Under the pieces are notes generated by a model. That model did no database searches. It was not told the DNA's origin and saw only the letters and a list, made by a program, of their open reading frames with translations. A DNA stretch of 58,369 nt from Bacteriovoracaceae bacterium (GTDB lineage: Bacteria > Bdellovibrionota > Bacteriovoracia > Bacteriovoracales > Bacteriovoracaceae). A program made the translations under genes and the position numbers. Shown piece after piece: positions 1 through 58,369 of the stretch. Within the stretch, counting starts at the first letter, position 1. Each line of letters begins with the position of its first letter. The stretch covers positions 1 through 58,369 of the forward strand of contig JARXAH010000066.1 of the NCBI GenBank assembly GCA_029865945.1, read 5' to 3'.

Positions 1-513
1 CTTCATCAATTACAAAGAAATTTAAGTGGAGTCGTAGCTTAAGAATTCAAAGTAAATTCATCTTAGAAACGAAAATGTTAGGATATGTGAAAAGCTCGAT
101 CCACAAAGGGTTTTATCATTTCGCGACAGCGACTAATTAGATATGATCATAGCTCAGATCTTTTGAGAGAAATCAAGGAAGCTGTTTTTAAAACTAAGCC
201 TCTTCCCGATTCATGTCAAACATTGGCCCCATAACTAAGTACACCTTCTTTTCAAATCAAAATTGATTTGTGAAATTAAAAAAGCTGGAAGTAAAATTTC
301 AATGAAGGTATCTACTTAGGTGGTTTTATAAAGGTCCTAGGGTTAAGTATTTTTTTTTGGGACAGTCCTGTATATCACGCCAAACCAGGTCATTTTATTC
401 TATAAACTTAATCTTCTATAATATTTACAGTAATGAAAATTATCTGTATGAATTCATTTTTAAACTTGGTATGTTTTCGCACAAACATTAACATAAATTA
501 AAGGAAATTTTTT
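1..513. other. left-edge region without an intact gene; possible gene remnants
   Basis: No complete gene is visible. One frame is open from the window edge (3..140, 45 codons, ending TAG) and could be the end of a CDS cut by the window. A second frame (91..234, no start codon, ending TAA) reads as protein-like sequence with LLREIKEAVFK in it. Neither is recognisable, and both could be chance or decayed fragments. Further right are a small palindrome at 253-270 (CAAATCAA/TTGATTTG) and a T9 run near 350. Nothing else is supportable. Confidence 0.3.
394..422 (+). promoter_or_regulatory. possible sigma70-type promoter for the gene at 514
   Basis: A perfect -10 box TATAAT lies at 417-422. The hexamer 17 bp upstream (TTTATT, 394-399) is a poor -35. 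The predicted transcript would start near 430 and have a leader of about 85 nt. The -10 match is clear; the rest is weak, as chance TATAAT is common in AT-rich DNA. Confidence 0.3.
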
Positions 514-1185
514 ATGAATTTTATGAAGCTTTTACCAGTAACTATTATCCTTTCAGTAGTGCTTAATTCGACGTTATCTTTTGGGAAACCCGGCCAACTT
601 CTCAGAGAAAGAGAGTTTAAACTGAATATAAATTTTAAGGATTCGAGCGTTAATCAAAAAAATAATATTAAGATTAGTTTTTTTGAATCTGCAAAAAATT
701 ACATTCAGACCCATATTGGAACTGATAATATTTTAATCTTAAATGAAGTCTCAAGCTCAGATACAAGAAATGAAGCAACCATAAACTTGCACCTAGTTTA
801 TTTTGAAAAAAATCAATCTACAGAAGATATCAGCAAAGATGTTTGCCCAAATTTTGATGATTATATCCAGAAGCTGGGTGGTTGTTTTATCGAACAAGAG
901 GATGTTGCCCTATATGAAGTAAGCAAATTAACAATGGAGTATAGATTTTATAACTCAAAATTAAAAAACGATGGACCATTTAGAAACACTTCTTCGGTTC
1001 ATGTAGGTTTTTCAAATATTGATTCTTCAAATCTAGAAGCATCTCTCAAGACAGTAATGAAAACGGGAATGCTACCAAATACTTTTGTTGGTGGACGTGA
1101 GTTAGATGATAAGTTTGAAGTAAGACTTCAAAATTCAAATTTATTTGGAAATCCCTCATTCAATATTAAAATATATGAAAATTAA
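514..1185 (+). CDS. secreted protein of unknown function
   Basis: This 223-aa protein has an N-terminal signal peptide (hydrophobic stretch at about residues 6-22, ending near SFGKPG), so it is probably exported to the periplasm or beyond. The mature part is hydrophilic, rich in Asn, Ser and Lys, and has two cysteines (in DVCPNF and GGCFIE) that could form a disulfide. I do not recognise a family. A purine-rich stretch (AAAGGAAA) precedes the ATG. The next gene starts 17 bp downstream on the same strand, so the two may be co-transcribed, although their products look unrelated. Confidence 0.75.
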   Translation: MNFMKLLPVTIILSVVLNSTLSFGKPGQLLREREFKLNINFKDSSVNQKNNIKISFFESAKNYIQTHIGTDNILILNEVSSSDTRNEATINLHLVYFEKNQSTEDISKDVCPNFDDYIQKLGGCFIEQEDVALYEVSKLTMEYRFYNSKLKNDGPFRNTSSVHVGFSNIDSSNLEASLKTVMKTGMLPNTFVGGRELDDKFEVRLQNSNLFGNPSFNIKIYEN

Positions 1186-1202
1186 AAACTGGGATTAGCA
1201 AA

Positions 1203-2111
1203 ATGCTGGTTCACAAACAAAAAGTTTTAGTGATTGGGGCAACAGGTACGCAACAAAAAACAACCGTTGAGCATTTATTAAAAAATGGGCATGAGGCCTT
1301 TATTTTTACTCGAAATCCCAGTAGCACAACCGTAAAAGATCTTTTAGAAAAAGGCGCCAAAGTTCATGAGGGTAACTTAGCTGATAACCATTCACTTGAA
1401 TTAGCGATGGAGGAAAAAGATGCACTCTCCTTCATCGTTCCGGCCTTTCTTGAAAATCCGGGGGAAGCGAAATCTTACGCATTTTCTGTTTTTCAAATCG
1501 CAAAAAAATGCAAAATTAAGTTGGTTGTTTGGAATCTCAGTGGTGAACTGCAAATGGAATCTCATGGGGATTACAGACATGAAGTGATACGTTATTTAAA
1601 AGAACTAAATATCCCCTACATACTTTTTGAGCCAACTACGTATATGGAAAATTGGCTTGGGCCATGGACTGCCAATTATATTAAAGAAAAAAATTTAGTT
1701 TCTTATCCCCAACTAGCCGTGAAAAAGGTGGGTTGGATGGCGTGCGATGATATGGGAAAATTAATGGCAAAGTCCATGGAACATCCTGAACTTTCAGGTT
1801 CACATTTTAAAGTCAGTGGTATTGAAGCTCCCAATGGTGATGAGCTCGCAAAAATTTTTTCCCAAGCATTAAACCGGCCATTAAAATATTACGCGTTGCC
1901 GCCTGATGAAATGAAAAATGTTTTAGAAACCACTTATGGGCCAGGAGCGGGTGCTGCCGTTGTTGAAATGTACCGAAGAGAGCAAGCGGATCCCAATCAG
2001 CCAGGAAAATTTCATAACATGGTTGAAGTATTAAATAAGATTCCAGTAAAAATGAATACGATTCACGAATGGGTTTTGAAACATCAAACTTTTTTCAATC
2101 CGTGGCCGTGA
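1203..2111 (+). CDS. NmrA-like NAD(P)-binding protein
   Basis: This 302-aa protein begins with a Rossmann-fold beta strand and a GATGTQ nucleotide-binding loop (VLVIGATGTQQKTT, residues 9-22), the pattern of atypical short-chain dehydrogenases of the NmrA/HSCARG group. Family members sense NAD(P)H redox state or act as reductases; the substrate cannot be read from sequence. A TRNPSS segment after beta-2 fits NADPH preference. The rest (LFEPTTYMENW, a conserved-looking patch) resembles the NmrA substrate region. No signal peptide, so probably cytoplasmic. It sits 17 bp after a secreted protein gene and seems to close that unit. Confidence 0.8.
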   Translation: MLVHKQKVLVIGATGTQQKTTVEHLLKNGHEAFIFTRNPSSTTVKDLLEKGAKVHEGNLADNHSLELAMEEKDALSFIVPAFLENPGEAKSYAFSVFQIAKKCKIKLVVWNLSGELQMESHGDYRHEVIRYLKELNIPYILFEPTTYMENWLGPWTANYIKEKNLVSYPQLAVKKVGWMACDDMGKLMAKSMEHPELSGSHFKVSGIEAPNGDELAKIFSQALNRPLKYYALPPDEMKNVLETTYGPGAGAAVVEMYRREQADPNQPGKFHNMVEVLNKIPVKMNTIHEWVLKHQTFFNPWP

Positions 2112-2195
2112 TTAGTCCATTCGGATCTAATTTTTAGCAACTTTAAAGCAAGCTAATGCACAAAAATGCACTTAATTTTTTTTCGAAATTGCTAG

Positions 2196-2235
2196 AAAAA
2201 CAGGTGCCCATGAAAATAATAAAACATGAGCACCT
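2196..2235 (-). terminator. intrinsic terminator of the leftward secreted-protein unit
   Basis: On the minus strand a hairpin with arms AGGTGCTCATG and CATGGGCACCT (one A/C mismatch, 12-nt loop) is followed by GTTTTTC. It lies about 20 bp after the stop of the gene ending at 2254, the right place to end that transcript. On the plus strand there is no T tract after the stem. Confidence 0.6.
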
Positions 2236-2253
2236 ATCGGCCATTTATCGAGA

Positions 2254-3015
2254 CTATTGACCAAGTGCTGATTTAACAATAAGGGACACTTTCTGGATAT
2301 TATTTGATAATTTGAACGCTCTATCTCCCCTCTTTTCTAATTCCTTTAAAAATTCTTTGGCCGAATCAAGGGCCGTGCTCAATTCCTGCAAACTTTTTAT
2401 GGCGTCAGGATGTGCTGGTGATTCTAATTCGATAACATTGAGATAGCCTCTTGCTTTACTCTTAATAGGTAAAAGAAAATTATCTTGTTCTTCACCTGTA
2501 GTTGAGTCCATGGAAGTAATAAATTCGATCACAGGTATGAGTGATCTTACGTTCAGAACAAGGTTTGTTCCTGGCTGGCCACCTGGAAATTGGGGATCAT
2601 CAATAACTATGGCCGAAGCACAAAAGTTTTTGATTTTTACCCACTTGATATTACCTTGAAGTTCAATTTCTAATGGCCCAAAAGTATTGATTCTAGGAAA
2701 CGTGACAGACTTGCTTATGAAATGCCTTTTTGCCACATTAGTTATGTTTAGATCATAGACGAGTTGGCCTCCAATTTTAAATATTAAATGAGCAGGGCCG
2801 TTTTCTGCTTTCTTTACTTCGAAGGCAACAATCGCTTGAAGAAAATTAAAATCTGACACAACAAATTTTGATTCTCCATTTCGAAGCCTAAACATCCTTC
2901 CAGATTTGATTTCATCATTGTCATCAATTTCATTATCGACATCAACAGCAATTGAAACAGCAAAACTATTAGAAACGAACATTAGTGATAAAAAAATAAA
3001 TAATAATTTCTTCAT
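2254..3015 (-). CDS. secreted protein of unknown function
   Basis: With the start at 3015 the protein is 253 aa and opens with a clean signal peptide (MKKLLFIFLSLMFVSNSFA). The upstream ATG at 3042 would add nine residues and overlap the preceding gene, while the ATG at 3015 has an AAGGGG ribosome site 5 nt away, so 3015 is preferred. The mature protein is beta-rich with a DVDNEIDDNDE acidic start and a helical, Leu/Lys/Glu-rich C-terminal third. No family is recognised. It follows another secreted-protein gene by 10 bp, so the two form one leftward transcript starting at the palindromic promoter near 3560. Confidence 0.75.
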   Translation of the reverse strand: MKKLLFIFLSLMFVSNSFAVSIAVDVDNEIDDNDEIKSGRMFRLRNGESKFVVSDFNFLQAIVAFEVKKAENGPAHLIFKIGGQLVYDLNITNVAKRHFISKSVTFPRINTFGPLEIELQGNIKWVKIKNFCASAIVIDDPQFPGGQPGTNLVLNVRSLIPVIEFITSMDSTTGEEQDNFLLPIKSKARGYLNVIELESPAHPDAIKSLQELSTALDSAKEFLKELEKRGDRAFKLSNNIQKVSLIVKSALGQ

Positions 3016-3025
3016 ACATTTCCCC

Positions 3026-3472
3026 TTATTGGCATTTTTCAATGGCAGATGAATTGAGTGGTAGGCCTAAATCTTTTTTTATCCATAGTTGAATTCGCAA
3101 CATTTCATTAAGAAAGCCTTCGTACTCTTTAATGTTGATAAATTTATCAAAAACTCCTTGAGATTTTTGAATAAGAACTCCAAGATTTCGGATTTCACAT
3201 TGATACACTAAAAGACTAGTGTTCATGCCCATAATCGTTCTTAAAGTAAAAATTTGTTTTCTGATGGGATTAATTAATTGATCTTTTTCAGTCCCTGTTA
3301 CCCTATTTTCTCCAATGCGCTCCATGTATCCATCGAGCCATGCGAGGTTATCAGGATTAATGTACGGCTCATAAACCTGATAGTAGTTCACAGGTGGATT
3401 TCTGTAATAAGAATCCTGAGCCAAAATAGCATTACTAGACAAAATACTAATGAAGAAAAAAAATAATTTCAT
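3026..3472 (-). CDS. small secreted protein of unknown function
   Basis: This 148-aa protein has a signal peptide (FFFFISILSSNAILA, residues 4-18, cleavage probably after LAQ). The mature part begins with Tyr/Pro-rich sequence (YYRNPPVNYYQVYEPY) and continues into mainly helical sequence with two cysteines. No family is recognised. It is the first gene of a leftward two-gene unit. Its promoter region carries the same 22-bp palindrome found upstream of the HEFGH protein gene, at nearly the same distance from the start codon (89 versus 92 bp), so the two units are probably co-regulated. Confidence 0.72.
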   Translation of the reverse strand: MKLFFFFISILSSNAILAQDSYYRNPPVNYYQVYEPYINPDNLAWLDGYMERIGENRVTGTEKDQLINPIRKQIFTLRTIMGMNTSLLVYQCEIRNLGVLIQKSQGVFDKFINIKEYEGFLNEMLRIQLWIKKDLGLPLNSSAIEKCQ

Positions 3473-3539
3473 GAGAATTCCTTTGTAAAATGGTTATTAT
3501 TTTTTCGTATCCATTTAGTAACATAGGGGAAGCACAAGC

Positions 3540-3582
3540 ATTATCTTTCTTAGCAAGATGTGTAGCAAAAAATTTTGCTACA
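3540..3582 (-). promoter_or_regulatory. promoter with palindromic operator, upstream of the 3472 gene
   Basis: A perfect 22-bp palindrome lies at 3561-3582 (arms TGTAGCAAAA and TTTTGCTACA around a central AA). On the minus strand its downstream arm contains the -35 box TTGCTA (3563-3568). A 17-bp spacer follows, then the -10 box GATAAT (3540-3545). Transcription would start near 3533, giving a leader of about 60 nt. A dimeric repressor bound here would cover the -35 box. An identical palindrome with the same geometry is at 5994-6015. Confidence 0.75.
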
Positions 3583-3649
3583 GGGGTGGTCGGGATTAGA
3601 TAAGTGAGATTAATACAAAAACTAGATAAAATTAAAAAATAAAAAAAAT

Positions 3650-4432
3650 TTAATCCAAGGAAAGTGGAAAGACCTGAATGGAGATATTATAAATAGATTT
3701 AGATTCGCAATCCTTATATAAATCTTTTAATTGTGTTCTGAAGTCGCTGATAAGTTTTCGAATAGATCCAATTTTTTCGGGGTGAAAAGGAATAGTCAAC
3801 GAACTATAATAACGCTGGTCAATTTTAGTTGTATCAAGTTTTCTTATGGCCAAATTTAAAATATCTTTGTGAGAATCTTTAAGCGATTGAGATTCAGTTT
3901 CTTTGGTTACTTTGATGTGTGGAATTTTTCTCACGTAACCTTGATTCAAATCTCTCTTGATAAATCCTGCCTTAACTAGGTCTTGGACGATGGTTTTTAC
4001 TTTTTCCTCACTCAACGAAAAGCGCATGGCAACATCTTTAACATTGAAGTAAAAATTCTTTGTTTCCATCAGCGAAAGAATTGCAAAATACTCCCATTGG
4101 GAAATAATGCGATATTCACTGTCATCAATGAAGAAATTTCCTAAAGTTTTTGATTCAATTTTTTCTTCGTCATTTTGAAATGGTAAGGATTCCTGATGAC
4201 TAATCTTAAATTTCTCTTGTTCCTCAGGAGATAGGGCAAGGTTTTCAATGGTATGATGTAATTTTTTTTTGGGAATTTTTCTTTTGCCCAGCAAAATTTG
4301 GCTAAGCGAAGAAGGATGAATCCCAAGATCTCTCCCAAAGGCCCTCAGTGAATAATTAACATTCAATGATTGCCTTTGAGAGAGAACTAAGTTCATTTTT
4401 TTTACGTAATAACAAAAGTCTTGTTGCTTCAT
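3650..4432 (-). CDS. TIGR02147/DUF4423-type transcriptional regulator
   Basis: This 260-aa protein shows the layout of the TIGR02147 family, which is abundant in Bdellovibrio-like bacteria and Fibrobacteres. An N-terminal helix-turn-helix reads RAFGRDLGIHPSSLSQILLG (about residues 27-46) and is followed by KRKIPKKK. A second winged-helix-like segment (EYFAILSLMETKNF, then MRFSLSEEKVKTIVQDLVKAGFI, about residues 113-160) matches DUF4423. Family members are presumed DNA-binding regulators; few have known targets. The gene follows the HEFGH protein gene by 30 bp and is likely in its operon. The palindrome found at the promoters of this unit and of the 3472 unit is its best candidate operator, by inference. 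Confidence 0.85.
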   Translation of the reverse strand: MKQQDFCYYVKKMNLVLSQRQSLNVNYSLRAFGRDLGIHPSSLSQILLGKRKIPKKKLHHTIENLALSPEEQEKFKISHQESLPFQNDEEKIESKTLGNFFIDDSEYRIISQWEYFAILSLMETKNFYFNVKDVAMRFSLSEEKVKTIVQDLVKAGFIKRDLNQGYVRKIPHIKVTKETESQSLKDSHKDILNLAIRKLDTTKIDQRYYSSLTIPFHPEKIGSIRKLISDFRTQLKDLYKDCESKSIYNISIQVFPLSLD

Positions 4433-4462
4433 GCGGCCATACTATTCTTTATTTTTTATTCT

Positions 4463-5902
4463 TTAATTTTTATTTTCATCTACTTGATCGAGATTAATAA
4501 GAAACGAAACTTTAAAACTTTTCGGTATCCAACTATCATTCTTATTGAAGCTTGTTAACTGAGTTCCACCACCAACACTAAAAACCATAAGGACGTTTCC
4601 TTGGTAGTAACTAATAGGTTGCACGTATTGCAATTGATAGTTAATGGTACCAATGCGATCCGCTAAATCATCAAACACTTTCTGGTAGCCAATACCTAAT
4701 AGTAGATACTTTTTAAGTTGGATGTTTAATAGCGCTTGTACATAGGGATCTCCATTGGTCTTTCTAACCAGCGGGATACTTGATGGATCATAGACTTTAA
4801 ACCATTGCAATCCGTCAGCGTAATATCGATAGGAATTGGAAGTAAAACCATTCGGGTATTTTCCAGTAAAATAATCATAACTACTGGCGCTAACTCTTAG
4901 ATCCTCCCAAGAGTTATTTCCAAACTTAACTCTGGTGGCAGAAACCATTTCATCTTTTCCAATAGGTTCTGGCTCATAATTTTGCTGTTGTACGGGAACA
5001 CGTTCTTGAGTACTGAGATATACTCCTCCACTAAACTGCATGTTCACTCGTTTAGTTAAACCAAAACCAATAAGAAATTCTGGTAATCCATAGCGTGGCC
5101 TTCCTTTATCAATGAGATTGACTGAGCCAAGTGACATTCCCATGTAATTATTCTTACCAATGTCATAACGATCAGAGACTGCATCTTCCTTACTTCTTTG
5201 TACTTGAAATTGGATAATTTGATTTTGTTGGAATACAAATTCCTCATTCACGGAAGCGAGAAAATCTTTATTAGCATTGGCAATACATTTTCCAATGGCA
5301 TCTAAAACATAGTGGATATTTCTGTACTTGCTAGAACCATGTAGTTCTTGAGGGTAGGACAAGTCAGCAACATGGCCGAACTCATGAATCATAAGTTCTG
5401 TTAAATAAGTGTTACTAATGATTTTACCATCTACGAAATAGCTTGGATTGACGTAAATTTTCTTAAGTGATTCATGGGTTATCATCGCCTCAGGTAAATT
5501 GGTCGCGGGATTGACGAAACTAATCCTATCCTCTGGGCCTGCCAAAATAAAATCTACCTTGGTATCGCTATAGAGAGCTGTAGCAAAATTGCGCCAATTG
5601 ACTTCATAAAATTTTATGACTTTAGCATTATCTGGATCATTTTTATCAAGGCCGCATCTTTCATAAGGCAAAAATTGTGCCGTTAATTCTATCAGTCGCC
5701 ATGATTGTAATCTTGCATGTTCTAAGAGAGCTTGAATTTGAAGATTAGCTCCGCCACCTCCTCCTTTTTCTCCACTGTCATTGCGATTATTATAGGCCTT
5801 ATCTAAGATGATTGCCTTTTTGTATGAATATTGTGCGTAAGAGGAAGACACCATGAGAAGAGTTGCAAATAAGTAAAAAAACAAATGTTTCAGCAGGTTC
5901 AT
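4463..5902 (-). CDS. secreted protein with a zincin-type HEFGH motif
   Basis: This 479-aa protein starts with a signal peptide (residues 1-23, ending SSSYAQ) followed by a Gly-rich linker (EKGGGGGAN). An HEFGH motif at His173-His177, in a helical context (YLTELMIHEFGHVADLSY), matches the HExxH zinc-binding signature of metallopeptidases, with Glu174 as the possible catalytic base; the third ligand is not obvious. The C-terminal 200 residues alternate hydrophobic and polar residues (LLGIGYQKVFDDL, then GNVLMVFSVGGG), a pattern seen in outer-membrane beta-strands, so it may be surface-anchored. It is the first gene of the palindrome-controlled unit that ends with the TIGR02147 regulator. Peptidase activity is inferred from the motif only. 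Confidence 0.7.
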   Translation of the reverse strand: MNLLKHLFFYLFATLLMVSSSYAQYSYKKAIILDKAYNNRNDSGEKGGGGGANLQIQALLEHARLQSWRLIELTAQFLPYERCGLDKNDPDNAKVIKFYEVNWRNFATALYSDTKVDFILAGPEDRISFVNPATNLPEAMITHESLKKIYVNPSYFVDGKIISNTYLTELMIHEFGHVADLSYPQELHGSSKYRNIHYVLDAIGKCIANANKDFLASVNEEFVFQQNQIIQFQVQRSKEDAVSDRYDIGKNNYMGMSLGSVNLIDKGRPRYGLPEFLIGFGLTKRVNMQFSGGVYLSTQERVPVQQQNYEPEPIGKDEMVSATRVKFGNNSWEDLRVSASSYDYFTGKYPNGFTSNSYRYYADGLQWFKVYDPSSIPLVRKTNGDPYVQALLNIQLKKYLLLGIGYQKVFDDLADRIGTINYQLQYVQPISYYQGNVLMVFSVGGGTQLTSFNKNDSWIPKSFKVSFLINLDQVDENKN

Positions 5903-5972
5903 ATTGATCTCCTAAAGTAAAATTGCAGATCGTTCATTTGAGATACGTTTATGATTCAAAAAATATGTTGTT

Positions 5973-6016
5973 GCTATACTTTGGAGCATAGAGTGTAGCA
6001 AAAAATTTTGCTACAC
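5973..6016 (-). promoter_or_regulatory. promoter with palindromic operator, upstream of the HEFGH/TIGR02147 unit
   Basis: The 22-bp palindrome of 3561-3582 recurs exactly at 5994-6015 and here extends to 24 bp (G5993 pairs C6016). On the minus strand the -35 box TTGCTA (5996-6001) sits inside it. A 17-bp spacer follows, then the -10 box TATAGC (5973-5978). The layout matches the other copy base for base in spacing, although the spacers differ in sequence. That points to a conserved operator rather than one recently duplicated block. Confidence 0.75.
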
Positions 6017-6257
6017 ATCGAATTCAGAAGATTACTTAAAGCGGGCCACATTGAAAAAATCAAACTAGGCCAATGTAAGATCTGAAAATTCTTGTCTTTC
6101 TTAGCTTAATTTAGCACTCAATTCAAGCAACATTTATGAGTCCAATGGATTCATAGTGGTGGGGATGGGGCGAGTAACTCGCTGAAGGAGGGAAAGGAGC
6201 TTAGGGAGGGAACTTATAGGGAACTCATATCTATTTTTTGATATAAACCCATTTGAT

Positions 6258-6285
6258 TGACCGCAGGCATGTCTACCTGCGGCCA
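6258..6285 (-). terminator. GC-rich hairpin downstream of hpf
   Basis: Arms CCGCAGG (6261-6267) and CCTGCGG (6276-6282) pair perfectly around an 8-nt loop, and TTG/CAA extends the stem after one mismatch. It begins 25 bp after the hpf stop. No strong T run follows on either strand, so it may be a terminator with a poor tail or an mRNA 3'-end stabiliser. Confidence 0.45.
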
Positions 6286-6310
6286 ATTTAGCTTCTAAAT
6301 TATAATTTTG

Positions 6311-6703
6311 TTAAGCCGCTTCATCTTCTCGGTTGGATCTTTTCGCACGCTTCGTACTTTTCCTAGATTTTCTCGATTCTAAAAAGTGCCCGGCCTTAGT
6401 CACACTGTCTCGTCCTAATCGGTGATGAAGTTTATCTTTTAATTTTCGCATTTGAGTTTCTACTTTATCGACTACTAAATCAAAAGATTTGTAGAGGGAA
6501 TCACTTTCTGCGGAAGCATGGAGTTTGAAACCATTTCCTATCACACAAATATCGGCCACTTGTTTTTTGTCCTTGGCAAAACAATACCATTGAACTTCAA
6601 AATTTCCGGAAAAAAATTTATTTAAATGAAAGGACTTCTCGTGGATTCTGGTATCGAGTGCAGGTGTATGTTCTAAGTGTCTAAAACAAGTTGTAATTTT
6701 CAT
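6311..6703 (-). CDS. hpf: ribosome hibernation promoting factor (HPF/RaiA family, short form)
   Basis: This 130-aa protein has the S30AE/YfiA fold: beta-1 MKITTCFRHLEHTPALDTRI, a helix, strands with KDKKQVADICVIGNG and LHASAESDSLYKSFDLVVDKVETQMRKLKDKL. It binds the 30S subunit decoding region and stabilises inactive ribosomes in starvation. It lacks the C-terminal dimerisation domain of long HPF and ends in a basic tail (RKSRKSTKRAKRSNRE) slightly longer than usual for short forms. It directly follows rpoN (42 bp), the conserved lptB-rpoN-hpf order of many Proteobacteria. Confidence 0.93.
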   Translation of the reverse strand: MKITTCFRHLEHTPALDTRIHEKSFHLNKFFSGNFEVQWYCFAKDKKQVADICVIGNGFKLHASAESDSLYKSFDLVVDKVETQMRKLKDKLHHRLGRDSVTKAGHFLESRKSRKSTKRAKRSNREDEAA

Positions 6704-6745
6704 GAAAACCTCCGATATTTTTTAAATATTGTTAATACAGGAGAG

Positions 6746-8221
6746 CTAAGTTTTTTTCCTCTTGCTGGAAGAAAGAAAACCTAATTCATCGCGATACTTT
6801 GCAACTGTTCTTCTTGCAATCGTAATTCCATTTCCTCCTAATAATGTAACGATTCTTTCGTCTGATAGAGGGTTACGAACATCTTCTGATTCTATGAGTG
6901 TTTTAATTTTTAATTTGATGGAGTCACCGGTGGCCCCTTCGTTTCCTTCCTTAGATCCCACGCCGGTATTAAAAAAATATTTAAGTTCAAAAATTCCCAG
7001 CGGTGTATGCATATATTTATTGGTGGTCACTCTTGAAACCGTGGATTCATGCATCCCAATTTCTGCGGCAATATCTTTTAAAATCATGGGCCGCATATAG
7101 TTTTGGCCTTTACGAAAAAAATCTTGTTGATAGGCAACAATCGCAGTGGCCACTTTTTCTACGGTACGTGAGCGATTTTCAATCGACCGAAGTAACCAGA
7201 GGGCCGATCGCAATTTTTCTTTGATAAAATCTTTAGAATCTTTATCACTAGAAGATTTTGTTAAAATCGATTTGTAGTACTGAGAAATTTTCAAGGGCGG
7301 TATGCCGTCATTATTTATTTGAACGGCGTACTCATCTCCCATAAGTTTTACGTATATATCTGGGACAATGTAGTGAGTCTCCTCGTCTGAAATTAGTCTT
7401 CCAGGGCGTGGATGCAATTCAGAAATCAGCATTTCTGTTTGCTTTAAATCTTCAATCGAGCATTGAAATTTCTTACATAGGTAATCGTAATTTTTTCGGT
7501 TGAGGTCTTCCAGATGATCGCGAACGATGTTTTCTAAAAGCATGGATTGATTTTCTAGATGTCTCGCTTGCACAATGAGTGATTCTTTAGAATTTTTGGT
7601 GGCACAGCCCACTGGATCTAAGTGCTGAATCAATTTTAAAAGTTTATGGGCATCTTCTTTAGATATTTCTGATTGAGTAATTAAAGTCTCTAACTCTTCT
7701 TCTAAAAATCCATCGCGATTCAAATTTCCAATGACAGAGAGCGCAAAATTAATTTCCTCTTCGCTTAAGTCTTCCATCCTAATCTGCCACTCAAGATGCT
7801 CGGCGAGTCCCATCGTTTTATGAGAAACTTGATCTAAAACTGAAAGGCCTTCCTCATCATTGCCGCCATCGTTTGATTCGATTTTCGCCTTAGCGCCATC
7901 TTCGAAAGAATTGACGTACCCTTCCCAATCAAATTCATCACTAGAATCTTTTGCTTCTTTTTCCATATCATGAGTTGCAGTATCTGTTAGTTCTCCGCTG
8001 TCATTATCTATCTCACTATCACCCTCTGAGTCGCTTTCAGACTCGTTGTCTGAATCGGATGCTTCGTTTTCAATTTCTTCTAAAAGGGGATTTTCGGATA
8101 ATTCTTGGGCAATCAAGTCGCTCATCTCCATATGAGTCATCGCAAGCATTTTGATGGCCTGCTGCAACTGAGGCGTGATGACCGTGGACTGAATTTGTTT
8201 TTGCGATTGTCCAAGTTTCAT
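6746..8221 (-). CDS. rpoN: RNA polymerase sigma-54 factor
   Basis: This 491-aa protein shows all three sigma54 regions. Region I is Gln/Leu-rich (MKLGQSQKQIQSTVITPQLQ, then AIKMLAMTHMEMSDLIAQEL). Region II is strongly acidic (about residues 55-115, many Asp/Glu/Ser). Region III has the core-binding part, an HTH (DIAAEIGMHESTVSRVTTNKY) and the RpoN box ARRTVAKYRDELG near residue 472. It directs RNA polymerase to -24/-12 promoters and needs an AAA+ activator to open them; no activator gene is in this window. Candidate target promoters are seen at 45877, 47692 and 49781. It follows lptB by 32 bp. Confidence 0.97.
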   Translation of the reverse strand: MKLGQSQKQIQSTVITPQLQQAIKMLAMTHMEMSDLIAQELSENPLLEEIENEASDSDNESESDSEGDSEIDNDSGELTDTATHDMEKEAKDSSDEFDWEGYVNSFEDGAKAKIESNDGGNDEEGLSVLDQVSHKTMGLAEHLEWQIRMEDLSEEEINFALSVIGNLNRDGFLEEELETLITQSEISKEDAHKLLKLIQHLDPVGCATKNSKESLIVQARHLENQSMLLENIVRDHLEDLNRKNYDYLCKKFQCSIEDLKQTEMLISELHPRPGRLISDEETHYIVPDIYVKLMGDEYAVQINNDGIPPLKISQYYKSILTKSSSDKDSKDFIKEKLRSALWLLRSIENRSRTVEKVATAIVAYQQDFFRKGQNYMRPMILKDIAAEIGMHESTVSRVTTNKYMHTPLGIFELKYFFNTGVGSKEGNEGATGDSIKLKIKTLIESEDVRNPLSDERIVTLLGGNGITIARRTVAKYRDELGFLSSSKRKKT

Positions 8222-8253
8222 TTTTGATTCACTATCCTTATCCTAAATTTTTT

Positions 8254-9009
8254 CTACATTTTAAATTCATCGCCAAGATAAACTTTTTTCGCTTCTTCAT
8301 TAGTCACAATAAATTCAGGCGTCCCATCAACGAGTAATTCACCTTTGTTCATAATATAAGCGTGATCAACAATGGTAAGAGTTTCTCTTACGTTGTGATC
8401 GGTAATTAGTACACCCATCCCAATATCTCTTAGTTTGGAAATAATATTTTTAATATCACCAACGGCGACGGGATCAACACCCGCAAAAGGCTCATCTAAT
8501 AAAATAAAAAAAGGAGATAGTGCTAGCGTGCGAGCAATTTCCACTCTTCGCCGCTCACCACCCGAAAGCGAGCGTCCCTTAGATTTACGGATGTGGGTAA
8601 CATGAAACGAGGTGAGTAATTCTTCAAGGCGCTGAACGCGCTTTTTGGCAGAAAGTGATCGCATTTCCAGCACCGCCATAATGTTGTCTTCCACCGTAAG
8701 ATCTCTAAAAATAGAGGCCTCTTGTGGCAAATAACCAATTCCGCGGCGCGCTCGCTCGTAGAGCGGAAGGTCGGTGATAATTTCTTGATCTAGCCTAATT
8801 TCCCCATGATCAGGTTTGACTAAACCCACCATCATATAAAACGTGGTTGTTTTTCCAGCTCCATTTGGGCCAAGTAATCCTACAATTTGGCCGGTCTTAA
8901 TGGAAAGGCCAACGCCGTTTACAACTTTTCTTCCGTTATAAGTTTTCTGTAAATTTTCACTTACAAAAATTTTTTCATTTATTTGAGGGTGGCCCGCTAT
9001 TGTTGTCAT
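8254..9009 (-). CDS. lptB: LPS export ABC transporter ATPase LptB
   Basis: The protein is 251 aa from the ATG at 9009. That start has a GGAAAAAAAAGA purine tract next to it, whereas the ATG at 9036 has no ribosome site. Walker A is GPNGAGKTT, the Q-loop lies in YLPQEASIF, the signature motif is LSGGERRR and Walker B is [13 protein letters not shown], followed by the switch histidine ([10 protein letters not shown]). ADHNVRE-like spacing and length are typical of LptB. It powers LPS transfer from the inner membrane with LptFG (not in this window). The reading frame overlaps the end of the upstream lptCA-like gene by 35 bp, implying translational coupling. Confidence 0.95.
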
Positions 9010-10048
9010 TCTTTTTTTTCCACTTGTTGGGGTCATAAATTACGCTAGTGACCGCATCTTCTATTTCCATCATACTGGTGTTTTCATATAAAATAATTCT
9101 ATTTCCTCTAGTGACATCTTTGCCCTGCTCAACCCTAGGTGCACCCGTCAAAATAACATAGTTTTCCGGTAGAAATCCCTCAAGTTTTTCACTATAGGCC
9201 GTCCGATAAATTTGATTGGGCAATTTCTGCCGCAAAACTACATTATTTTCAAATACGTAATAGTTGAGTTTTTTGTTTCCGTAATGATCAAGCTGCATAG
9301 TGGCCCGTTTCGCTCTAATACTAACGTCTTGCCTGATAATTTCCACACTGTCTTCCATTTTAATTTGTGCTTCACTAGATGAATAATTTAATTGATCGGC
9401 ACTGAAATTAATGGGTGGATCATAAACTCGTTTGCGAATAATAGTCCCCTTGATGTCTCCTATAAATTGTGAATCTTTCGTTCTGGTATTGAGGTTTACC
9501 TTATTGCCAGTCGTTGTAATTTTATCAAAAGTTTTGGGATCAGTAACTTGAGACCAAACATTTTTTTCGCAAACGAATTTATTATCTCCATGAAAGTAGG
9601 TTGCGATTTCACAATTTAAATGATTATCAAGTTGCTTGAGTTCAATGGAGTCATAGAGGTAAAGAATATTATTCATTTTATCCAAAGTACTTTTTTTGCA
9701 TCTCATCTCCACAATGTCTTTGTTATCTACTTTTAATTTTTCTTCATCGAGTGATGGGTCAATCTTAGTCCAAAGATAAAAAATAGGATTGATGAAAAAG
9801 TAAATTTTATTATCTTGATTTTCTAGGTAATGGGTGAAAAATTTTGCTTTGGGTAATTTATCTTTTAGTTGAAAGTAATCAATTAATTCACCTTTTTGAA
9901 TCTCTAATCCAGCAACTTCATTTTTTACGTCGAGTTTTTTGAGACCACTCTTATCCACATTCAATCCATGCCAAAGAAGAATAAAAATCACCCCAAACGA
10001 AAAGACAAAAGTTTTAAGAAAATATTTATTTAAAAGCATGTAGCTCAT
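8975..10048 (-). CDS. LptC-LptA-like LPS transport protein
   Basis: This protein is 357 aa from the ATG at 10048; the longer TTG start at 10075 is possible. One N-terminal membrane anchor (about residues 8-27) is followed by a periplasmic region. Residues 215-340 have the repeating beta pattern of OstA/LptA ([20 protein letters not shown], then [20 protein letters not shown] and [20 protein letters not shown]). The anchor plus first half is placed like LptC. The length is about twice that of E. coli LptA (185 aa) or LptC (191 aa), so it looks like a fusion that could form the inner-membrane part and the periplasmic bridge of the LPS transporter. The lptB gene overlaps its end. LptC identity of the first half is inference. 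Confidence 0.75.
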
Positions 10049-10138
10049 TTTATCATGAATTTTAGTAGTAACCAATCAGAGAAAAAATCTCAGAAACATA
10101 TTCATTTCCTCGGTCAATTAAGATAGCATGGATAACTT

Positions 10139-12859
10139 ATGAAAATGGAAGATCATTTACTCTATTCTCTCGATTCAAAAGGAATAAAATTAACTCCCAT
10201 GATGGAGCAATATTGGTCCATCAAAAAATTGCAAATGGATAAGATTTTATTTTTCAGAATGGGAGATTTTTACGAAGTTTTTTTTCAAGATGCTCATGTT
10301 TGTGCGAAGGCCCTAAACATTACTCTCACTCACCGAGGAAAAATCGAAGATAATCCCATCCCCATGGCAGGAATTCCACACCACGCCGCTAATGCATACG
10401 TGGATAAACTTGTCGGGCAAGGAATGAAAGTAGCCATTTGTGAGCAGGTAGAAGATCCGGCCCTTAGCAAAGGAATTGTTAAACGGGCAATTACCCAGAT
10501 TTGTACGCCAGTCATGCCTTACGATATTGATCGAACGGAATCGAGCGCCGAAAACTTTTTACTCTCCTTAAAATTTGATTCAAAAAATAAAGAACATACT
10601 AGTGGATGGATGGTGGCGATAGACTTCATGCATGGAACGTTTCGTGCCATTGAACTCAAGAACAGGGAAGAAATTCTGGATTTTCTCGAACTCGTTCGTC
10701 CTAAAGAATTTCTCAATTGTACGACGTACCCACAGCTTGACTCTGTGATTGAGGACGCTCTAAAAAATATGGGATGCTTATGTACCTTAATTGGTCCTGA
10801 TGGCCTCGATCCCAAGATTAGCAATTCAGATTTAGAAAAAATTATTCCCAACTTCAAAAATGATTCATTTTTGAAGCAAAACCCTGATCTGCTAGAGATT
10901 TTGCGATTGCAAGCGTTCTATATTGTGGCGACTCAAAACCCTACCGCGCTCCAGCAAATTCGGCCACTAAAAGTTATTCAAAAGAAAGAACAACTTCAGC
11001 TCAACGCAAAGACTTATTATCACTTAGAAATTCTTCCGCAAAAAAATTTCCAATGGAATGAATATAAACAAGATACATCACTCTTTCATTTTATGAATGC
11101 TACCCAAACATCCACAGGGACCAGATTACTTCGCGAGTGGTTTTTATCCCCCCTCATTAATAAAGTTCAAATAGAGAAGCGGCAAAATACGGTCAAGCAC
11201 TTTTTAGATTCCCAATTAGTTGACCTGCAAGAAGTTCGTCGCCTCCTTTCTCCGATGAGAGATATCGCAAGAATTTTAACCAAGTTATCTTCTGGAAAAA
11301 TTTCCGCTCAAGATTTAATTAATTTATCTCAAACCATTGATTACTTTCAATCGCTCCATGATCTTTTGGCGCCCTCCCTCAAGGATTTAAATTTTTCTTG
11401 CGAGCTTGAGAAGAGTGAAATTGATCAACTCCATCAATTTTCTAAACTCATTCATGATTCCATTAACGAAGAACTGCGCGCCTCAATAGATAATGGAAAT
11501 TTAATTAAAATTGGCTTTCATGGGCATAGAGATGAGCTGGCCAACATTCATCTTACGATCAATGAAAAAATTTCTAAACTGGAAGAAAAATACCGAACAG
11601 AATACCAATTACCGACTCTTAGAATTAAATCCAATAATCTCAATGGATATTTTATTGAAATATCGAAAGGCCAATCCCATAAAGCTCCTACGAATTTTCA
11701 GAAAGTACAAACGCTCACCAACGGAGAAAGATTTTCTAGCCCTGAGTTAAGTAAGATCGAAGACAGTCTGGTGAACGCACAAGAAAAATTAAAAAAACTT
11801 GAGAGAGAAATTTTTGAAACCATCAAAGAGCAACTTTTCCAAATTTCATCTCTCTTAAAACAAATGAATGAATGGATTTCCCAAATTGATGCGATTCAAA
11901 GTTTGGCCTTTGTGGCCTTGAGAGAAAATTTTGTTCAACCCCTCTTGAGTGATAAAAAAGAATTCAAGGTTGAGGGGGCATGGCACCCAATTATAAAAAA
12001 AAACCTACAAGGAAATTTTGTTTCCCACAATATTTCCATGACGACTCAAAAAGGGTTGCTCTTAATTACGGGCCCCAATATGGCCGGAAAAACTACCGTC
12101 ATGCGGGAAGCGGCACTTATTCAATTTTTGTTTCAAATCGGATCTTTCGTACCTGCAGAATCGGCCACACTTTCTATTGCTGATAAAATATTTTGCCGAG
12201 TGGGTGCGCAAGACGACATTCACCATGGACAGTCCACCTTTATGGTAGAAATGTCTGAGACCGCGGAAATTTTGAGGCACGCAACGAAAGATTCCTTAAT
12301 TTTATTTGACGAAATTGGCCGCGGAACCTCGACCTACGATGGCCTAAGTATTGCGTGGTCGCTGCTGGAATACCTCGCTTCAGAATTGAAATCTTTTACC
12401 TTCTTCTCAACTCACTACCATGAATTGGTGGAGCTGGCCGAATCTCTCCCCTATGCAAAAAATATGACGGTAAAAACCTTAGTTGATCAAGATCAAATTA
12501 AATTTCTCTATGAATTTGTTGAGGGTGGAGCGAAACAAAGTTTTGGGATTCGCGTCGCCCATATGGCCGGGATTCCTAAAGAAATTACCAAGCGAGCGGA
12601 AGTCATCTTGCACCAACTTGAGCAAACTCATGGTATCAATAATGAAGCAAAATCCAAAAAAAGTATTTCGACTTTAACGAAAAATGGTGCGCAGCAATTT
12701 GAGCTTTTCCCAGATTTAACGATAAAAAATGGAACTGAGAAAAAAAATAAACATGATAAATCAGACCAGCTGAATCAAAAAATCAAATCCATCGACATCA
12801 ATCACCTTACCCCGATGCAAGCGCTTAAAAAATTAGAAGAAATTCAACGCAGTCTTTAG
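10139..12859 (+). CDS. mutS: DNA mismatch repair protein MutS
   Basis: This 906-aa protein has the mismatch-recognition Phe-X-Glu motif (MGDFYEVFF, Phe44 and Glu46), connector, lever and clamp regions, and the ATPase with Walker A GPNMAGKTT (about residues 644-652), Walker B LILFDEIGRGTSTYDG (about 718-733) and STHYHEL. The tail LTPMQALKKLEEIQ matches the conserved C-terminal NPLTPxEAL motif of MutS1. It recognises mispairs and recruits MutL, encoded 1.2 kb away on the opposite strand. A Lys-rich, poorly conserved insert precedes the tail. It is divergent from the lptCA-like gene and convergent with gpsA. Confidence 0.97.
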   Translation: MKMEDHLLYSLDSKGIKLTPMMEQYWSIKKLQMDKILFFRMGDFYEVFFQDAHVCAKALNITLTHRGKIEDNPIPMAGIPHHAANAYVDKLVGQGMKVAICEQVEDPALSKGIVKRAITQICTPVMPYDIDRTESSAENFLLSLKFDSKNKEHTSGWMVAIDFMHGTFRAIELKNREEILDFLELVRPKEFLNCTTYPQLDSVIEDALKNMGCLCTLIGPDGLDPKISNSDLEKIIPNFKNDSFLKQNPDLLEILRLQAFYIVATQNPTALQQIRPLKVIQKKEQLQLNAKTYYHLEILPQKNFQWNEYKQDTSLFHFMNATQTSTGTRLLREWFLSPLINKVQIEKRQNTVKHFLDSQLVDLQEVRRLLSPMRDIARILTKLSSGKISAQDLINLSQTIDYFQSLHDLLAPSLKDLNFSCELEKSEIDQLHQFSKLIHDSINEELRASIDNGNLIKIGFHGHRDELANIHLTINEKISKLEEKYRTEYQLPTLRIKSNNLNGYFIEISKGQSHKAPTNFQKVQTLTNGERFSSPELSKIEDSLVNAQEKLKKLEREIFETIKEQLFQISSLLKQMNEWISQIDAIQSLAFVALRENFVQPLLSDKKEFKVEGAWHPIIKKNLQGNFVSHNISMTTQKGLLLITGPNMAGKTTVMREAALIQFLFQIGSFVPAESATLSIADKIFCRVGAQDDIHHGQSTFMVEMSETAEILRHATKDSLILFDEIGRGTSTYDGLSIAWSLLEYLASELKSFTFFSTHYHELVELAESLPYAKNMTVKTLVDQDQIKFLYEFVEGGAKQSFGIRVAHMAGIPKEITKRAEVILHQLEQTHGINNEAKSKKSISTLTKNGAQQFELFPDLTIKNGTEKKNKHDKSDQLNQKIKSIDINHLTPMQALKKLEEIQRSL

Positions 12860-12886
12860 CTACCTAGGTTTCTGAAGGGGTAGTTC
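12858..12886. repeat. short CTACC/GGTAG inverted repeat between mutS and gpsA
   Basis: CTACC (12860-12864) and GGTAG (12879-12883) form inverted arms around a short loop in the 25-bp gap between the convergent mutS and gpsA ends. The left arm, CTACCTAGGT, is identical to the left end of the large foldback element on the other side of gpsA (13956-13965). It may be a reduced copy of that element or a shared terminator. Confidence 0.4.
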
Positions 12887-13934
12887 ATAAATTTATATAG
12901 TCGTCGCCAAATCTGACGGGCGCGGCCATCACTTCATGCATCACTTTTTTCACGCTCACATCTTGAAACAAAATTTGATACAGTCCAGAAAAAATTCGAG
13001 TACGTATTTGGTATTTTTGGGCAAGCTTATACGCCGCTGCCGTCGTCTTGTAACCTTCTACGGTTGCCCGATCATTGGACATTAATTCCGCCGGCGACTT
13101 TCCTTTCGCCAACTCTAATCCAAATAATCGATTACGACTCAAGTCTCCGGTCGTGGTTAAAATCAAATCTCCCATTCCGCTCAGGCCATAAAAAGTTTCT
13201 GGCCGTGCGTTCACTACTTCGCCAAATCGCAACATCTCCTCTATTCCTCGAGTGATGAGGGCCGCTCGAGTATTATGGTTAAGGCCGAGTCCTTCCACAA
13301 TTCCGGCCGCTATCGCAAGAACATTTTTAAGGGCGCCTCCAAGGAGTAGCCCTTTCGCATCATAGGTGGGAAACATTTTAAAATAACTATTATTAAACAT
13401 TTTAATCAATTGAATTAAGACTTCGCGATCTGGAGCGGCCACGGAAACACACGTAATTTGTTGATCTACAATTTCTCGTGCAAAAGATGGGCCTGACAAA
13501 AAAGCAATTTGTTTTTTATATTCGGAAAAATGATTGTAAAAAAGATCATCTGGAAGCTCTAAGGTATCTGGGTCCATTCCTTTTGCCAAATTAACCAACG
13601 GTACATCACGTTTCAAGAATGAAGCGATATCGCTCTTATGTTTTTTTAAATAACTAGGAATGGCGCGCATGGGAAGACCACATACCATTAATTCCACTTC
13701 CTCAGCGTCCTGACCTTTAATATCACTCCAATCCATAACGGCCACACATTCTTTAGGAAGAATAACATTGGGTAGATAAAGGGGGTTCTGATGGTTTTCG
13801 TTGACCGAGCGGAAAAGCTCTTTTTCTCTCACGATTAAGGTAACTTTTTGAAACTGATGCGCCAACACACTTCCGATAGACGTACCAAATGCGCCGGCAC
13901 CAAAAATAATGGCGTGCTTAAATTTTTTAGTCAT
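12885..13934 (-). CDS. gpsA: glycerol-3-phosphate dehydrogenase [NAD(P)+]
   Basis: This 349-aa protein starts with the Rossmann motif FGAGAFGTS and has the other GpsA signatures: LVNLAKGMDPDTLELPDD, FLSGPSFAREI, the catalytic-lysine region GGALKNVLAIAAGIVEGLG and GLSGMGDLILTTTGDLSRNR. It reduces dihydroxyacetone phosphate to sn-glycerol-3-phosphate, the entry into phospholipid synthesis. It is cytosolic. It is convergent with mutS and separated from mutL, upstream on the same strand, by a ~125-bp foldback element. Confidence 0.96.
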   Translation of the reverse strand: MTKKFKHAIIFGAGAFGTSIGSVLAHQFQKVTLIVREKELFRSVNENHQNPLYLPNVILPKECVAVMDWSDIKGQDAEEVELMVCGLPMRAIPSYLKKHKSDIASFLKRDVPLVNLAKGMDPDTLELPDDLFYNHFSEYKKQIAFLSGPSFAREIVDQQITCVSVAAPDREVLIQLIKMFNNSYFKMFPTYDAKGLLLGGALKNVLAIAAGIVEGLGLNHNTRAALITRGIEEMLRFGEVVNARPETFYGLSGMGDLILTTTGDLSRNRLFGLELAKGKSPAELMSNDRATVEGYKTTAAAYKLAQKYQIRTRIFSGLYQILFQDVSVKKVMHEVMAAPVRFGDDYINL

Positions 13935-13951
13935 GATTATCCTAAGTTATC

Positions 13952-14077
13952 GTAACTACCTAGGTCCCTCGTAAATTTCGCCACTCTACGGACTCCTTTT
14001 TCTGCGGCTTGCCAGGAGCAAGCCTCGAAACGTCGTCCTAGTCGTGACGAAATTTCCAGAGGGCCTTAGGTAGTTAC
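13952..14077. repeat. REP/BIME-like foldback element between gpsA and mutL
   Basis: A large interrupted inverted repeat fills most of the gap. The left arm (13953-13984) has GTAACTACCTA, CCCTC, AAATTTCG and CAC. The right arm (14045-14077) has the complement of each block in reverse order with only small mismatches. Further inside, CTACGGAC pairs with GTCCTAG, and the tip GGCTTGC/GCAAGCC (7 bp, 5-nt loop CAGGA) closes it. The ~125-nt structure could act as a cruciform or RNA hairpin between mutL and gpsA. It has GC-rich blocks unlike the surrounding intergenic DNA. It has no coding capacity. Confidence 0.7.
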
Positions 14078-14103
14078 AAAACCACGTAGGTAGATAATTC
14101 ATT

Positions 14104-15669
14104 TTAAGGATTCATCCCATGGCCTATCCATTGATCTAAGGCCGCATCATCAATGAGCTTATAGGAGGCAAGTGAGCTCGCAGCGTCTAAATCCTTTAAA
14201 ATATTTTCAATGGGGAAATTTTGAATCAAATTTGAAACCTTGACGTCGGACTCTAGGTCAGTCCCACATAATATCGTTTTCAAAAAAAATTCCCACTCTG
14301 AATGCGGTACAGAAAAAAATATTTTGGGAATACTTCTCAGGGCAAAATGATAGTTACCATCAGACGAGATATCGAAACCTAATTTTTTTAATTGCTCAAG
14401 CTTTTGAGGAATATGATTTTGATGATCAGAAACTTCATTGGGGCCTAAATCACAAGTGGGAGAAACCAGGAGGGGAATGATTTTATCATCATCACGGGTC
14501 AAGGTTTTTTTTGATTTTAGAAAATTTTGAATCCAAGTTTGCCGCAATTCCGTCGTCGGAATTAGGTAAGTTTTTTTATCTTCAGATTTCCAGATAACAT
14601 AGCGATCGCTAATCTTCATCAGTGAAGGTGTCATGGAATCGCAGAAATGATTCATCGAAGAATGGGAGGAAGGCGAAAGTACTTGTGGATCTATCGTTTC
14701 GAGTTTGATAGGGGGAAAAAGTTTATTTAACATCGCCAAAATGAGGGAGATGACTTTGGGGGTGGCGAGACTGTGCAATTCTGTTTTATTGGGATGAACA
14801 TTCACATCGACTTGGCCTTTGGGCAAATCGATAAAAAGTAAAAACTGGTGATGCGGGGGAAGTTTTTGAGAAATTAAACTTTGTAATTTTCCCATCTGCG
14901 TCCATCTTCCATTGAACATGATATCGCCTTGGGGAATTTTTTTGCTAGTTAGATGATAAAAAAACTGCAACTTAATATCGTCATAACTGGTTACTTCAAC
15001 GTGCAATTCTTCTTTTTTTAATTTTTTTAATTTTAAAATGCGATCAAAAATATTGGGTTGTTCGCTTAAATTTGGCCATGAGTCATCATCAATGGTTACT
15101 TGAAACTGCACATGGGGATAACTAGAAATGATGGACTGAAGCATTCTTAATAATTTTTGTTTTTCCACATTTCGCGACTGAATAAAATTCATTCGCACTG
15201 GCGTATTTTCAAAAAGTTTTTTGACGTCCATTCGCGTTCCAGAGTCTTGGATGATTCCTTGAGCTTCTGCTAGCGAAGTGACTTCACCAAATTCCACATC
15301 CATACGGTGGGCCGGCCCACTTTTTTGCTTCGAATAAATCACCATTTGAGAGACGCTACTGATACTTGCGAGCGCTTCACCTCTGAAACCATAGGTGGGC
15401 AGTTGCCAAAGTTGATCAAAACGACTGAGTTTGGAAGTGGCGTGTCTTTGAATGGAGAGCGGAAGGTCGGATTTACTCATTCCCTTGCCATTGTCTATAA
15501 TTTGAAACGAAAGCAAACCGCAGTCCTGGATATTAAGAGAGATGCGAGAGGCGCCAGCATCGAGAGAATTTTCAAGCAGTTCTTTCACCATAAAAAAGGG
15601 AGAACTTAAAACTTCTCCTGCTTTAATTTTATTGATGAGATGATCTGGTAAAATTTGGATCGTATCCAT
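14104..15669 (-). CDS. mutL: DNA mismatch repair protein MutL
   Basis: From the ATG at 15669 the protein is 521 aa and opens as MutL proteins do (IQILPDHLINKIKAGEVLSS). The open frame continues upstream to 15906, but that part lies inside the GGDEF gene and is not MutL-like. GHKL ATPase motifs are present: KELLENSLDAGAS, DNGKGM and TYGFRGEALASI. The NxH segment VDVNVHPNKTELH follows. The C-terminal part is short and diverged; the DQHAxxERxxxxE endonuclease motif is not seen, so it is probably a non-nicking MutL. The gene begins 40 bp after the diguanylate cyclase stop. AGAGGA lies just before the chosen ATG at tight spacing; 15684 is an alternative start. Confidence 0.93.
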   Translation of the reverse strand: MDTIQILPDHLINKIKAGEVLSSPFFMVKELLENSLDAGASRISLNIQDCGLLSFQIIDNGKGMSKSDLPLSIQRHATSKLSRFDQLWQLPTYGFRGEALASISSVSQMVIYSKQKSGPAHRMDVEFGEVTSLAEAQGIIQDSGTRMDVKKLFENTPVRMNFIQSRNVEKQKLLRMLQSIISSYPHVQFQVTIDDDSWPNLSEQPNIFDRILKLKKLKKEELHVEVTSYDDIKLQFFYHLTSKKIPQGDIMFNGRWTQMGKLQSLISQKLPPHHQFLLFIDLPKGQVDVNVHPNKTELHSLATPKVISLILAMLNKLFPPIKLETIDPQVLSPSSHSSMNHFCDSMTPSLMKISDRYVIWKSEDKKTYLIPTTELRQTWIQNFLKSKKTLTRDDDKIIPLLVSPTCDLGPNEVSDHQNHIPQKLEQLKKLGFDISSDGNYHFALRSIPKIFFSVPHSEWEFFLKTILCGTDLESDVKVSNLIQNFPIENILKDLDAASSLASYKLIDDAALDQWIGHGMNP

Positions 15670-15709
15670 ATCCTCTGTGCCCATAGAGTAGGATTGAACT
15701 ATAGCAAGA

Positions 15710-16642
15710 TTATGGTAAAAACGTAACTTGATTGCGGCCTTTCGCCTTAGATTGATAGACGGCCTGATCGGCCAATTTAAATAAATCGAGAGGATTGGGC
15801 ATCTGTTGTGAGAGAGTGGCGCCCCCGACGGATCCGGTGACTTTAAGGGGGTTGCCTTCATAAAGAAAGGGATGGGATTCAATGGTTTTACGAACGCGTT
15901 CAGCAATTTCTAAGGCCACTTTTGCTGGAGTATTAGGTAAAATAACCACAAACTCTTCGCCGCCATAACGAACAAAGATATCACCTTCTCGAACACAAAC
16001 TTTCCTAACATTCACCGCCATTTCTTTGAGGACCAAGTCACCCGCTAGGTGACCATAAGTATCATTTAATTTTTTAAAATGATCTAAATCAATGACGAGG
16101 AGAGATAAATTTCCTGGATGACCGGAAATCACGTGGGGGCGAAATTTTTTAAATTCTTGATCGAGAATATCGAGAAAATAGGCCTTGTTAAAACAACCAG
16201 TGAGACGATCAGTGACCGCCGCTTGATGAATTTTATCATAGGCCAGGCGATCTAAATCCCCTTTGGGAATATAGCGAAAGGAAACAATTCCTGAATTGAT
16301 TCGATCATTTTTTTGTAACGTTTTGGGTGATTGAATTTTCGCTCCATTAACCAGCGTTCCATTACTGGAACCAAGATCGCGAATGATCGTCATCGCATCT
16401 TCGTCAAAAACTTCTATTTGAAAATGCTTGCGTGAAATTCCATCCGCATCAATCGTGTAGGTATTGTCTGGATTTCTTCCAAATGTGGAAATGCCGGTGG
16501 CCAGGTCAAAAAGATTGCCGGTGATGGGCCCTTCAATGGCGAGCAAACAAGCGTTAAGGCGTTCCACTTTTTTTTTGTCTGCTTCATGCAACTGAGAAAG
16601 ATCTTTGAGAAGAACAGTGGCATTGGATAAATCTTTTGTCAT
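15710..16642 (-). CDS. FHA-GGDEF diguanylate cyclase
   Basis: This 310-aa protein has an N-terminal FHA domain (FGRNPDNTYTIDADGISRKH, then RDLGSSNGTLVNGAKI, about residues 50-105), which binds phosphothreonine. A GGDEF domain follows (about residues 140-308) with DRLTGCFNKAYF, the Mg-binding LLVIDLDHFKKLNDTYGH and the active site YGGEEF. An RxxD inhibitory site (REGD) lies exactly five residues before GGEEF, so product inhibition by c-di-GMP is expected. It is cytoplasmic with no membrane segment. The FHA domain suggests control by a Ser/Thr kinase, as known for an FHA-GGDEF protein (DgcB) in Bdellovibrio. The gene lies between pgi and mutL on the same strand. Confidence 0.93.
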   Translation of the reverse strand: MTKDLSNATVLLKDLSQLHEADKKKVERLNACLLAIEGPITGNLFDLATGISTFGRNPDNTYTIDADGISRKHFQIEVFDEDAMTIIRDLGSSNGTLVNGAKIQSPKTLQKNDRINSGIVSFRYIPKGDLDRLAYDKIHQAAVTDRLTGCFNKAYFLDILDQEFKKFRPHVISGHPGNLSLLVIDLDHFKKLNDTYGHLAGDLVLKEMAVNVRKVCVREGDIFVRYGGEEFVVILPNTPAKVALEIAERVRKTIESHPFLYEGNPLKVTGSVGGATLSQQMPNPLDLFKLADQAVYQSKAKGRNQVTFLP

Positions 16643-16681
16643 ATATAGAAATATTCTAATATGGAACTAGGATTTTGGCCT

Positions 16682-17998
16682 TTATTTTTGCCGGCGGGCC
16701 AAAAATTCCTTAGCTAAAATTTTTCCGCGCTCCACCCCTGGTTGGTCAAAAGCATCAATTTCCATCAAGAGGGAAACGAGAACCGTCAAGCATTCTAGTT
16801 GTAAAAATAATTTCGCCATCGTTTCCACATTTAATTTTTCAAATTCCAGTACGCAAGACGGAACATCCACTTCTTGGAGCGATTGTTGCGTCCCCCATAG
16901 GCAGGCGTCGCGTACATCTTGCAAGGAAAAATTTTGTGTTTGATTCCACAAAGGTGAGTTAATCAGTACTTCTCTAAGTTGGGGAGAGGGCGTATTTTTT
17001 TGATTGAGGAAAATAATAAATTTATTTTTTGGCCCCTGTGCAATAAGTTGCAAGAGCGAGTGTTGGTCGGAAGGGCCTATGGCGGAGAGTGGAGTAAGTC
17101 CCGCGGGGCCTTGAGTGGGATGAATTTTTCCTAAGCTCTCTCCCCAAAGTTGAGCGAACCACAGCGACAACGTTTTAAGCCTTCCCACATAGGGCATAAA
17201 CACCGTTTCGTTTTTTCCAGATTTCGTCATCTGTTCATGAATCATTGCTGCCAAGGTGATAAGGGGATGAACGGCGTTTTTACTCGTAAGGGAATTTTTT
17301 ATTTCATCTCGTTCATTTAGTGCACTAGAAATAAATTTTTCTACTGCTCCCATCCCATCAATGTGTAGGAACGCTAAGGGAACTAGGCCTACCGAACTGA
17401 TGACAGAAAAACGGCCGCCCAGCGATGGTGGTAAATCAAGAGTATCGATAGAGTTGTGTTGATGACAAAAACTTCTTAGTAAACCTTTTGCTGGATCGGT
17501 GCAAAAAATAAAGTGTCGATTCATATACTTTTCAAGGGACTCTCGCGTGGAGAATGTATTTTGCAAAAAAATCATTAAAGCGTGAAGCATCGCTTTTGTT
17601 TCCAGCGTTTCACCGGATTTACTGACGATATAAAAAAGCGTTTCTTCTAGCTTAAGGGAATGCAGTGTTTCATAAAAATCTTCGGGATCTAAGTTGTCGA
17701 TGTAGGTAATTTTTTTGTTAGGTATTCGTTCGCTTGAGAGAAGTGAATCTGTGAGCGCCTTTGGCCCAAGAACGCTACCACCGAGACCTATATGTACCAG
17801 ATGAGAAAAAGAGCTTATCTTCGCTTGTATTTTTTTGATACTCGATAAATCTGAATTAAGGTTCGTCAGTTGAAAAAAGCCAATTTTTTCTAATTGGATG
17901 GTGCTCATGAAATTTTCTTTTAACTGATTCGTATTGATTGGATCCATCTGAGGCGTAGAGTTTTGTGAAAACTGATAGGATAGTGGTATAAATTCCAT
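16682..17998 (-). CDS. pgi: glucose-6-phosphate isomerase
   Basis: This 438-aa protein carries Pgi motifs: VHIGLGGSVLGPKAL, YIVSKSGETLETKAML, the signature LGGRFSVISSVGLVPLAF and, near the C-terminus, DQPGVERGK. It interconverts glucose-6-phosphate and fructose-6-phosphate. The length fits the shorter bacterial form (about 440 aa) rather than the 550-aa E. coli form. It sits upstream of the FHA-GGDEF gene (39 bp gap) and 43 bp downstream of an acyl-CoA dehydrogenase gene, all on the minus strand. Confidence 0.94.
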   Translation of the reverse strand: MEFIPLSYQFSQNSTPQMDPINTNQLKENFMSTIQLEKIGFFQLTNLNSDLSSIKKIQAKISSFSHLVHIGLGGSVLGPKALTDSLLSSERIPNKKITYIDNLDPEDFYETLHSLKLEETLFYIVSKSGETLETKAMLHALMIFLQNTFSTRESLEKYMNRHFIFCTDPAKGLLRSFCHQHNSIDTLDLPPSLGGRFSVISSVGLVPLAFLHIDGMGAVEKFISSALNERDEIKNSLTSKNAVHPLITLAAMIHEQMTKSGKNETVFMPYVGRLKTLSLWFAQLWGESLGKIHPTQGPAGLTPLSAIGPSDQHSLLQLIAQGPKNKFIIFLNQKNTPSPQLREVLINSPLWNQTQNFSLQDVRDACLWGTQQSLQEVDVPSCVLEFEKLNVETMAKLFLQLECLTVLVSLLMEIDAFDQPGVERGKILAKEFLARRQK

Positions 17999-18041
17999 GA
18001 TGTTGCTGCCTCTATGTAAATGGGTTTCAAAACTGATAATG

Positions 18042-19187
18042 TTATAAATTTCTAGCGATGACCATGCGCTGAATTTGATTGGTGCCTTCTACAATTTGCA
18101 GTGCCTTCGCATCACGCATTAAGCGCTCCACGTGATACTCCGATGTGTAGCCAACTCCACCATGAATTTGCACCGCATCGGTGGTGACTTGCATCCCCAC
18201 GTCAGTGGCCTTTAATTTTGCCATGGAACAAAGGGCGGTGAGGGCCGAAGCGTTTTTTTGACTGAGCGAGCTTTGAGGATTTCCAAGTGCCTGCGCAGCT
18301 TGCATGACGAGTGCGCGGGCAGCGTACGTTTCGGTGGCCATATCGGCTAGCATAAATTGAATGCCCTGAAATTGATTTAAGAGGGTATTAAATTGTTTGC
18401 GCTCTTTGGAGAAGGCGAGCGAGAGATCTAGCGCCATCTGCGATAATCCCACGGCCACAGCTCCAATGGTGACTCGTCCCTTATTGAGTGCGCTTAAGGC
18501 CAATTTAAATCCTTCACCAACTTTTCCTAAAAGTTGCGTTTCACTTACGAAACAATTTTGAAAAATGAGTTCTCTAGTCGGGGATAATTTCCAACCCATT
18601 TTCTTTTCTTTCTTACCTAAGGTAAATCCTGGAGCACCGTCAGGAACAAGGAAAGCAGAAATTTCTTTTTCTCCAGTGCGGGCCATCACCACATAAACTC
18701 CAGAGAGTCCACCAGAGGTGATCCACATTTTACTTCCTTGAAGTTCGAAACCACCGCTTACTTTTTTGGCCGTTGTTTTGAGGGCGGCCGCATCAGATCC
18801 GCTATGGGATTCAGATAGGGCGAAGGATCCGATCATCTCTCCACTAATTAATTTTTCTAAGTATTGTTTTTTTTGGGCCTCGCTTCCAGCGTCTTCAATC
18901 ATTTTTTGAACCATGATGGAAACAGAGGCAGTGACTGCGTAAGGGAGCGAGTAGTAGGCCAGTCGTTCCAACACTGAAACGTAATCACTGTAATTTAAAT
19001 TTGAGCCGCCGTACTCTTCGGCACCCACCATTCCCAGTAATCCAATTTCGCCAAGCTGAGAAAAAAGTTTTCGATCAAATTTTTCTTCCTCATCGGCCTC
19101 TATCGCCGCTGGCCAAATCACTTCTTTGCCCAAGCGATCTATTTGCTTAACTAGCTCTTGAATGACAAATGAATTTTCCATATCCAT
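18042..19187 (-). CDS. acyl-CoA dehydrogenase
   Basis: This 381-aa protein shows the full acyl-CoA dehydrogenase fold. It has an N-terminal helical domain, the FAD-binding SFALSESHSGSDAAAL segment, the middle beta domain (KMWITSGG) and the C-terminal domain with QIHGGVGYTSEYHVERLMRDAKAL and the active-site Glu in QIVEGTNQIQRM. That Glu placement matches short-chain/butyryl-type enzymes. It oxidises acyl-CoA to enoyl-CoA and passes electrons to ETF. A second acyl-CoA dehydrogenase gene lies 14 bp upstream, so the pair is co-transcribed. The substrate is not determined. Confidence 0.93.
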   Translation of the reverse strand: MDMENSFVIQELVKQIDRLGKEVIWPAAIEADEEEKFDRKLFSQLGEIGLLGMVGAEEYGGSNLNYSDYVSVLERLAYYSLPYAVTASVSIMVQKMIEDAGSEAQKKQYLEKLISGEMIGSFALSESHSGSDAAALKTTAKKVSGGFELQGSKMWITSGGLSGVYVVMARTGEKEISAFLVPDGAPGFTLGKKEKKMGWKLSPTRELIFQNCFVSETQLLGKVGEGFKLALSALNKGRVTIGAVAVGLSQMALDLSLAFSKERKQFNTLLNQFQGIQFMLADMATETYAARALVMQAAQALGNPQSSLSQKNASALTALCSMAKLKATDVGMQVTTDAVQIHGGVGYTSEYHVERLMRDAKALQIVEGTNQIQRMVIARNL

Positions 19188-19201
19188 GAACCTCTAAAGA
19201 T

Positions 19202-20350
19202 CTAAAGATTAACCAAGCACTCTTTTAAAAGTTGTTTCGCTAAAATAAGGATCATTACCTCATTGGTACCTGCGCCAATTTCCATGAGCTTCGCATCACG
19301 CATGAAACGCTCCAAAGGAAACTCTCGACTGTAACCATAGCCTCCATGAAGTTGAATGGCGTCTAGCGCAATTTTGGTGGCCATCTTAGGTAGGGCCAAT
19401 TTTACTTGCGTCGCAAGCAAGCGATCTTTCGATCCTGAGTCATATTCTTGGCAAGCAGAGTAAAGAAAATGGCGCATCATCGCGGTCTCTGCACTCATTT
19501 CGGCCACCATTTTTTGAATGAGTTGGAAATTCCCAATGGCCACACCAAACTGTTTTCGCTCCTGTGCATACTTAACGCATTGATCGAGGCAGGCGGCCGC
19601 AATCCCTAGAGAAATTCCCGCAATCGTGATGCGCTCTAAATCTAAATTTTTCATCATGTGATAAATAGAATCGCCTTCTTGCCCAACCCGGGCGCTGATC
19701 GGAACTTTTACATTCTGAAAACTAAGCTCTCCGGTGGGAGAGGCACGCATTCCCATTTTATGTATCGACTTTGAAACGCTAAAACCTGGTGTCCCTTTAT
19801 CTACTAAAAAAGTGGTCAGCGCTTTTTTTTCTTTTCCGGTTCTTGTGTATAAATAAACCACTTGAGCATACTGCGCATTGGTGATCCACATTTTAGATCC
19901 ATTAATTTCGTAGTGATCACCTTTTTTTTCTGCTTTGGTTTTCATTCCCACAGCGTCTGATCCTTGATCTGGCTCACTCATGCCCATGCACCCAATCCAT
20001 TCCCCAGAAATTAATTTAGGCAAGTACTTTGCCTTTTGTTCTGGCGATCCATTTTTATCAAGATTATTCACACATAAAATAGAGTGGGCCAAATAACTCA
20101 AAGTCGTGGAAGCACACGCCCGTCCCAATTCCTCCATCACAATCGTTGCCTCTAATGCGCCAAGTCCAGCGCCACCATATTCGGGATCAGCGGTAATTCC
20201 CAGTAGTCCTAAATCCCCTAATTTTTTAAAGGCCTCAATATTGAAAGTTTCGTGTTGATCATGATGCTCGGCCTTAGGAGCAATTTCTTTGGCCGCAAAT
20301 TCACGACAAGTTTTTTGTAAGGATTTTTGTTCATCGTTAAAGTGCCACAT
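19202..20350 (-). CDS. acyl-CoA dehydrogenase, isovaleryl-CoA type
   Basis: From the ATG at 20350 (AAGGAAG ribosome site 7 nt away) the protein is 382 aa; the ATG at 20380 lacks such a site. Motifs include GCMGMSEPDQGSDAVGM, KMWITNAQYAQ, QLHGGYGYSREFPLERFMRDAKLMEI and GAGTNEVMILILAKQL. The GAGTNE sequence in place of EGTNQ is typical of isovaleryl-CoA dehydrogenases, whose catalytic Glu is elsewhere. A role in leucine or branched-chain acyl-CoA breakdown is likely but unproven. It is the first gene of the two-gene unit and divergent from the GH-like gene at 20522 (171 bp between the starts). Confidence 0.9.
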   Translation of the reverse strand: MWHFNDEQKSLQKTCREFAAKEIAPKAEHHDQHETFNIEAFKKLGDLGLLGITADPEYGGAGLGALEATIVMEELGRACASTTLSYLAHSILCVNNLDKNGSPEQKAKYLPKLISGEWIGCMGMSEPDQGSDAVGMKTKAEKKGDHYEINGSKMWITNAQYAQVVYLYTRTGKEKKALTTFLVDKGTPGFSVSKSIHKMGMRASPTGELSFQNVKVPISARVGQEGDSIYHMMKNLDLERITIAGISLGIAAACLDQCVKYAQERKQFGVAIGNFQLIQKMVAEMSAETAMMRHFLYSACQEYDSGSKDRLLATQVKLALPKMATKIALDAIQLHGGYGYSREFPLERFMRDAKLMEIGAGTNEVMILILAKQLLKECLVNL

Positions 20351-20521
20351 ATAAAATCTTCCTTTGATAAAAATCACCAATAATCTTTAATAAATATGTA
20401 GCTGATAGATCAACTTTTGTCCAAAAACTTTGTCCCCGAGATTAAGAGTGACCAAACTGGCCTTTCAGGGACATAATAGTAATTGTACGGTGACGAAGAG
20501 AGACTCAAAGGAGGATGAGGA

Positions 20522-22327
20522 GTGCGACCAGACGAAAAAAATATAGATAATCCCATGGATAAGAAAATAGTCGACTTAAGTTCTTCTTTTAGGTCAGGTC
20601 AAAGTATCGCCACCACCACTAACTCACATCCGCCAACAACTTTCGAATTTGCAGATCACGTACCTTGGTTTTTCTTTTGGAAACATCATCCTTCCCAGTG
20701 GGCCGCAAGGCTTGAGACGATGAAGCAAATGGGGACGACTCAACTTATCATTCCCCTTTCGTGGTCCCATCATGCGATCATTTCTGATCGAAAAAAGGGA
20801 AGCTTTCACTATGACTTTGGCAAAGAGCGCTCCGATACTGATCTTTTTGAATTGATGAAGGTTCTTAAAAAATACTCTTTTAAACCTTTTTTTTGTCTCC
20901 CCATTGGCCCGCTACCTTACCTAGTTAATGGCGGCGTACCTTCTAGTCTTGTTAAGAATAAAACTTTTTTTCGCGATGGACGCCTCAAGGTTTTTGTTGA
21001 TCATGAAAAAAATCTGCAATCCTTTCCTTCCTTTTATGGTGCGCAAATATTTAAAGAATTTTGTGCCTGGATTCAGGCGCTGAGTAATCATCTTACCTCC
21101 ACCGGGTGGGACTTTCCCATCTATGGAATCAACTGTGGATACTTCAGTGAGCAAGGAAATTTTTTATCATTTTTTGAAGATCATGGCGTTGAGATGCAAA
21201 AGAAATTTTTGCAACACCGAAAACAATTTCCATTAATGACTGAGAAAAATTTTGCGCAAGAAGTTTTTCAATTGTATTTGGAAGTTTCCAAAGAAATGTT
21301 GGGTGGCGCACTTTGGTCTGGGGAATATAAAATGAGTTTTTTAGGAGTTAATCCAGAATACTTAAGTGCGAGGGCCGTCGGATTTCGCCCTAGTGAATCA
21401 ACTTGGATGCAAGAAATGAAATGGTCTTTGCAACATCAAGTTCATCCGATACTTCCGACGCATTCGCCTGCTGCGCTTAATTATGTTCATCAAGTCATTT
21501 GTAGTGCGGATTACGTAAAAAATTATTTTAAGCAAGAGGCCTTTGATGGGGAGAGTTTAGATTTTCGAACCTGGTCGGCAGCGGCCATCATCGGACAAGA
21601 TGATCAATTGCGAGAGACGATCAAAGTTTGTGGCCTTGGCGAAGTATTAAATAAAAATTTTCAAGGACATTTTCAAATTCTTTCAGAATCACAGTTGAAA
21701 AAAAATCTTCGCTCGCCCGATGAAGAAGAAGACTGGTGGTCGAAGGTGCTCATCGTGATGGATCATCTCCATCAAGATGCCTCGTTTTTGGCGATCATGA
21801 ATCATTTTTTAAGTGGTGGCAAAGTTCTCCTCAATTTAGATAAGCTAAACGAAAAACAAAAACGCAAAATTGAACTTCTCATCTTAGAGAATCAATTAAA
21901 AGAAACCCAGTTTAATTCCCCCGTAGAATTTAGATTGCTCACTCGGGGCGAAGGGCAATTGATTTTATATGTGGGAAGTGCCCTAGAAAAAATAAAATTG
22001 CTGCACACCAAAACCCATTTTTGGTCGGTTATCTTCGCGCAAATGAATCGTCACTTTCTTGCGATGAAAACGGAAGATGGCCCACAAATGTTTTGGCTCG
22101 AGCGTAAAACTTCTCCTCGAGAATTAAATTATCAATCCATTAGACGACTTTTGGTGATCAACGCCACGGAATTTGATCGAAAGATTCAATTATCTCCTTC
22201 TAAAAATTTTGCACTCTCTAAAATTGTCGATCAATCGGGGGTGCAAGTGATTCAGCAAGGGCAGGGGACGAGAATGGAGTTTGCTCCTGGGGCACGGGCA
22301 CTTATTGAATTTGGTTATGTTGAGTAA
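20522..22327 (+). CDS. glycoside hydrolase-like TIM-barrel protein (GH35/42-like)
   Basis: This 601-aa protein starts with GTG, preceded by AAAGGAGG 7 nt away, a strong ribosome site. The first half resembles beta-galactosidase-type barrels: RLETMKQMGTTQLIIPLSWS, then FHYDFGKERSDTDLFELMKV, then a strand ending in PIGPLPYLVNGGVPSSL, the pattern of clan A families 35/42. ALWSGEY may hold one acidic catalytic residue; the pair cannot be assigned with confidence. The second half is less familiar. No signal peptide is seen, so it may act on internal sugars. The family call is by fold pattern only. It is followed 21 bp later by a short conserved-looking gene. Confidence 0.6.
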   Translation: MRPDEKNIDNPMDKKIVDLSSSFRSGQSIATTTNSHPPTTFEFADHVPWFFFWKHHPSQWAARLETMKQMGTTQLIIPLSWSHHAIISDRKKGSFHYDFGKERSDTDLFELMKVLKKYSFKPFFCLPIGPLPYLVNGGVPSSLVKNKTFFRDGRLKVFVDHEKNLQSFPSFYGAQIFKEFCAWIQALSNHLTSTGWDFPIYGINCGYFSEQGNFLSFFEDHGVEMQKKFLQHRKQFPLMTEKNFAQEVFQLYLEVSKEMLGGALWSGEYKMSFLGVNPEYLSARAVGFRPSESTWMQEMKWSLQHQVHPILPTHSPAALNYVHQVICSADYVKNYFKQEAFDGESLDFRTWSAAAIIGQDDQLRETIKVCGLGEVLNKNFQGHFQILSESQLKKNLRSPDEEEDWWSKVLIVMDHLHQDASFLAIMNHFLSGGKVLLNLDKLNEKQKRKIELLILENQLKETQFNSPVEFRLLTRGEGQLILYVGSALEKIKLLHTKTHFWSVIFAQMNRHFLAMKTEDGPQMFWLERKTSPRELNYQSIRRLLVINATEFDRKIQLSPSKNFALSKIVDQSGVQVIQQGQGTRMEFAPGARALIEFGYVE

Positions 22328-22348
22328 AAAAAGAGACAGGGAGGTTTT

Positions 22349-22768
22349 ATGCCTAGTTCTAATATTGTATTTGCCGTTTACCGCATGGATGAAAATGATT
22401 TGGGAGTTCAAGAATTTAGAGTGATTAGTCTCACTGATGAAGCTGGCCTCATTGATTTATCTAAACTTAAAGAATGGGATTTGAGTTCACTTCGTCAAAA
22501 TTTTAGTCAATTTAAATTGCTAGAAACTGCTATCGTCCGTTTGGCCAAAATTTTAGATTGTGAATTCTACGTGTGCTTAAGTCTTCCAGAGTACAACCGT
22601 CTGGTGAGCGAGTGTACGGACTTAGATATGCTACAAGAATCTATGCGCAAATTTGCGCGACCACTTGTGGAAATACCATTAGGGGGGGCATCGATCGTAC
22701 CACCCTCACCTGTTTTAGAGATGGAAAGTGACCAAAAAAAAGGTTGGATAGGAAGAATTTTCAGCTGA
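22349..22768 (+). CDS. hypothetical protein
   Basis: This 139-aa protein has a strong GGGAGG ribosome site 4 nt before the ATG. There is no signal peptide or membrane segment. It looks like a small alpha/beta domain (FAVYRMDENDLGVQEFRV at the start) followed by a Pro-rich linker (VPPSPVLEME) and a short basic-aromatic end (KKGWIGRIFS). No family is recognised. It sits between the GH-like gene (21 bp) and rlmN (50 bp) on the same strand and is probably co-transcribed with the former. Confidence 0.72.
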   Translation: MPSSNIVFAVYRMDENDLGVQEFRVISLTDEAGLIDLSKLKEWDLSSLRQNFSQFKLLETAIVRLAKILDCEFYVCLSLPEYNRLVSECTDLDMLQESMRKFARPLVEIPLGGASIVPPSPVLEMESDQKKGWIGRIFS

Positions 22769-22818
22769 TCTTCAAAGCATCTTGGATCTAGGCCCATTTT
22801 AAGTTACTATCCACCTCT

Positions 22819-24054
22819 ATGGAACAAATTAAGCAATCTTTATTTTCCTTTAACTATTCTGAGTTAAAAGCGCGCATCGCCGTCGATGGTAAGCGATCTT
22901 TTTTGGCCGATCAAATTTATGATTGGGTATATCGTAAATTTATTTTTGATCCTGAACTTTGGACCAATGTGGGAAAAGACACGCGCAGTTATTTGGCCCA
23001 ACATTTTACTTGGGAGCTTCCGCAAATTATTTGGAATGGCCTTTCCCAAGATGGGACGAGAAAATTTTTACTAAAATTTGCAGACTCTCAGACTATTGAA
23101 TCAGTCGCCATTCCCGCGCGCAATCGGCTCACCCTTTGTGTTTCGTCTCAGGTGGGTTGTGCTATGGGTTGTACATTTTGTCACACGGCCACTCAAGGGC
23201 TAAAGCGGCATTTAAAAGTAGAAGAGGTTGTTGGCCAATACTTAGCGGTGACCAAGTGGCTTAAAGAAAATGTGAGCGAAGATTCAAGGCTTAGTAATAT
23301 GGTTTACATGGGACAAGGAGAGCCGCTTCATAATTTTAATGCGATGAAAACGGCGACCGAAATTTTCTTGGAAGAAAAAGGTTTGCATTTGGGGCAGCGA
23401 AAAATCACTCTCTCTACTTCAGGACTTGCGCCGCAAATTGAAAAATTAAAAGATTTTCCGCCGGTTAATATCGCGATCTCTCTTCATTCTCCTAGAGATG
23501 AGGTGCGCTCTAAGCTTATGCCTATTAATAAGGCGTACAATTTAGAGCGATTGTTTGCGGCCATTGATAGTATTCCGCTCAAGGCCAATAGGCGTATCAC
23601 TTATGAATATTTACTCATTGATGGCCTAAATAATACTCAGGAAGATTTGGAAGAACTTTTTAAGCTCATCAAGCCTTCTGAATCAAAAATTAATCTCATT
23701 CCTTTTAATGAATTTCCAGGATCACCGTTTAAGCGACCTTCTGATCAAAAAGTTTTGGCGTTTCAAAAAGCGTTCATGGATAGGGGCTATACTTGTACCA
23801 TTCGCATGACTAAGGGCGAAGATATTTTAGCGGCCTGTGGTCAGCTGAAATCAGAATTTGAAAAAATTAATTTATGGGCCGACGAAAGTGTGGCATCTGT
23901 TCAGCTGACGAAACAGCTAAGCAAGTTGTCGCATAAACATCTGGAATATAATGTAGCGATTCAGGCCGCAGAAGATGAAGACACTCAAGACGAAGAGGAT
24001 CTAGTTGATGATCTTGTGCTCGAAATGGATGCCGCCACAGATTTAAATCTTTAA
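22819..24054 (+). CDS. rlmN: dual-specificity 23S rRNA/tRNA adenine-C2 methyltransferase RlmN
   Basis: This 411-aa radical SAM enzyme has the cluster motif GCAMGCTFCH (Cys114, Cys118, Cys121), YMGQGEPLHNF, KITLSTSGLAPQI, ISLHSPRDEVRSKLMPIN and the C-terminal methyl-carrying Cys in LAACGQL (about residue 340). It methylates A2503 of 23S rRNA and A37 of some tRNAs. A tail of about 60 residues after the enzyme core (QAAEDEDTQDEEDLVDDLVL) is acidic and goes beyond the usual length of about 370 aa. It converges with the trypsin-like protease gene, with only 6 bp between the stops. Confidence 0.95.
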   Translation: MEQIKQSLFSFNYSELKARIAVDGKRSFLADQIYDWVYRKFIFDPELWTNVGKDTRSYLAQHFTWELPQIIWNGLSQDGTRKFLLKFADSQTIESVAIPARNRLTLCVSSQVGCAMGCTFCHTATQGLKRHLKVEEVVGQYLAVTKWLKENVSEDSRLSNMVYMGQGEPLHNFNAMKTATEIFLEEKGLHLGQRKITLSTSGLAPQIEKLKDFPPVNIAISLHSPRDEVRSKLMPINKAYNLERLFAAIDSIPLKANRRITYEYLLIDGLNNTQEDLEELFKLIKPSESKINLIPFNEFPGSPFKRPSDQKVLAFQKAFMDRGYTCTIRMTKGEDILAACGQLKSEFEKINLWADESVASVQLTKQLSKLSHKHLEYNVAIQAAEDEDTQDEEDLVDDLVLEMDAATDLNL

Positions 24055-24060
24055 ATTTAC

Positions 24061-26166
24061 CTACAACCCATCAGTAATGGTGAACGCCTTCCCAAAATTA
24101 TTGCACCAATTTTTTACATTTTCATCTGGATGATGTGTGTCGGTATAACAAAATGAGCGATAGATTACTGGAAGTTTCAAGGATGAAACATTGGCATTAA
24201 GGTGAATTAATTTTCCTTCCCCATTTTTCTGCCAAACATAAACCATTTTTTTCTCATTTTTTTCTCTCGCCACCTCCTCTGCATAGCTTGATTCTTTTAG
24301 CACGGTCTGTTTCCATAAAACTTTTTCTTCTTCCTTGGCATTATCTTGGGGACGCAAATGGGGCAGTAAAGTAAAATTACTTTCACCAAAACCGTCATAA
24401 AAACCAAGCCCAACGATTCGTTGTTTGAGAGGAAGGGAAAAATCATATCCTGTTTCCAGCGAGACTTCGATTCTATTAAAGATTGGTGGAAATTCGTGTT
24501 GGAATTTAAAAGTATTGGTGGCCATTGACCAATTGCCTTTTTCATTCTGATCTATTTGTAAATCGCTCCAAGCACTGGTGAATTTTTTGGGAAGTTGCAA
24601 AAATTCCGTCCATTCTTTAAGTTGGCCTGCGAGAGAAATCATCCAAGATCCCAATTCATATTTAAGGAGTGATGTTCCTCCATAAACTTCCAAGTCTGCC
24701 GTCATGGGCGCAAGAAAGTGGCAAGCAAGTCCCTTGGGGTGAGGAAGGCACGCACTCACCAAGGAAGTTCCTATACTTCGAAGGCGCCACGTATCGATTC
24801 GCCAATAGCGGTGAAGTTGGTCCTCGTAAAATTCTGTTTCTTCGGGGCGATTCAAATTTGTAACTTTTAGCGTGACGTCACTTAACTTAATAGGGCCAGT
24901 GACCATGTTTAAGATGCGCGTGATGGCAGGTGCCGGATTTTCCCAAAGGCCTGCAAGGGAAACATTATCCGCGTGTCTGTAAACAAAGTGGCCGTAAAAG
25001 ACCGACGTAGCTTCATTGTTTCCGGTTAGACCATAGGTGAGTTCTTCATTTTGATCGAAGCGCTCACTTCTATATTCTGGGGTATAATTTCCCCACTCCT
25101 CGTTTTTTTGTTTGGCAATTTTATTCCAAAATTTTCCTACCAGTTGAAAACGCAAATATTTATTGACCTGAGGGTCTTGATAGAAAAATTTCTTTTCGTG
25201 CTTGTGAAAAAAATCCTTCGCTTTTTCATCGGATTCTTCTCGAAATTTTTTACTCAAATTTCTTTGAAGCTCAATGGATTCTTGAGGAAGCTTTAATTTA
25301 AATTCCGCCGTGTACAATTCCCGCTGTCCGTAGGGAGAGTACTGCATTTTTTGTTTTACAAGCGCCGCATTTTCAGGAAGCCTCCCGAGCTCACTAATAG
25401 GATAGGAGTAATTTAAATTTTCACTCGAACTTTTTGCTTGAATGATCCCGATGACTTCACCTCGTTCGTTCACCAGCGGGCCCCCACTATTGCCGGGAGA
25501 CGCTGCCGCCGAGAAACGAATATTTTTCCATTCACCAAATTCTGTTTCGGGAGTGAGCGATGACATGATCCCACCACGAACCGAAATTCCAAATCCCAAT
25601 GCATTGCCCACAGAGTACACCGGATCACCAATCTCTGGAGTTTGTTTCGCGATATTAATGAGCGGAAGTTCAATATTGTTTTCTAGCGTAAATTCCGCGA
25701 TATCGTGGTGCACAGAATATTTAGTGATCATGTGAACTTTGTAAATTTTATCCATCGCATCTTTTAAATAAAAATCTTCGGGGTAGCTGCGTGTGTGAAG
25801 ACCAAACACGTGAGCGCAGGTGAGAAATTTTTTAGGCGCAAGGGAGAAGGCCGACCCGATACTTACATAATCAGAATTTCTCATTTCAAAAGGAAGCAAG
25901 TCATAGGGAAGTTCCCGGTCGTAAGTGACGTATAATTCCTTGGGACGCTTAACTAAAATTTGATAGACCTTATCTTTTGTTAGTTTTAAGATTTGGCCAA
26001 CTTGCGGGGGCAAAGTATCATGATTCTGCTTTGGCAGGAGTGGGGGCATGGGAATTTCATGTTCCTCTTGATGGGTTTGATTGGCCTGGGGAGCATGAGC
26101 ACAACTGCCCACCAGGATAAGAAACTGTAAAGATAACAAACTGACTATCCACATTTTTTTTTTCAT
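24061..26166 (-). CDS. lipoprotein trypsin-like serine protease with large C-terminal domain
   Basis: From the ATG at 26166 (AAGGGTG ribosome site) the protein is 701 aa. A lipoprotein signal ends LILVGSC, with the lipidated Cys at residue 22. Residues 100-250 are a trypsin-like domain with the triad His119 (TCAHVFG), Asp155 (HHDIAEF) and Ser227 (SPGNSGGPL), close to DegP/S1C peptidases. No PDZ domain is evident. The remaining 450 residues are unfamiliar and include beta-rich repeats that may form a barrel or sandwich. It is probably periplasmic and anchored to a membrane. It is divergent from the lipoprotein gene at 26206, with 39 bp between the starts. Confidence 0.85.
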   Translation of the reverse strand: MKKKMWIVSLLSLQFLILVGSCAHAPQANQTHQEEHEIPMPPLLPKQNHDTLPPQVGQILKLTKDKVYQILVKRPKELYVTYDRELPYDLLPFEMRNSDYVSIGSAFSLAPKKFLTCAHVFGLHTRSYPEDFYLKDAMDKIYKVHMITKYSVHHDIAEFTLENNIELPLINIAKQTPEIGDPVYSVGNALGFGISVRGGIMSSLTPETEFGEWKNIRFSAAASPGNSGGPLVNERGEVIGIIQAKSSSENLNYSYPISELGRLPENAALVKQKMQYSPYGQRELYTAEFKLKLPQESIELQRNLSKKFREESDEKAKDFFHKHEKKFFYQDPQVNKYLRFQLVGKFWNKIAKQKNEEWGNYTPEYRSERFDQNEELTYGLTGNNEATSVFYGHFVYRHADNVSLAGLWENPAPAITRILNMVTGPIKLSDVTLKVTNLNRPEETEFYEDQLHRYWRIDTWRLRSIGTSLVSACLPHPKGLACHFLAPMTADLEVYGGTSLLKYELGSWMISLAGQLKEWTEFLQLPKKFTSAWSDLQIDQNEKGNWSMATNTFKFQHEFPPIFNRIEVSLETGYDFSLPLKQRIVGLGFYDGFGESNFTLLPHLRPQDNAKEEEKVLWKQTVLKESSYAEEVAREKNEKKMVYVWQKNGEGKLIHLNANVSSLKLPVIYRSFCYTDTHHPDENVKNWCNNFGKAFTITDGL

Positions 26167-26205
26167 GGCACCCTTGAGAGAGTCATACGTCATTAGGAGT
26201 TAAAG

Positions 26206-27060
26206 ATGATTTTACCTCGTTCAAAATCCCTCGTATACCTCGGAAGTTTGTTTCAGTTTTTACTCTTTTTGCTACTCTTTAGTTGTACTCAAGTTCGCAT
26301 CGTTGATAAATCGAGAGAACGTCACTTTGAAATGCGCATCGTTAAGGTGCCTCTGGTCAAATGGGAAACAACAGACTATTTGCGTCAGCAATACGCCGTG
26401 AATACCAAACTAACTGAATCCCAAATCCGCGCTCTTCAAAAAGAAATTCATAAACGGGGTTGGCCCATCGCAGATGTGGCCATTCCCTTTGGTGTGAACG
26501 CTAACAATAATGAAAATTTAAGTGATCGAGTGATCTCGGTTGCCAACCCTGGTGACCGAGTTGTGATCGTAGGAGAACTTTTCATTGATCCGATCGGCGA
26601 TTTCTTTATGGCCAAACTTCCCACCGGAGATTTTTTGGTGCCGAAAAATGATGCGGCCCCGCGCATGGGACAGGCCCTTCCAATGACAGCGCAAATGATG
26701 ACTAATCCACCGTCTACTAGGCCGCGTGAAATGATTATTAAACATAATGTTTCCCCTTCAGCGCCTGCCTCAAATGCTGTAGCAGAAAACGATTGGAGCT
26801 GGAAAAATGAAGAAGAACGTCTAGAAAAATTAAAATTGTATTTGCAAAAATATCCTGCGCAACAAAAGTACACATCCATTGTGATGTCGAGGCAGATTAC
26901 CGTTGGCCTTCCGGAGGAAATGCTTCTCCTATCCTGGGGAGCGCCATTGAGTGCGAAAGAAAAAGCGATGCCACTTAGGCAAATCAAAGTTTACAAGTAT
27001 GCTAAGAATTATAAAGTCTATTTGGTTGATGGATTGATTCATTCTTGGGAGAAAAAGTGA
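26206..27060 (+). CDS. lipoprotein of unknown function
   Basis: This 284-aa protein has a lipoprotein signal peptide (FLLFLLLFSC, lipidated Cys near residue 27) and a good AGGAG ribosome site. The mature part has a basic stretch, a beta region with GDRVVIVGELFIDPIGDFFM (about residues 115-137), a disordered Pro/Ala-rich linker (SPSAPASNAVAEN) and a C-terminal domain (GLPEEMLLLSWGAP). That last part, with KVYKYAKNYKVYLVDG, resembles small SmpA/OmlA-like modules where a protein checks another fold, but the match is loose. The next gene starts inside its stop codon (GTGA overlap), so the two are translationally coupled. Confidence 0.75.
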   Translation: MILPRSKSLVYLGSLFQFLLFLLLFSCTQVRIVDKSRERHFEMRIVKVPLVKWETTDYLRQQYAVNTKLTESQIRALQKEIHKRGWPIADVAIPFGVNANNNENLSDRVISVANPGDRVVIVGELFIDPIGDFFMAKLPTGDFLVPKNDAAPRMGQALPMTAQMMTNPPSTRPREMIIKHNVSPSAPASNAVAENDWSWKNEEERLEKLKLYLQKYPAQQKYTSIVMSRQITVGLPEEMLLLSWGAPLSAKEKAMPLRQIKVYKYAKNYKVYLVDGLIHSWEKK

Positions 27061-28175
27061 GCGATAATACTACCATTTGGTCTACTATTATCATCGGCAA
27101 TAGTTTTTTTTTAGGTTTAGTTTTTTATTTTTATCGCTTGAAAAATTTTTGGATGAGGGAAAAAAATAATCAGGAAAGGGAGTTAAAAAATCATTACCTT
27201 AAAAAAATTAGTCAAATGATTCATGATCTTAAATCTCCTCTCTCAGCACTCAATGTAGCGACAGAGCATCTCCCAAGTGAGGCCAGTGAGCAAAAAAAAA
27301 TCTTAGTTTCTGCCCGGAATCGAATTCAGGCCATTCTCACTGAGCTTGAAGAAGTTTCGTTAATTAAAAAAGAAATAAAATTATCAAGTGAGGAAGAGGG
27401 GATTTCCTCTTCTCAATCTCATTGGTTATGTCGCTCGATTGATTTGCGAAAAATAAAATTTGTCGTAATTGTAGAAGACGATGAAAGTGTTGTATGGGCC
27501 TGGAGATCTAAGCTAAAAAAGTTGAACGTTCAAATAGAAGTGTTGGACATTTCTTCTCCAAGTGAATTTGTTGAAACTTCTAGGGATTGGGATAGTACTT
27601 TTTTTATTGTTGACTATGATTTTGGAAGTAATTCAAAAATGACTGGCCTGGAGTTTATTAAGAAATATTCCCTGGGAGCCAATGCCATCTTGTGTACGAG
27701 CCACTTTAACGATGTTCTCATTCAAAATACGGTCATGGATTTAGGCGCCAAAATGTTGCCTAAGCAAATGATGGCAGAAATTCCTATCATTATTGAAACG
27801 AAAAGAAATTATCAATCTGGTGCATCCGATTTTAAAATTGTGCTGATTGATGACGATCCCATCATTCACTGGGCCTGGAAAAAATCGGCCGAGCTCGCGA
27901 ATGTAACCATAGATGGGTATTACAGTTATGATGAGTTTAAAGAAAAATCTTATGATCTTGATACACCCATCTTTATTGATAAAAATTTAAAAGGGGAGTG
28001 TGGATTAAAAATTTCTGAGCACTTATCCGCCGTGTGCGGATTTTCTAAACTCTACCTCTCCACCGGAGAGTTTTTAAGGCCATCAGAAATTCCGTCTTAC
28101 CTTTCAGGGGCCATTTTCGATAAGATGTTTCCTGGTGACCTGATTTCAAAACTTAAGACTGAGTTTTACGGATAA
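27057..28175 (+). CDS. membrane-anchored histidine kinase-like protein with two receiver domains and no ATPase domain
   Basis: The start is taken as GTG at 27057 (GGGAG ribosome site, GTGA overlap with the previous stop), giving 372 aa; a TTG at 27045 is the longer alternative. One membrane segment (residues 6-26) is followed by a coiled linker and a DHp-like helix with a phospho-acceptor His (QMIHDLKSPLSAL, His56). The HATPase_c domain that should follow is absent. Two receiver-like domains follow instead: REC1 (about 134-250, acidic pair in VIVEDDESV, Asp186 in FIVDYDFG, Lys236) and REC2 (about 259-372, LIDDDP, Asp308 in IFIDKNLKG, Lys356). It may accept phosphate from another kinase, acting as a phosphorelay hub, or be a signalling remnant. 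It overlaps the lipocalin gene tail to tail by 10 bp. Confidence 0.75.
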   Translation: MSDNTTIWSTIIIGNSFFLGLVFYFYRLKNFWMREKNNQERELKNHYLKKISQMIHDLKSPLSALNVATEHLPSEASEQKKILVSARNRIQAILTELEEVSLIKKEIKLSSEEEGISSSQSHWLCRSIDLRKIKFVVIVEDDESVVWAWRSKLKKLNVQIEVLDISSPSEFVETSRDWDSTFFIVDYDFGSNSKMTGLEFIKKYSLGANAILCTSHFNDVLIQNTVMDLGAKMLPKQMMAEIPIIIETKRNYQSGASDFKIVLIDDDPIIHWAWKKSAELANVTIDGYYSYDEFKEKSYDLDTPIFIDKNLKGECGLKISEHLSAVCGFSKLYLSTGEFLRPSEIPSYLSGAIFDKMFPGDLISKLKTEFYG

Positions 28176-28717
28176 CGACACCCTTCTTGAACAGTATAAT
28201 TCAAACGGCCAACATCGATTCCATTTTTGGTTGTGATCTCTAAGGCCTCCTCAAGATCCACTTTATTCATTTGTGGGGTTCTTGATAAAATCCACAAGGT
28301 ACTTCCCTCACCATTGGAAACAACGGCGTAACGATAATCCTCAGCAAGGCCAATAATCCAGTAAGCTCCTCCAAAGGGCCAAAAGAAAGTGACTCGCAAT
28401 TTTGCGTTACTGTTTTTATCTTTTATTTTTGCTACTCCATGAATTTTACTCAACCTACCTTGCACAGAGTTTTTGTTGCAGGAATTAAAGACGCCGATTT
28501 TGCTAGGATTTTTTTTCGCACTATAAACAGCCCGGGTACAGTTACACCCTTTAGAAAAACGCTGGGGGATGGAAGCAATTTCATACCAAGTTCCCAAGTA
28601 GCGAGTTAAGTCCACTTTTGCGTCAGGCGCAGGCGTTTGCGCCACTGACGAAGTCATGAAAATGGGATGGCAAAGAGAGGCTGCAAACAAGACTGATAAG
28701 TAAAAAATGGGTTTCAT
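28166..28717 (-). CDS. blc: bacterial lipocalin (Blc family)
   Basis: This 183-aa protein has a signal peptide (residues 1-26, ending SVAQ) and the lipocalin signature VDLTRYLGTWYEIASIPQRF, followed by GCNCTRAVY, FWPFGGAYWIIGLAEDYRYAVVS and LWILSRTP. It has no lipobox, unlike E. coli Blc, so it is probably soluble in the periplasm. Blc proteins bind lysophospholipids or fatty acids and work in envelope repair. It is divergent from a MerR/B12 regulator gene, a pairing known from LitR/CarH light regulons, and the region between holds a matching operator. An AGGAG site precedes the ATG. Confidence 0.93.
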   Translation of the reverse strand: MKPIFYLSVLFAASLCHPIFMTSSVAQTPAPDAKVDLTRYLGTWYEIASIPQRFSKGCNCTRAVYSAKKNPSKIGVFNSCNKNSVQGRLSKIHGVAKIKDKNSNAKLRVTFFWPFGGAYWIIGLAEDYRYAVVSNGEGSTLWILSRTPQMNKVDLEEALEITTKNGIDVGRLNYTVQEGCRYP

Positions 28718-28763
28718 GAAAAGCTCCTATGATAGATAAAAAATTCCCTTTTCCAGTTGATTG

Positions 28764-28792
28764 TTGCATAAGACTTGAATCATGTATACAAT
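28764..28792 (+). promoter_or_regulatory. promoter with CarH/LitR-like operator in the blc/merR divergent region
   Basis: Reading toward the MerR gene, TTGCAT (28764-28769) and TACAAT (28787-28792) are -35 and -10 boxes with a 17-bp spacer. Over the same bases lies TGCATA-N12-TGTATA (28765-28788). From memory the Pseudomonas PplR/LitR box is T(G/A)TACA-N12-TGTA(C/T)A; the right half matches fully and the left half at four of six bases. Binding would cover the promoter and could repress both divergent genes in the dark. Confidence 0.6.
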
Positions 28793-28821
28793 GTGCAAAA
28801 CTAATTCGTGTGGGAGTATAA

Positions 28822-29769
28822 ATGAACGTTAAAGCAGTAGTGCAGCTAACGGGAGTTAATGAAAATACACTTCGAAGTTGGGAGCGGCGTTATCAAGCGT
28901 TGACCCCTAAGAGAACCCAAAAAGGAAGAAGGGATTACGATCAAAAGGATGTGGAGCGCATTGAAGTCTTGTGGGGGCTCGTGCAAGAAGGTCACTCTAT
29001 TAGTCTCATCGCAGGTCAAACGACAGATAATTTAAAACAAAGTTTAAGTGAAAAATATTTAAGAGATCGCATTCGTCCAACCATTAATGAAAGCGGGAAA
29101 CAAAAAGCGGATGACTCTATCGTGGGTGTTTGTCTCGATAAAATGATCCAGGCTTTAGAGCGCTTTCAGCTTCAGCAATTAAATCAGTGTTTACTAAAAG
29201 CGAGTTTTGAGATTGGCCCAAAAGATATTGTAATGAAATTAATTCTCCCTCTCGTGAAAAGAGTGGGGCTTTTGATTTTAGAGAAAAAAATGTCCATTGC
29301 CCAAGAGCATTTACTCTCTGCACTACTAAGGGATTATTTAGGTGGACTCTATCAATCTCTCAAGCCTTACGATTTTATTTCAAAATTAAATTCCAAAAGC
29401 ATTATCTTAACCACAAGGCAAGGGGACTTGCATGAATTTGGAATTTTAACTTCCGCCATCTTGGCCAATCTCAATGGATTTAAAACTTATTTTCTAGGCC
29501 CCAATATGCCAGTCGCGGATTTGGCCCAAGCAGTCTTACATTTTAAGGTCGATTATTTAATTTTAGGAATGATGCAATTACCTAAAGACGGTGAAATCAT
29601 CAGCAGCAAAAATTTTATAAATGAGTTAGATCATCAAATTCCATCCAAGATAAAAATTCTTTGGGGCGGTTCAGAAAAACTAGAGTCCTTGTCCCTACTC
29701 AGTGGAAGAAGTCTCATCAAAGTAGATGACTTATTTAAACTCGATGAATTTTTAAAAAATGACACCTAA
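28822..29769 (+). CDS. MerR-family regulator with B12-binding domain (CarH/LitR-like)
   Basis: This 315-aa protein has an N-terminal MerR helix-turn-helix (AVVQLTGVNENTLRSWERRYQ, then GRRDYDQKDVERI) and a C-terminal cobalamin-binding module. The helical part holds the histidine of the CarH EH motif (SIAQEHLLSALLR), although the Trp of the W-x9-EH pattern is replaced by Ile. The Rossmann part has the DxHxxG motif (GDLHEFGI) that ligates B12 from below. CarH/LitR proteins repress in the dark with adenosylcobalamin bound and release DNA in light. The Trp change leaves light sensing uncertain; B12 sensing alone is possible. It is divergent from the lipocalin gene, a likely target. A GGGAG site precedes the ATG. 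Confidence 0.88.
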   Translation: MNVKAVVQLTGVNENTLRSWERRYQALTPKRTQKGRRDYDQKDVERIEVLWGLVQEGHSISLIAGQTTDNLKQSLSEKYLRDRIRPTINESGKQKADDSIVGVCLDKMIQALERFQLQQLNQCLLKASFEIGPKDIVMKLILPLVKRVGLLILEKKMSIAQEHLLSALLRDYLGGLYQSLKPYDFISKLNSKSIILTTRQGDLHEFGILTSAILANLNGFKTYFLGPNMPVADLAQAVLHFKVDYLILGMMQLPKDGEIISSKNFINELDHQIPSKIKILWGGSEKLESLSLLSGRSLIKVDDLFKLDEFLKNDT

Positions 29770-29909
29770 GATCCGATTTAAAATTTTGTGGATGACGTAA
29801 AAAAATTCATGCATGAGTGAATAATTTTCAAAAATTGTTTGCGAACTCGACAAAAATTTTAAAATTCCTATATTGACGTAATATTGATTATCAATTTTTA
29901 AGGAACGAT

Positions 29910-30656
29910 ATGTGGCCACTCATGAAGCTAATTGTTTTCTTTTTTTTCATGGTTTATTTTTTAGCGATGGAAAATAATTCCTATGCTGTGATTAAAATTA
30001 TGCCCCTTGGTGATTCCCTCACAGAGGGTGGATATAATAGTAAAGGAAACGATGGGGAATGGAAGTGGTATTTAGGGCCGGGTTATCGAGAAGAATTGTA
30101 TCATCAGCTTACTAGTCATGGATTTAATGTGGAGTTCGTGGGATCAGTGACTGACCGCCCAAGTTATTTCTTGCAAACCCAACATGAAGGACACTCTGGT
30201 TACACTGTTTCACAATTAAATGAAAATATCGATCGATGGTTAAGAATAAGTAGTCCCGATATTATTTTGTTAATGATTGGAACGAACAATGTGGTCAAAA
30301 ATGTAGACTTAGAAAAAATGTCTTCTCTTTATCATGACCTTCTAACTAAAATATTAAACAAAAATCATAAAACGAGAATTTTTCTTGCTTCCCCTCTACC
30401 GACAGGAGATCAAACAAAAGATCCCAAAAGAGAAACGGTATGGAATTCGGAAATCAAAAAAATTTCTAAAATACTTGAAAGTCTTGCTTTAGCTCGTACA
30501 AAACAAGGATATCTTGTTCATTATGTAGATATGTTTGGAAGTAATGTCATCATACCAGAAAAAGATCTTCCAGACGGTGTTCATCCCACAAAAAATGGGT
30601 ATCAAAAATTGGGTAGGAAATGGTTTAGCGTTATTAAAAGTTTTTTGAAACCCTAG
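29910..30656 (+). CDS. secreted SGNH/GDSL hydrolase
   Basis: This 248-aa protein has a signal peptide (residues 1-26, ending NSYA) and the SGNH blocks: block I IMPLGDSLTEGG (Ser36), block II with the Gly of GHSGYTV, block III IGTNNV and block V DGVHPTKNGY (Asp221, His224). The family removes acyl or acetyl groups from lipids, sugars or peptidoglycan; this sequence resembles the secreted acetylxylan-esterase-like or GDSL-type lipase group. It is exported, so the substrate is envelope or prey/environmental material. An AAGGA site lies 5 nt before the ATG. It stands alone, 76 bp before the M1 aminopeptidase gene. Confidence 0.9.
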   Translation: MWPLMKLIVFFFFMVYFLAMENNSYAVIKIMPLGDSLTEGGYNSKGNDGEWKWYLGPGYREELYHQLTSHGFNVEFVGSVTDRPSYFLQTQHEGHSGYTVSQLNENIDRWLRISSPDIILLMIGTNNVVKNVDLEKMSSLYHDLLTKILNKNHKTRIFLASPLPTGDQTKDPKRETVWNSEIKKISKILESLALARTKQGYLVHYVDMFGSNVIIPEKDLPDGVHPTKNGYQKLGRKWFSVIKSFLKP

Positions 30657-30732
30657 ATTTGCCAGAATCCCTATCTCTTCCTAATAATAAATTAATTGTC
30701 GTTATTTATTTATTGATTAGGGAGCACGCATC

Positions 30733-33378
30733 ATGATCAAAAAAGTATCATTTTTGATTTTTTTTCTTTTAAACTTTAATCCTAGTTATGCTAGCGCCAA
30801 AGAAAAAGCGAGATTGAACGAAGACAATCTAGAATATCAGTTTGCCAAATTGAGGCGATCCCAAATCCAAAGTGTTGAGTATTTCCTTTCCTTTCAATTT
30901 CAAAAAAATTCTCCCGACTTTAAGGGAACTGCAAAAATAGATGTCTCACTTAAGAATCCTAAGCAACTCTCTAAATTTCCTTTAAGTTTAGATTTTTCGA
31001 GCGGAAAAATTATTTCCCTAAAAGTGAATGGAGGGTCGATTAACGATTACGAAAAAAGGGCCGGGAGTTTTGATATTCCTGTCAAATATCTTAAACCAAA
31101 AAATCTCATTGAAGTTGACTATGTGGGGAGCTATTCCCAGGAAGGAACCGGCTTTCAGAAGTTTGTAGACCAAGAAGATAAAGAAGAATACATCTACTCT
31201 GATTCGGAGCCTTACTATGCTCATACTTTTTTTCCTTGTTTTGATCAACCTGACATCAAGGCGGTTTATCATCTACAAGTAATTGCTCCCAAAGAATGGA
31301 AAGTTATTTCGAACGATTTAATCAATACATCCAAAAGTGTTGAGGGTGGGTTAGAGACAAGTTTTCATCCTACAAAACCGATTTCTCCTTACTTATTTTT
31401 TCTTGGGCTTGGAAATTTTCAAGAGTGGCAAGATTCAGTGCAAGGCATTCCGCTTACGATCTATGCAAGAAAAACCATGGCCAAGTATGTGGACGCCGAA
31501 CGAATTTTTGAAACGACAAAAAAAGGAATTAATTTTTATACTGACTATTTCGCTACTCCTTTTCCTTTCACTAAATATGGACAAATTTTTATACCGGAGT
31601 TTGCATGGGGTGGAATGGAAAATCCCGGCGCCGTTACACTCAATGAAAAAGGATTATTCCGAGGCCCTAAAACCCAAGCGGAGTACGAAGATCGAGACGA
31701 TTTAATTTTGCACGAAATGGCCCACATGTGGTTCGGCGATTTTGTGACCATGGAGTGGTGGGATGATTTGTGGCTCAATGAAAGCTTTGCCACTTACCTG
31801 GCCTCCCTTAGTGGAGCTAGGGCGTTAGGAAATAAAGGAGTCGACTTCGGTGCCGTCAGTATGAAGTCTTGGGGCTATTGGCAAGATCAATTGAAAACAA
31901 CTCACCCTATTGAAACCCCAGTCAAAGATACGAGGACCGCAAAAGGAAATTTTGATGGCATTACCTACGCCAAAGGTGGGGCGTCGTTGAAGCAACTCCA
32001 TTTTTTTGTGGGAGAAGAAGCTTTTCGCGAGGGACTCAGAAGCTATTTTAAGAAGTATGGGTATCAAAATGCAAAGCGATCTGATTTCATTAATGAAATT
32101 GCAAGCGCTTCAAAATTGAAACTTGATCACTGGACCAAGAAATGGTTGCAAACCGCGGGCCCCAACCGAACCCAAGTAAATTGGGATTGCAAAGATCAAA
32201 AAATCAAATCTTTTGAAGTAGTGCAATTTCCCAGCTCTTCGGGAACATTATCACCGCATAAAACAAAAATAGGATTTTTTAAACAAGTGAATGGCAAGCT
32301 AGAATTCATGAGCTCCCAAGACGTTGTTTACGAAAAGAAAAAAACAGCGGTGAAAGAAGTTTTAGGAAAAGATTGTCCTGACTTTGTTTTTCCCAATCTT
32401 GATGACGAGGATTATTCCTTATTTTCCCTTGATGCGAAATCTCTTAAACTGGCGAACCTTGTTCTTGCAGGTGAAATCGATCGTCCCCTGGTTCGTTTGA
32501 TGACATGGCAAATTTTGGCGCAGATGGTTTACGACGGAAATTTACTTATTACAGAATACTTTGAAATGGTGCTTGAAGGTTTAGAGAAGGAGAGGGACGA
32601 CTCCGTCATTGGAATTCTTCTAGGAAAGCATGGCCAACTCTCGATTTATTATTACGATTATTTAACTCCTATCCAAAGAGATTTATTTTCAAAAAGATTA
32701 GAAGAAGTTGTTTGGAAGCGGGTGCAAACTTCAGCTCCTAAAAGCAATTTACAATTGTCTTTTTTAAGTTTCTATATTTCGATATCTCATAGTAAGGAGG
32801 GAATTCAGCGCATCCTGGAAATGTTGAAAGGAAAAAATATTCCTGATGGCGTTGAGATTGATCAAGATAAGCGGTGGCAGATCATTAGGCATGCGAGTAT
32901 GTATGGATTAGAAAATGCAGCGCAAGTGATTGCAGAAGAATTGAAAAAAGATTCTTCAGTGGAAGGGAAAAAACAATCCGTAACTGCTCTTTTGGCGGTG
33001 CCAGAATTAAGTGCTAAGGAAAATTTTTGGAAAACCATGGTGGAGCGTCCGAATGAATTACCTAATAGCACACTGAGATTTGCAACTATTGCGTTTCATA
33101 ATCCCAACAAACCGGAACTGACGAAAACATTAATCGACGATTACTTTAAGCAAATTTCTCAAATGGACTGGTCTTCGAATGATTCATTATTAAAAATTTA
33201 TTTTCAACGACTGTTTCCGGCGACCATTTGCTCTCCTGAGGTACTTAAGAAAAGCCAAAATTTTCGAAAAAGCGCCAAGAATTTAACAGATCTTGCGAGG
33301 CGTTCGTGGGTTGAGGCGGAAGAAAGTTTGGCGAAATGTGTCTATGTGCGCGGCAAAGTTAAAAACATGAGAATGTAA
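30733..33378 (+). CDS. secreted M1-family aminopeptidase
   Basis: This 881-aa protein has a signal peptide (residues 1-22, ending SYASA) and the M1 hallmarks: exopeptidase motif GGMENPG (about residue 292), zinc site HEMAHMWFGD (His326, His330) and the third ligand Glu in LWLNESFATY (about residue 349). An ERAP1-like C-terminal helical domain follows from about residue 560. It removes N-terminal residues from peptides. Unlike cytosolic PepN it is exported, so it probably digests periplasmic or environmental peptides, in keeping with a predatory or scavenging life. AGGGAG lies 8 nt before the ATG. Confidence 0.94.
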   Translation: MIKKVSFLIFFLLNFNPSYASAKEKARLNEDNLEYQFAKLRRSQIQSVEYFLSFQFQKNSPDFKGTAKIDVSLKNPKQLSKFPLSLDFSSGKIISLKVNGGSINDYEKRAGSFDIPVKYLKPKNLIEVDYVGSYSQEGTGFQKFVDQEDKEEYIYSDSEPYYAHTFFPCFDQPDIKAVYHLQVIAPKEWKVISNDLINTSKSVEGGLETSFHPTKPISPYLFFLGLGNFQEWQDSVQGIPLTIYARKTMAKYVDAERIFETTKKGINFYTDYFATPFPFTKYGQIFIPEFAWGGMENPGAVTLNEKGLFRGPKTQAEYEDRDDLILHEMAHMWFGDFVTMEWWDDLWLNESFATYLASLSGARALGNKGVDFGAVSMKSWGYWQDQLKTTHPIETPVKDTRTAKGNFDGITYAKGGASLKQLHFFVGEEAFREGLRSYFKKYGYQNAKRSDFINEIASASKLKLDHWTKKWLQTAGPNRTQVNWDCKDQKIKSFEVVQFPSSSGTLSPHKTKIGFFKQVNGKLEFMSSQDVVYEKKKTAVKEVLGKDCPDFVFPNLDDEDYSLFSLDAKSLKLANLVLAGEIDRPLVRLMTWQILAQMVYDGNLLITEYFEMVLEGLEKERDDSVIGILLGKHGQLSIYYYDYLTPIQRDLFSKRLEEVVWKRVQTSAPKSNLQLSFLSFYISISHSKEGIQRILEMLKGKNIPDGVEIDQDKRWQIIRHASMYGLENAAQVIAEELKKDSSVEGKKQSVTALLAVPELSAKENFWKTMVERPNELPNSTLRFATIAFHNPNKPELTKTLIDDYFKQISQMDWSSNDSLLKIYFQRLFPATICSPEVLKKSQNFRKSAKNLTDLARRSWVEAEESLAKCVYVRGKVKNMRM

Positions 33379-33536
33379 TTTAAAATGTTTGATGTTACTT
33401 GATGAAGGGGAAGCCATACTTGAAATCAAAAAAAAATCTCAACCTTGATGCCTATTTTGAATTCTTAGAACAGTATTTTTTATTGTTTAATTTTTCCACG
33501 ATCAGGCCAAGAAAAATGTTGGGTAATGTATTTAAA

Positions 33537-34196
33537 CTATAGCGTGTGATAAGGGGCCAAATAGGTTTCCGCTTTTCCTGCGACGATCCACTCATTGAGT
33601 TCTTTTAGGGATCGCATGTTTTCCACATACTTTTGAACCTCACCGCTTACAGGCACGTCATAACTAACAAAGCGATTGACGACCGGAGCGTACATAGCGT
33701 CAGCAATGCAAAAATTTCCAAACAAAAACGGGCCGCCATATTTTTGCAAACAATCAGTCCAAATGAATTTAATGCGATCGATATCACTTTTGGCATTGCC
33801 GACATCAAAATTTTTAACTTCTTTTTGTACATCGTGAGACAGTCGTTCTCGCATAGCGGAAAAACCTGAATGCATTTCATTGGAAATGGATCTTGCGTGG
33901 GCCCTTGCCTGAAAATTTTTTGGCCATAGGGATTTTTCAGGAAATTTTTCGTTTAGGTATTCTGCGATCGCCAAAGAATCCCATACAACAAAGTTACCAT
34001 TAACATCTCCCTCAATGAGTGCTGGGACTTTGCCAGTGGGAGAATAAGCAAGGATATTTTTTAAAGTATCAGGTTGGTCGAGCAAAATTAATTTTTCTTC
34101 AAAGGGGATTTGAAAAAATTTTAAAATTAACCATGGCCTGAGGGACCAGCTAGAAAAACGTTTGTTTCCGATTACTAATTTTAAACTGTCACTCAC
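33537..34196 (-). CDS. glutathione S-transferase family protein
   Basis: This 219-aa protein starts with GTG overlapping the stop of the M48 gene (GTGA). The thioredoxin-like N-terminal domain has KLVIGNKRFSSWSLRPWL with the Ser active-site region of zeta/MaiA-like GSTs, then GKVPALIEGD and the glutathione-binding VVWDSLAIAEYLNEKFP. The C-terminal helical domain has the FCIADAMYAPVVNRF capping motif. It conjugates or isomerises electrophiles with glutathione; the substrate is unknown. The neighbouring glyoxalase II-like gene at 35510 also belongs to glutathione metabolism. Confidence 0.93.
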   Translation of the reverse strand: MSDSLKLVIGNKRFSSWSLRPWLILKFFQIPFEEKLILLDQPDTLKNILAYSPTGKVPALIEGDVNGNFVVWDSLAIAEYLNEKFPEKSLWPKNFQARAHARSISNEMHSGFSAMRERLSHDVQKEVKNFDVGNAKSDIDRIKFIWTDCLQKYGGPFLFGNFCIADAMYAPVVNRFVSYDVPVSGEVQKYVENMRSLKELNEWIVAGKAETYLAPYHTL

Positions 34197-35455
34197 GATT
34201 TTTTCCCTAATACTTGCAAATACTCCACGCGCTCGAGGGCCAGAGGGTGAGAATAATAAAACCTGGAATAAATTTTATCGGTGGTTAGTGAGCTCGCATT
34301 TTCTTTGTAAAGTTTAAGAAGGGCCTCAATGAGTTGAAACGCATTGGAGTGAGTGGCCGCGTAAGAATCCGCCTCGTATTCATTTTTTCTAGAAAAGGTA
34401 TTCATGAGCGGGGTTAAGAAAAATGTATAAAGAGGAATCACCATCATAAAAAGTAAGAGGGCCATAGCAGGGGAGGGTGTGGTGACGAAGTGGCCTAGGT
34501 AAAAACTTTCCGTGGATGCTAATTTGCCTAGCAAAGCAAAACCTAAAAAAGAAAAGGTTAAAGAGATGAGTAAACCTTTAAGAATATGTTTATGTTTAAA
34601 ATGTCCAATTTCATGAGCGAGGACGGCCTCAAGTTCATCGGGATTTAATTGTTTCAAAAGTGTATCGAAGAATACGATGCGCTTGTATTTCCCAAATCCT
34701 GTAAAATAGGCATTTCCATGTCCGCTTCTTTTGGATGCGTCCATGACAAAAATTCCTTCTGCAAAAAATTCCGTTTTCTTGGCAAGCGTCTCAATTTTAT
34801 TTTTAAGCTCGCCATCTTCTAGTGGAGTAAATTTATTAAAGATAGGAGCTAGAAAATTGGGATAGGCCCAAAGAAGAAGCAGTTGCACTAGGGTTAAAAA
34901 GCCCCAAGCCACTAACCACCAAACTGATCCCATGGAAATATAAAAATAAAGAATCCCTAAAAGAATAGGAGCGCCAATGACCACCCCAAGCACGGTTTGT
35001 TTGATTAAATCGACTACGAACGTTTTGGGTGTCGTGCGGTTAAAACCATATTTTTCTTCTAACACAAAAGTGGAATAGAGAGTTTCCGGCAAATCTAAAA
35101 TAAACCCAATGATGAGAAATGCAGCGAAGATCGCCATGCCGTGGGAAAGCTCGCTCGTAAATCCAAAAGTTCGCACCATTTGATCAAGGCGCTCGAGACC
35201 TCCCAACGGAAGCCACGCCAACAAAACCACATTGCTGATGACTGTGGAGACAATTGCAAAATTTAATTTCTCACAAGTGTAGTCGGCCGCCTTTTGATGA
35301 GACGCTACGTCGACTTGTTTAGAGAAAAGCTCTGGTACGCTGGGGCGATGCTTTTTTACAAATTGATAATTTCTGCGATTTAAATAAATCTGAAAAATCA
35401 ATTTAAGAATAAGGAGGATAAAAAACAGCGAAGAAAAAATTTGAGGATTTGTCAT
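34193..35455 (-). CDS. M48-family CAAX-type (Ste24-like) endopeptidase
   Basis: This 420-aa membrane peptidase has several hydrophobic segments and the zinc motif LAHEIGHFKHKH, with the third ligand in NEYEADSYAA. The KYGFNRTTPKTFVVD and SGHGNAYFTGFGKYKRIVFFDTLL stretches are typical of Ste24/HtpX-type M48A enzymes. In bacteria the role of M48A is probably membrane-protein quality control; there is no prenyl CAAX processing. Its stop overlaps the GST gene start, so the two are co-translated. It is divergent from the glyoxalase II-like gene. Confidence 0.93.
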   Translation of the reverse strand: MTNPQIFSSLFFILLILKLIFQIYLNRRNYQFVKKHRPSVPELFSKQVDVASHQKAADYTCEKLNFAIVSTVISNVVLLAWLPLGGLERLDQMVRTFGFTSELSHGMAIFAAFLIIGFILDLPETLYSTFVLEEKYGFNRTTPKTFVVDLIKQTVLGVVIGAPILLGILYFYISMGSVWWLVAWGFLTLVQLLLLWAYPNFLAPIFNKFTPLEDGELKNKIETLAKKTEFFAEGIFVMDASKRSGHGNAYFTGFGKYKRIVFFDTLLKQLNPDELEAVLAHEIGHFKHKHILKGLLISLTFSFLGFALLGKLASTESFYLGHFVTTPSPAMALLLFMMVIPLYTFFLTPLMNTFSRKNEYEADSYAATHSNAFQLIEALLKLYKENASSLTTDKIYSRFYYSHPLALERVEYLQVLGKKS

Positions 35456-35509
35456 AATAAATGCATGATATCGATTTTATGATACTTAATCTATAATTTA
35501 AGAGCATCT

Positions 35510-36223
35510 ATGCAAATTGAATCCTTCTATTTTGCTCAACCTTTGCAAAATTGGTCCTACCTTTTGCACTGGGATCAATTTGCGGTGGTGATCGACCCAC
35601 ATCAACATGGGCCGATTCTAGAATATTTACAAAAACATCAATTAGATTTGCTCGCGATCTACAATACCCATCAACACCATGATCATATTTCCGGAAATGC
35701 CGGGCTCCTTAATATTTATCCCAACGCGCAAGTTATTTTTGGGGGCCATGCTCCTTCTCGTTTCGTTGTAGAAAGTGGCCATGAAATAGTTGCCTTTGCT
35801 ACGCCAGGGCACAGTGCAGAACATTATGTGTACGGCCTTTACCGGGGGCCTAAATGTTTGGCGATGTTTACAGGAGATTTACTATTTCACTGTGGAGTGG
35901 GGCGAGTCATGCCTGGAGGAGATATAGAAAAACTTTTCCAATCCCTGGAAAAATTAATTTCCATTACGCCAAAAGAGGCCATCATTTACCCGGGCCACGA
36001 TTATGGGGCCCGCAATCTTGAATTTGCGGCGCAGTTTCCTTTCTTTCAAGTTGCAAAAGATGAGGATCACGATAATGAGAGAAGTATGGGGTGCGAAATT
36101 TCAAAAAATATTTTTTTATGGTTTATGCATAAAAAAAATTGGGAAACGCTGCCAGAGGATTGGAAAATGTCGTCGCCCTTCGATACCTTTAAAAAATTAA
36201 GAGGACTTCGAGATAAATTTTAA
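35510..36223 (+). CDS. hydroxyacylglutathione hydrolase-like metallo-beta-lactamase fold protein
   Basis: This 237-aa protein has the glyoxalase II metal motif THQHHDHISGN (about residues 52-62) plus ATPGHSAEHYVYG, FTGDLLFHCGVGR and IYPGHDYGARNLEFA. It would hydrolyse S-D-lactoylglutathione to D-lactate and glutathione in methylglyoxal detoxification. The length is near the usual 250 aa. A short AAGAG site precedes the ATG. The bcp gene follows 9 bp later, giving a small detoxification unit. Confidence 0.9.
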   Translation: MQIESFYFAQPLQNWSYLLHWDQFAVVIDPHQHGPILEYLQKHQLDLLAIYNTHQHHDHISGNAGLLNIYPNAQVIFGGHAPSRFVVESGHEIVAFATPGHSAEHYVYGLYRGPKCLAMFTGDLLFHCGVGRVMPGGDIEKLFQSLEKLISITPKEAIIYPGHDYGARNLEFAAQFPFFQVAKDEDHDNERSMGCEISKNIFLWFMHKKNWETLPEDWKMSSPFDTFKKLRGLRDKF

Positions 36224-36232
36224 GGATGTAAA

Positions 36233-36694
36233 ATGGAAAAAGAATTAAAATTAGGAAGTAAGGCCCCAACTTTTAAATTAAAAAATCAAGATGATGAGTG
36301 GGTGTCTTTAAAAGATTTTCTTGGCAAAAAAGTTGTCGTTTACTTTTATCCCAAGGCCTTGACACCAGGTTGTACGAAACAGGCCTGCGGCCTTCGCGAT
36401 TCAAAAGTGAAACTTTCAAAGAAAAATGTAGTAGTCTTAGGGATTAGTGCGGACCCTGTAGAAAAACTTAAGAAATTTAGTGAAAAAGAGAAGCTCAAAT
36501 TTGACTTACTCTCTGATCCCGAAAATGAAATCGCTAAAAAATATCACTCTTATGGTCCTAAGAAATTTATGGGGCGATCATACGAGGGTATCTTGAGGCA
36601 AACTTACTTAATTGATGAAGCGGGTAAAATTATTCAGGTGATGAGCAAGGTGAACACCAGTACTCATCACGATGATGTTTTGGATTTAATTTAA
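36233..36694 (+). CDS. bcp: thioredoxin-dependent peroxiredoxin (Bcp/PrxQ)
   Basis: This 153-aa protein has the Bcp active-site motif ALTPGCTKQACGLRD, with the peroxidatic Cys in PGC and the resolving Cys five residues later, and the C-terminal YLIDEAGKI. It reduces hydroperoxides using thioredoxin in the cytoplasm. The AAGGA site and the 9-bp spacing place it in an operon with the glyoxalase II-like gene. Confidence 0.96.
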   Translation: MEKELKLGSKAPTFKLKNQDDEWVSLKDFLGKKVVVYFYPKALTPGCTKQACGLRDSKVKLSKKNVVVLGISADPVEKLKKFSEKEKLKFDLLSDPENEIAKKYHSYGPKKFMGRSYEGILRQTYLIDEAGKIIQVMSKVNTSTHHDDVLDLI

Positions 36695-36735
36695 TTGATA
36701 GTGGTTTATATTCATTTCAATCGCAATTTACCTAA

Positions 36736-37041
36736 TTATTCACAGTAATAAAATGATATGTTCTTATTGTCTGCTGCACTAATGATATCTTCTTTTGTCG
36801 GGCGTTTCGTTTTATTTGAGTCGGTGAATAATAAATTAGCAAAGTAACCAGAACTACCATATTGAGAATGAGGAAATTTAGTAAGCCAATGATCATGAAC
36901 ACGAACAATTTTGTAACGTAAAAATAAATTATAAGTAGTCTGAACGTACACTTCATTACATTCCACGGCATAGCTTTGAGAGGCCAAGCTAAGGGAGAAT
37001 AAAAATACAAACAAGGGGGAAAAAAATTTAAAACTCATCAT
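36736..37041 (-). CDS. small secreted protein of unknown function
   Basis: This 101-aa protein has a signal peptide (residues 3-25, ending SQSYA) and a mature part with two cysteines (VECNEV and the penultimate Cys of FYYCE), which may form a disulfide. AAAGGA lies 7 nt before the ATG. No family is recognised. It lies in a run of short, leftward, AT-rich genes (36736-38131). A competing frame at 36732-37010 is less plausible because it lacks both the ribosome site and the signal peptide. Confidence 0.65.
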   Translation of the reverse strand: MMSFKFFSPLFVFLFSLSLASQSYAVECNEVYVQTTYNLFLRYKIVRVHDHWLTKFPHSQYGSSGYFANLLFTDSNKTKRPTKEDIISAADNKNISFYYCE

Positions 37042-37144
37042 TCTGATATCCTTTGTTAAGTGTTTGTTTGTTCCAACATTTAGACTACTAGAAAAAATTT
37101 TTTAACATATTCCCTGTGTAAATTATATATATTCATTTTTGATG

Positions 37145-37411
37145 TTAATTTGTAAAACTGATAGAAACTGATTTTCCCAAGTGATCCATCATCATTTTAT
37201 ATTCGACGTGAAGCGTGGGGTGATGCCAAACACCTAGCGTTCTTGTGGGCAAGTGTTTGTTATCGTCTAATGTTGAGTAAAAACATAGGCCATCATTAGC
37301 ATCAAAAATAAAATACACAAAGCTCGCCTCGTCCTTGCGAACCGTTATTTCTTCATACAAACATGTGGGATCAAATAAGTCGGACTTTGTTTTCATATCA
37401 TTTTTACACAC
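37145..37411 (-). CDS. small hypothetical protein
   Basis: This 88-aa protein starts with GTG (37411) or with the ATG at 37396; neither has a good ribosome site. The central stretch SFVYFIFDANDGLCFYSTLDD looks like a folded alpha/beta domain and resembles, loosely and from memory, the small DUF4911 proteins of deltaproteobacteria-like genomes. No signal peptide. Co-occurrence with two secreted-protein genes on the same strand is probably accidental. Confidence 0.55.
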   Translation of the reverse strand: MCKNDMKTKSDLFDPTCLYEEITVRKDEASFVYFIFDANDGLCFYSTLDDNKHLPTRTLGVWHHPTLHVEYKMMMDHLGKSVSISFTN

Positions 37412-37531
37412 AAGATTCTAGGCCGCCGGATCAGCTCAACGTAAAAAATTCAATCCATTACATATAGGTCATAAAGGTAGGATTTGACAAGAATGGGGCG
37501 AGATTAAATAAGGGTACTAAAAGAGAAACTC

Positions 37532-38131
37532 TTAGTTGATTGGATCACATGAAAACAAATAGGAGGTGCTGATACCAGTAACAGGGTTTAAGACACTATT
37601 ATCGATGGTCTGCACTGAGATATTGTGACTTAACTTATCGTTATACTGCTTAAAGTTATAATAAAATCCTGTCGTCTTTTCGGTTTTGGGATCAGTTTTT
37701 GAACTTTTGGGATTAATAATACATTTGGCGTAGTCAGTAGTATTGTTTCCATTAATAGTTTTGTAATAATGATTTGAAAGGTATGAGAAAAAATATTTCT
37801 CTAAATTTTTTTTTGAAAATCCTTCGGTTTTTGAATACTTCCACGAATCTAATAATTTCATGCAATCGCTACAGTCAGTAAAAACTTCTAACCTTGTATT
37901 GGAATTATAAGATAGCGGCTTAATACTTGGTGAAAAGTTAAACCAGCATTTCTTAATTTTAGACGGCGTTACTGTAAAAACGGAAATGTCTTGGGAGGCG
38001 GTGCAATCTAAATCTGAGGTACCCGTTTTGTATAGGATCGCTACTGCTTGGAGATTATTATTTGAAATCAAAAAAATTGCAAAAAATAACGTAAACAAAA
38101 AACCAAAACGTCTCAAGGGAAATGTTTTCAT
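37532..38131 (-). CDS. secreted protein of unknown function
   Basis: This 199-aa protein has a signal peptide (residues 10-30, FLFTLFFAIFLISNNNLQAVA). The mature part is rich in Ser, Thr, Asn and Tyr and has several cysteines (DLDCTASQ, KKCWFN, TDCSDCMKL, AKCIIN, FSCDPIN), suggesting disulfides outside the cytoplasm. An ideal AGGAGG ribosome site lies 6 nt before the ATG. No family is recognised. Confidence 0.72.
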   Translation of the reverse strand: MKTFPLRRFGFLFTLFFAIFLISNNNLQAVAILYKTGTSDLDCTASQDISVFTVTPSKIKKCWFNFSPSIKPLSYNSNTRLEVFTDCSDCMKLLDSWKYSKTEGFSKKNLEKYFFSYLSNHYYKTINGNNTTDYAKCIINPKSSKTDPKTEKTTGFYYNFKQYNDKLSHNISVQTIDNSVLNPVTGISTSYLFSCDPIN

Positions 38132-38366
38132 GGTATTCCTCCTAACCCTTATTATGAATGCCTTCTTAAAAAGGTCAAGTAGGGAAATAAAGACCTCGTT
38201 TCAATTTGGAAACTAAATCGCTTGGCGAAGAAAATTAAATAACTCAACTTTTCAAAGTAGGATTTATTATTAACTTAGATTTTGTTTTCATATCATTTTT
38301 TTTTATTTCAGGCATAATTTAAGTGACAGATGGACCTTTGTCTCGATCTTTTCAGGAGGAAACGGC

Positions 38367-39056
38367 GTGAAAAATACCATTCTGCAATTTTTCTTTTATT
38401 TTTCCATCACCCTTATTTTTAGTAGTTGCTCTCTTGTCGAAAATACCAGACGAAGTTTACTGGGAGCACCGGCGAAAAGTGATAAGCGCAGCTCGAAATT
38501 ATCAGCTTCAAGCGCGTTAGGAGAAACGGTGCCCAGAGAGCAATATGAAACCTTATTAAGTCAGTACAATTCGCTTAAGCAAAAATATGAACCAGTCGCT
38601 CCAACTTCGGAGCTAAATCCTGATTCTCCCACGGTGGAGTTACAAGGAGCTGTTGCCCCGGGCGATGAGTTAGCAAAAATGGTACCACTTGCGGACGCAC
38701 CCGACTTAGGGAATAACAATGAATCAAGCGATTTTGGTGAACTAAGAAAAGGCATGCTCGCCTATGAAATTCAAAAATATGATTTGGCGATGAATATTTT
38801 TGATAAACTCACTAACTCTCGTGAAGACCAAGTCAAGTATCGAAGCCGATTTTATGCCGCGAAAATTCTTTTAGCAAAAAATGAATACAATCTTGCCCTC
38901 CAAGTTTTTGAAGATTTAATTGAGCGTTATGCTTTCTCTGGGCTTACGGCCGAGTCGCTTCAAGGAGCAAAAGAATGTGCAGAAAAATTAGGAAAACCAG
39001 ATAAGGTGAAAAAATTTCAAGAACTAAGTAAACGCCTTGGAATGGAGGCCACCTAA
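38367..39056 (+). CDS. lipoprotein with C-terminal TPR-like repeats
   Basis: This 229-aa protein starts with GTG behind an ideal AGGAGG site (7 nt). A lipoprotein signal ends LIFSSC (lipidated Cys at about residue 21). A Pro/Ser-rich linker (about residues 30-125) is followed by tetratricopeptide-like helices (MLAYEIQKYDLAMNIFDKL, RFYAAKILLAKNEYNLALQVFEDLI, then SLQGAKECAEKLGK), similar to YbgF/CpoB-type scaffolds. The LysM gene follows 3 bp downstream and is almost certainly in the same operon, so the pair may act together at the envelope. Confidence 0.82.
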   Translation: MKNTILQFFFYFSITLIFSSCSLVENTRRSLLGAPAKSDKRSSKLSASSALGETVPREQYETLLSQYNSLKQKYEPVAPTSELNPDSPTVELQGAVAPGDELAKMVPLADAPDLGNNNESSDFGELRKGMLAYEIQKYDLAMNIFDKLTNSREDQVKYRSRFYAAKILLAKNEYNLALQVFEDLIERYAFSGLTAESLQGAKECAEKLGKPDKVKKFQELSKRLGMEAT

Positions 39057-39059
39057 TCC

Positions 39060-41375
39060 ATGAATTTTTCACGAAGGCCACTCACTCATCAAATATTTAT
39101 TTTGATTATTGGAGCTGCGAGTCCCTCCTTATCGTTAATGCATGCACAAGATGACGAAGGATTATCTTTGGAATCCTTAGAAGGAAGCGGGTCACTAGAA
39201 AGTTTAAAAGAAGAATTAAAAAAAAATCCAGAGGCCGCTTCAGGTACTCAAGTGGAAGCAAAACAAGAAGTTAACGAAAATACAAAAGACAATGAAGATT
39301 ATGAGGAAGCTTCTGATGATGAGTACAGCGATAAAGAAGAAGTGCCTAAGACCGAAAAGCCCAAGTTAGAGTGGGCAAAAAAAACGGAAGAAGCTAAGGA
39401 TGAAAAAATAGATGATGAGTACGGTGATGAATTTGAATCTGCGGAGGAAGGTGATAAACCTAAGGAATCTAAAGCTCCTACTCAAATTTTGCCGGCCAAA
39501 AATAAGTCAGAACCTAAAAATGAAAATGAGACGCCAAAAGATTCTACTGAAGGTGGAACTGATGTGGCCGTTTTTGAAGTGGGCGCAGAGGAGCAAGAAC
39601 TTTTAGATTTTGCTCAAACGGTTGGCCAACAAATTTCTAATACGGAGTGGAGTGAAATTACTAAAAATTCCAATACCACAACATACACCGTCCAAAAAAA
39701 TGATTGGTTGTTTAAGATTTCAAAAAAATTATTTGGAACTGGTTTTTATTACCCCAAAATTTGGTCACTCAATTCCTACATACCCAACCCGCATTTAATT
39801 GAACCAGGAATGCTTCTCACTTTTGAAACGGGCACGGGAGATGGTGCACCTTCCATCACGATCAGTCACGATGGAACGAAAGAAGATGGCGAGCATCCAT
39901 GGAATAAAGAAAAAGAAGAATTGGCCAAGCAAGGAATTTATATTAATTCCAGTGCAGATGATGAAAAAAGTTCTGCAATTAATAACGAATATAAAAAATA
40001 TGACCCATCCCCCTTAGATACTTCATCGCTCGCGCCCCCTGGTCAGTACGATGAATTTGGAATCGATAAAAATTCTTCTTATGTGAGGACATTTAAACAA
40101 GGCTATTTTTTAAATACCTTTATTTCTACCAACCAGATGCAAGACTTTGGATCGGTGGAATCTAAAATTGCAGAGGGAGTTTTTTTTACGTTGAGAGAAA
40201 CGGTCTACGTAAAACTTAATGAAGGAGTGACCGGAAATCCAGGCGATCAATTTTCCATCTATCGATTTGATGGAAAAGTGGAAGTGAAAGGTTCTGATCG
40301 CAGTGGAGATCGATACACCATCTTGGCGAATGTAAAATTAATTAGGCCCATGGAAGATAAGTGGGAAGCAATGATTACTGATATCTCTCAATCTGGAGTG
40401 CGGGGAGATCGGTTAACGGCGTACACACCAAAAATTCAAAAAATTTATCAAACATTTAATACCAAAATAGTGGAAGCTTTAATACTGCAAAGTTTTGACA
40501 CTGATATGACGATTGCCAATATAGGTTCCGTTGTTTATTTGGATAGGGGAAGGGCCGATGGGCTTGAGATTGGTAACGTTTTAGATGTCTACGATACCAA
40601 GGATCGCTCCAATGATAAGCCGATATCAGAGAAATTCACTTATCGCACAGGACAATTAAATATTATTTCTATTACCGATAATTTTTCTACAGCGATCGTT
40701 TCAAAAATTATACATTATTTTAAAATTGGTGATGTGGCGGTGACGAGAACCTCAGAAGATGAAGCGCAATCTAAGAATGTTAACAAAGTGGCAAAGAAAA
40801 ATTCTAAGCAAAACTTAGGTACCTATGATGTTGATGGGCTTGGGCCAAATGTGCTTTCGAAATCTAAGAGTGTTAAGTTGACGGAATCTGAGCTTGAAGA
40901 ATTAGATAGAGAGGCGAGAAAAAAACGTGTCTTAGATGATACCGAAAAAGATTTAAAGGATTTGGATGCGATGGAGCAAGAATTAGCTAGTGCAGAGCAA
41001 ACCTTAGATGAGAATGAAGCGAGCGATGAAGAAATGGATTTAGAAGCAGTTGAGTCCAAGAAAAAAGGTGAAAACTTTGGGACAAATTTAGAGGATCTCG
41101 AGAAGAATTATGGGAAAAAATATTTGGATGAAGATTTAAATCAAGTGGATAACCCGTATGGGATCACCCAATTTGATGTGGAAGAAGTCGATGAATTACT
41201 CAATCTCACGGACGCCGATTTTAACAGCGGCCGGGAAGTTCAAAGTGAATCGAAGGTGAGTACGGGATCGAGTGCTCCGAAGCGAAAAAATTTAAAGGCC
41301 AATCTCCATCAATCAAAATCAAAATCAAAATCAAAATCAAAAACAGAAAGAAAAACGGAAAAAAAATCATTTTGA
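39060..41375 (+). CDS. secreted LysM-domain protein with acidic and KS-repeat regions
   Basis: This 771-aa protein has a signal-like N-terminus (residues 10-30), then a long acidic, low-complexity segment (about residues 35-165). One LysM domain follows (about 205-255: TYTVQKNDWLFKISKKLFG, PNPHLIEPGMLL) for peptidoglycan binding. A beta-rich region (about 335-580) has two similar segments ending in short strands, and a Glu/Asp/Lys-rich C-terminal region ends in KSKSKSKSK. The last part is encoded by five perfect TCAAAA copies. Similar LysM proteins occur in Bdellovibrio-like genomes with no clear function. It follows the TPR lipoprotein gene by 3 bp. Confidence 0.8.
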   Translation: MNFSRRPLTHQIFILIIGAASPSLSLMHAQDDEGLSLESLEGSGSLESLKEELKKNPEAASGTQVEAKQEVNENTKDNEDYEEASDDEYSDKEEVPKTEKPKLEWAKKTEEAKDEKIDDEYGDEFESAEEGDKPKESKAPTQILPAKNKSEPKNENETPKDSTEGGTDVAVFEVGAEEQELLDFAQTVGQQISNTEWSEITKNSNTTTYTVQKNDWLFKISKKLFGTGFYYPKIWSLNSYIPNPHLIEPGMLLTFETGTGDGAPSITISHDGTKEDGEHPWNKEKEELAKQGIYINSSADDEKSSAINNEYKKYDPSPLDTSSLAPPGQYDEFGIDKNSSYVRTFKQGYFLNTFISTNQMQDFGSVESKIAEGVFFTLRETVYVKLNEGVTGNPGDQFSIYRFDGKVEVKGSDRSGDRYTILANVKLIRPMEDKWEAMITDISQSGVRGDRLTAYTPKIQKIYQTFNTKIVEALILQSFDTDMTIANIGSVVYLDRGRADGLEIGNVLDVYDTKDRSNDKPISEKFTYRTGQLNIISITDNFSTAIVSKIIHYFKIGDVAVTRTSEDEAQSKNVNKVAKKNSKQNLGTYDVDGLGPNVLSKSKSVKLTESELEELDREARKKRVLDDTEKDLKDLDAMEQELASAEQTLDENEASDEEMDLEAVESKKKGENFGTNLEDLEKNYGKKYLDEDLNQVDNPYGITQFDVEEVDELLNLTDADFNSGREVQSESKVSTGSSAPKRKNLKANLHQSKSKSKSKSKTERKTEKKSF
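41313..41342 (+). repeat. TCAAAA hexamer tandem repeat, five copies, inside the LysM gene
   Basis: Five perfect TCAAAA units run from 41313 to 41342 and encode alternating Lys-Ser near the C-terminus. A length change by whole units would keep the frame. Such an array can vary by replication slippage. Confidence 0.9.
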
Positions 41376-41419
41376 CATCAACTTGAATTCCACCTATGTT
41401 ACGTCGATAGGGGGTTTTT

Positions 41420-41935
41420 ATGGTTAATAAAGTTAAACTGACTCTTTTCGCAATGTTGGTCATTGTTATTGCTCAAACGGCTTCTGCTCACGCTCAAAAT
41501 GCTGATTATGGCCTATTTACTCAATTCATCGGAAATTATCGGGTCATCGATAAAGAATGTCGTTTCAAAGGTAGTAATTTATCTCAGATTCGTTTTAATG
41601 ATCTGGTGAGAGTAGAGTTTGAGGCCTTCGGTTTTCGTGCAAGTCAATCTGTCATGATTAATTTTGATTTTGATAGCGTGGTTTATGGAACCAATCTTGT
41701 AGATATACTTTCTTTTGGTAGAACCACGATGAGTGAGAATTCCAATTCAGCGAGTATGATCGAGTATCATCCTCCTTCCGCTTCAACTTATGGAAGAGAG
41801 TATGTGAATGAAATAAAAATGACGAAAGACCTAACGACTCCTGGTTTGTATGTTCTCAATTATTTTGAAAAAGTAGAGGCAGTAGGTTCAATTGAGGAAG
41901 TTGATTGCTCCATTCAACTGCAAAAAATAAGATAA
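41420..41935 (+). CDS. small secreted protein of unknown function
   Basis: This 171-aa protein has a signal peptide (residues 1-23, ending ASAHAQ) and a GGGGG ribosome site 5 nt before the ATG. The mature part is beta-rich with two cysteines (DKECRFKG, EVDCSIQ) that probably pair and clamp the ends of a barrel-like or sandwich domain. No family is recognised. It lies 44 bp after the LysM gene and 112 bp before tRNA-Arg. Confidence 0.72.
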   Translation: MVNKVKLTLFAMLVIVIAQTASAHAQNADYGLFTQFIGNYRVIDKECRFKGSNLSQIRFNDLVRVEFEAFGFRASQSVMINFDFDSVVYGTNLVDILSFGRTTMSENSNSASMIEYHPPSASTYGREYVNEIKMTKDLTTPGLYVLNYFEKVEAVGSIEEVDCSIQLQKIR

Positions 41936-41986
41936 AGTGCCCCTCAAGGGACAAAAGGATAAAAAAAATTTAAGTTATGTAGTTTT

Positions 41987-42015
41987 TTGTTTAATTTTTG
42001 ATTAAATTCCATAAT
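41987..42015 (+). promoter_or_regulatory. promoter of tRNA-Arg
   Basis: The -35 box TTGTTT (41987-41992) and -10 box CATAAT (42010-42015) are 17 bp apart. Transcription would start near 42022, 26 nt before the mature tRNA. The boxes are moderate matches to the sigma70 consensus. Confidence 0.5.
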
Positions 42016-42047
42016 ATTAGACAAACAGACTTTTTCAGTTTTCTTAC

Positions 42048-42125
42048 CGGCGGTTAGCTCAGTTGGATTAGAGTATCTGGCTTCGAACCAGAGGGTCGGG
42101 AGTTCGAACCTCTCACCGCCGGCCA
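42048..42125 (+). tRNA. tRNA-Arg (anticodon TCG)
   Basis: All four arms fold. The acceptor CGGCGGT pairs with ACCGCCG. The D stem is GCTC/GAGT with one G-U. The anticodon stem TCTGG/CCAGA encloses CTTCGAA with anticodon TCG (reads CGA). The T stem GGGAG/CTCTC has loop TTCGAAC. G is the discriminator, and CCA is encoded (42123-42125). Total length is 78 nt. The next reading frame begins 5 nt after the CCA. Confidence 0.95.
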
Positions 42126-42129
42126 TTCA

Positions 42130-43779
42130 TTGGTAAAAATAATTCGGGACAAGTTGAAATTTTTTAAAAAATTCCCAAATATTTGGTCATCATTAATTTT
42201 ATCAAGTTTTTATAATTTTGCTTTTTTTGGTAAGTTTTATGCTGTCTATCCTTTTTCCTCCTTTGTTTTTGTAAGTATTTCCGTTTATCTCGTTTTGACC
42301 TTAGTCATTTTTCTCGTTTTGCAGTTAATTAATTTTAGGGCAATTTTTAAATCAGGTCTCATCATCCTCTTTTTTGTTTCGGCATTATGTTCCTATTTCG
42401 TTGATCGTTTTGGAATTCCTGTTGATAGGAAGATGATGGACAACATTGTTAATACAGATCACCGTGAATTGATGGATCTATTTACACTTGCGTTAATCAA
42501 TAAATTTATTTTTCTTGGTGCTTTGCCCATCTTTTTTATATACCGAATGACGTTTAGTCATCACCAAGATGGATTTTGGAAGCAACTTCGCTTGAATGCA
42601 AAAAATTTCACCATTGCCTTGAGTTCTATTCTTTTACTAATTTTTCTTAACAGTAAATTTTATGCCAGTTTTTTTAGAGAGCATAAGGAACTTAGGTATT
42701 TTACTAATCCTACTTTTCCAATTTATTCAGTCGTTCAATTCGCATTTTCAAATTACTCTTCGCTAGATAGTAAAATAAGTATTATCGGTACAGATGCTAT
42801 CATTCCTGAAACTGATACCCAAAGAGATCTAATCATTATGGTGCTGGGAGAGACGGCAAGATCAGAGAGATTTTCTTTGAATGGATATTATAGAGATACA
42901 AACTCACTTTTATCCAAAGAGAAGGTGATTAGTTTTTCTAATTTTTTTTCCTGTGGAACTTCCACGGCTGAATCTTTGCCTTGTTTATTTTCAAATTTTG
43001 GAGTGCATAACTATAAGCGCACTTTAGCACTTAAAACAGAAAATATCTTAGACGTTTTGAAACATACTCACGAGGTAAATATTCTTTGGCGAGATAATAA
43101 TTCTGATTCTAAAGGTGTGGCCCTCAGAGTGAAAAATGAAGATTTTCGTACACCTGCCCTAAATCCTGAATGTGATGAAGAATGCCGAGATGTAGGCATG
43201 TTAAGTGGACTTCAAAAGTTTGTGGATGACACCAAAGAAAAAGATATTTTAATTGTCCTACATCAGATGGGCAGCCATGGGCCTGCGTACTATAAAAGAT
43301 ACCCAGCAGCGTTTGAGAAATTTACTCCTGCCTGTCATACGAAAGAATTGAGCGAATGCACCTTAGAGGAAATCAATAACGCTTATGATAATACGATTGT
43401 TTATACAGATTATTTTTTATCCCAAGTAATAAAATTTTTGAAAATGAATTCCAAAAAATTTGAGACGGCGATGCTTTATGTGAGCGATCACGGCGAATCT
43501 TTAGGCGAAAATGGGATTTATTTGCACAGTTTGCCCAATATGATTGCACCAGTAGAGCAGCGAAAAATACCGGCCATTTTTTGGTTTGGAGATTCGATCT
43601 TAGAAGACATCGATGTGGATGAGGTCAAAAAAATATCTCATGAGAGATATACTCATGATAATATTTTTCATACTCTCTTGGGTTTATTCGAAGTTGAAAC
43701 GAAGCTTTACGATTCAAGATTAGATCTGGTTCATCATAAAAATATTTTAAATACAGATAAAGGGCGAACGGTGCTGTAA
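42130..43779 (+). CDS. lipid A phosphoethanolamine transferase (EptA-like)
   Basis: This 549-aa protein has an N-terminal run of five membrane helices (about residues 15-185; FAFFGKFYAVYPF matches the EptA start) and a periplasmic sulfatase-fold domain. Motifs are GETARSERFSLNGYYR, the nucleophile region SCGTSTAESLPCLF, LHQMGSHGPAYYKRYP and YVSDHGESLGENGIYLH. It transfers phosphoethanolamine to lipid A, which lowers the negative charge and gives resistance to cationic peptides. Only TTG starts are available (42130 or 42154). The first is 5 nt after the tRNA CCA, so its ribosome site would have to lie in the tRNA. It is convergent with pldA (1-bp gap). Confidence 0.9.
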   Translation: MVKIIRDKLKFFKKFPNIWSSLILSSFYNFAFFGKFYAVYPFSSFVFVSISVYLVLTLVIFLVLQLINFRAIFKSGLIILFFVSALCSYFVDRFGIPVDRKMMDNIVNTDHRELMDLFTLALINKFIFLGALPIFFIYRMTFSHHQDGFWKQLRLNAKNFTIALSSILLLIFLNSKFYASFFREHKELRYFTNPTFPIYSVVQFAFSNYSSLDSKISIIGTDAIIPETDTQRDLIIMVLGETARSERFSLNGYYRDTNSLLSKEKVISFSNFFSCGTSTAESLPCLFSNFGVHNYKRTLALKTENILDVLKHTHEVNILWRDNNSDSKGVALRVKNEDFRTPALNPECDEECRDVGMLSGLQKFVDDTKEKDILIVLHQMGSHGPAYYKRYPAAFEKFTPACHTKELSECTLEEINNAYDNTIVYTDYFLSQVIKFLKMNSKKFETAMLYVSDHGESLGENGIYLHSLPNMIAPVEQRKIPAIFWFGDSILEDIDVDEVKKISHERYTHDNIFHTLLGLFEVETKLYDSRLDLVHHKNILNTDKGRTVL

Positions 43780-43780
43780 A

Positions 43781-44548
43781 TTAAAAATTGGCCGCCACTC
43801 CTGCACGGTAGGCCTCATGATATTCCTTGTTATCGAGAAGATATTCACTTCGGCCATTAAAAACTTGCGCGAAAACAGTAAATTTTGCGCTAGCATGCGG
43901 TAAGAAAAAAAAATTTAATTCCCAGTTGCCATTAGAAAAGTCCGATCCCCATTCGCCACCGGGAGAAACTCTTAACTCTACTGCGTGATATAAGGGATCG
44001 AAGGAAAGAAAATTTTTTAGACGAACAAACCCACGCCAAATTCCTTCATAATCCACTATGTCGGGACTTCCATCATCTTTGCGGTACGAAATAAATCCTT
44101 TCCATCCAAAGTCCATTTCCATTCGCTCAAAGGAGATGGATTTTGTCATTTGTAAGTAACTTAAATTCACTCCGCGAGACCGACTACCTGTTTGTCCATT
44201 AGAAAGATGCTCGATAATTCCTAAATTCCAAAACCATCCATAGTGCTCGCCGAGAGAATAAAATAATTGGGGATTGTAATTAGTATCAAGCACAGGAGAT
44301 GAGCCGTTGTTAATATCCCAAAGCGTCTTTTGGTGGTAACCGAAGTATAAATTCACGTCTTGTAAAAATTGATATTTGAATCCAAACTCAAATTTAACAG
44401 GTGTCGATTTATCTCCTAGGGCGAGATAGTTTTTGTGTAAGGTAAAAATCTCAGTGCTCTCAATGCCATAACTTGGCAAGGTTGTAACGAAAATAAAAAA
44501 TAGGAAAAGATAAAAATAAAATCTAGTCACGATCTGTCCATTTATCAA
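43781..44548 (-). CDS. pldA: outer membrane phospholipase A1 (OMPLA)
   Basis: This 255-aa protein has a signal peptide (about residues 8-28) and the OMPLA active-site pattern IIEHLSNGQTGSRSRGVN. His114, Ser116 and Asn128 have the same spacing as His142, Ser144 and Asn156 of E. coli PldA. Strand sequences such as LYFGYHQKTLWDIN and the LDTNYNPQLF segment match the barrel. It hydrolyses phospholipids that reach the outer leaflet, keeping the asymmetry of the outer membrane. The ATG at 44548 overlaps the DUF2279 gene by 26 bp; a GTG at 44530 is an alternative start. Confidence 0.9.
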   Translation of the reverse strand: MINGQIVTRFYFYLFLFFIFVTTLPSYGIESTEIFTLHKNYLALGDKSTPVKFEFGFKYQFLQDVNLYFGYHQKTLWDINNGSSPVLDTNYNPQLFYSLGEHYGWFWNLGIIEHLSNGQTGSRSRGVNLSYLQMTKSISFERMEMDFGWKGFISYRKDDGSPDIVDYEGIWRGFVRLKNFLSFDPLYHAVELRVSPGGEWGSDFSNGNWELNFFFLPHASAKFTVFAQVFNGRSEYLLDNKEYHEAYRAGVAANF

Positions 44549-45566
44549 AGGCCACTCCTGTGCCGCGAGGTTGATAATATTTAGTCACTCTTGAACCATA
44601 ATAAGCGTAGTCACTATCAGGAAATAAATCTTGCAACGCTTGAGTTAGATTTAAAGAAAACCCCACGTATAAGGTGCGAGTCGAATTTTGTGGTGAATCT
44701 GCAGTAGCATTCGTGCCACGAGAATACATACCCAAATCAAAATTAAGATAGCGAGTGAGATAGTTTGAACGCAAAAAAGGAATTGCGGCAAATCTTATAT
44801 TAAAAATATATTTTTGATTATTGTAATCATCCACTGGATCATTAAACTTTTTTCCCTTGTGTTCTGGATCTTTTGTGTTATTCCACCAATAAAGTTGAAA
44901 ACCAATGAGTTCATCTAAATAGGGATGAGAGTTAAGTAAATATCCTAGGCCTACTCCGGCCATATCACTAATGAGATCGTTAACAGCAAATCCATAATGA
45001 CTGATTCCATCACCGACTTCAATCAGTAGGCCTACGGTTGAAGCAAGAATAAATGAATTTTTTAAGGCAGACTCATGAGATAGCCCATTACTACGATAAA
45101 AATCATAGCTGGCACGATTGATCACAAAGTGAGAATACATGTGAGCAAATTTATCAGCTCCCCCAGCGTAGGTATTACGTCCAAACCATCCTTCGTCGCG
45201 CATACGAAATCCATTCACTGTACCCCAATCCCAAAATAAAATTCCATAGGCCGCAAAGAAGAGGGGAACTCCATAATTTACGTATTTAATGGTGCTATCG
45301 TTCAAAAAATTATTACTTTTTTTTCCGGAATATTCTAATTCTCGCACTGTAGGCACAGGAACACCAAGGACAATTGTTTTTAAACGAATTTCATGATCGC
45401 TAGAAAAAACCAAATCACTTTCAATGAGATCGTAAGAAGATTTTAACTCTCTTGAAAAGGCTTTTTCTGAGGGATAGTTTTTTCCGATAAATTCGACTTC
45501 TTCCCAAGCGAAAGCTGAATGAGAAAAAAAAGCGAGGAGTAGAGAGAGTAGATAAAGCATTTTCAT
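44523..45566 (-). CDS. DUF2279 (YfiM-like) envelope protein
   Basis: This 347-aa protein has a signal peptide (residues 1-20, ending HSAFA) and the DUF2279 core (about residues 90-225): GGADKFAHMYSHFVINRASY, a hydrophobic stretch, then GISHYGFAVNDLISDMAGVGLGYLL. The conserved Asp/His residues of these motifs suggest a polar site in or near a membrane, but the function of the family is unknown. The C-terminal part is beta-rich and may form outer-membrane strands. It is translationally coupled with pldA, so a role in envelope lipid handling is likely by inference. Confidence 0.85.
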   Translation of the reverse strand: MKMLYLLSLLLAFFSHSAFAWEEVEFIGKNYPSEKAFSRELKSSYDLIESDLVFSSDHEIRLKTIVLGVPVPTVRELEYSGKKSNNFLNDSTIKYVNYGVPLFFAAYGILFWDWGTVNGFRMRDEGWFGRNTYAGGADKFAHMYSHFVINRASYDFYRSNGLSHESALKNSFILASTVGLLIEVGDGISHYGFAVNDLISDMAGVGLGYLLNSHPYLDELIGFQLYWWNNTKDPEHKGKKFNDPVDDYNNQKYIFNIRFAAIPFLRSNYLTRYLNFDLGMYSRGTNATADSPQNSTRTLYVGFSLNLTQALQDLFPDSDYAYYGSRVTKYYQPRGTGVAFDKWTDRD

Positions 45567-45950
45567 CTTTATATATTAAGCACTCTTTTTTAAGAAAGAG
45601 TACTAAAACAATTATTGAAGAGAAGACTAGCGATCCAATAGATAACATAACGCTTAGATCGCAGTAAACTTTTCGAACCATTATCATTTAGCACATACGT
45701 TCCTTAAAATAAATCAAGAATTTTTAACATACTGGCACATAAACTCTCTGTTGCTGGAATTTTTTTATTGATTTGTATTAACGAGACAAATGTACTCATC
45801 GAATTGAGGGAGGCCAAAAATTACTCTTTTTTTTGGCAACATACTTCACTAAGTGTGACTTTATTTCTCTTAAGATTTGGCCGGGTAATTGCATTCATTT
45901 GAAATATTGCAATTTTAAATTTATTCAAATTTATTCAAAGGGAAATTTTT
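45567..45950. other. 384-bp intergenic region between the DUF2279 and BON genes
   Basis: No gene is supportable here; a 45421-45687 frame is a shadow of the DUF2279 gene. The right part contains a sigma54-type promoter for the BON gene (45877-45894) and, about 100 bp upstream of it, an inverted repeat ATTTGT-N9-ACAAAT (45771-45791), which could be an activator site. The left part is the leader of the leftward DUF2279-pldA unit. Confidence 0.6.
45877..45894 (+). promoter_or_regulatory. sigma54 (-24/-12) promoter of the BON gene
   Basis: TTGGCC at the -24 position and ATTGCAT at the -12 position have the required GG-N10-GC spacing (GG 45879-45880, GC 45891-45892). Transcription would start near 45904, 47 nt before the BON start codon. 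The match to the YTGGCACGRNNNTTGCW consensus is strong at the invariant bases. Confidence 0.75.
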
Positions 45951-46619
45951 ATGTTTAATTTTTTTGAAAAAAAAGATTCTCAACTTCAAGATGACGTCAT
46001 CAAAGAACTTAATTGGGATCCGAGTGTCTCTGAATCTCAGATTGCAGTAACCGTTAAAGATGGCATCGTGAGTTTGCGTGGTTCTGTGCCTCATTTTTAT
46101 GAAAAATCGAGAGCAGAATTGGCGGCGCAACGGATCAATGGAGTGAGGGCCGTAGTTGATGAGCTTGAAGTTGATCTCATGGGGATTCACAAAAGAAGCG
46201 ACGAAGAAATTGCAAGAGTGGCCATCACGGCCTTGCAAGGCAGTTACTATGTGCCCAAAGATTTAAAAGTGGTTGTTAATCGAGGCCAAGTAACATTGAG
46301 TGGTCAAGTGGATTGGGGACATCAAAAAAATTCGGCCGCCAATGTGGTGAGGCCCCTTATGGGAGTGATGGCAGTCATTAACGATATCGAAATTAAACCT
46401 GCGGCGAAGGTAGTTGATGTGAAAAATCGCATCGAAGAATCTTTGAAACGAATCGCCGAGAAGGAGGCCAAAGGAATTCAAGTCATGGTGAATTTTGATC
46501 GAGTCACACTTAACGGAATTGTTCATACCTTTTCAGAAATAGCTGACGCAGAATATGCTGCTTGGAGTGCGCCCGGAGTGATGGCCGTCGAAAATAATTT
46601 AAAATTGGGATATGAGTAA
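45951..46619 (+). CDS. triple BON-domain protein
   Basis: This 222-aa protein consists of three BON domains (about residues 10-75, 78-148 and 150-222), each with the GxxxLxGxVxxxxE-like pattern (GIVSLRGSVPHF, GQVTLSGQVDWG, DRVTLNGIVHTF). No signal peptide, unlike OsmY, so it may act in the cytoplasm. BON proteins are linked to osmotic and membrane stress and are thought to bind phospholipids or ligands. The sigma54 promoter 57 bp upstream suggests induction by an unknown enhancer-binding protein. A charged small gene follows 50 bp later. Confidence 0.9.
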   Translation: MFNFFEKKDSQLQDDVIKELNWDPSVSESQIAVTVKDGIVSLRGSVPHFYEKSRAELAAQRINGVRAVVDELEVDLMGIHKRSDEEIARVAITALQGSYYVPKDLKVVVNRGQVTLSGQVDWGHQKNSAANVVRPLMGVMAVINDIEIKPAAKVVDVKNRIEESLKRIAEKEAKGIQVMVNFDRVTLNGIVHTFSEIADAEYAAWSAPGVMAVENNLKLGYE

Positions 46620-46669
46620 ACAAGGAAGAGAAAATTTTTAGGGCCAATAAATATACGAGGAGAATAAAC

Positions 46670-46924
46670 GTGAGAATGAAAATAACGAATTTAGATAATA
46701 AGAAATTAAAATCAAAATCTCAGATTAGTGAAATGAAAGAACTGCGAAACATTAGATTGAGGGAGATTGATTTGAAAAAAAATATTTCAAAGGAAAATGA
46801 TTTTACAAATATTGAAAAATTTAGGCGCAACGATTTTGAAAAAGAATATAGTGCTGCTTCCATTCAAAAACAAATTGATAGAAATAAACGTCTCGATGAT
46901 GCGTTTGTCGTTTATTCAGACTAG
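46670..46924 (+). CDS. small highly charged hypothetical protein
   Basis: This 84-aa protein starts with GTG behind a GAGGAG ribosome site 7 nt away, which strongly supports it being translated. It is very rich in Lys, Arg, Asp and Glu, with predicted helices and no hydrophobic core (IRLREIDLKKNIS, EYSAASIQKQIDRNKRL). No family is recognised. It lies 50 bp after the BON gene and is probably part of the same sigma54-driven transcript. Confidence 0.65.
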   Translation: MRMKITNLDNKKLKSKSQISEMKELRNIRLREIDLKKNISKENDFTNIEKFRRNDFEKEYSAASIQKQIDRNKRLDDAFVVYSD

Positions 46925-47031
46925 TGAACTATTAGATAAATTTATAATGCGTCACTCGTATTCGCAAAATGATTTATACAGTTTTTTCCTTGGCTCTTGA
47001 AATAACTTTTGTCATGGCGCACTAGAATTCT

Positions 47032-47613
47032 TCATAGTTTTTTTGCTGCCAAAAAGGATGATTTGCGGGCCCGCTCAAGGGCCTTTTCTCTTTGAGGTAA
47101 TGTTAAAAATCTTACACGGTCGATGATATTTACTTTTACCGGATTAAATCCACAAAATTGCAGCGTCGCAGTTTTGAGCCACTTAATGGGTGAATTCCAA
47201 TACATGATAAAAAACCATAATTTGGGTGAATCCGACAAGAGCCAAAGCTCAGCACTTCGGCCAGAGAGTAGTTTGTCCCAACGTGAACTATTGTTTCGGT
47301 AATGAAACGCAAAGCCAGGCAAGAAAGTTCGATCAATGAAGCCCTTTAATAATGCCGGGCCAGATCCCCACCACTGAGGGTAGCAAATGACCAAGTGCTT
47401 GCAGGCCTTAATTAATTTTTGGGCACGAATTAAATCTTCCTCGAGCGGCATAATTTTGTGATAGGCATCATGTAAAATGGGATCAAATTTTAGATCGTAG
47501 AGATTTAATAATTCAACTTTTGCTCCCGCTTCTCTCGCCCCAGTAGCGTAGGAATTGGCAATCGCGCTAGTAAAAGAATTTCGTGAAGGATGGGCATTGA
47601 TAATTAAAATCAT
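47032..47613 (-). CDS. NAD(P)H quinone reductase-type flavodoxin-fold protein
   Basis: This 193-aa protein has the flavodoxin_2 pattern of the KefF/MdaB/NQO1 group: IINAHPSRNSFTSAIANSY, LVICYPQWWGSGPALLKGF and DRTFLPGFAFHY. It would bind FMN or FAD and transfer two electrons from NAD(P)H to quinones or other electrophiles. It is on the opposite strand to its neighbours and divergent from the VIT transporter gene. An AAGGA site precedes the ATG. Confidence 0.9.
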   Translation of the reverse strand: MILIINAHPSRNSFTSAIANSYATGAREAGAKVELLNLYDLKFDPILHDAYHKIMPLEEDLIRAQKLIKACKHLVICYPQWWGSGPALLKGFIDRTFLPGFAFHYRNNSSRWDKLLSGRSAELWLLSDSPKLWFFIMYWNSPIKWLKTATLQFCGFNPVKVNIIDRVRFLTLPQREKALERARKSSFLAAKKL

Positions 47614-47691
47614 GAATCCTTATAACACATATAATTTTAATTAGTACCATCATCTATTCTTTTTCATTTTCTATTTTCAATGGATTTGGTA

Positions 47692-47708
47692 GCGGTATTA
47701 ACCTTGCA
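47692..47708 (+). promoter_or_regulatory. possible sigma54-type promoter of the VIT transporter gene
   Basis: GG (47694-47695) and GC (47706-47707) are 10 bp apart with TTGCA at -12, but the -24 element is CGGTAT instead of TGGCAC, so it is weaker than the two other candidates. If used, transcription would start near 47719, downstream of the ATG at 47708, which supports the later starts (TTG 47777 or ATG 47792). Confidence 0.35.
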
Positions 47709-47776
47709 TGATAATTTTGAGGAACGAAAAATATATCGATTCTGTAAAAAATGGACAATTTATTAAAGGATCATTT

Positions 47777-48478
47777 TTGAAACGAGAACCTATGCTTCCA
47801 GAAATTCATCGCGCACAGAATATGGGATGGCTCCGTGCCGCGGTGTTAGGGGCGAATGATGGCCTTATTTCCACTGCAAGTCTCATCGTAGGAGTGGCCG
47901 CTGCTAACTCTTCTCATCAAAATATTTTGATTACTGGAGTGGCGGGGATAGTAGCAGGTGCCTTGTCCATGGCCGCTGGAGAATATGTTTCAGTAAGCAC
48001 ACAGGCCGATACAGAAAAGGCAGATCTAGCACGTGAGAGAGAGGAGCTCGCGATGAATGTTGATTTTGAACGCGCGGAACTTGCCCAAATTTATGTTCAA
48101 CGTGGTCTTGACTCTGAGCTTGCCACAAAAGTGGCGCAACAACTGATGGACCATGATGCCATCGGAAGTCATGCAAGAGATGAGTTAGGGATAACAGAAA
48201 TTTTTACGGCCAGACCTATTCAAGCTGCAGTCGCATCGGCTGCTGCCTTTTCCATCGGAGCAGTGATGCCGTTACTTTCCGTTTTAGTTTCTGGACAAAA
48301 AAATCTCATCATCTCCGTCACTGTTTCTTCCTTAATTTTTCTGATTATTCTTGGCGTCTTCGCTGCCCACATCGGTGGAGCTAATCTCTTGAAGGGCGCT
48401 GTTCGTATGGTATTTTGGGGGGCGTTGGCCATGTCCATAACTGCAGGAATTGGGTCATTTTTCGGAACCTCTCTTTGA
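47777..48478 (+). CDS. VIT1/CCC1-family Fe/Mn transporter
   Basis: From the TTG at 47777 (AAAGGA site 6 nt away) the protein is 233 aa; an ATG at 47708 and one at 47792 are alternatives. The family start GWLRAAVLGANDGLISTASLIVGVAAA is intact and is followed by AGEYVSVSTQADTEKADLARE and a helical cytosolic loop (ELAQIYVQRGLDSELATKVAQQL). Five membrane segments are visible. Members move Fe2+ or Mn2+ out of the cytosol. The bacterial role is metal detoxification. Its 3' end overlaps the convergent small membrane gene by 24 bp. Confidence 0.9.
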   Translation: MKREPMLPEIHRAQNMGWLRAAVLGANDGLISTASLIVGVAAANSSHQNILITGVAGIVAGALSMAAGEYVSVSTQADTEKADLAREREELAMNVDFERAELAQIYVQRGLDSELATKVAQQLMDHDAIGSHARDELGITEIFTARPIQAAVASAAAFSIGAVMPLLSVLVSGQKNLIISVTVSSLIFLIILGVFAAHIGGANLLKGAVRMVFWGALAMSITAGIGSFFGTSL

Positions 48479-48862
48479 AGAAAGAAAAAAGATTATTGGC
48501 ATAAGGCCAATCCAAAGCAGAACGAAGGGCCAAAAATTTCCGGCGAATACATTGTATGTTTCTAGGATTTCAGTCCAACTCAATTTTCTATTTATCACCA
48601 ACGTTTCAAAAAGCATGGTGGCCAAGAACCAATAAATTCCTAGCATGCAAGACTGGAAAAAATTTTTTATCTTCAGCTTTTTCCAAATAAAAAAAGTAAA
48701 CGTTGATAAAATGAATACGCCAGTCAAACAAGATAATTGATTGGCGAGCGGATCTTGAATTCCATAAATGGGTTTCATGACCAATTCACGAAATGCGCCA
48801 TTTAAGATAGATAGCGCTACCATGCAAATCCATGCAAGGGTGGACCTAATCATTATATTCAT
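48455..48862 (-). CDS. small membrane protein of unknown function
   Basis: This 135-aa protein has four hydrophobic segments (about residues 5-22, 43-60, 68-90, 108-127) connected by short charged loops (FRELVMKPIYG, KKLKIKNF). An AAAGGA site precedes the start (ATG at 48862 or 48853). No family is recognised. It overlaps the end of the VIT gene by 24 bp on the opposite strand, so the two transcripts converge. Confidence 0.65.
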   Translation of the reverse strand: MNIMIRSTLAWICMVALSILNGAFRELVMKPIYGIQDPLANQLSCLTGVFILSTFTFFIWKKLKIKNFFQSCMLGIYWFLATMLFETLVINRKLSWTEILETYNVFAGNFWPFVLLWIGLMPIIFFLSSKRGSEK

Positions 48863-49005
48863 TTTTATTTTTCCTTTTGAATTTTTTTGGGCCTACAGAT
48901 TTTTTTTCACACTACACCTGTAAATTTAAAAGTACTCTAAGTTTTTTTAGTAAGTTTTTTAAGTAGAGTTAATTGTACCCATGGAAGGAGTAAACTTTAC
49001 CCGTC

Positions 49006-49020
49006 ATTGAATAATTCAAT
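49006..49020. repeat. perfect palindrome ATTGAAT-A-ATTCAAT
   Basis: Seven-base arms pair perfectly around one A. It lies about 145 bp upstream of the small membrane protein gene (start 48862), reading left. An operator role is possible, but AT-rich palindromes of this size also arise by chance. Confidence 0.5.
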
Positions 49021-49158
49021 AATGAAAACTCGTCGTGAGGCATTATCTGTGGCCTACATCTTGCAATATCATTTTCTGAGTAAATATTAATCTTTGATAA
49101 GCATCTGAGTTACTCAGTTGCAATCGTATATACTGATGGGGTTTTGATTTTTCAGTGC

Positions 49159-49244
49159 GTCGAACTTCGCTTCGACTGCGCGTTGGCATAGTCTCAACAT
49201 CGCTTGCGAAATGCAGGGTTTGAAAGTACCAACGTACTTTCAAA
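49159..49244. repeat. two adjacent strong stem-loops
   Basis: GTCGAA (49159-49164) pairs with TTCGAC (49171-49176) around CTTCGC. TTTGAAAGTAC (49219-49229) pairs perfectly with GTACTTTCAAA (49234-49244) around CAAC. An 11-bp perfect stem with a four-base loop is unlikely by chance. No poly-T tail follows on either strand, so it is not a standard terminator. Confidence 0.6.
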
Positions 49245-49302
49245 TCGTATCGAAGTCTCAACGCTCGTTCTCATACTTGAAAACCAAAGTTGCTTCACAA
49301 TA

Positions 49303-49512
49303 TTATGAAATAATATCTCTTCTTTCTCCCTTACCTGAGGTAAAGGTAACTGACATCGTTTCAAAAATGGAACGATTAGAGTCAGGGCCTATAAGCCTTG
49401 CCTTGAGCGTCAGGTCGGTTTTCCATTTCAAGCCTTCAAGTGCGTCTTTCAACTTCCCTAGATTTTTTTCTGGAATTTCAATCATGAAGTTGATGAGCAG
49501 ATCACTGAACAT
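49303..49512 (-). CDS. possible small protein, second of two overlapping frames
   Basis: This 69-aa frame looks protein-like: a beta strand (LLINFMIEIP), a helix (KNLGKLKDALEGLKW) and another strand region. Its ATG (49512) overlaps the stop of the frame 49502-49648 (ATG with TGA 8 nt later), and there is no ribosome site. Together the two frames have a beta-alpha-beta-alpha pattern, so they may be one gene broken by a frameshift near 49505-49511, or two translationally coupled frames. No family is recognised. Confidence 0.35.
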   Translation of the reverse strand: MFSDLLINFMIEIPEKNLGKLKDALEGLKWKTDLTLKARLIGPDSNRSIFETMSVTFTSGKGERRDIIS

Positions 49513-49648
49513 TTAAAAAATCTAAAATTTCACCACCTAGATTTTGCAAGCATTTTCTACACAACTCGATGATTTGGTTTCTCTCACCATAAGCATAGAC
49601 AAAAAGTTTGAAATTATTCGTAGTTGTATCATCTATAGAGATTGTCAT
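49502..49648 (-). CDS. possible small protein, first of two overlapping frames
   Basis: This 48-aa frame starts with ATG at 49648 and ends with TGA at 49502. It has a beta strand (FKLFVYAYG) and a helix (RNQIIELCRKCLQNLGG). It resembles the start of a small ferredoxin-like or thioredoxin-like fold, and its own ribosome site is poor. See the overlapping frame 49303-49512. It could also be a pseudogene fragment. Confidence 0.3.
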   Translation of the reverse strand: MTISIDDTTTNNFKLFVYAYGERNQIIELCRKCLQNLGGEILDFLNVQ

Positions 49649-49740
49649 GGATTGATATACCACAATTTTTGCGATTTCCTTTTTATCTTTTTAATAAAAA
49701 ATTTATGGGCAAATAAGACTCATTGGTGAGTAAGAAAAGA

Positions 49741-49762
49741 ACATGGCATCAATCTATCCATG
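49741..49762 (+). promoter_or_regulatory. inverted repeat upstream of the sigma54 promoter
   Basis: ACATGG and CCATGT form a 6-bp inverted repeat with an 11-bp spacer about 20 bp upstream of the -24 element. This is close to the promoter for a sigma54 activator site but possible. Its role is inferred from position only. Confidence 0.3.
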
Positions 49763-49780
49763 TGAATGAGTCAATGGTAA

Positions 49781-49796
49781 TGGCGCGATTCTTGCA
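49781..49796 (+). promoter_or_regulatory. sigma54 (-24/-12) promoter of the eRF1-like/efflux operon
   Basis: TGGCGCG at -24 and CTTGCA at -12 have exact GG-N10-GC spacing (GG 49782-49783, GC 49794-49795) and match nearly all consensus positions. Transcription would start near 49807, 66 nt before the ATG at 49873. Confidence 0.78.
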
Positions 49797-49872
49797 GACT
49801 AAAAAATTTGATGGAATCGATAACGTTATCCATCGTAAAGACAACGCCGCTAAAAAAAAGTAAGGAGTTCCC

Positions 49873-50271
49873 ATGAATGATTTTGTGGTATGGCTAGATT
49901 CTAAAAATGCTCATGTTTTTTCCTTAAAGAGTACAGGGGTGGAAAAATCCATTGTTAGCAAGAGCGATTTCGATCATCATACACGTCACAAAAATGATCG
50001 GCACACAGATAGTAACGCTGATCACTATTATCATGAGTTAGCAGATAAACTTAAAGATGCAGATACGATATTGCTTATGGGTGCTGGACTCGCCAAAAAC
50101 CATTTCCAAGATCACTTAATTTCTCACCACGCCCATACCCTTGCCAAAAAAATTATTGGAATGGAGCCGATGGAAAGTTTTGAACATGCATCCGAAAAAC
50201 AAATGATAGCTAACGCGCGAGATTTTTTTCAAGGCAACCATTTAGATATTGAATTTAATGAAGTGCACTAG
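49873..50271 (+). CDS. eRF1/host-attachment-like small protein
   Basis: This 132-aa protein begins with a strand-turn typical of the small bacterial eRF1-like domain proteins (VVWLDSKNAHVF). It has a His/Asp-rich linker (DFDHHTRHKNDRHTDSNADHYY), then helix-strand-helix (YYHELADKLKDADTILLMGAGLAKNHF). Such proteins are often annotated as translational machinery proteins. They resemble part of release factor eRF1 but lack its catalytic GGQ domain, and their function is unknown. A TAAGGAGTTCCC site precedes the ATG. It sits behind a sigma54 promoter, and its last 14 bp overlap the TolC gene start. Confidence 0.75.
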   Translation: MNDFVVWLDSKNAHVFSLKSTGVEKSIVSKSDFDHHTRHKNDRHTDSNADHYYHELADKLKDADTILLMGAGLAKNHFQDHLISHHAHTLAKKIIGMEPMESFEHASEKQMIANARDFFQGNHLDIEFNEVH

Positions 50272-51556
50272 TGCCTTATTTTCTATTCAAATTTCTGTTT
50301 TGATTATGTTGTGTGTGTGTTGCTTTTCCTCTTCTGTGCTAGCACAAACTAAATTGATTACCTTGCAAGAAAGTTTTCAATTGGCCCTCGAAAGGAGCAC
50401 GAGTCTTGCCATTACTAATGATCAAATTGATCTAACCGATGCGCAAATTAAACAAGCGCGCGCAGGATATTTTCCCGTCTTGTCGCTCCAAGCATCGACC
50501 ACAAGGCAGGCGGAGTCCACAAATCCACTAGCAAAAAATCTTTCTGCCACCTCGCTAACAACGACCAATATCAACATAAGTCAAAATCTTTTTCAAGGAT
50601 TTCGAGATCTAAATATCATCAATCAACGCACCCATTTGAAGGCCGGATATGAGTGGGCCAAAAAACAGGCGAAGCAACAACTCTACCAAGATGTGGCCCA
50701 GGCCTTCTACTCACTACTCATTTTTCAATCCGACATTTTGTTATATAAAGAACAAATCTTAACGACCCAAAAACGAAAACAAGAATTGAGTGCGGCAAAA
50801 AAAAGTGGTAGAGCTCGCGACTCAGATATTTTAATTTCCAAATCCATGATTGCCTCAATCGATGCTGCCGTCGCTCGTACCGAAGGGCAAATGGTGACTT
50901 ACCAAGAGGCCTTCACTTTTTTAACGGGTCTAACCAAAACGACAAAATTAGTCGATCAAACAAAACTTCCTAGAGAATTTAAGAGTGAAGATTTTTGGCT
51001 TGAAAATTCGCAGAAGCGCCCCGACGTGCAGCAATCAAAAAGCAATCTACTTGCAGCAGAAGACGCGATTAAAACAGCTCAAGCGGGATTTTATCCCACA
51101 CTAGGTTTAAGTGCGAATTACTATTTATCTAGGCCCACAGGAATTTTTAATGGAGTCGATTGGGATGTGGGAATTGTGATTAGCTTTCCCTTTTTTTCGG
51201 GAGGCCTAACTAAAGCTCAAGTAAGTGAGGCCACCGTAGTTCATCACACAAGAGAATTAAATTTGCGTTTAACTCAAGAACTCGCCACTCAAACAATTAA
51301 GACCATGATGGGTACTGTGACCTCTGATTTTGAGCAACTCGCAAAATTTAAAAACGCAGCAAATTTAACTCACCAAAGTTATGAACTTGTTCATCGGGAC
51401 AATCATTTAGGAGTGGCGACCAATAGTGATGTTTTAATGGCCTTGCAAAATTGGCAAGAATCCAAGCGAAATCTTGAGCGAACTCGCATCACCACTGTTT
51501 ACGACTACGTTAGACTTTTAGTTGAAACTTCAAAAATGGAATTTGAACATGAATAA
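50258..51556 (+). CDS. TolC-family outer membrane efflux protein
   Basis: The ATG at 50258 gives 432 aa with a signal peptide (residues 1-28, ending SVLAQ); a TTG at 50249 is in the same frame. Two OEP repeats are visible. LQESFQLALERSTSLAITNDQI, QARAGYFPVLSLQASTT and SQNLFQGFRD are in the first; AEDAIKTAQAGFYPTLGLSANYY and SFPFFSGGLTKAQVSEA in the second. It would form the outer-membrane channel of the exporter encoded by the next three genes. It overlaps both its neighbours by a few bases, implying one mRNA. Confidence 0.9.
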   Translation: MKCTSALFSIQISVLIMLCVCCFSSSVLAQTKLITLQESFQLALERSTSLAITNDQIDLTDAQIKQARAGYFPVLSLQASTTRQAESTNPLAKNLSATSLTTTNINISQNLFQGFRDLNIINQRTHLKAGYEWAKKQAKQQLYQDVAQAFYSLLIFQSDILLYKEQILTTQKRKQELSAAKKSGRARDSDILISKSMIASIDAAVARTEGQMVTYQEAFTFLTGLTKTTKLVDQTKLPREFKSEDFWLENSQKRPDVQQSKSNLLAAEDAIKTAQAGFYPTLGLSANYYLSRPTGIFNGVDWDVGIVISFPFFSGGLTKAQVSEATVVHHTRELNLRLTQELATQTIKTMMGTVTSDFEQLAKFKNAANLTHQSYELVHRDNHLGVATNSDVLMALQNWQESKRNLERTRITTVYDYVRLLVETSKMEFEHE

Positions 51557-52346
51557 AAAGTTTGGAATTTTAAGCGTGGTTTTTTTGGCCGTTTGTATTA
51601 TTGGTTTTCTATGGTTTAAAAAAAATCAAAAGACCACTTCCCATAGCGAACGAATCAAACGTGGAACAATTGTGGAATCGGTGTACGGGATTGGGGCGCT
51701 TACCGCAGAAAAAAGTTTATCAATTAAAAGTGGAGTGACGTCTACGATTCACCGCCTTTATGTAAAAGAAGGTGAGATTGTGAAAAAAGGGGCCCTACTT
51801 GTTGACCTCGAAGGCATTGGGGAATTTAGAGCGCCCTTCTCGGGTACAATAGTTTCTACTCCCTTCAAGGAGGGCGAAACCGTTTATGCGCAAACGAGTG
51901 TCGTCACCTTAGTTGATCCTACGGACACATATCTTCTTGTCACACTCGAGCAACAAGGGGCCCTTAGTCTTAGGCCCAATCTTCCAGTGAAAATTAGTTT
52001 TGATGGACTTCGCGGACAAGTTTTTGATGGAATGGTGGAATCTATTTTTTCCAATGGAGTGGATTTTCTTTCGCGCATTTCTTTTAAAAGTTTGCCTAAA
52101 TTTATTTTGCCTGGCATGACGGCCGACGTTGCGATCATTTTGCAAGAGAAAAAAGATGTGTTGCTCATTCCTGTTGCTTCTCTTGAATTGAAAGAAGCTG
52201 TCTTAAAAAGAAACGGCAAGACCATTCGTATCCCGGTTAAGCTAGGACTCGTCGACGGAGCCTATGCGGAAGTCATCGAAGGAGATGTGCAAGTGGGAGA
52301 TGAAGCAGTTTTAAATCAAAATAGTAAAAAGAAGAACATGAAATGA
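51549..52346 (+). CDS. periplasmic adaptor (membrane fusion protein)
   Basis: From the ATG at 51549 the protein is 265 aa, with one membrane anchor (about residues 5-23) and a biotinyl-lipoyl-like domain (GVTSTIHRLYVKEGEIVKKGALLVDLEG, then FRAPFSGTIVSTPFKEGETV). The beta-barrel domain follows (LVTLEQQGALSLRPNLPVKI). The coiled-coil hairpin is missing or very short: the two lipoyl halves are almost adjacent, so the adaptor is smaller than MacA (about 370 aa). It links the permease to TolC. It overlaps TolC (8 bp) and the permease (ATGA). Confidence 0.88.
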   Translation: MNKKFGILSVVFLAVCIIGFLWFKKNQKTTSHSERIKRGTIVESVYGIGALTAEKSLSIKSGVTSTIHRLYVKEGEIVKKGALLVDLEGIGEFRAPFSGTIVSTPFKEGETVYAQTSVVTLVDPTDTYLLVTLEQQGALSLRPNLPVKISFDGLRGQVFDGMVESIFSNGVDFLSRISFKSLPKFILPGMTADVAIILQEKKDVLLIPVASLELKEAVLKRNGKTIRIPVKLGLVDGAYAEVIEGDVQVGDEAVLNQNSKKKNMK

Positions 52347-53608
52347 TTTCCATGGTTTCATTAGCGATACGTTATCTTTTTTCAAGAAAGCGCCAATCGC
52401 TCTTTACTTTGCTTGGAATTTTTTTAGGCGCCGGTGGTTTTGTCGTCATTTCAGGATTTTTTTTAGGATTTAGATTTTTTTTCATCGATAATCTCGTCAA
52501 TAACAGTGCCCATATTTTTATTCAAGCGAGACAAGAATTTTTAGAACCCCATAGCTTAGATGAATCATTTTTCAAAAATGAAACGAAGCACGTTTTTTGG
52601 AAATCCATTCCCGCGGGAGAAAAAGATTATCACCGAATTGAAAGTCCGCAAGGATGGTATGAGCGTCTTGATTCTGATCCCAAGATTGAGGCCTATTCAC
52701 CACAGCTTGTTGTTCCCGCCTTATTTTCTAAAGGAGGATCACCGATTGCTGCAGGATTTACTGGATGTCTCCCGGAGAAGCAAGCGCGCGTGAATACGGT
52801 GGCCGCGAATATGGTGGAAGGAAAATTTTCAGATATTGGAGGCGGAGGAAATAGAATCATCGTCGGGCAAGAATTGCTAAAACGTTTGGGCGCAAAAATT
52901 TTTGAAAACGTGATGGTCACGGTGGGAGTCGGAAAACAAACGCCGTTTCAAATCGTGGGAACATTTGATAGTGGAAATAAAAGATCAGATCTTCAGGCCT
53001 ATGGTCCGCTCGCAGATGTGCAAAGGGCAAACCACACTTTGAATCTCATTAATGAAATTGATGTTCGCTTATTTGACTATGAACAATCATCCACTAAGGC
53101 CACAACATGGTCGGCCCTTTCAAGTGAGACAATTGAAAGTTGGGATCAACGCAATTCAAGTATTTTTACCATGTTTGCGCTGCAAGCGATGATGAGAAAT
53201 ATTATTGTTTTTGTGATCATGCTGGTAGCTGGTTTTGGAATTTACAATGTGCTCATGATGACAGTGAGTCAAAAAATGAAAGACATCGCGATTCTTCAAG
53301 CAATGGGTTATGAGTCTTGGGAAATAAGATTACTTTTTCTTTTTCAAGGATTTCTTTTAGGAGTAGTTGGTGCCCTCTTAGGATTGATCGCGGGATTTTT
53401 TATATGTCAATATTTGCAAACCCTTCCTTTTGGCGGAAGGCCTGGCGCAACTAGGCCTCCGGGACATTTAACCATCGAACTCACCATGGGTATCTACTTG
53501 CAGGCCTCCTTGTTATCTATGATGTCGGCACTCATCGCAAGTTATTTGCCCGCGCGAGCGGCAGCGAAATTTACACCCATTGAAATTATTCGAGGAGGGG
53601 CGGTGTAA
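52343..53608 (+). CDS. FtsX/MacB-type ABC transporter permease
   Basis: This 421-aa protein has one N-terminal helix (about residues 18-38), a large periplasmic MacB_PCD domain (about 45-270) and three C-terminal helices of the FtsX fold (IIVFVIMLVAGFGIYNVLMM, then SQKMKDIAILQAMGY, and a second pair ending LPARAAAKFTPIEIIRG). This is the mechanotransmission type, which pushes substrates or lipoproteins through a periplasmic path instead of across the membrane. Its stop shares a base with the ATPase start (TAATG). Confidence 0.92.
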   Translation: MISMVSLAIRYLFSRKRQSLFTLLGIFLGAGGFVVISGFFLGFRFFFIDNLVNNSAHIFIQARQEFLEPHSLDESFFKNETKHVFWKSIPAGEKDYHRIESPQGWYERLDSDPKIEAYSPQLVVPALFSKGGSPIAAGFTGCLPEKQARVNTVAANMVEGKFSDIGGGGNRIIVGQELLKRLGAKIFENVMVTVGVGKQTPFQIVGTFDSGNKRSDLQAYGPLADVQRANHTLNLINEIDVRLFDYEQSSTKATTWSALSSETIESWDQRNSSIFTMFALQAMMRNIIVFVIMLVAGFGIYNVLMMTVSQKMKDIAILQAMGYESWEIRLLFLFQGFLLGVVGALLGLIAGFFICQYLQTLPFGGRPGATRPPGHLTIELTMGIYLQASLLSMMSALIASYLPARAAAKFTPIEIIRGGAV

Positions 53609-54303
53609 TGTCAATTGTTGCCAAGGATGTGGGAAAAAAAATTGGTGATCCCCCCACCCAAATACTAACTAGTATCAATTTTGAAATTCCTGATGGACAG
53701 TTTCTTTCACTCACTGGTCACTCCGGCTCAGGAAAAAGCACACTTCTTTATTTGCTCAGTGGGCTCGACTGTGTCTCGAGTGGTTCCGTCATTGTTGATC
53801 AGGTGGATTTAAGCAGAATGAAAAAAAAAGAAGTGGCCCATTTCCGAAATGAAAAAATTGGTTTTGTTTTTCAATTTAATTATTTAATTGCTGAACTTAG
53901 TGTTTTAGAAAATGTTCTTTTACCTGCGAAAAAATATGGACAAGAAAAAAACCGCTTAGAGCTTGCGAAGTCTATTTTAGAAAAAGTGGGATTGATTGAA
54001 AAATTAAACCGACTTCCCAGACAATTATCGGGAGGAGAAGAACAACGAGTCGCGATCGCCAGGTCACTGGTCATGGGCCCCAAATATTTATTTGCCGATG
54101 AGCCGACTGGATCTCTCGATACGGGTAATGGCGAGATAGTAATGAAAATGTTGAAAGAAGTTCATGAACAAAAAGGAACAACCGTTATCTTAGTAACTCA
54201 TGAGCCTGATTATGCAAGGCGGGCCCAGCGCCAAGTAAGTCTTGCTGATGGAAGAATAATTTCTGATAGTGGTCCGTCACTTGAACTTTCATTGCCCGTT
54301 TGA
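53608..54303 (+). CDS. MacB/LolD-type ABC transporter ATPase
   Basis: This 231-aa ATPase has Walker A GHSGSGKST, the Q-loop in FVFQFNYLIAELSVLENVLLP, signature LSGGEEQRVAIARSL and Walker B YLFADEPTGSLD, then the switch His in LVTHEPDYA. The ADEPTGSLD sequence is the mark of the MacB/LolD/FtsE group. It powers the permease encoded just upstream. It is the last gene of the apparent five-gene transcript beginning at the sigma54 promoter. Confidence 0.94.
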   Translation: MSIVAKDVGKKIGDPPTQILTSINFEIPDGQFLSLTGHSGSGKSTLLYLLSGLDCVSSGSVIVDQVDLSRMKKKEVAHFRNEKIGFVFQFNYLIAELSVLENVLLPAKKYGQEKNRLELAKSILEKVGLIEKLNRLPRQLSGGEEQRVAIARSLVMGPKYLFADEPTGSLDTGNGEIVMKMLKEVHEQKGTTVILVTHEPDYARRAQRQVSLADGRIISDSGPSLELSLPV

Positions 54304-54322
54304 ATTTGTGTATCAACGTCTT

Positions 54323-55144
54323 CTAAGGTTTGGGCATAATTTTTTTATCTTTCATCGATCTAATATAGGCGATCACATCATCCACTTGCTTTGAGTTAAG
54401 AACATCCACAAAGGAAGGCATTTTGCTCATGAGGCGAAAGGAGCTAGAATTTTGGATAAACTGATGAAGAATTTTTCCATCCCAGTATTCCGTTATATTT
54501 TTAGGAATATTTAATTCTGGGCCAATTTCACCACCCTCTAAATTTATGGAATGACATTTCATACACAGGGATTGATATAATTTAAAGCCTCTTAATATTT
54601 GGGGAGTTGAATTCTTATCAGGAAATATTCTGGGATATTTTTCTTTAAAGCTAACCAACTCAATGGACGTGAGTTGATAGGCCCATGGAACGTCTTCAGA
54701 AATTTTTGAATGAGGATCCGGCCACACAAGATAAAAAGGGCCAGGGTCAAGTTTTTCTTTGCCTTGATTGACTAATTCAAAAGCTTTTCCATCCTTCTCA
54801 CTAAAAGTGACGATCGCATCACGTTCATTTAATACCTTTAAAGAAATGGACGGTGCGTATCCATCTAAGGAAGTAAAAATGATTTCGTCTACATTTTTAG
54901 GGATTTCCCCTAACAGTGCTAGCAAACTTTTCAGTTTAAAGCCCACAAAAGATTTTTGCTTTTTGTAGACGTGATCATAGAGCGTGACGTCGATAGGGGG
55001 CAGTATTTTTTTTAGTTCAGAGAGAGTCAGTACTTTTTTTTGATTATAAGTTGTGAGTGTAATGGATGACTCACTGGCATTGGTGTGAAGTGGAGTCGAA
55101 ATAAATGTTAAGAGAAGCACGGAGTAAATGAAATTTTTTATCAT
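54323..55144 (-). CDS. secreted cytochrome c with N-terminal molybdopterin-oxidoreductase-like domain
   Basis: This 273-aa protein has a signal peptide (residues 1-23, ending HTNA). Residues 25-165 (TYNQKKVLTLSELKKILPPI, KSFVGFKLKSLLALLG, DEIIFTSLDGYAPSISL) resemble the substrate-binding fold of the sulfite oxidase/molybdopterin-like family without the cofactor motifs. Residues 185-270 form a class I cytochrome c: heme site LCMKCHS and a distal Met in SKMPSF, the sixth ligand candidate. It is a periplasmic electron carrier of unknown partner. It converges with the export ATPase gene. Confidence 0.85.
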   Translation of the reverse strand: MIKNFIYSVLLLTFISTPLHTNASESSITLTTYNQKKVLTLSELKKILPPIDVTLYDHVYKKQKSFVGFKLKSLLALLGEIPKNVDEIIFTSLDGYAPSISLKVLNERDAIVTFSEKDGKAFELVNQGKEKLDPGPFYLVWPDPHSKISEDVPWAYQLTSIELVSFKEKYPRIFPDKNSTPQILRGFKLYQSLCMKCHSINLEGGEIGPELNIPKNITEYWDGKILHQFIQNSSSFRLMSKMPSFVDVLNSKQVDDVIAYIRSMKDKKIMPKP

Positions 55145-55216
55145 AAAATTTTTTGTTTCCTAATCGTTTGAATAAGATTCTCTATTGAATTAACATTGGG
55201 TGAAGTTTAGTAATTC

Positions 55217-56344
55217 ATGTGGTATCGAAATATGTCAATAAAAATAAAAAACCTCATTGCAGATACGGGTTGGAATAAACTTAGTGAACTTAATTTAGAT
55301 TCATTAAATTCACCCAATCCATTTTTATCCTACTCTTTCTTTCAATCATTAGAAGAAGCTCAGTGCATTGGAGAAAATTCAGGTTGGCAACCACTCTATA
55401 TCGAGGATGAAGGGAAGTCTCTGCTCTTTAGTTTTATTAAAAATCAAAGCTATGGGGAGTACATTTTTGATTGGGCCTGGGCAGATTTTTATCATAGGCA
55501 CCATGTTCCTTATTACCCAAAATTAACATCCATGATTCCTTTTACTTCGGTTACTACAGAACATTTTTTAGGAGATTGGTCGCAGAAGGTCATGGAAGAA
55601 TATGAAAAAATTTATCACGAAAATAAATTTTCCTCTTCACACTTTTTGTTTTTGCAAGAAAAGGAAATCTCTTTTTTCAAGACGTATGATTATTTAATTA
55701 GGGATAGCTATCAATATCACTTTCATAATGAAGGATATCAAGATTTCGAAGATTTTCTCGCGCATCTTAAAAATAAAAAGGCCAAACAAATTCGTAAAGA
55801 GCGCCTCTTTGATGAAAATATAGAAATTAGTCAATTTACGGGCGACAACTTAAATCAGGAACACGCGAGCTCTATGTTTCAATTTTACATGTCTACGCTA
55901 GAGAACAAAAATGCCATTCCTTATTTAAACAAGGAATTTTTTCTCTTGGTTTTTGATAAATTAAAGAAAAATATTTTATATTGTCAGGCGACAAAACATG
56001 GAAGTCCCATTGGAGGAGCGCTCTATTTTTTCAACTCTCATCGACTTTATGGCCGCTATTGGGGGGCCAGTGAAGATGTACCCAATCTTCATTTCGAATT
56101 ATGTTATTATCAAGGAATCGATTTTTGTCTTAAGCAAAAGATTTTCATTTTTGAGGCCGGTGCGCAAGGAGAACATAAAATTGCTAGGGGATTTAGGCCC
56201 GTCAAAACCTATAGTGCTCATAAATTTAAAAATTTAGAATTCCACCGAGTCATAAAAAATTATATAGAGAAAGAACGATTACAAATTGACCAAATTTTAA
56301 TTGAATTAAGTAGTGGTCTGCCTTTCAAAAATTTAGAAACTTAA
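55217..56344 (+). CDS. FemAB-like N-acyltransferase (DUF482)
   Basis: This 375-aa protein matches the DUF482/peptidogalycan family. It shows NPFLSYSFFQSLEEAQCIGENSG at the start, GEYIFDWAWADFYHRH, KLTSMIPFTSV, KAKQIRKERLF and, near the end, EAGAQGEHKIARGFRP. These have a double GNAT-like fold and are thought to transfer acyl or aminoacyl groups; the substrate is unknown. It is cytoplasmic. An ATG at 55232 is an alternative start. Proteins of this type often occur near cyt c or redox genes by chance; no operon is evident. Confidence 0.85.
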   Translation: MWYRNMSIKIKNLIADTGWNKLSELNLDSLNSPNPFLSYSFFQSLEEAQCIGENSGWQPLYIEDEGKSLLFSFIKNQSYGEYIFDWAWADFYHRHHVPYYPKLTSMIPFTSVTTEHFLGDWSQKVMEEYEKIYHENKFSSSHFLFLQEKEISFFKTYDYLIRDSYQYHFHNEGYQDFEDFLAHLKNKKAKQIRKERLFDENIEISQFTGDNLNQEHASSMFQFYMSTLENKNAIPYLNKEFFLLVFDKLKKNILYCQATKHGSPIGGALYFFNSHRLYGRYWGASEDVPNLHFELCYYQGIDFCLKQKIFIFEAGAQGEHKIARGFRPVKTYSAHKFKNLEFHRVIKNYIEKERLQIDQILIELSSGLPFKNLET

Positions 56345-56446
56345 GTTACTTGGACCTACAGTACCAGTTGCCCATGTGAACAAATGTTGCACATAATTTC
56401 ATTTGCATGAAGCTTGTGCGATACTAAGCGAAATAAGAGGCAAAAA

Positions 56447-57847
56447 ATGAAAATACTTGTGACAGGAATTACGGGTTTAGTGGGAAAAGAATTGGGAAAA
56501 AAATTAGTCACCTCTGGTCATGAAATTGTCGCTATCACTCGCGATAAATATAAAGCGGCCATGCAACTTCCGTTTCCTTGCCAAATTGTTGAGTGGGATG
56601 TGGAAAAAAATGAATTCCCATCTGAAGCACTTCAAGGAGTCAATACCGTCATTCACCTTGCAGGAGAGTCAGTCGGCGCAGGACGATGGAGCGAAAAAAG
56701 AAAACAAGAAATTTTAGAATCCCGCCAATTAGGAACCAAGAAATTAGCGGCCGCCGTTGAAAAATATGTTCAATCTGTAGGCGGAAAAAATTTAAAAACA
56801 TTCATTAGTGCCTCGGCGATCGGGATCTACGGAAATTGTGGTGATCAAGAAGTCGATGAGACGACGGATCCAGGAATTGGTTTCTTGGCGGAAGTTGTAA
56901 AAGAGTGGGAAAAACCCATAAAAGAATTGGTTTCAAAACCGATACGAACAGTCAGCTTAAGAATTGGAATCGTGTTAAGTCGCCAGGGCGGTGCTTTAGA
57001 AAAAATGCTCCCACTTTTTACCTTAGGTTTTGGCGGAGTCGCAGGAAATGGACATCAGTGGATGAGTTGGATTCACATGGATGACTTAGTCGACATTTTC
57101 GTCCATTCCATCACAAGTGAAAGTGTGTCCGGAGTCTATAATGCGGTGGCGCCCACGCCTTCGACCAACCGAGATTTTAGTGCCACCCTTGCCGCTTCAC
57201 TATTGAAGCGACTTTTTCTTCCAGCTCCTAGTTTCGCCTTAAAATTGGGTTTAGGCGAAATGTCTACTTTGGTTTTGGAAGGACAAAAAGTATCAAGTAA
57301 AAAAATAGCGTCTACCGGATTTCAATTTCACTACCCAACTTTAGACGTCGCCCTTAAAGAAATTTGCGCTCCTTTGGCGAATGGTGATCATGAGATATTG
57401 GCCGAGCAATGGATTCCGCAAAAACCTGAAGAAGTATTTCCTTTCTTTAGTGATGAAAAAAATCTCGAAACCCTAACACCGGCCTATTTAAATTTTAAAG
57501 TTTTAAAAAAATCAACTCCGAAATTGGAATCCGGTACATTAATTGATTACGGCCTGAGCTTGCATGGCATTCCTTTAAAATGGAGAAGTCTTATTGAACT
57601 GTGGGATCCGAACTCAAAATTTGTGGATACCCAACTCAAAGGGCCTTATAAGAAATGGTATCATACCCATTATTTTGTTCCGTTTGCGGGAGGAACTTTG
57701 CTTCGCGATGTTGTTCACTACCGTGTTCCATTGGGATTTTTAGGCAATCTCTTTGCTTTGCCAAAAATCAAAAGTGACATCAAAAAAATTTTTAATTACA
57801 GGCGAAAAATGATCACAGATTTATTTTATTTAAGAGGTGTAAAATGA
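56447..57847 (+). CDS. TIGR01777 epimerase fused to an SRPBCC domain
   Basis: The start at 56447 (AGAGG ribosome site) gives 466 aa; an ATG at 56414 would add eleven unrelated residues. The N-terminal half is an SDR of the TIGR01777 (YfcH/SulA-like) family: ILVTGITGLVGKELGKKL, VIHLAGESVGAGRWSEKRKQ, SASAIGIYGN and RIGIVLSRQGGALEKML, GNGHQWMSWIHMDDL. The C-terminal part (from about residue 320) is an SRPBCC lipid-binding fold (EQWIPQKPEEVFPFFSDEKN). This fusion is known in other bacteria; the substrate is unknown. Its stop overlaps the OsmC start (ATGA), so the two are coupled. Confidence 0.9.
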   Translation: MKILVTGITGLVGKELGKKLVTSGHEIVAITRDKYKAAMQLPFPCQIVEWDVEKNEFPSEALQGVNTVIHLAGESVGAGRWSEKRKQEILESRQLGTKKLAAAVEKYVQSVGGKNLKTFISASAIGIYGNCGDQEVDETTDPGIGFLAEVVKEWEKPIKELVSKPIRTVSLRIGIVLSRQGGALEKMLPLFTLGFGGVAGNGHQWMSWIHMDDLVDIFVHSITSESVSGVYNAVAPTPSTNRDFSATLAASLLKRLFLPAPSFALKLGLGEMSTLVLEGQKVSSKKIASTGFQFHYPTLDVALKEICAPLANGDHEILAEQWIPQKPEEVFPFFSDEKNLETLTPAYLNFKVLKKSTPKLESGTLIDYGLSLHGIPLKWRSLIELWDPNSKFVDTQLKGPYKKWYHTHYFVPFAGGTLLRDVVHYRVPLGFLGNLFALPKIKSDIKKIFNYRRKMITDLFYLRGVK

Positions 57848-58275
57848 TTACTTATCCTATTTCTTTTTTTTCAGAAAGCAAGATGACTCCAGGAATTATG
57901 TTGCCATGGAATACTGAGGCGTCTGGCATCAAGACAACGTGTGCAGTCCCAAAAGAATTTGAAGGAAGCTCTGATGGGTTTTCACCGGAGGATTTTTTTG
58001 CGCTGGCTCTGCAAAATTGTTTTATGGCCACCTTTAAAGTTTTTGCTGAGCACTCCAAATTAGAATTTAAGTCGGTGGATGTTCGTGCAGAATTAGTTGT
58101 TGATTTAGATGACACGACAAAACGTCCCGTGATGAAACAGTTGAAGCTTTCCATTGACTTAAGTGGGGCATCCGATGAGACCAAGGCCGGACGAATAATT
58201 AAAAAAACATTGGAGAATGGTTTTATTTTACAATCCATTAAAACCCAGATAATTCACGAAATAAAATTTTCTTGA
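57844..58275 (+). CDS. OsmC-family protein with a single active-site cysteine
   Basis: This 143-aa protein has the OsmC fold: GFSPEDFFALALQNCFMATFKVFAEH with the peroxidatic Cys59, and a C-terminal helix. The second conserved Cys, expected around EKGCPVS, is replaced (LENGFILQS), so the usual Cys-Cys peroxidase cycle cannot run; Cys33 is elsewhere. It may bind ligands or act by another partner. It overlaps the epimerase gene (ATGA) and the next, window-cut gene (TTGA), forming a tight three-gene unit. Confidence 0.88.
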   Translation: MITYPISFFSESKMTPGIMLPWNTEASGIKTTCAVPKEFEGSSDGFSPEDFFALALQNCFMATFKVFAEHSKLEFKSVDVRAELVVDLDDTTKRPVMKQLKLSIDLSGASDETKAGRIIKKTLENGFILQSIKTQIIHEIKFS

Positions 58276-58369
58276 AGATAAAAATTTTTTTTCTTTTTTC
58301 TATTTTAGTTTTGGGAGGGATGGCGCACTTAATAAATCCAGAAATGTTTTTGCCCATCCTTTTTCCCTT
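58272..58369 (+). CDS. DoxX-like membrane protein, 5' part only (cut by window end)
   Basis: The frame opens at a TTG overlapping the OsmC stop (TTGA) and stays open to the end (32 codons). It has a basic start, a hydrophobic helix (FFLFSILVLGGMAHLI) and NPEMFLPILFP, the start of a DoxX-family or related small membrane protein. The rest is outside the window, so family and start are tentative. Confidence 0.5.
   Translation, partial: MKIKIFFLFSILVLGGMAHLINPEMFLPILFP

Follow-up and report, generated by a model that had tools for sequence, protein, structure and literature searches.

Why does one and the same inverted repeat stand ahead of two leftward gene units, on either side of a regulator gene of the TIGR02147 family? 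The question arises in the window, the whole stretch of 58,369 nucleotides of Bacteriovoracaceae DNA that was analysed (38% GC), and concerns the following features.

5994 to 6015, no strand: operator 1 (candidate), TGTAGCAAAAAATTTTGCTACA; its half-site is conserved at the promoters of related regulators
5973 to 6001, minus strand: putative, weak promoter TTGCTA-17-TATAGC with the -35 box within operator 1, read from the sequence
4463 to 5902, minus strand: exported protein carrying the motifs GEKGGGGG and IHEFGH; its gene opens the predicted regulator operon (open reading frame)
4292 to 4318, minus strand: H39 and the recognition helix of the regulator, codons 39 to 47 (HPSSLSQIL), from the structure model and the half-site association
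3650 to 4432, minus strand: TIGR02147/DUF4423 regulator, 260 aa, after the HEFGH gene (profiles and structure model)
3561 to 3582, no strand: operator 2 (candidate), a 22-mer identical to operator 1 (sequence match)
3540 to 3568, minus strand: putative promoter TTGCTA-17-GATAAT with the -35 box within operator 2; 9/12 consensus positions, not above chance
3026 to 3472, minus strand: 148-aa protein that starts with a signal-like segment; its gene opens the second unit (open reading frame)
2254 to 3015, minus strand: 253-aa protein, likewise with a signal-like segment at its N terminus; its gene follows that of the 148-aa protein in the second unit (open reading frame; a longer one starts at 3042)

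The answer that we favor, with a probability of roughly 0.8, is that the TIGR02147 regulator whose gene lies between the two 22-bp repeats uses both of them as operators at two leftward promoters, likely for repression with negative autoregulation.

The two copies are identical over 22 bp and are laid out as TGTAGCAAAA-AA-TTTTGCTACA, with complementary arms of 10 bp each. The initial annotation had called this palindrome perfect, which is not the case: 20 of the 22 positions are symmetric, and the central AA is asymmetric in both copies. At the 5994 copy the repeat extends to 24 bp (5993 to 6016). The claim that it occurs exactly twice, at these positions, was borne out and extends to the whole 3.08-Mb draft genome, where the 22-mer is found nowhere else even when two mismatches are allowed; the next best site is on a different contig and has three. 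Shuffled versions of the window contained no match even with 3 mismatches allowed, and arms of 10 bp separated by at most 8 bp occur at very few window sites, both 22-mers being among them. The distance to the first ATG is 92 bp for the 5994 copy and 89 bp for the 3561 copy, as annotated (about 90 bp). The flanks of the two copies resemble each other no more than at about chance level (identity 25% upstream, 35% downstream), so duplication of a block does not explain the pair, which also agrees with the annotation. Elsewhere in the window, at 41311 to 41340, lies a short tandem AATCAA repeat of period 6 with at least 3 copies.

The leftward gene layout described earlier was likewise confirmed, with operator 1 preceding the unit of the HEFGH protein and the regulator (5902 to 4463, then 4432 to 3650) and operator 2 preceding the unit of the 148-aa and 253-aa proteins (3472 to 3026, then 3015 to 2254). 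The HEFGH protein scores 17.4 bits against Peptidase_M43, under the Pfam cutoff of 23, so that the motif IHEFGH alone is seen, and profile searches matched the 148-aa and 253-aa proteins to no family. No recognisable homolog of the HEFGH protein was found in 116 relatives, and none of the 148-aa and 253-aa proteins in 129 genomes; direct phylogenetic footprinting of the locus is therefore impossible. Many alternating hydrophobic strands occur in the C-terminal half of the HEFGH protein, and this half might form an outer-membrane barrel, a matter on which the single-sequence structure model (pLDDT 30) is too poor to judge.

The regulator itself passes the curated cutoffs of both TIGR02147 (93.6 bits, cutoff 50, profile positions 18 to 270 of 272) and DUF4423 (126.4 bits, cutoff 30), in agreement with its first assignment. 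An AlphaFold2 model built from 43 sequences (pLDDT 86) shows an N-terminal helix-turn-helix (HTH), a winged helix, and then C-terminal helices. The N-terminal HTH matches HigA chains, both by profiles (query positions 18 to 63 and 20 to 63) and by the model (Z 8.1 to 8.4), and the central domain (about residues 100 to 177) has a MarR/ArsR fold with Z of 8 to 9.4 in the model and weak profile matches. The recognition helix comprises residues 40 to 47 in the model, with H39 directly before it. In the HigA alignment, H39 pairs with T34 of Proteus vulgaris HigA, S42 with T37, and Q45 with R40; T37 and R40 are the residues reported to be crucial for recognizing DNA (PMC6987408).

The operator prediction was examined at loci outside the window. 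Searching relatives for the whole 22-mer at 3 mismatches gave mostly noise, with a reversed control pattern also matching often. The half-site, TGTAGCA or TGCTACA, was sought within 150 bp upstream of 148 nonredundant TIGR02147 genes (144 assignable) and of 688 other genes on the same contigs as controls, with the window left out. Several results point the same way. First, the half-site stands upstream of 13 of the 26 genes whose proteins carry H39, compared to 1 of 118 non-H39 genes and 10 of 688 controls, and the idea of an autoregulatory operator thus survives outside the locus that suggested it. The corresponding Fisher values (1.3e-10 against other TIGR02147 genes and 5.5e-15 against controls; shuffle expectation 0.74) overstate independence, because 22 of the 26 H39 proteins belong to a single cluster (single linkage, 50%) and the events are fewer than the counts. 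Second, TGTAGCA ranked first of 97 in a de novo ranking of 7-mers (p 1.6e-15), and H39 ranked first among 78 residue tests (1.3e-10, next best 1.2e-4), P values to be read with the same reservation. Third, four H39 proteins lie outside the main cluster, three with the half-site and one with TGTCGCA-N6-TGCGACA. Finally, the H39 rule was noticed in the first 81 loci, from GCA-type half-sites, and then applied to all genes; among the loci fetched after that (L144 onwards), the half-site is present at 10 of 19 H39-type genes.

The closest regulators share 31 to 38% identity with the one in the window and come from other genera, the named contigs being Bacteriovoracaceae, Bdellovibrionales, and similar. 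They carry TGTAGCACCACCGTGCTACA, TGTAGCAAATGGTTGCTACA, and TTATGTAGCAGGGAACTGCTACATAA, centred 63 to 65 bp before the start codon. Exact TGTAGCA-N6-TGCTACA palindromes centred at -63 to -65 stand before three regulators in other genomes. Further related regulators have TGTTGCAAAAATCTTTGCAACA, GTTGCAAACCCTTGCAAC, or a lone TGCTACA half-site at the equivalent position. Across 129 genomes, the pattern TGTAGCA-N4-8-TGCTACA matched exactly at 12 sites, and its reversed control at 7. TIGR02147 operons account for five of the 12: the window contributes two, and G151, G161, and G172 contribute one apiece. The other seven comprise four inside open reading frames (G009, G116, G018, and G068:C132), one over the start of an open reading frame (G098), and two intergenic sites (G027:C26 and G068:C25). 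The G027:C26 site (2551 to 2572; L065/L049) is a fully symmetric 22-bp sequence, TGTAGCAAAATATTTTGCTACA, 95 bp before a 318-aa gene, and the only TIGR02147 match of G027 has TGTTGCA-N8-TGCAACA in its own promoter; the two sites may form another two-site regulon, with half-sites 8 bp apart. The half-sites are 8 bp apart in the window and in G027 versus 6 bp in most relatives, and the distance from operator to ATG is about 100 bp in the window versus about 64 bp in relatives.

Taken as a mechanism, these observations would mean that the regulator recognizes inverted TGTAGCA half-sites through its N-terminal HTH, probably as a dimer. It would act at the promoter of its own operon, in which the HEFGH exported protein and the regulator would be cotranscribed, and at the neighboring promoter of a presumed two-gene operon of exported proteins, so that three exported proteins and the regulator would be coordinated. 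Because the predicted operator sits before the regulator's own operon, the circuit would be autoregulatory, and we infer that negative autoregulation would be relieved by some inducing signal.

Control is probably by repression; a likely -35 box within the operator favors this over activation. Of the -35/-10 boxes assigned initially, the promoter with GATAAT (3568 to 3540) passes a consensus scan at 9/12, and the promoter with TATAGC (6001 to 5973) does not appear in the scan, since the final T of its -10 box is missing. Promoter-like matches in the region are no commoner than in shuffles (16 versus 14.5), so the box assignments in the window lack this support and are plausible but unsupported. 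The strongest competing reading, which we nevertheless consider unlikely, is that the regulator binds both sites and activates, with positive autoregulation and weak -35 boxes. It would suit close relatives, in which the palindrome centre at about -64 and a -10-like TGYTAWAAT abutting the ATG would place the operator upstream of a poor -35 box; the putative -35 box of the window lies inside the operator, as suits a repressor. TGYTAWAAT boxes are present in the last 20 bp before the ATG of many related regulators (L144 to L160), and their position abutting the start codon suggests leaderless or very-short-leader mRNAs from extended -10 promoters.

A different regulator could also be the binder, with the adjacent gene merely one target. 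TIGR02147 relatives were detected in 45 of 59 genomes, up to 18 in one relative and 12 in this bacterium's own genome, and any of the eleven paralogs of the window regulator could bind the 22-mer. One of them, G000:C87 (33506 to 33524; L174; L076, ~5505 to 5525), is also of the H39 type, and its half-sites are everted just before its start codon, so cross-talk between it and the window regulator is possible. The gene after it encodes a small protein that bears a signal and contains a GGSGGNGN stretch. However, the order and spacing of half-sites differ at this paralog (TGCTACA-N5-TGTAGCA) and at paralog C8 (TGTCGCA-N6-TGCGACA), and exact copies of the 22-mer flank the window regulator gene alone, which makes another binder improbable.

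More improbable still is that the repeat works as an RNA hairpin, either a terminator or a leader element, and not as a DNA operator. The transcribed strand of the two repeats does fold as a 9- to 10-bp hairpin (-12.4 and -16.4 kcal/mol over 61 nt), but any DNA palindrome would fold so, and relatives conserve the half-site, including lone half-sites unable to form a hairpin. The hairpin reading was rejected because no U tract follows the repeat and the repeat is absent from a terminator scan. Chance or a dispersed repeat element has a negligible probability: short AT-rich cores are common at 38% GC, but shuffling gives an expectation of zero, the genome holds two copies only, their flanks lack homology (on which grounds a dispersed repeat was rejected), and the element recurs across the family.

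The reading of the repeats as operators of the intervening regulator also fits a wider pattern. Of 148 TIGR02147 genes, 63 are preceded by an inverted repeat with 7-bp arms that match exactly, compared to 90 of 688 controls (12.8 in shuffles); the repeat centres at the TIGR02147 genes are concentrated at -75 to -45. The exact-arm count was used here; a looser score was probably contaminated by terminators in the controls. Examples with other sequences are GTGGGAACACTTTGTTCCCAC, TCGCATAACACTTTGTTATGCGA, and TGTTTCAGCCCCTGAAACA, and GGAACA/TGTTCC occurs at 31 of 148 TIGR02147 genes compared to 30 of 688 controls. A KGNGG-type gene directly follows 18 of 25 regulators of the H39 type, 13 of 88 other TIGR02147 genes, and 0 of 368 controls; most of the KGNGG-type partners listed have a signal-like N terminus, and several have an HE-containing motif. 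More broadly, a GDKGNGGD motif right behind the signal peptide, together with an HE-containing motif, marks a large and diverse exported set (L145 to L160 and L067 to L071), whose members mostly have no Pfam family and are genetically tied to TIGR02147 genes. The HEFGH protein of the window has the matching signature, GEKGGGGG and then IHEFGH, and yet lies before the regulator, not after it, so the window locus appears to be a rearranged member of a recurrent cassette. Membership in such a cassette, a TIGR02147 regulator with an exported GNGG-motif protein, is the best reading of the locus. It is a tentative extension, with odds a little short of even, that Bacteriovoracaceae and relatives hold many paralogous regulator/GNGG cassettes, each with a paralog-specific operator, a simple recognition-helix code, and near-insulated switching. 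Under that code, H39 would correspond to TGTAGCA and other helices to GGAACA or TGTTTCA. If this were true, at least 10 near-insulated switches for surface or secreted proteins would operate within one cell.

Among known systems, the closest are the HigA antitoxins of P. vulgaris (6chv/9chn) and Pseudomonas aeruginosa (PMC6987408), whose XRE-type HTH is of the same type as that of the window regulator. HigA binds palindromes in the promoter of its own operon, and P. aeruginosa HigA also binds an identical palindrome at the mvfR promoter (PMC6987408); a regulator that controls itself through a palindrome and has an identical site at a further promoter is therefore nothing new. The window regulator differs from HigA in three respects. 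First, it lacks a toxin partner: no HigB toxin gene was found adjoining it, its neighbors being larger exported proteins without a toxin-family match, and PADLOC gave no match for its partner; its predicted regulated partners are exported proteins. Second, it has an extra MarR/ArsR-like winged helix and a DUF4423 C terminus. Third, its predicted half-site is TGTAGCA and not TTAAC. The fold of its central domain is shared with the MarR/ArsR repressors CzrA, AdcR, and MepR; in contrast to these, the winged helix is one of two domains of DNA-binding type in the window regulator, and the operator association tracks residue H39 of the N-terminal HTH. The third comparison is with its own family, TIGR02147 (Fsuc_second)/DUF4423. 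A literature search for TIGR02147, PF14394, and DUF4423 found no operator for any member, consistent with the initial annotation that almost none are known; the literature does list one DUF4423 protein, Bd3700, as up-regulated during growth within prey. What would be new is therefore a predicted operator for this family together with a residue, H39, that predicts the half-site. The cassette suggests that exported proteins are under coordinated control in a lineage with predatory members, and the half-site, H39, and the two promoters make an anonymous regulator family testable by EMSA and reporter assays.
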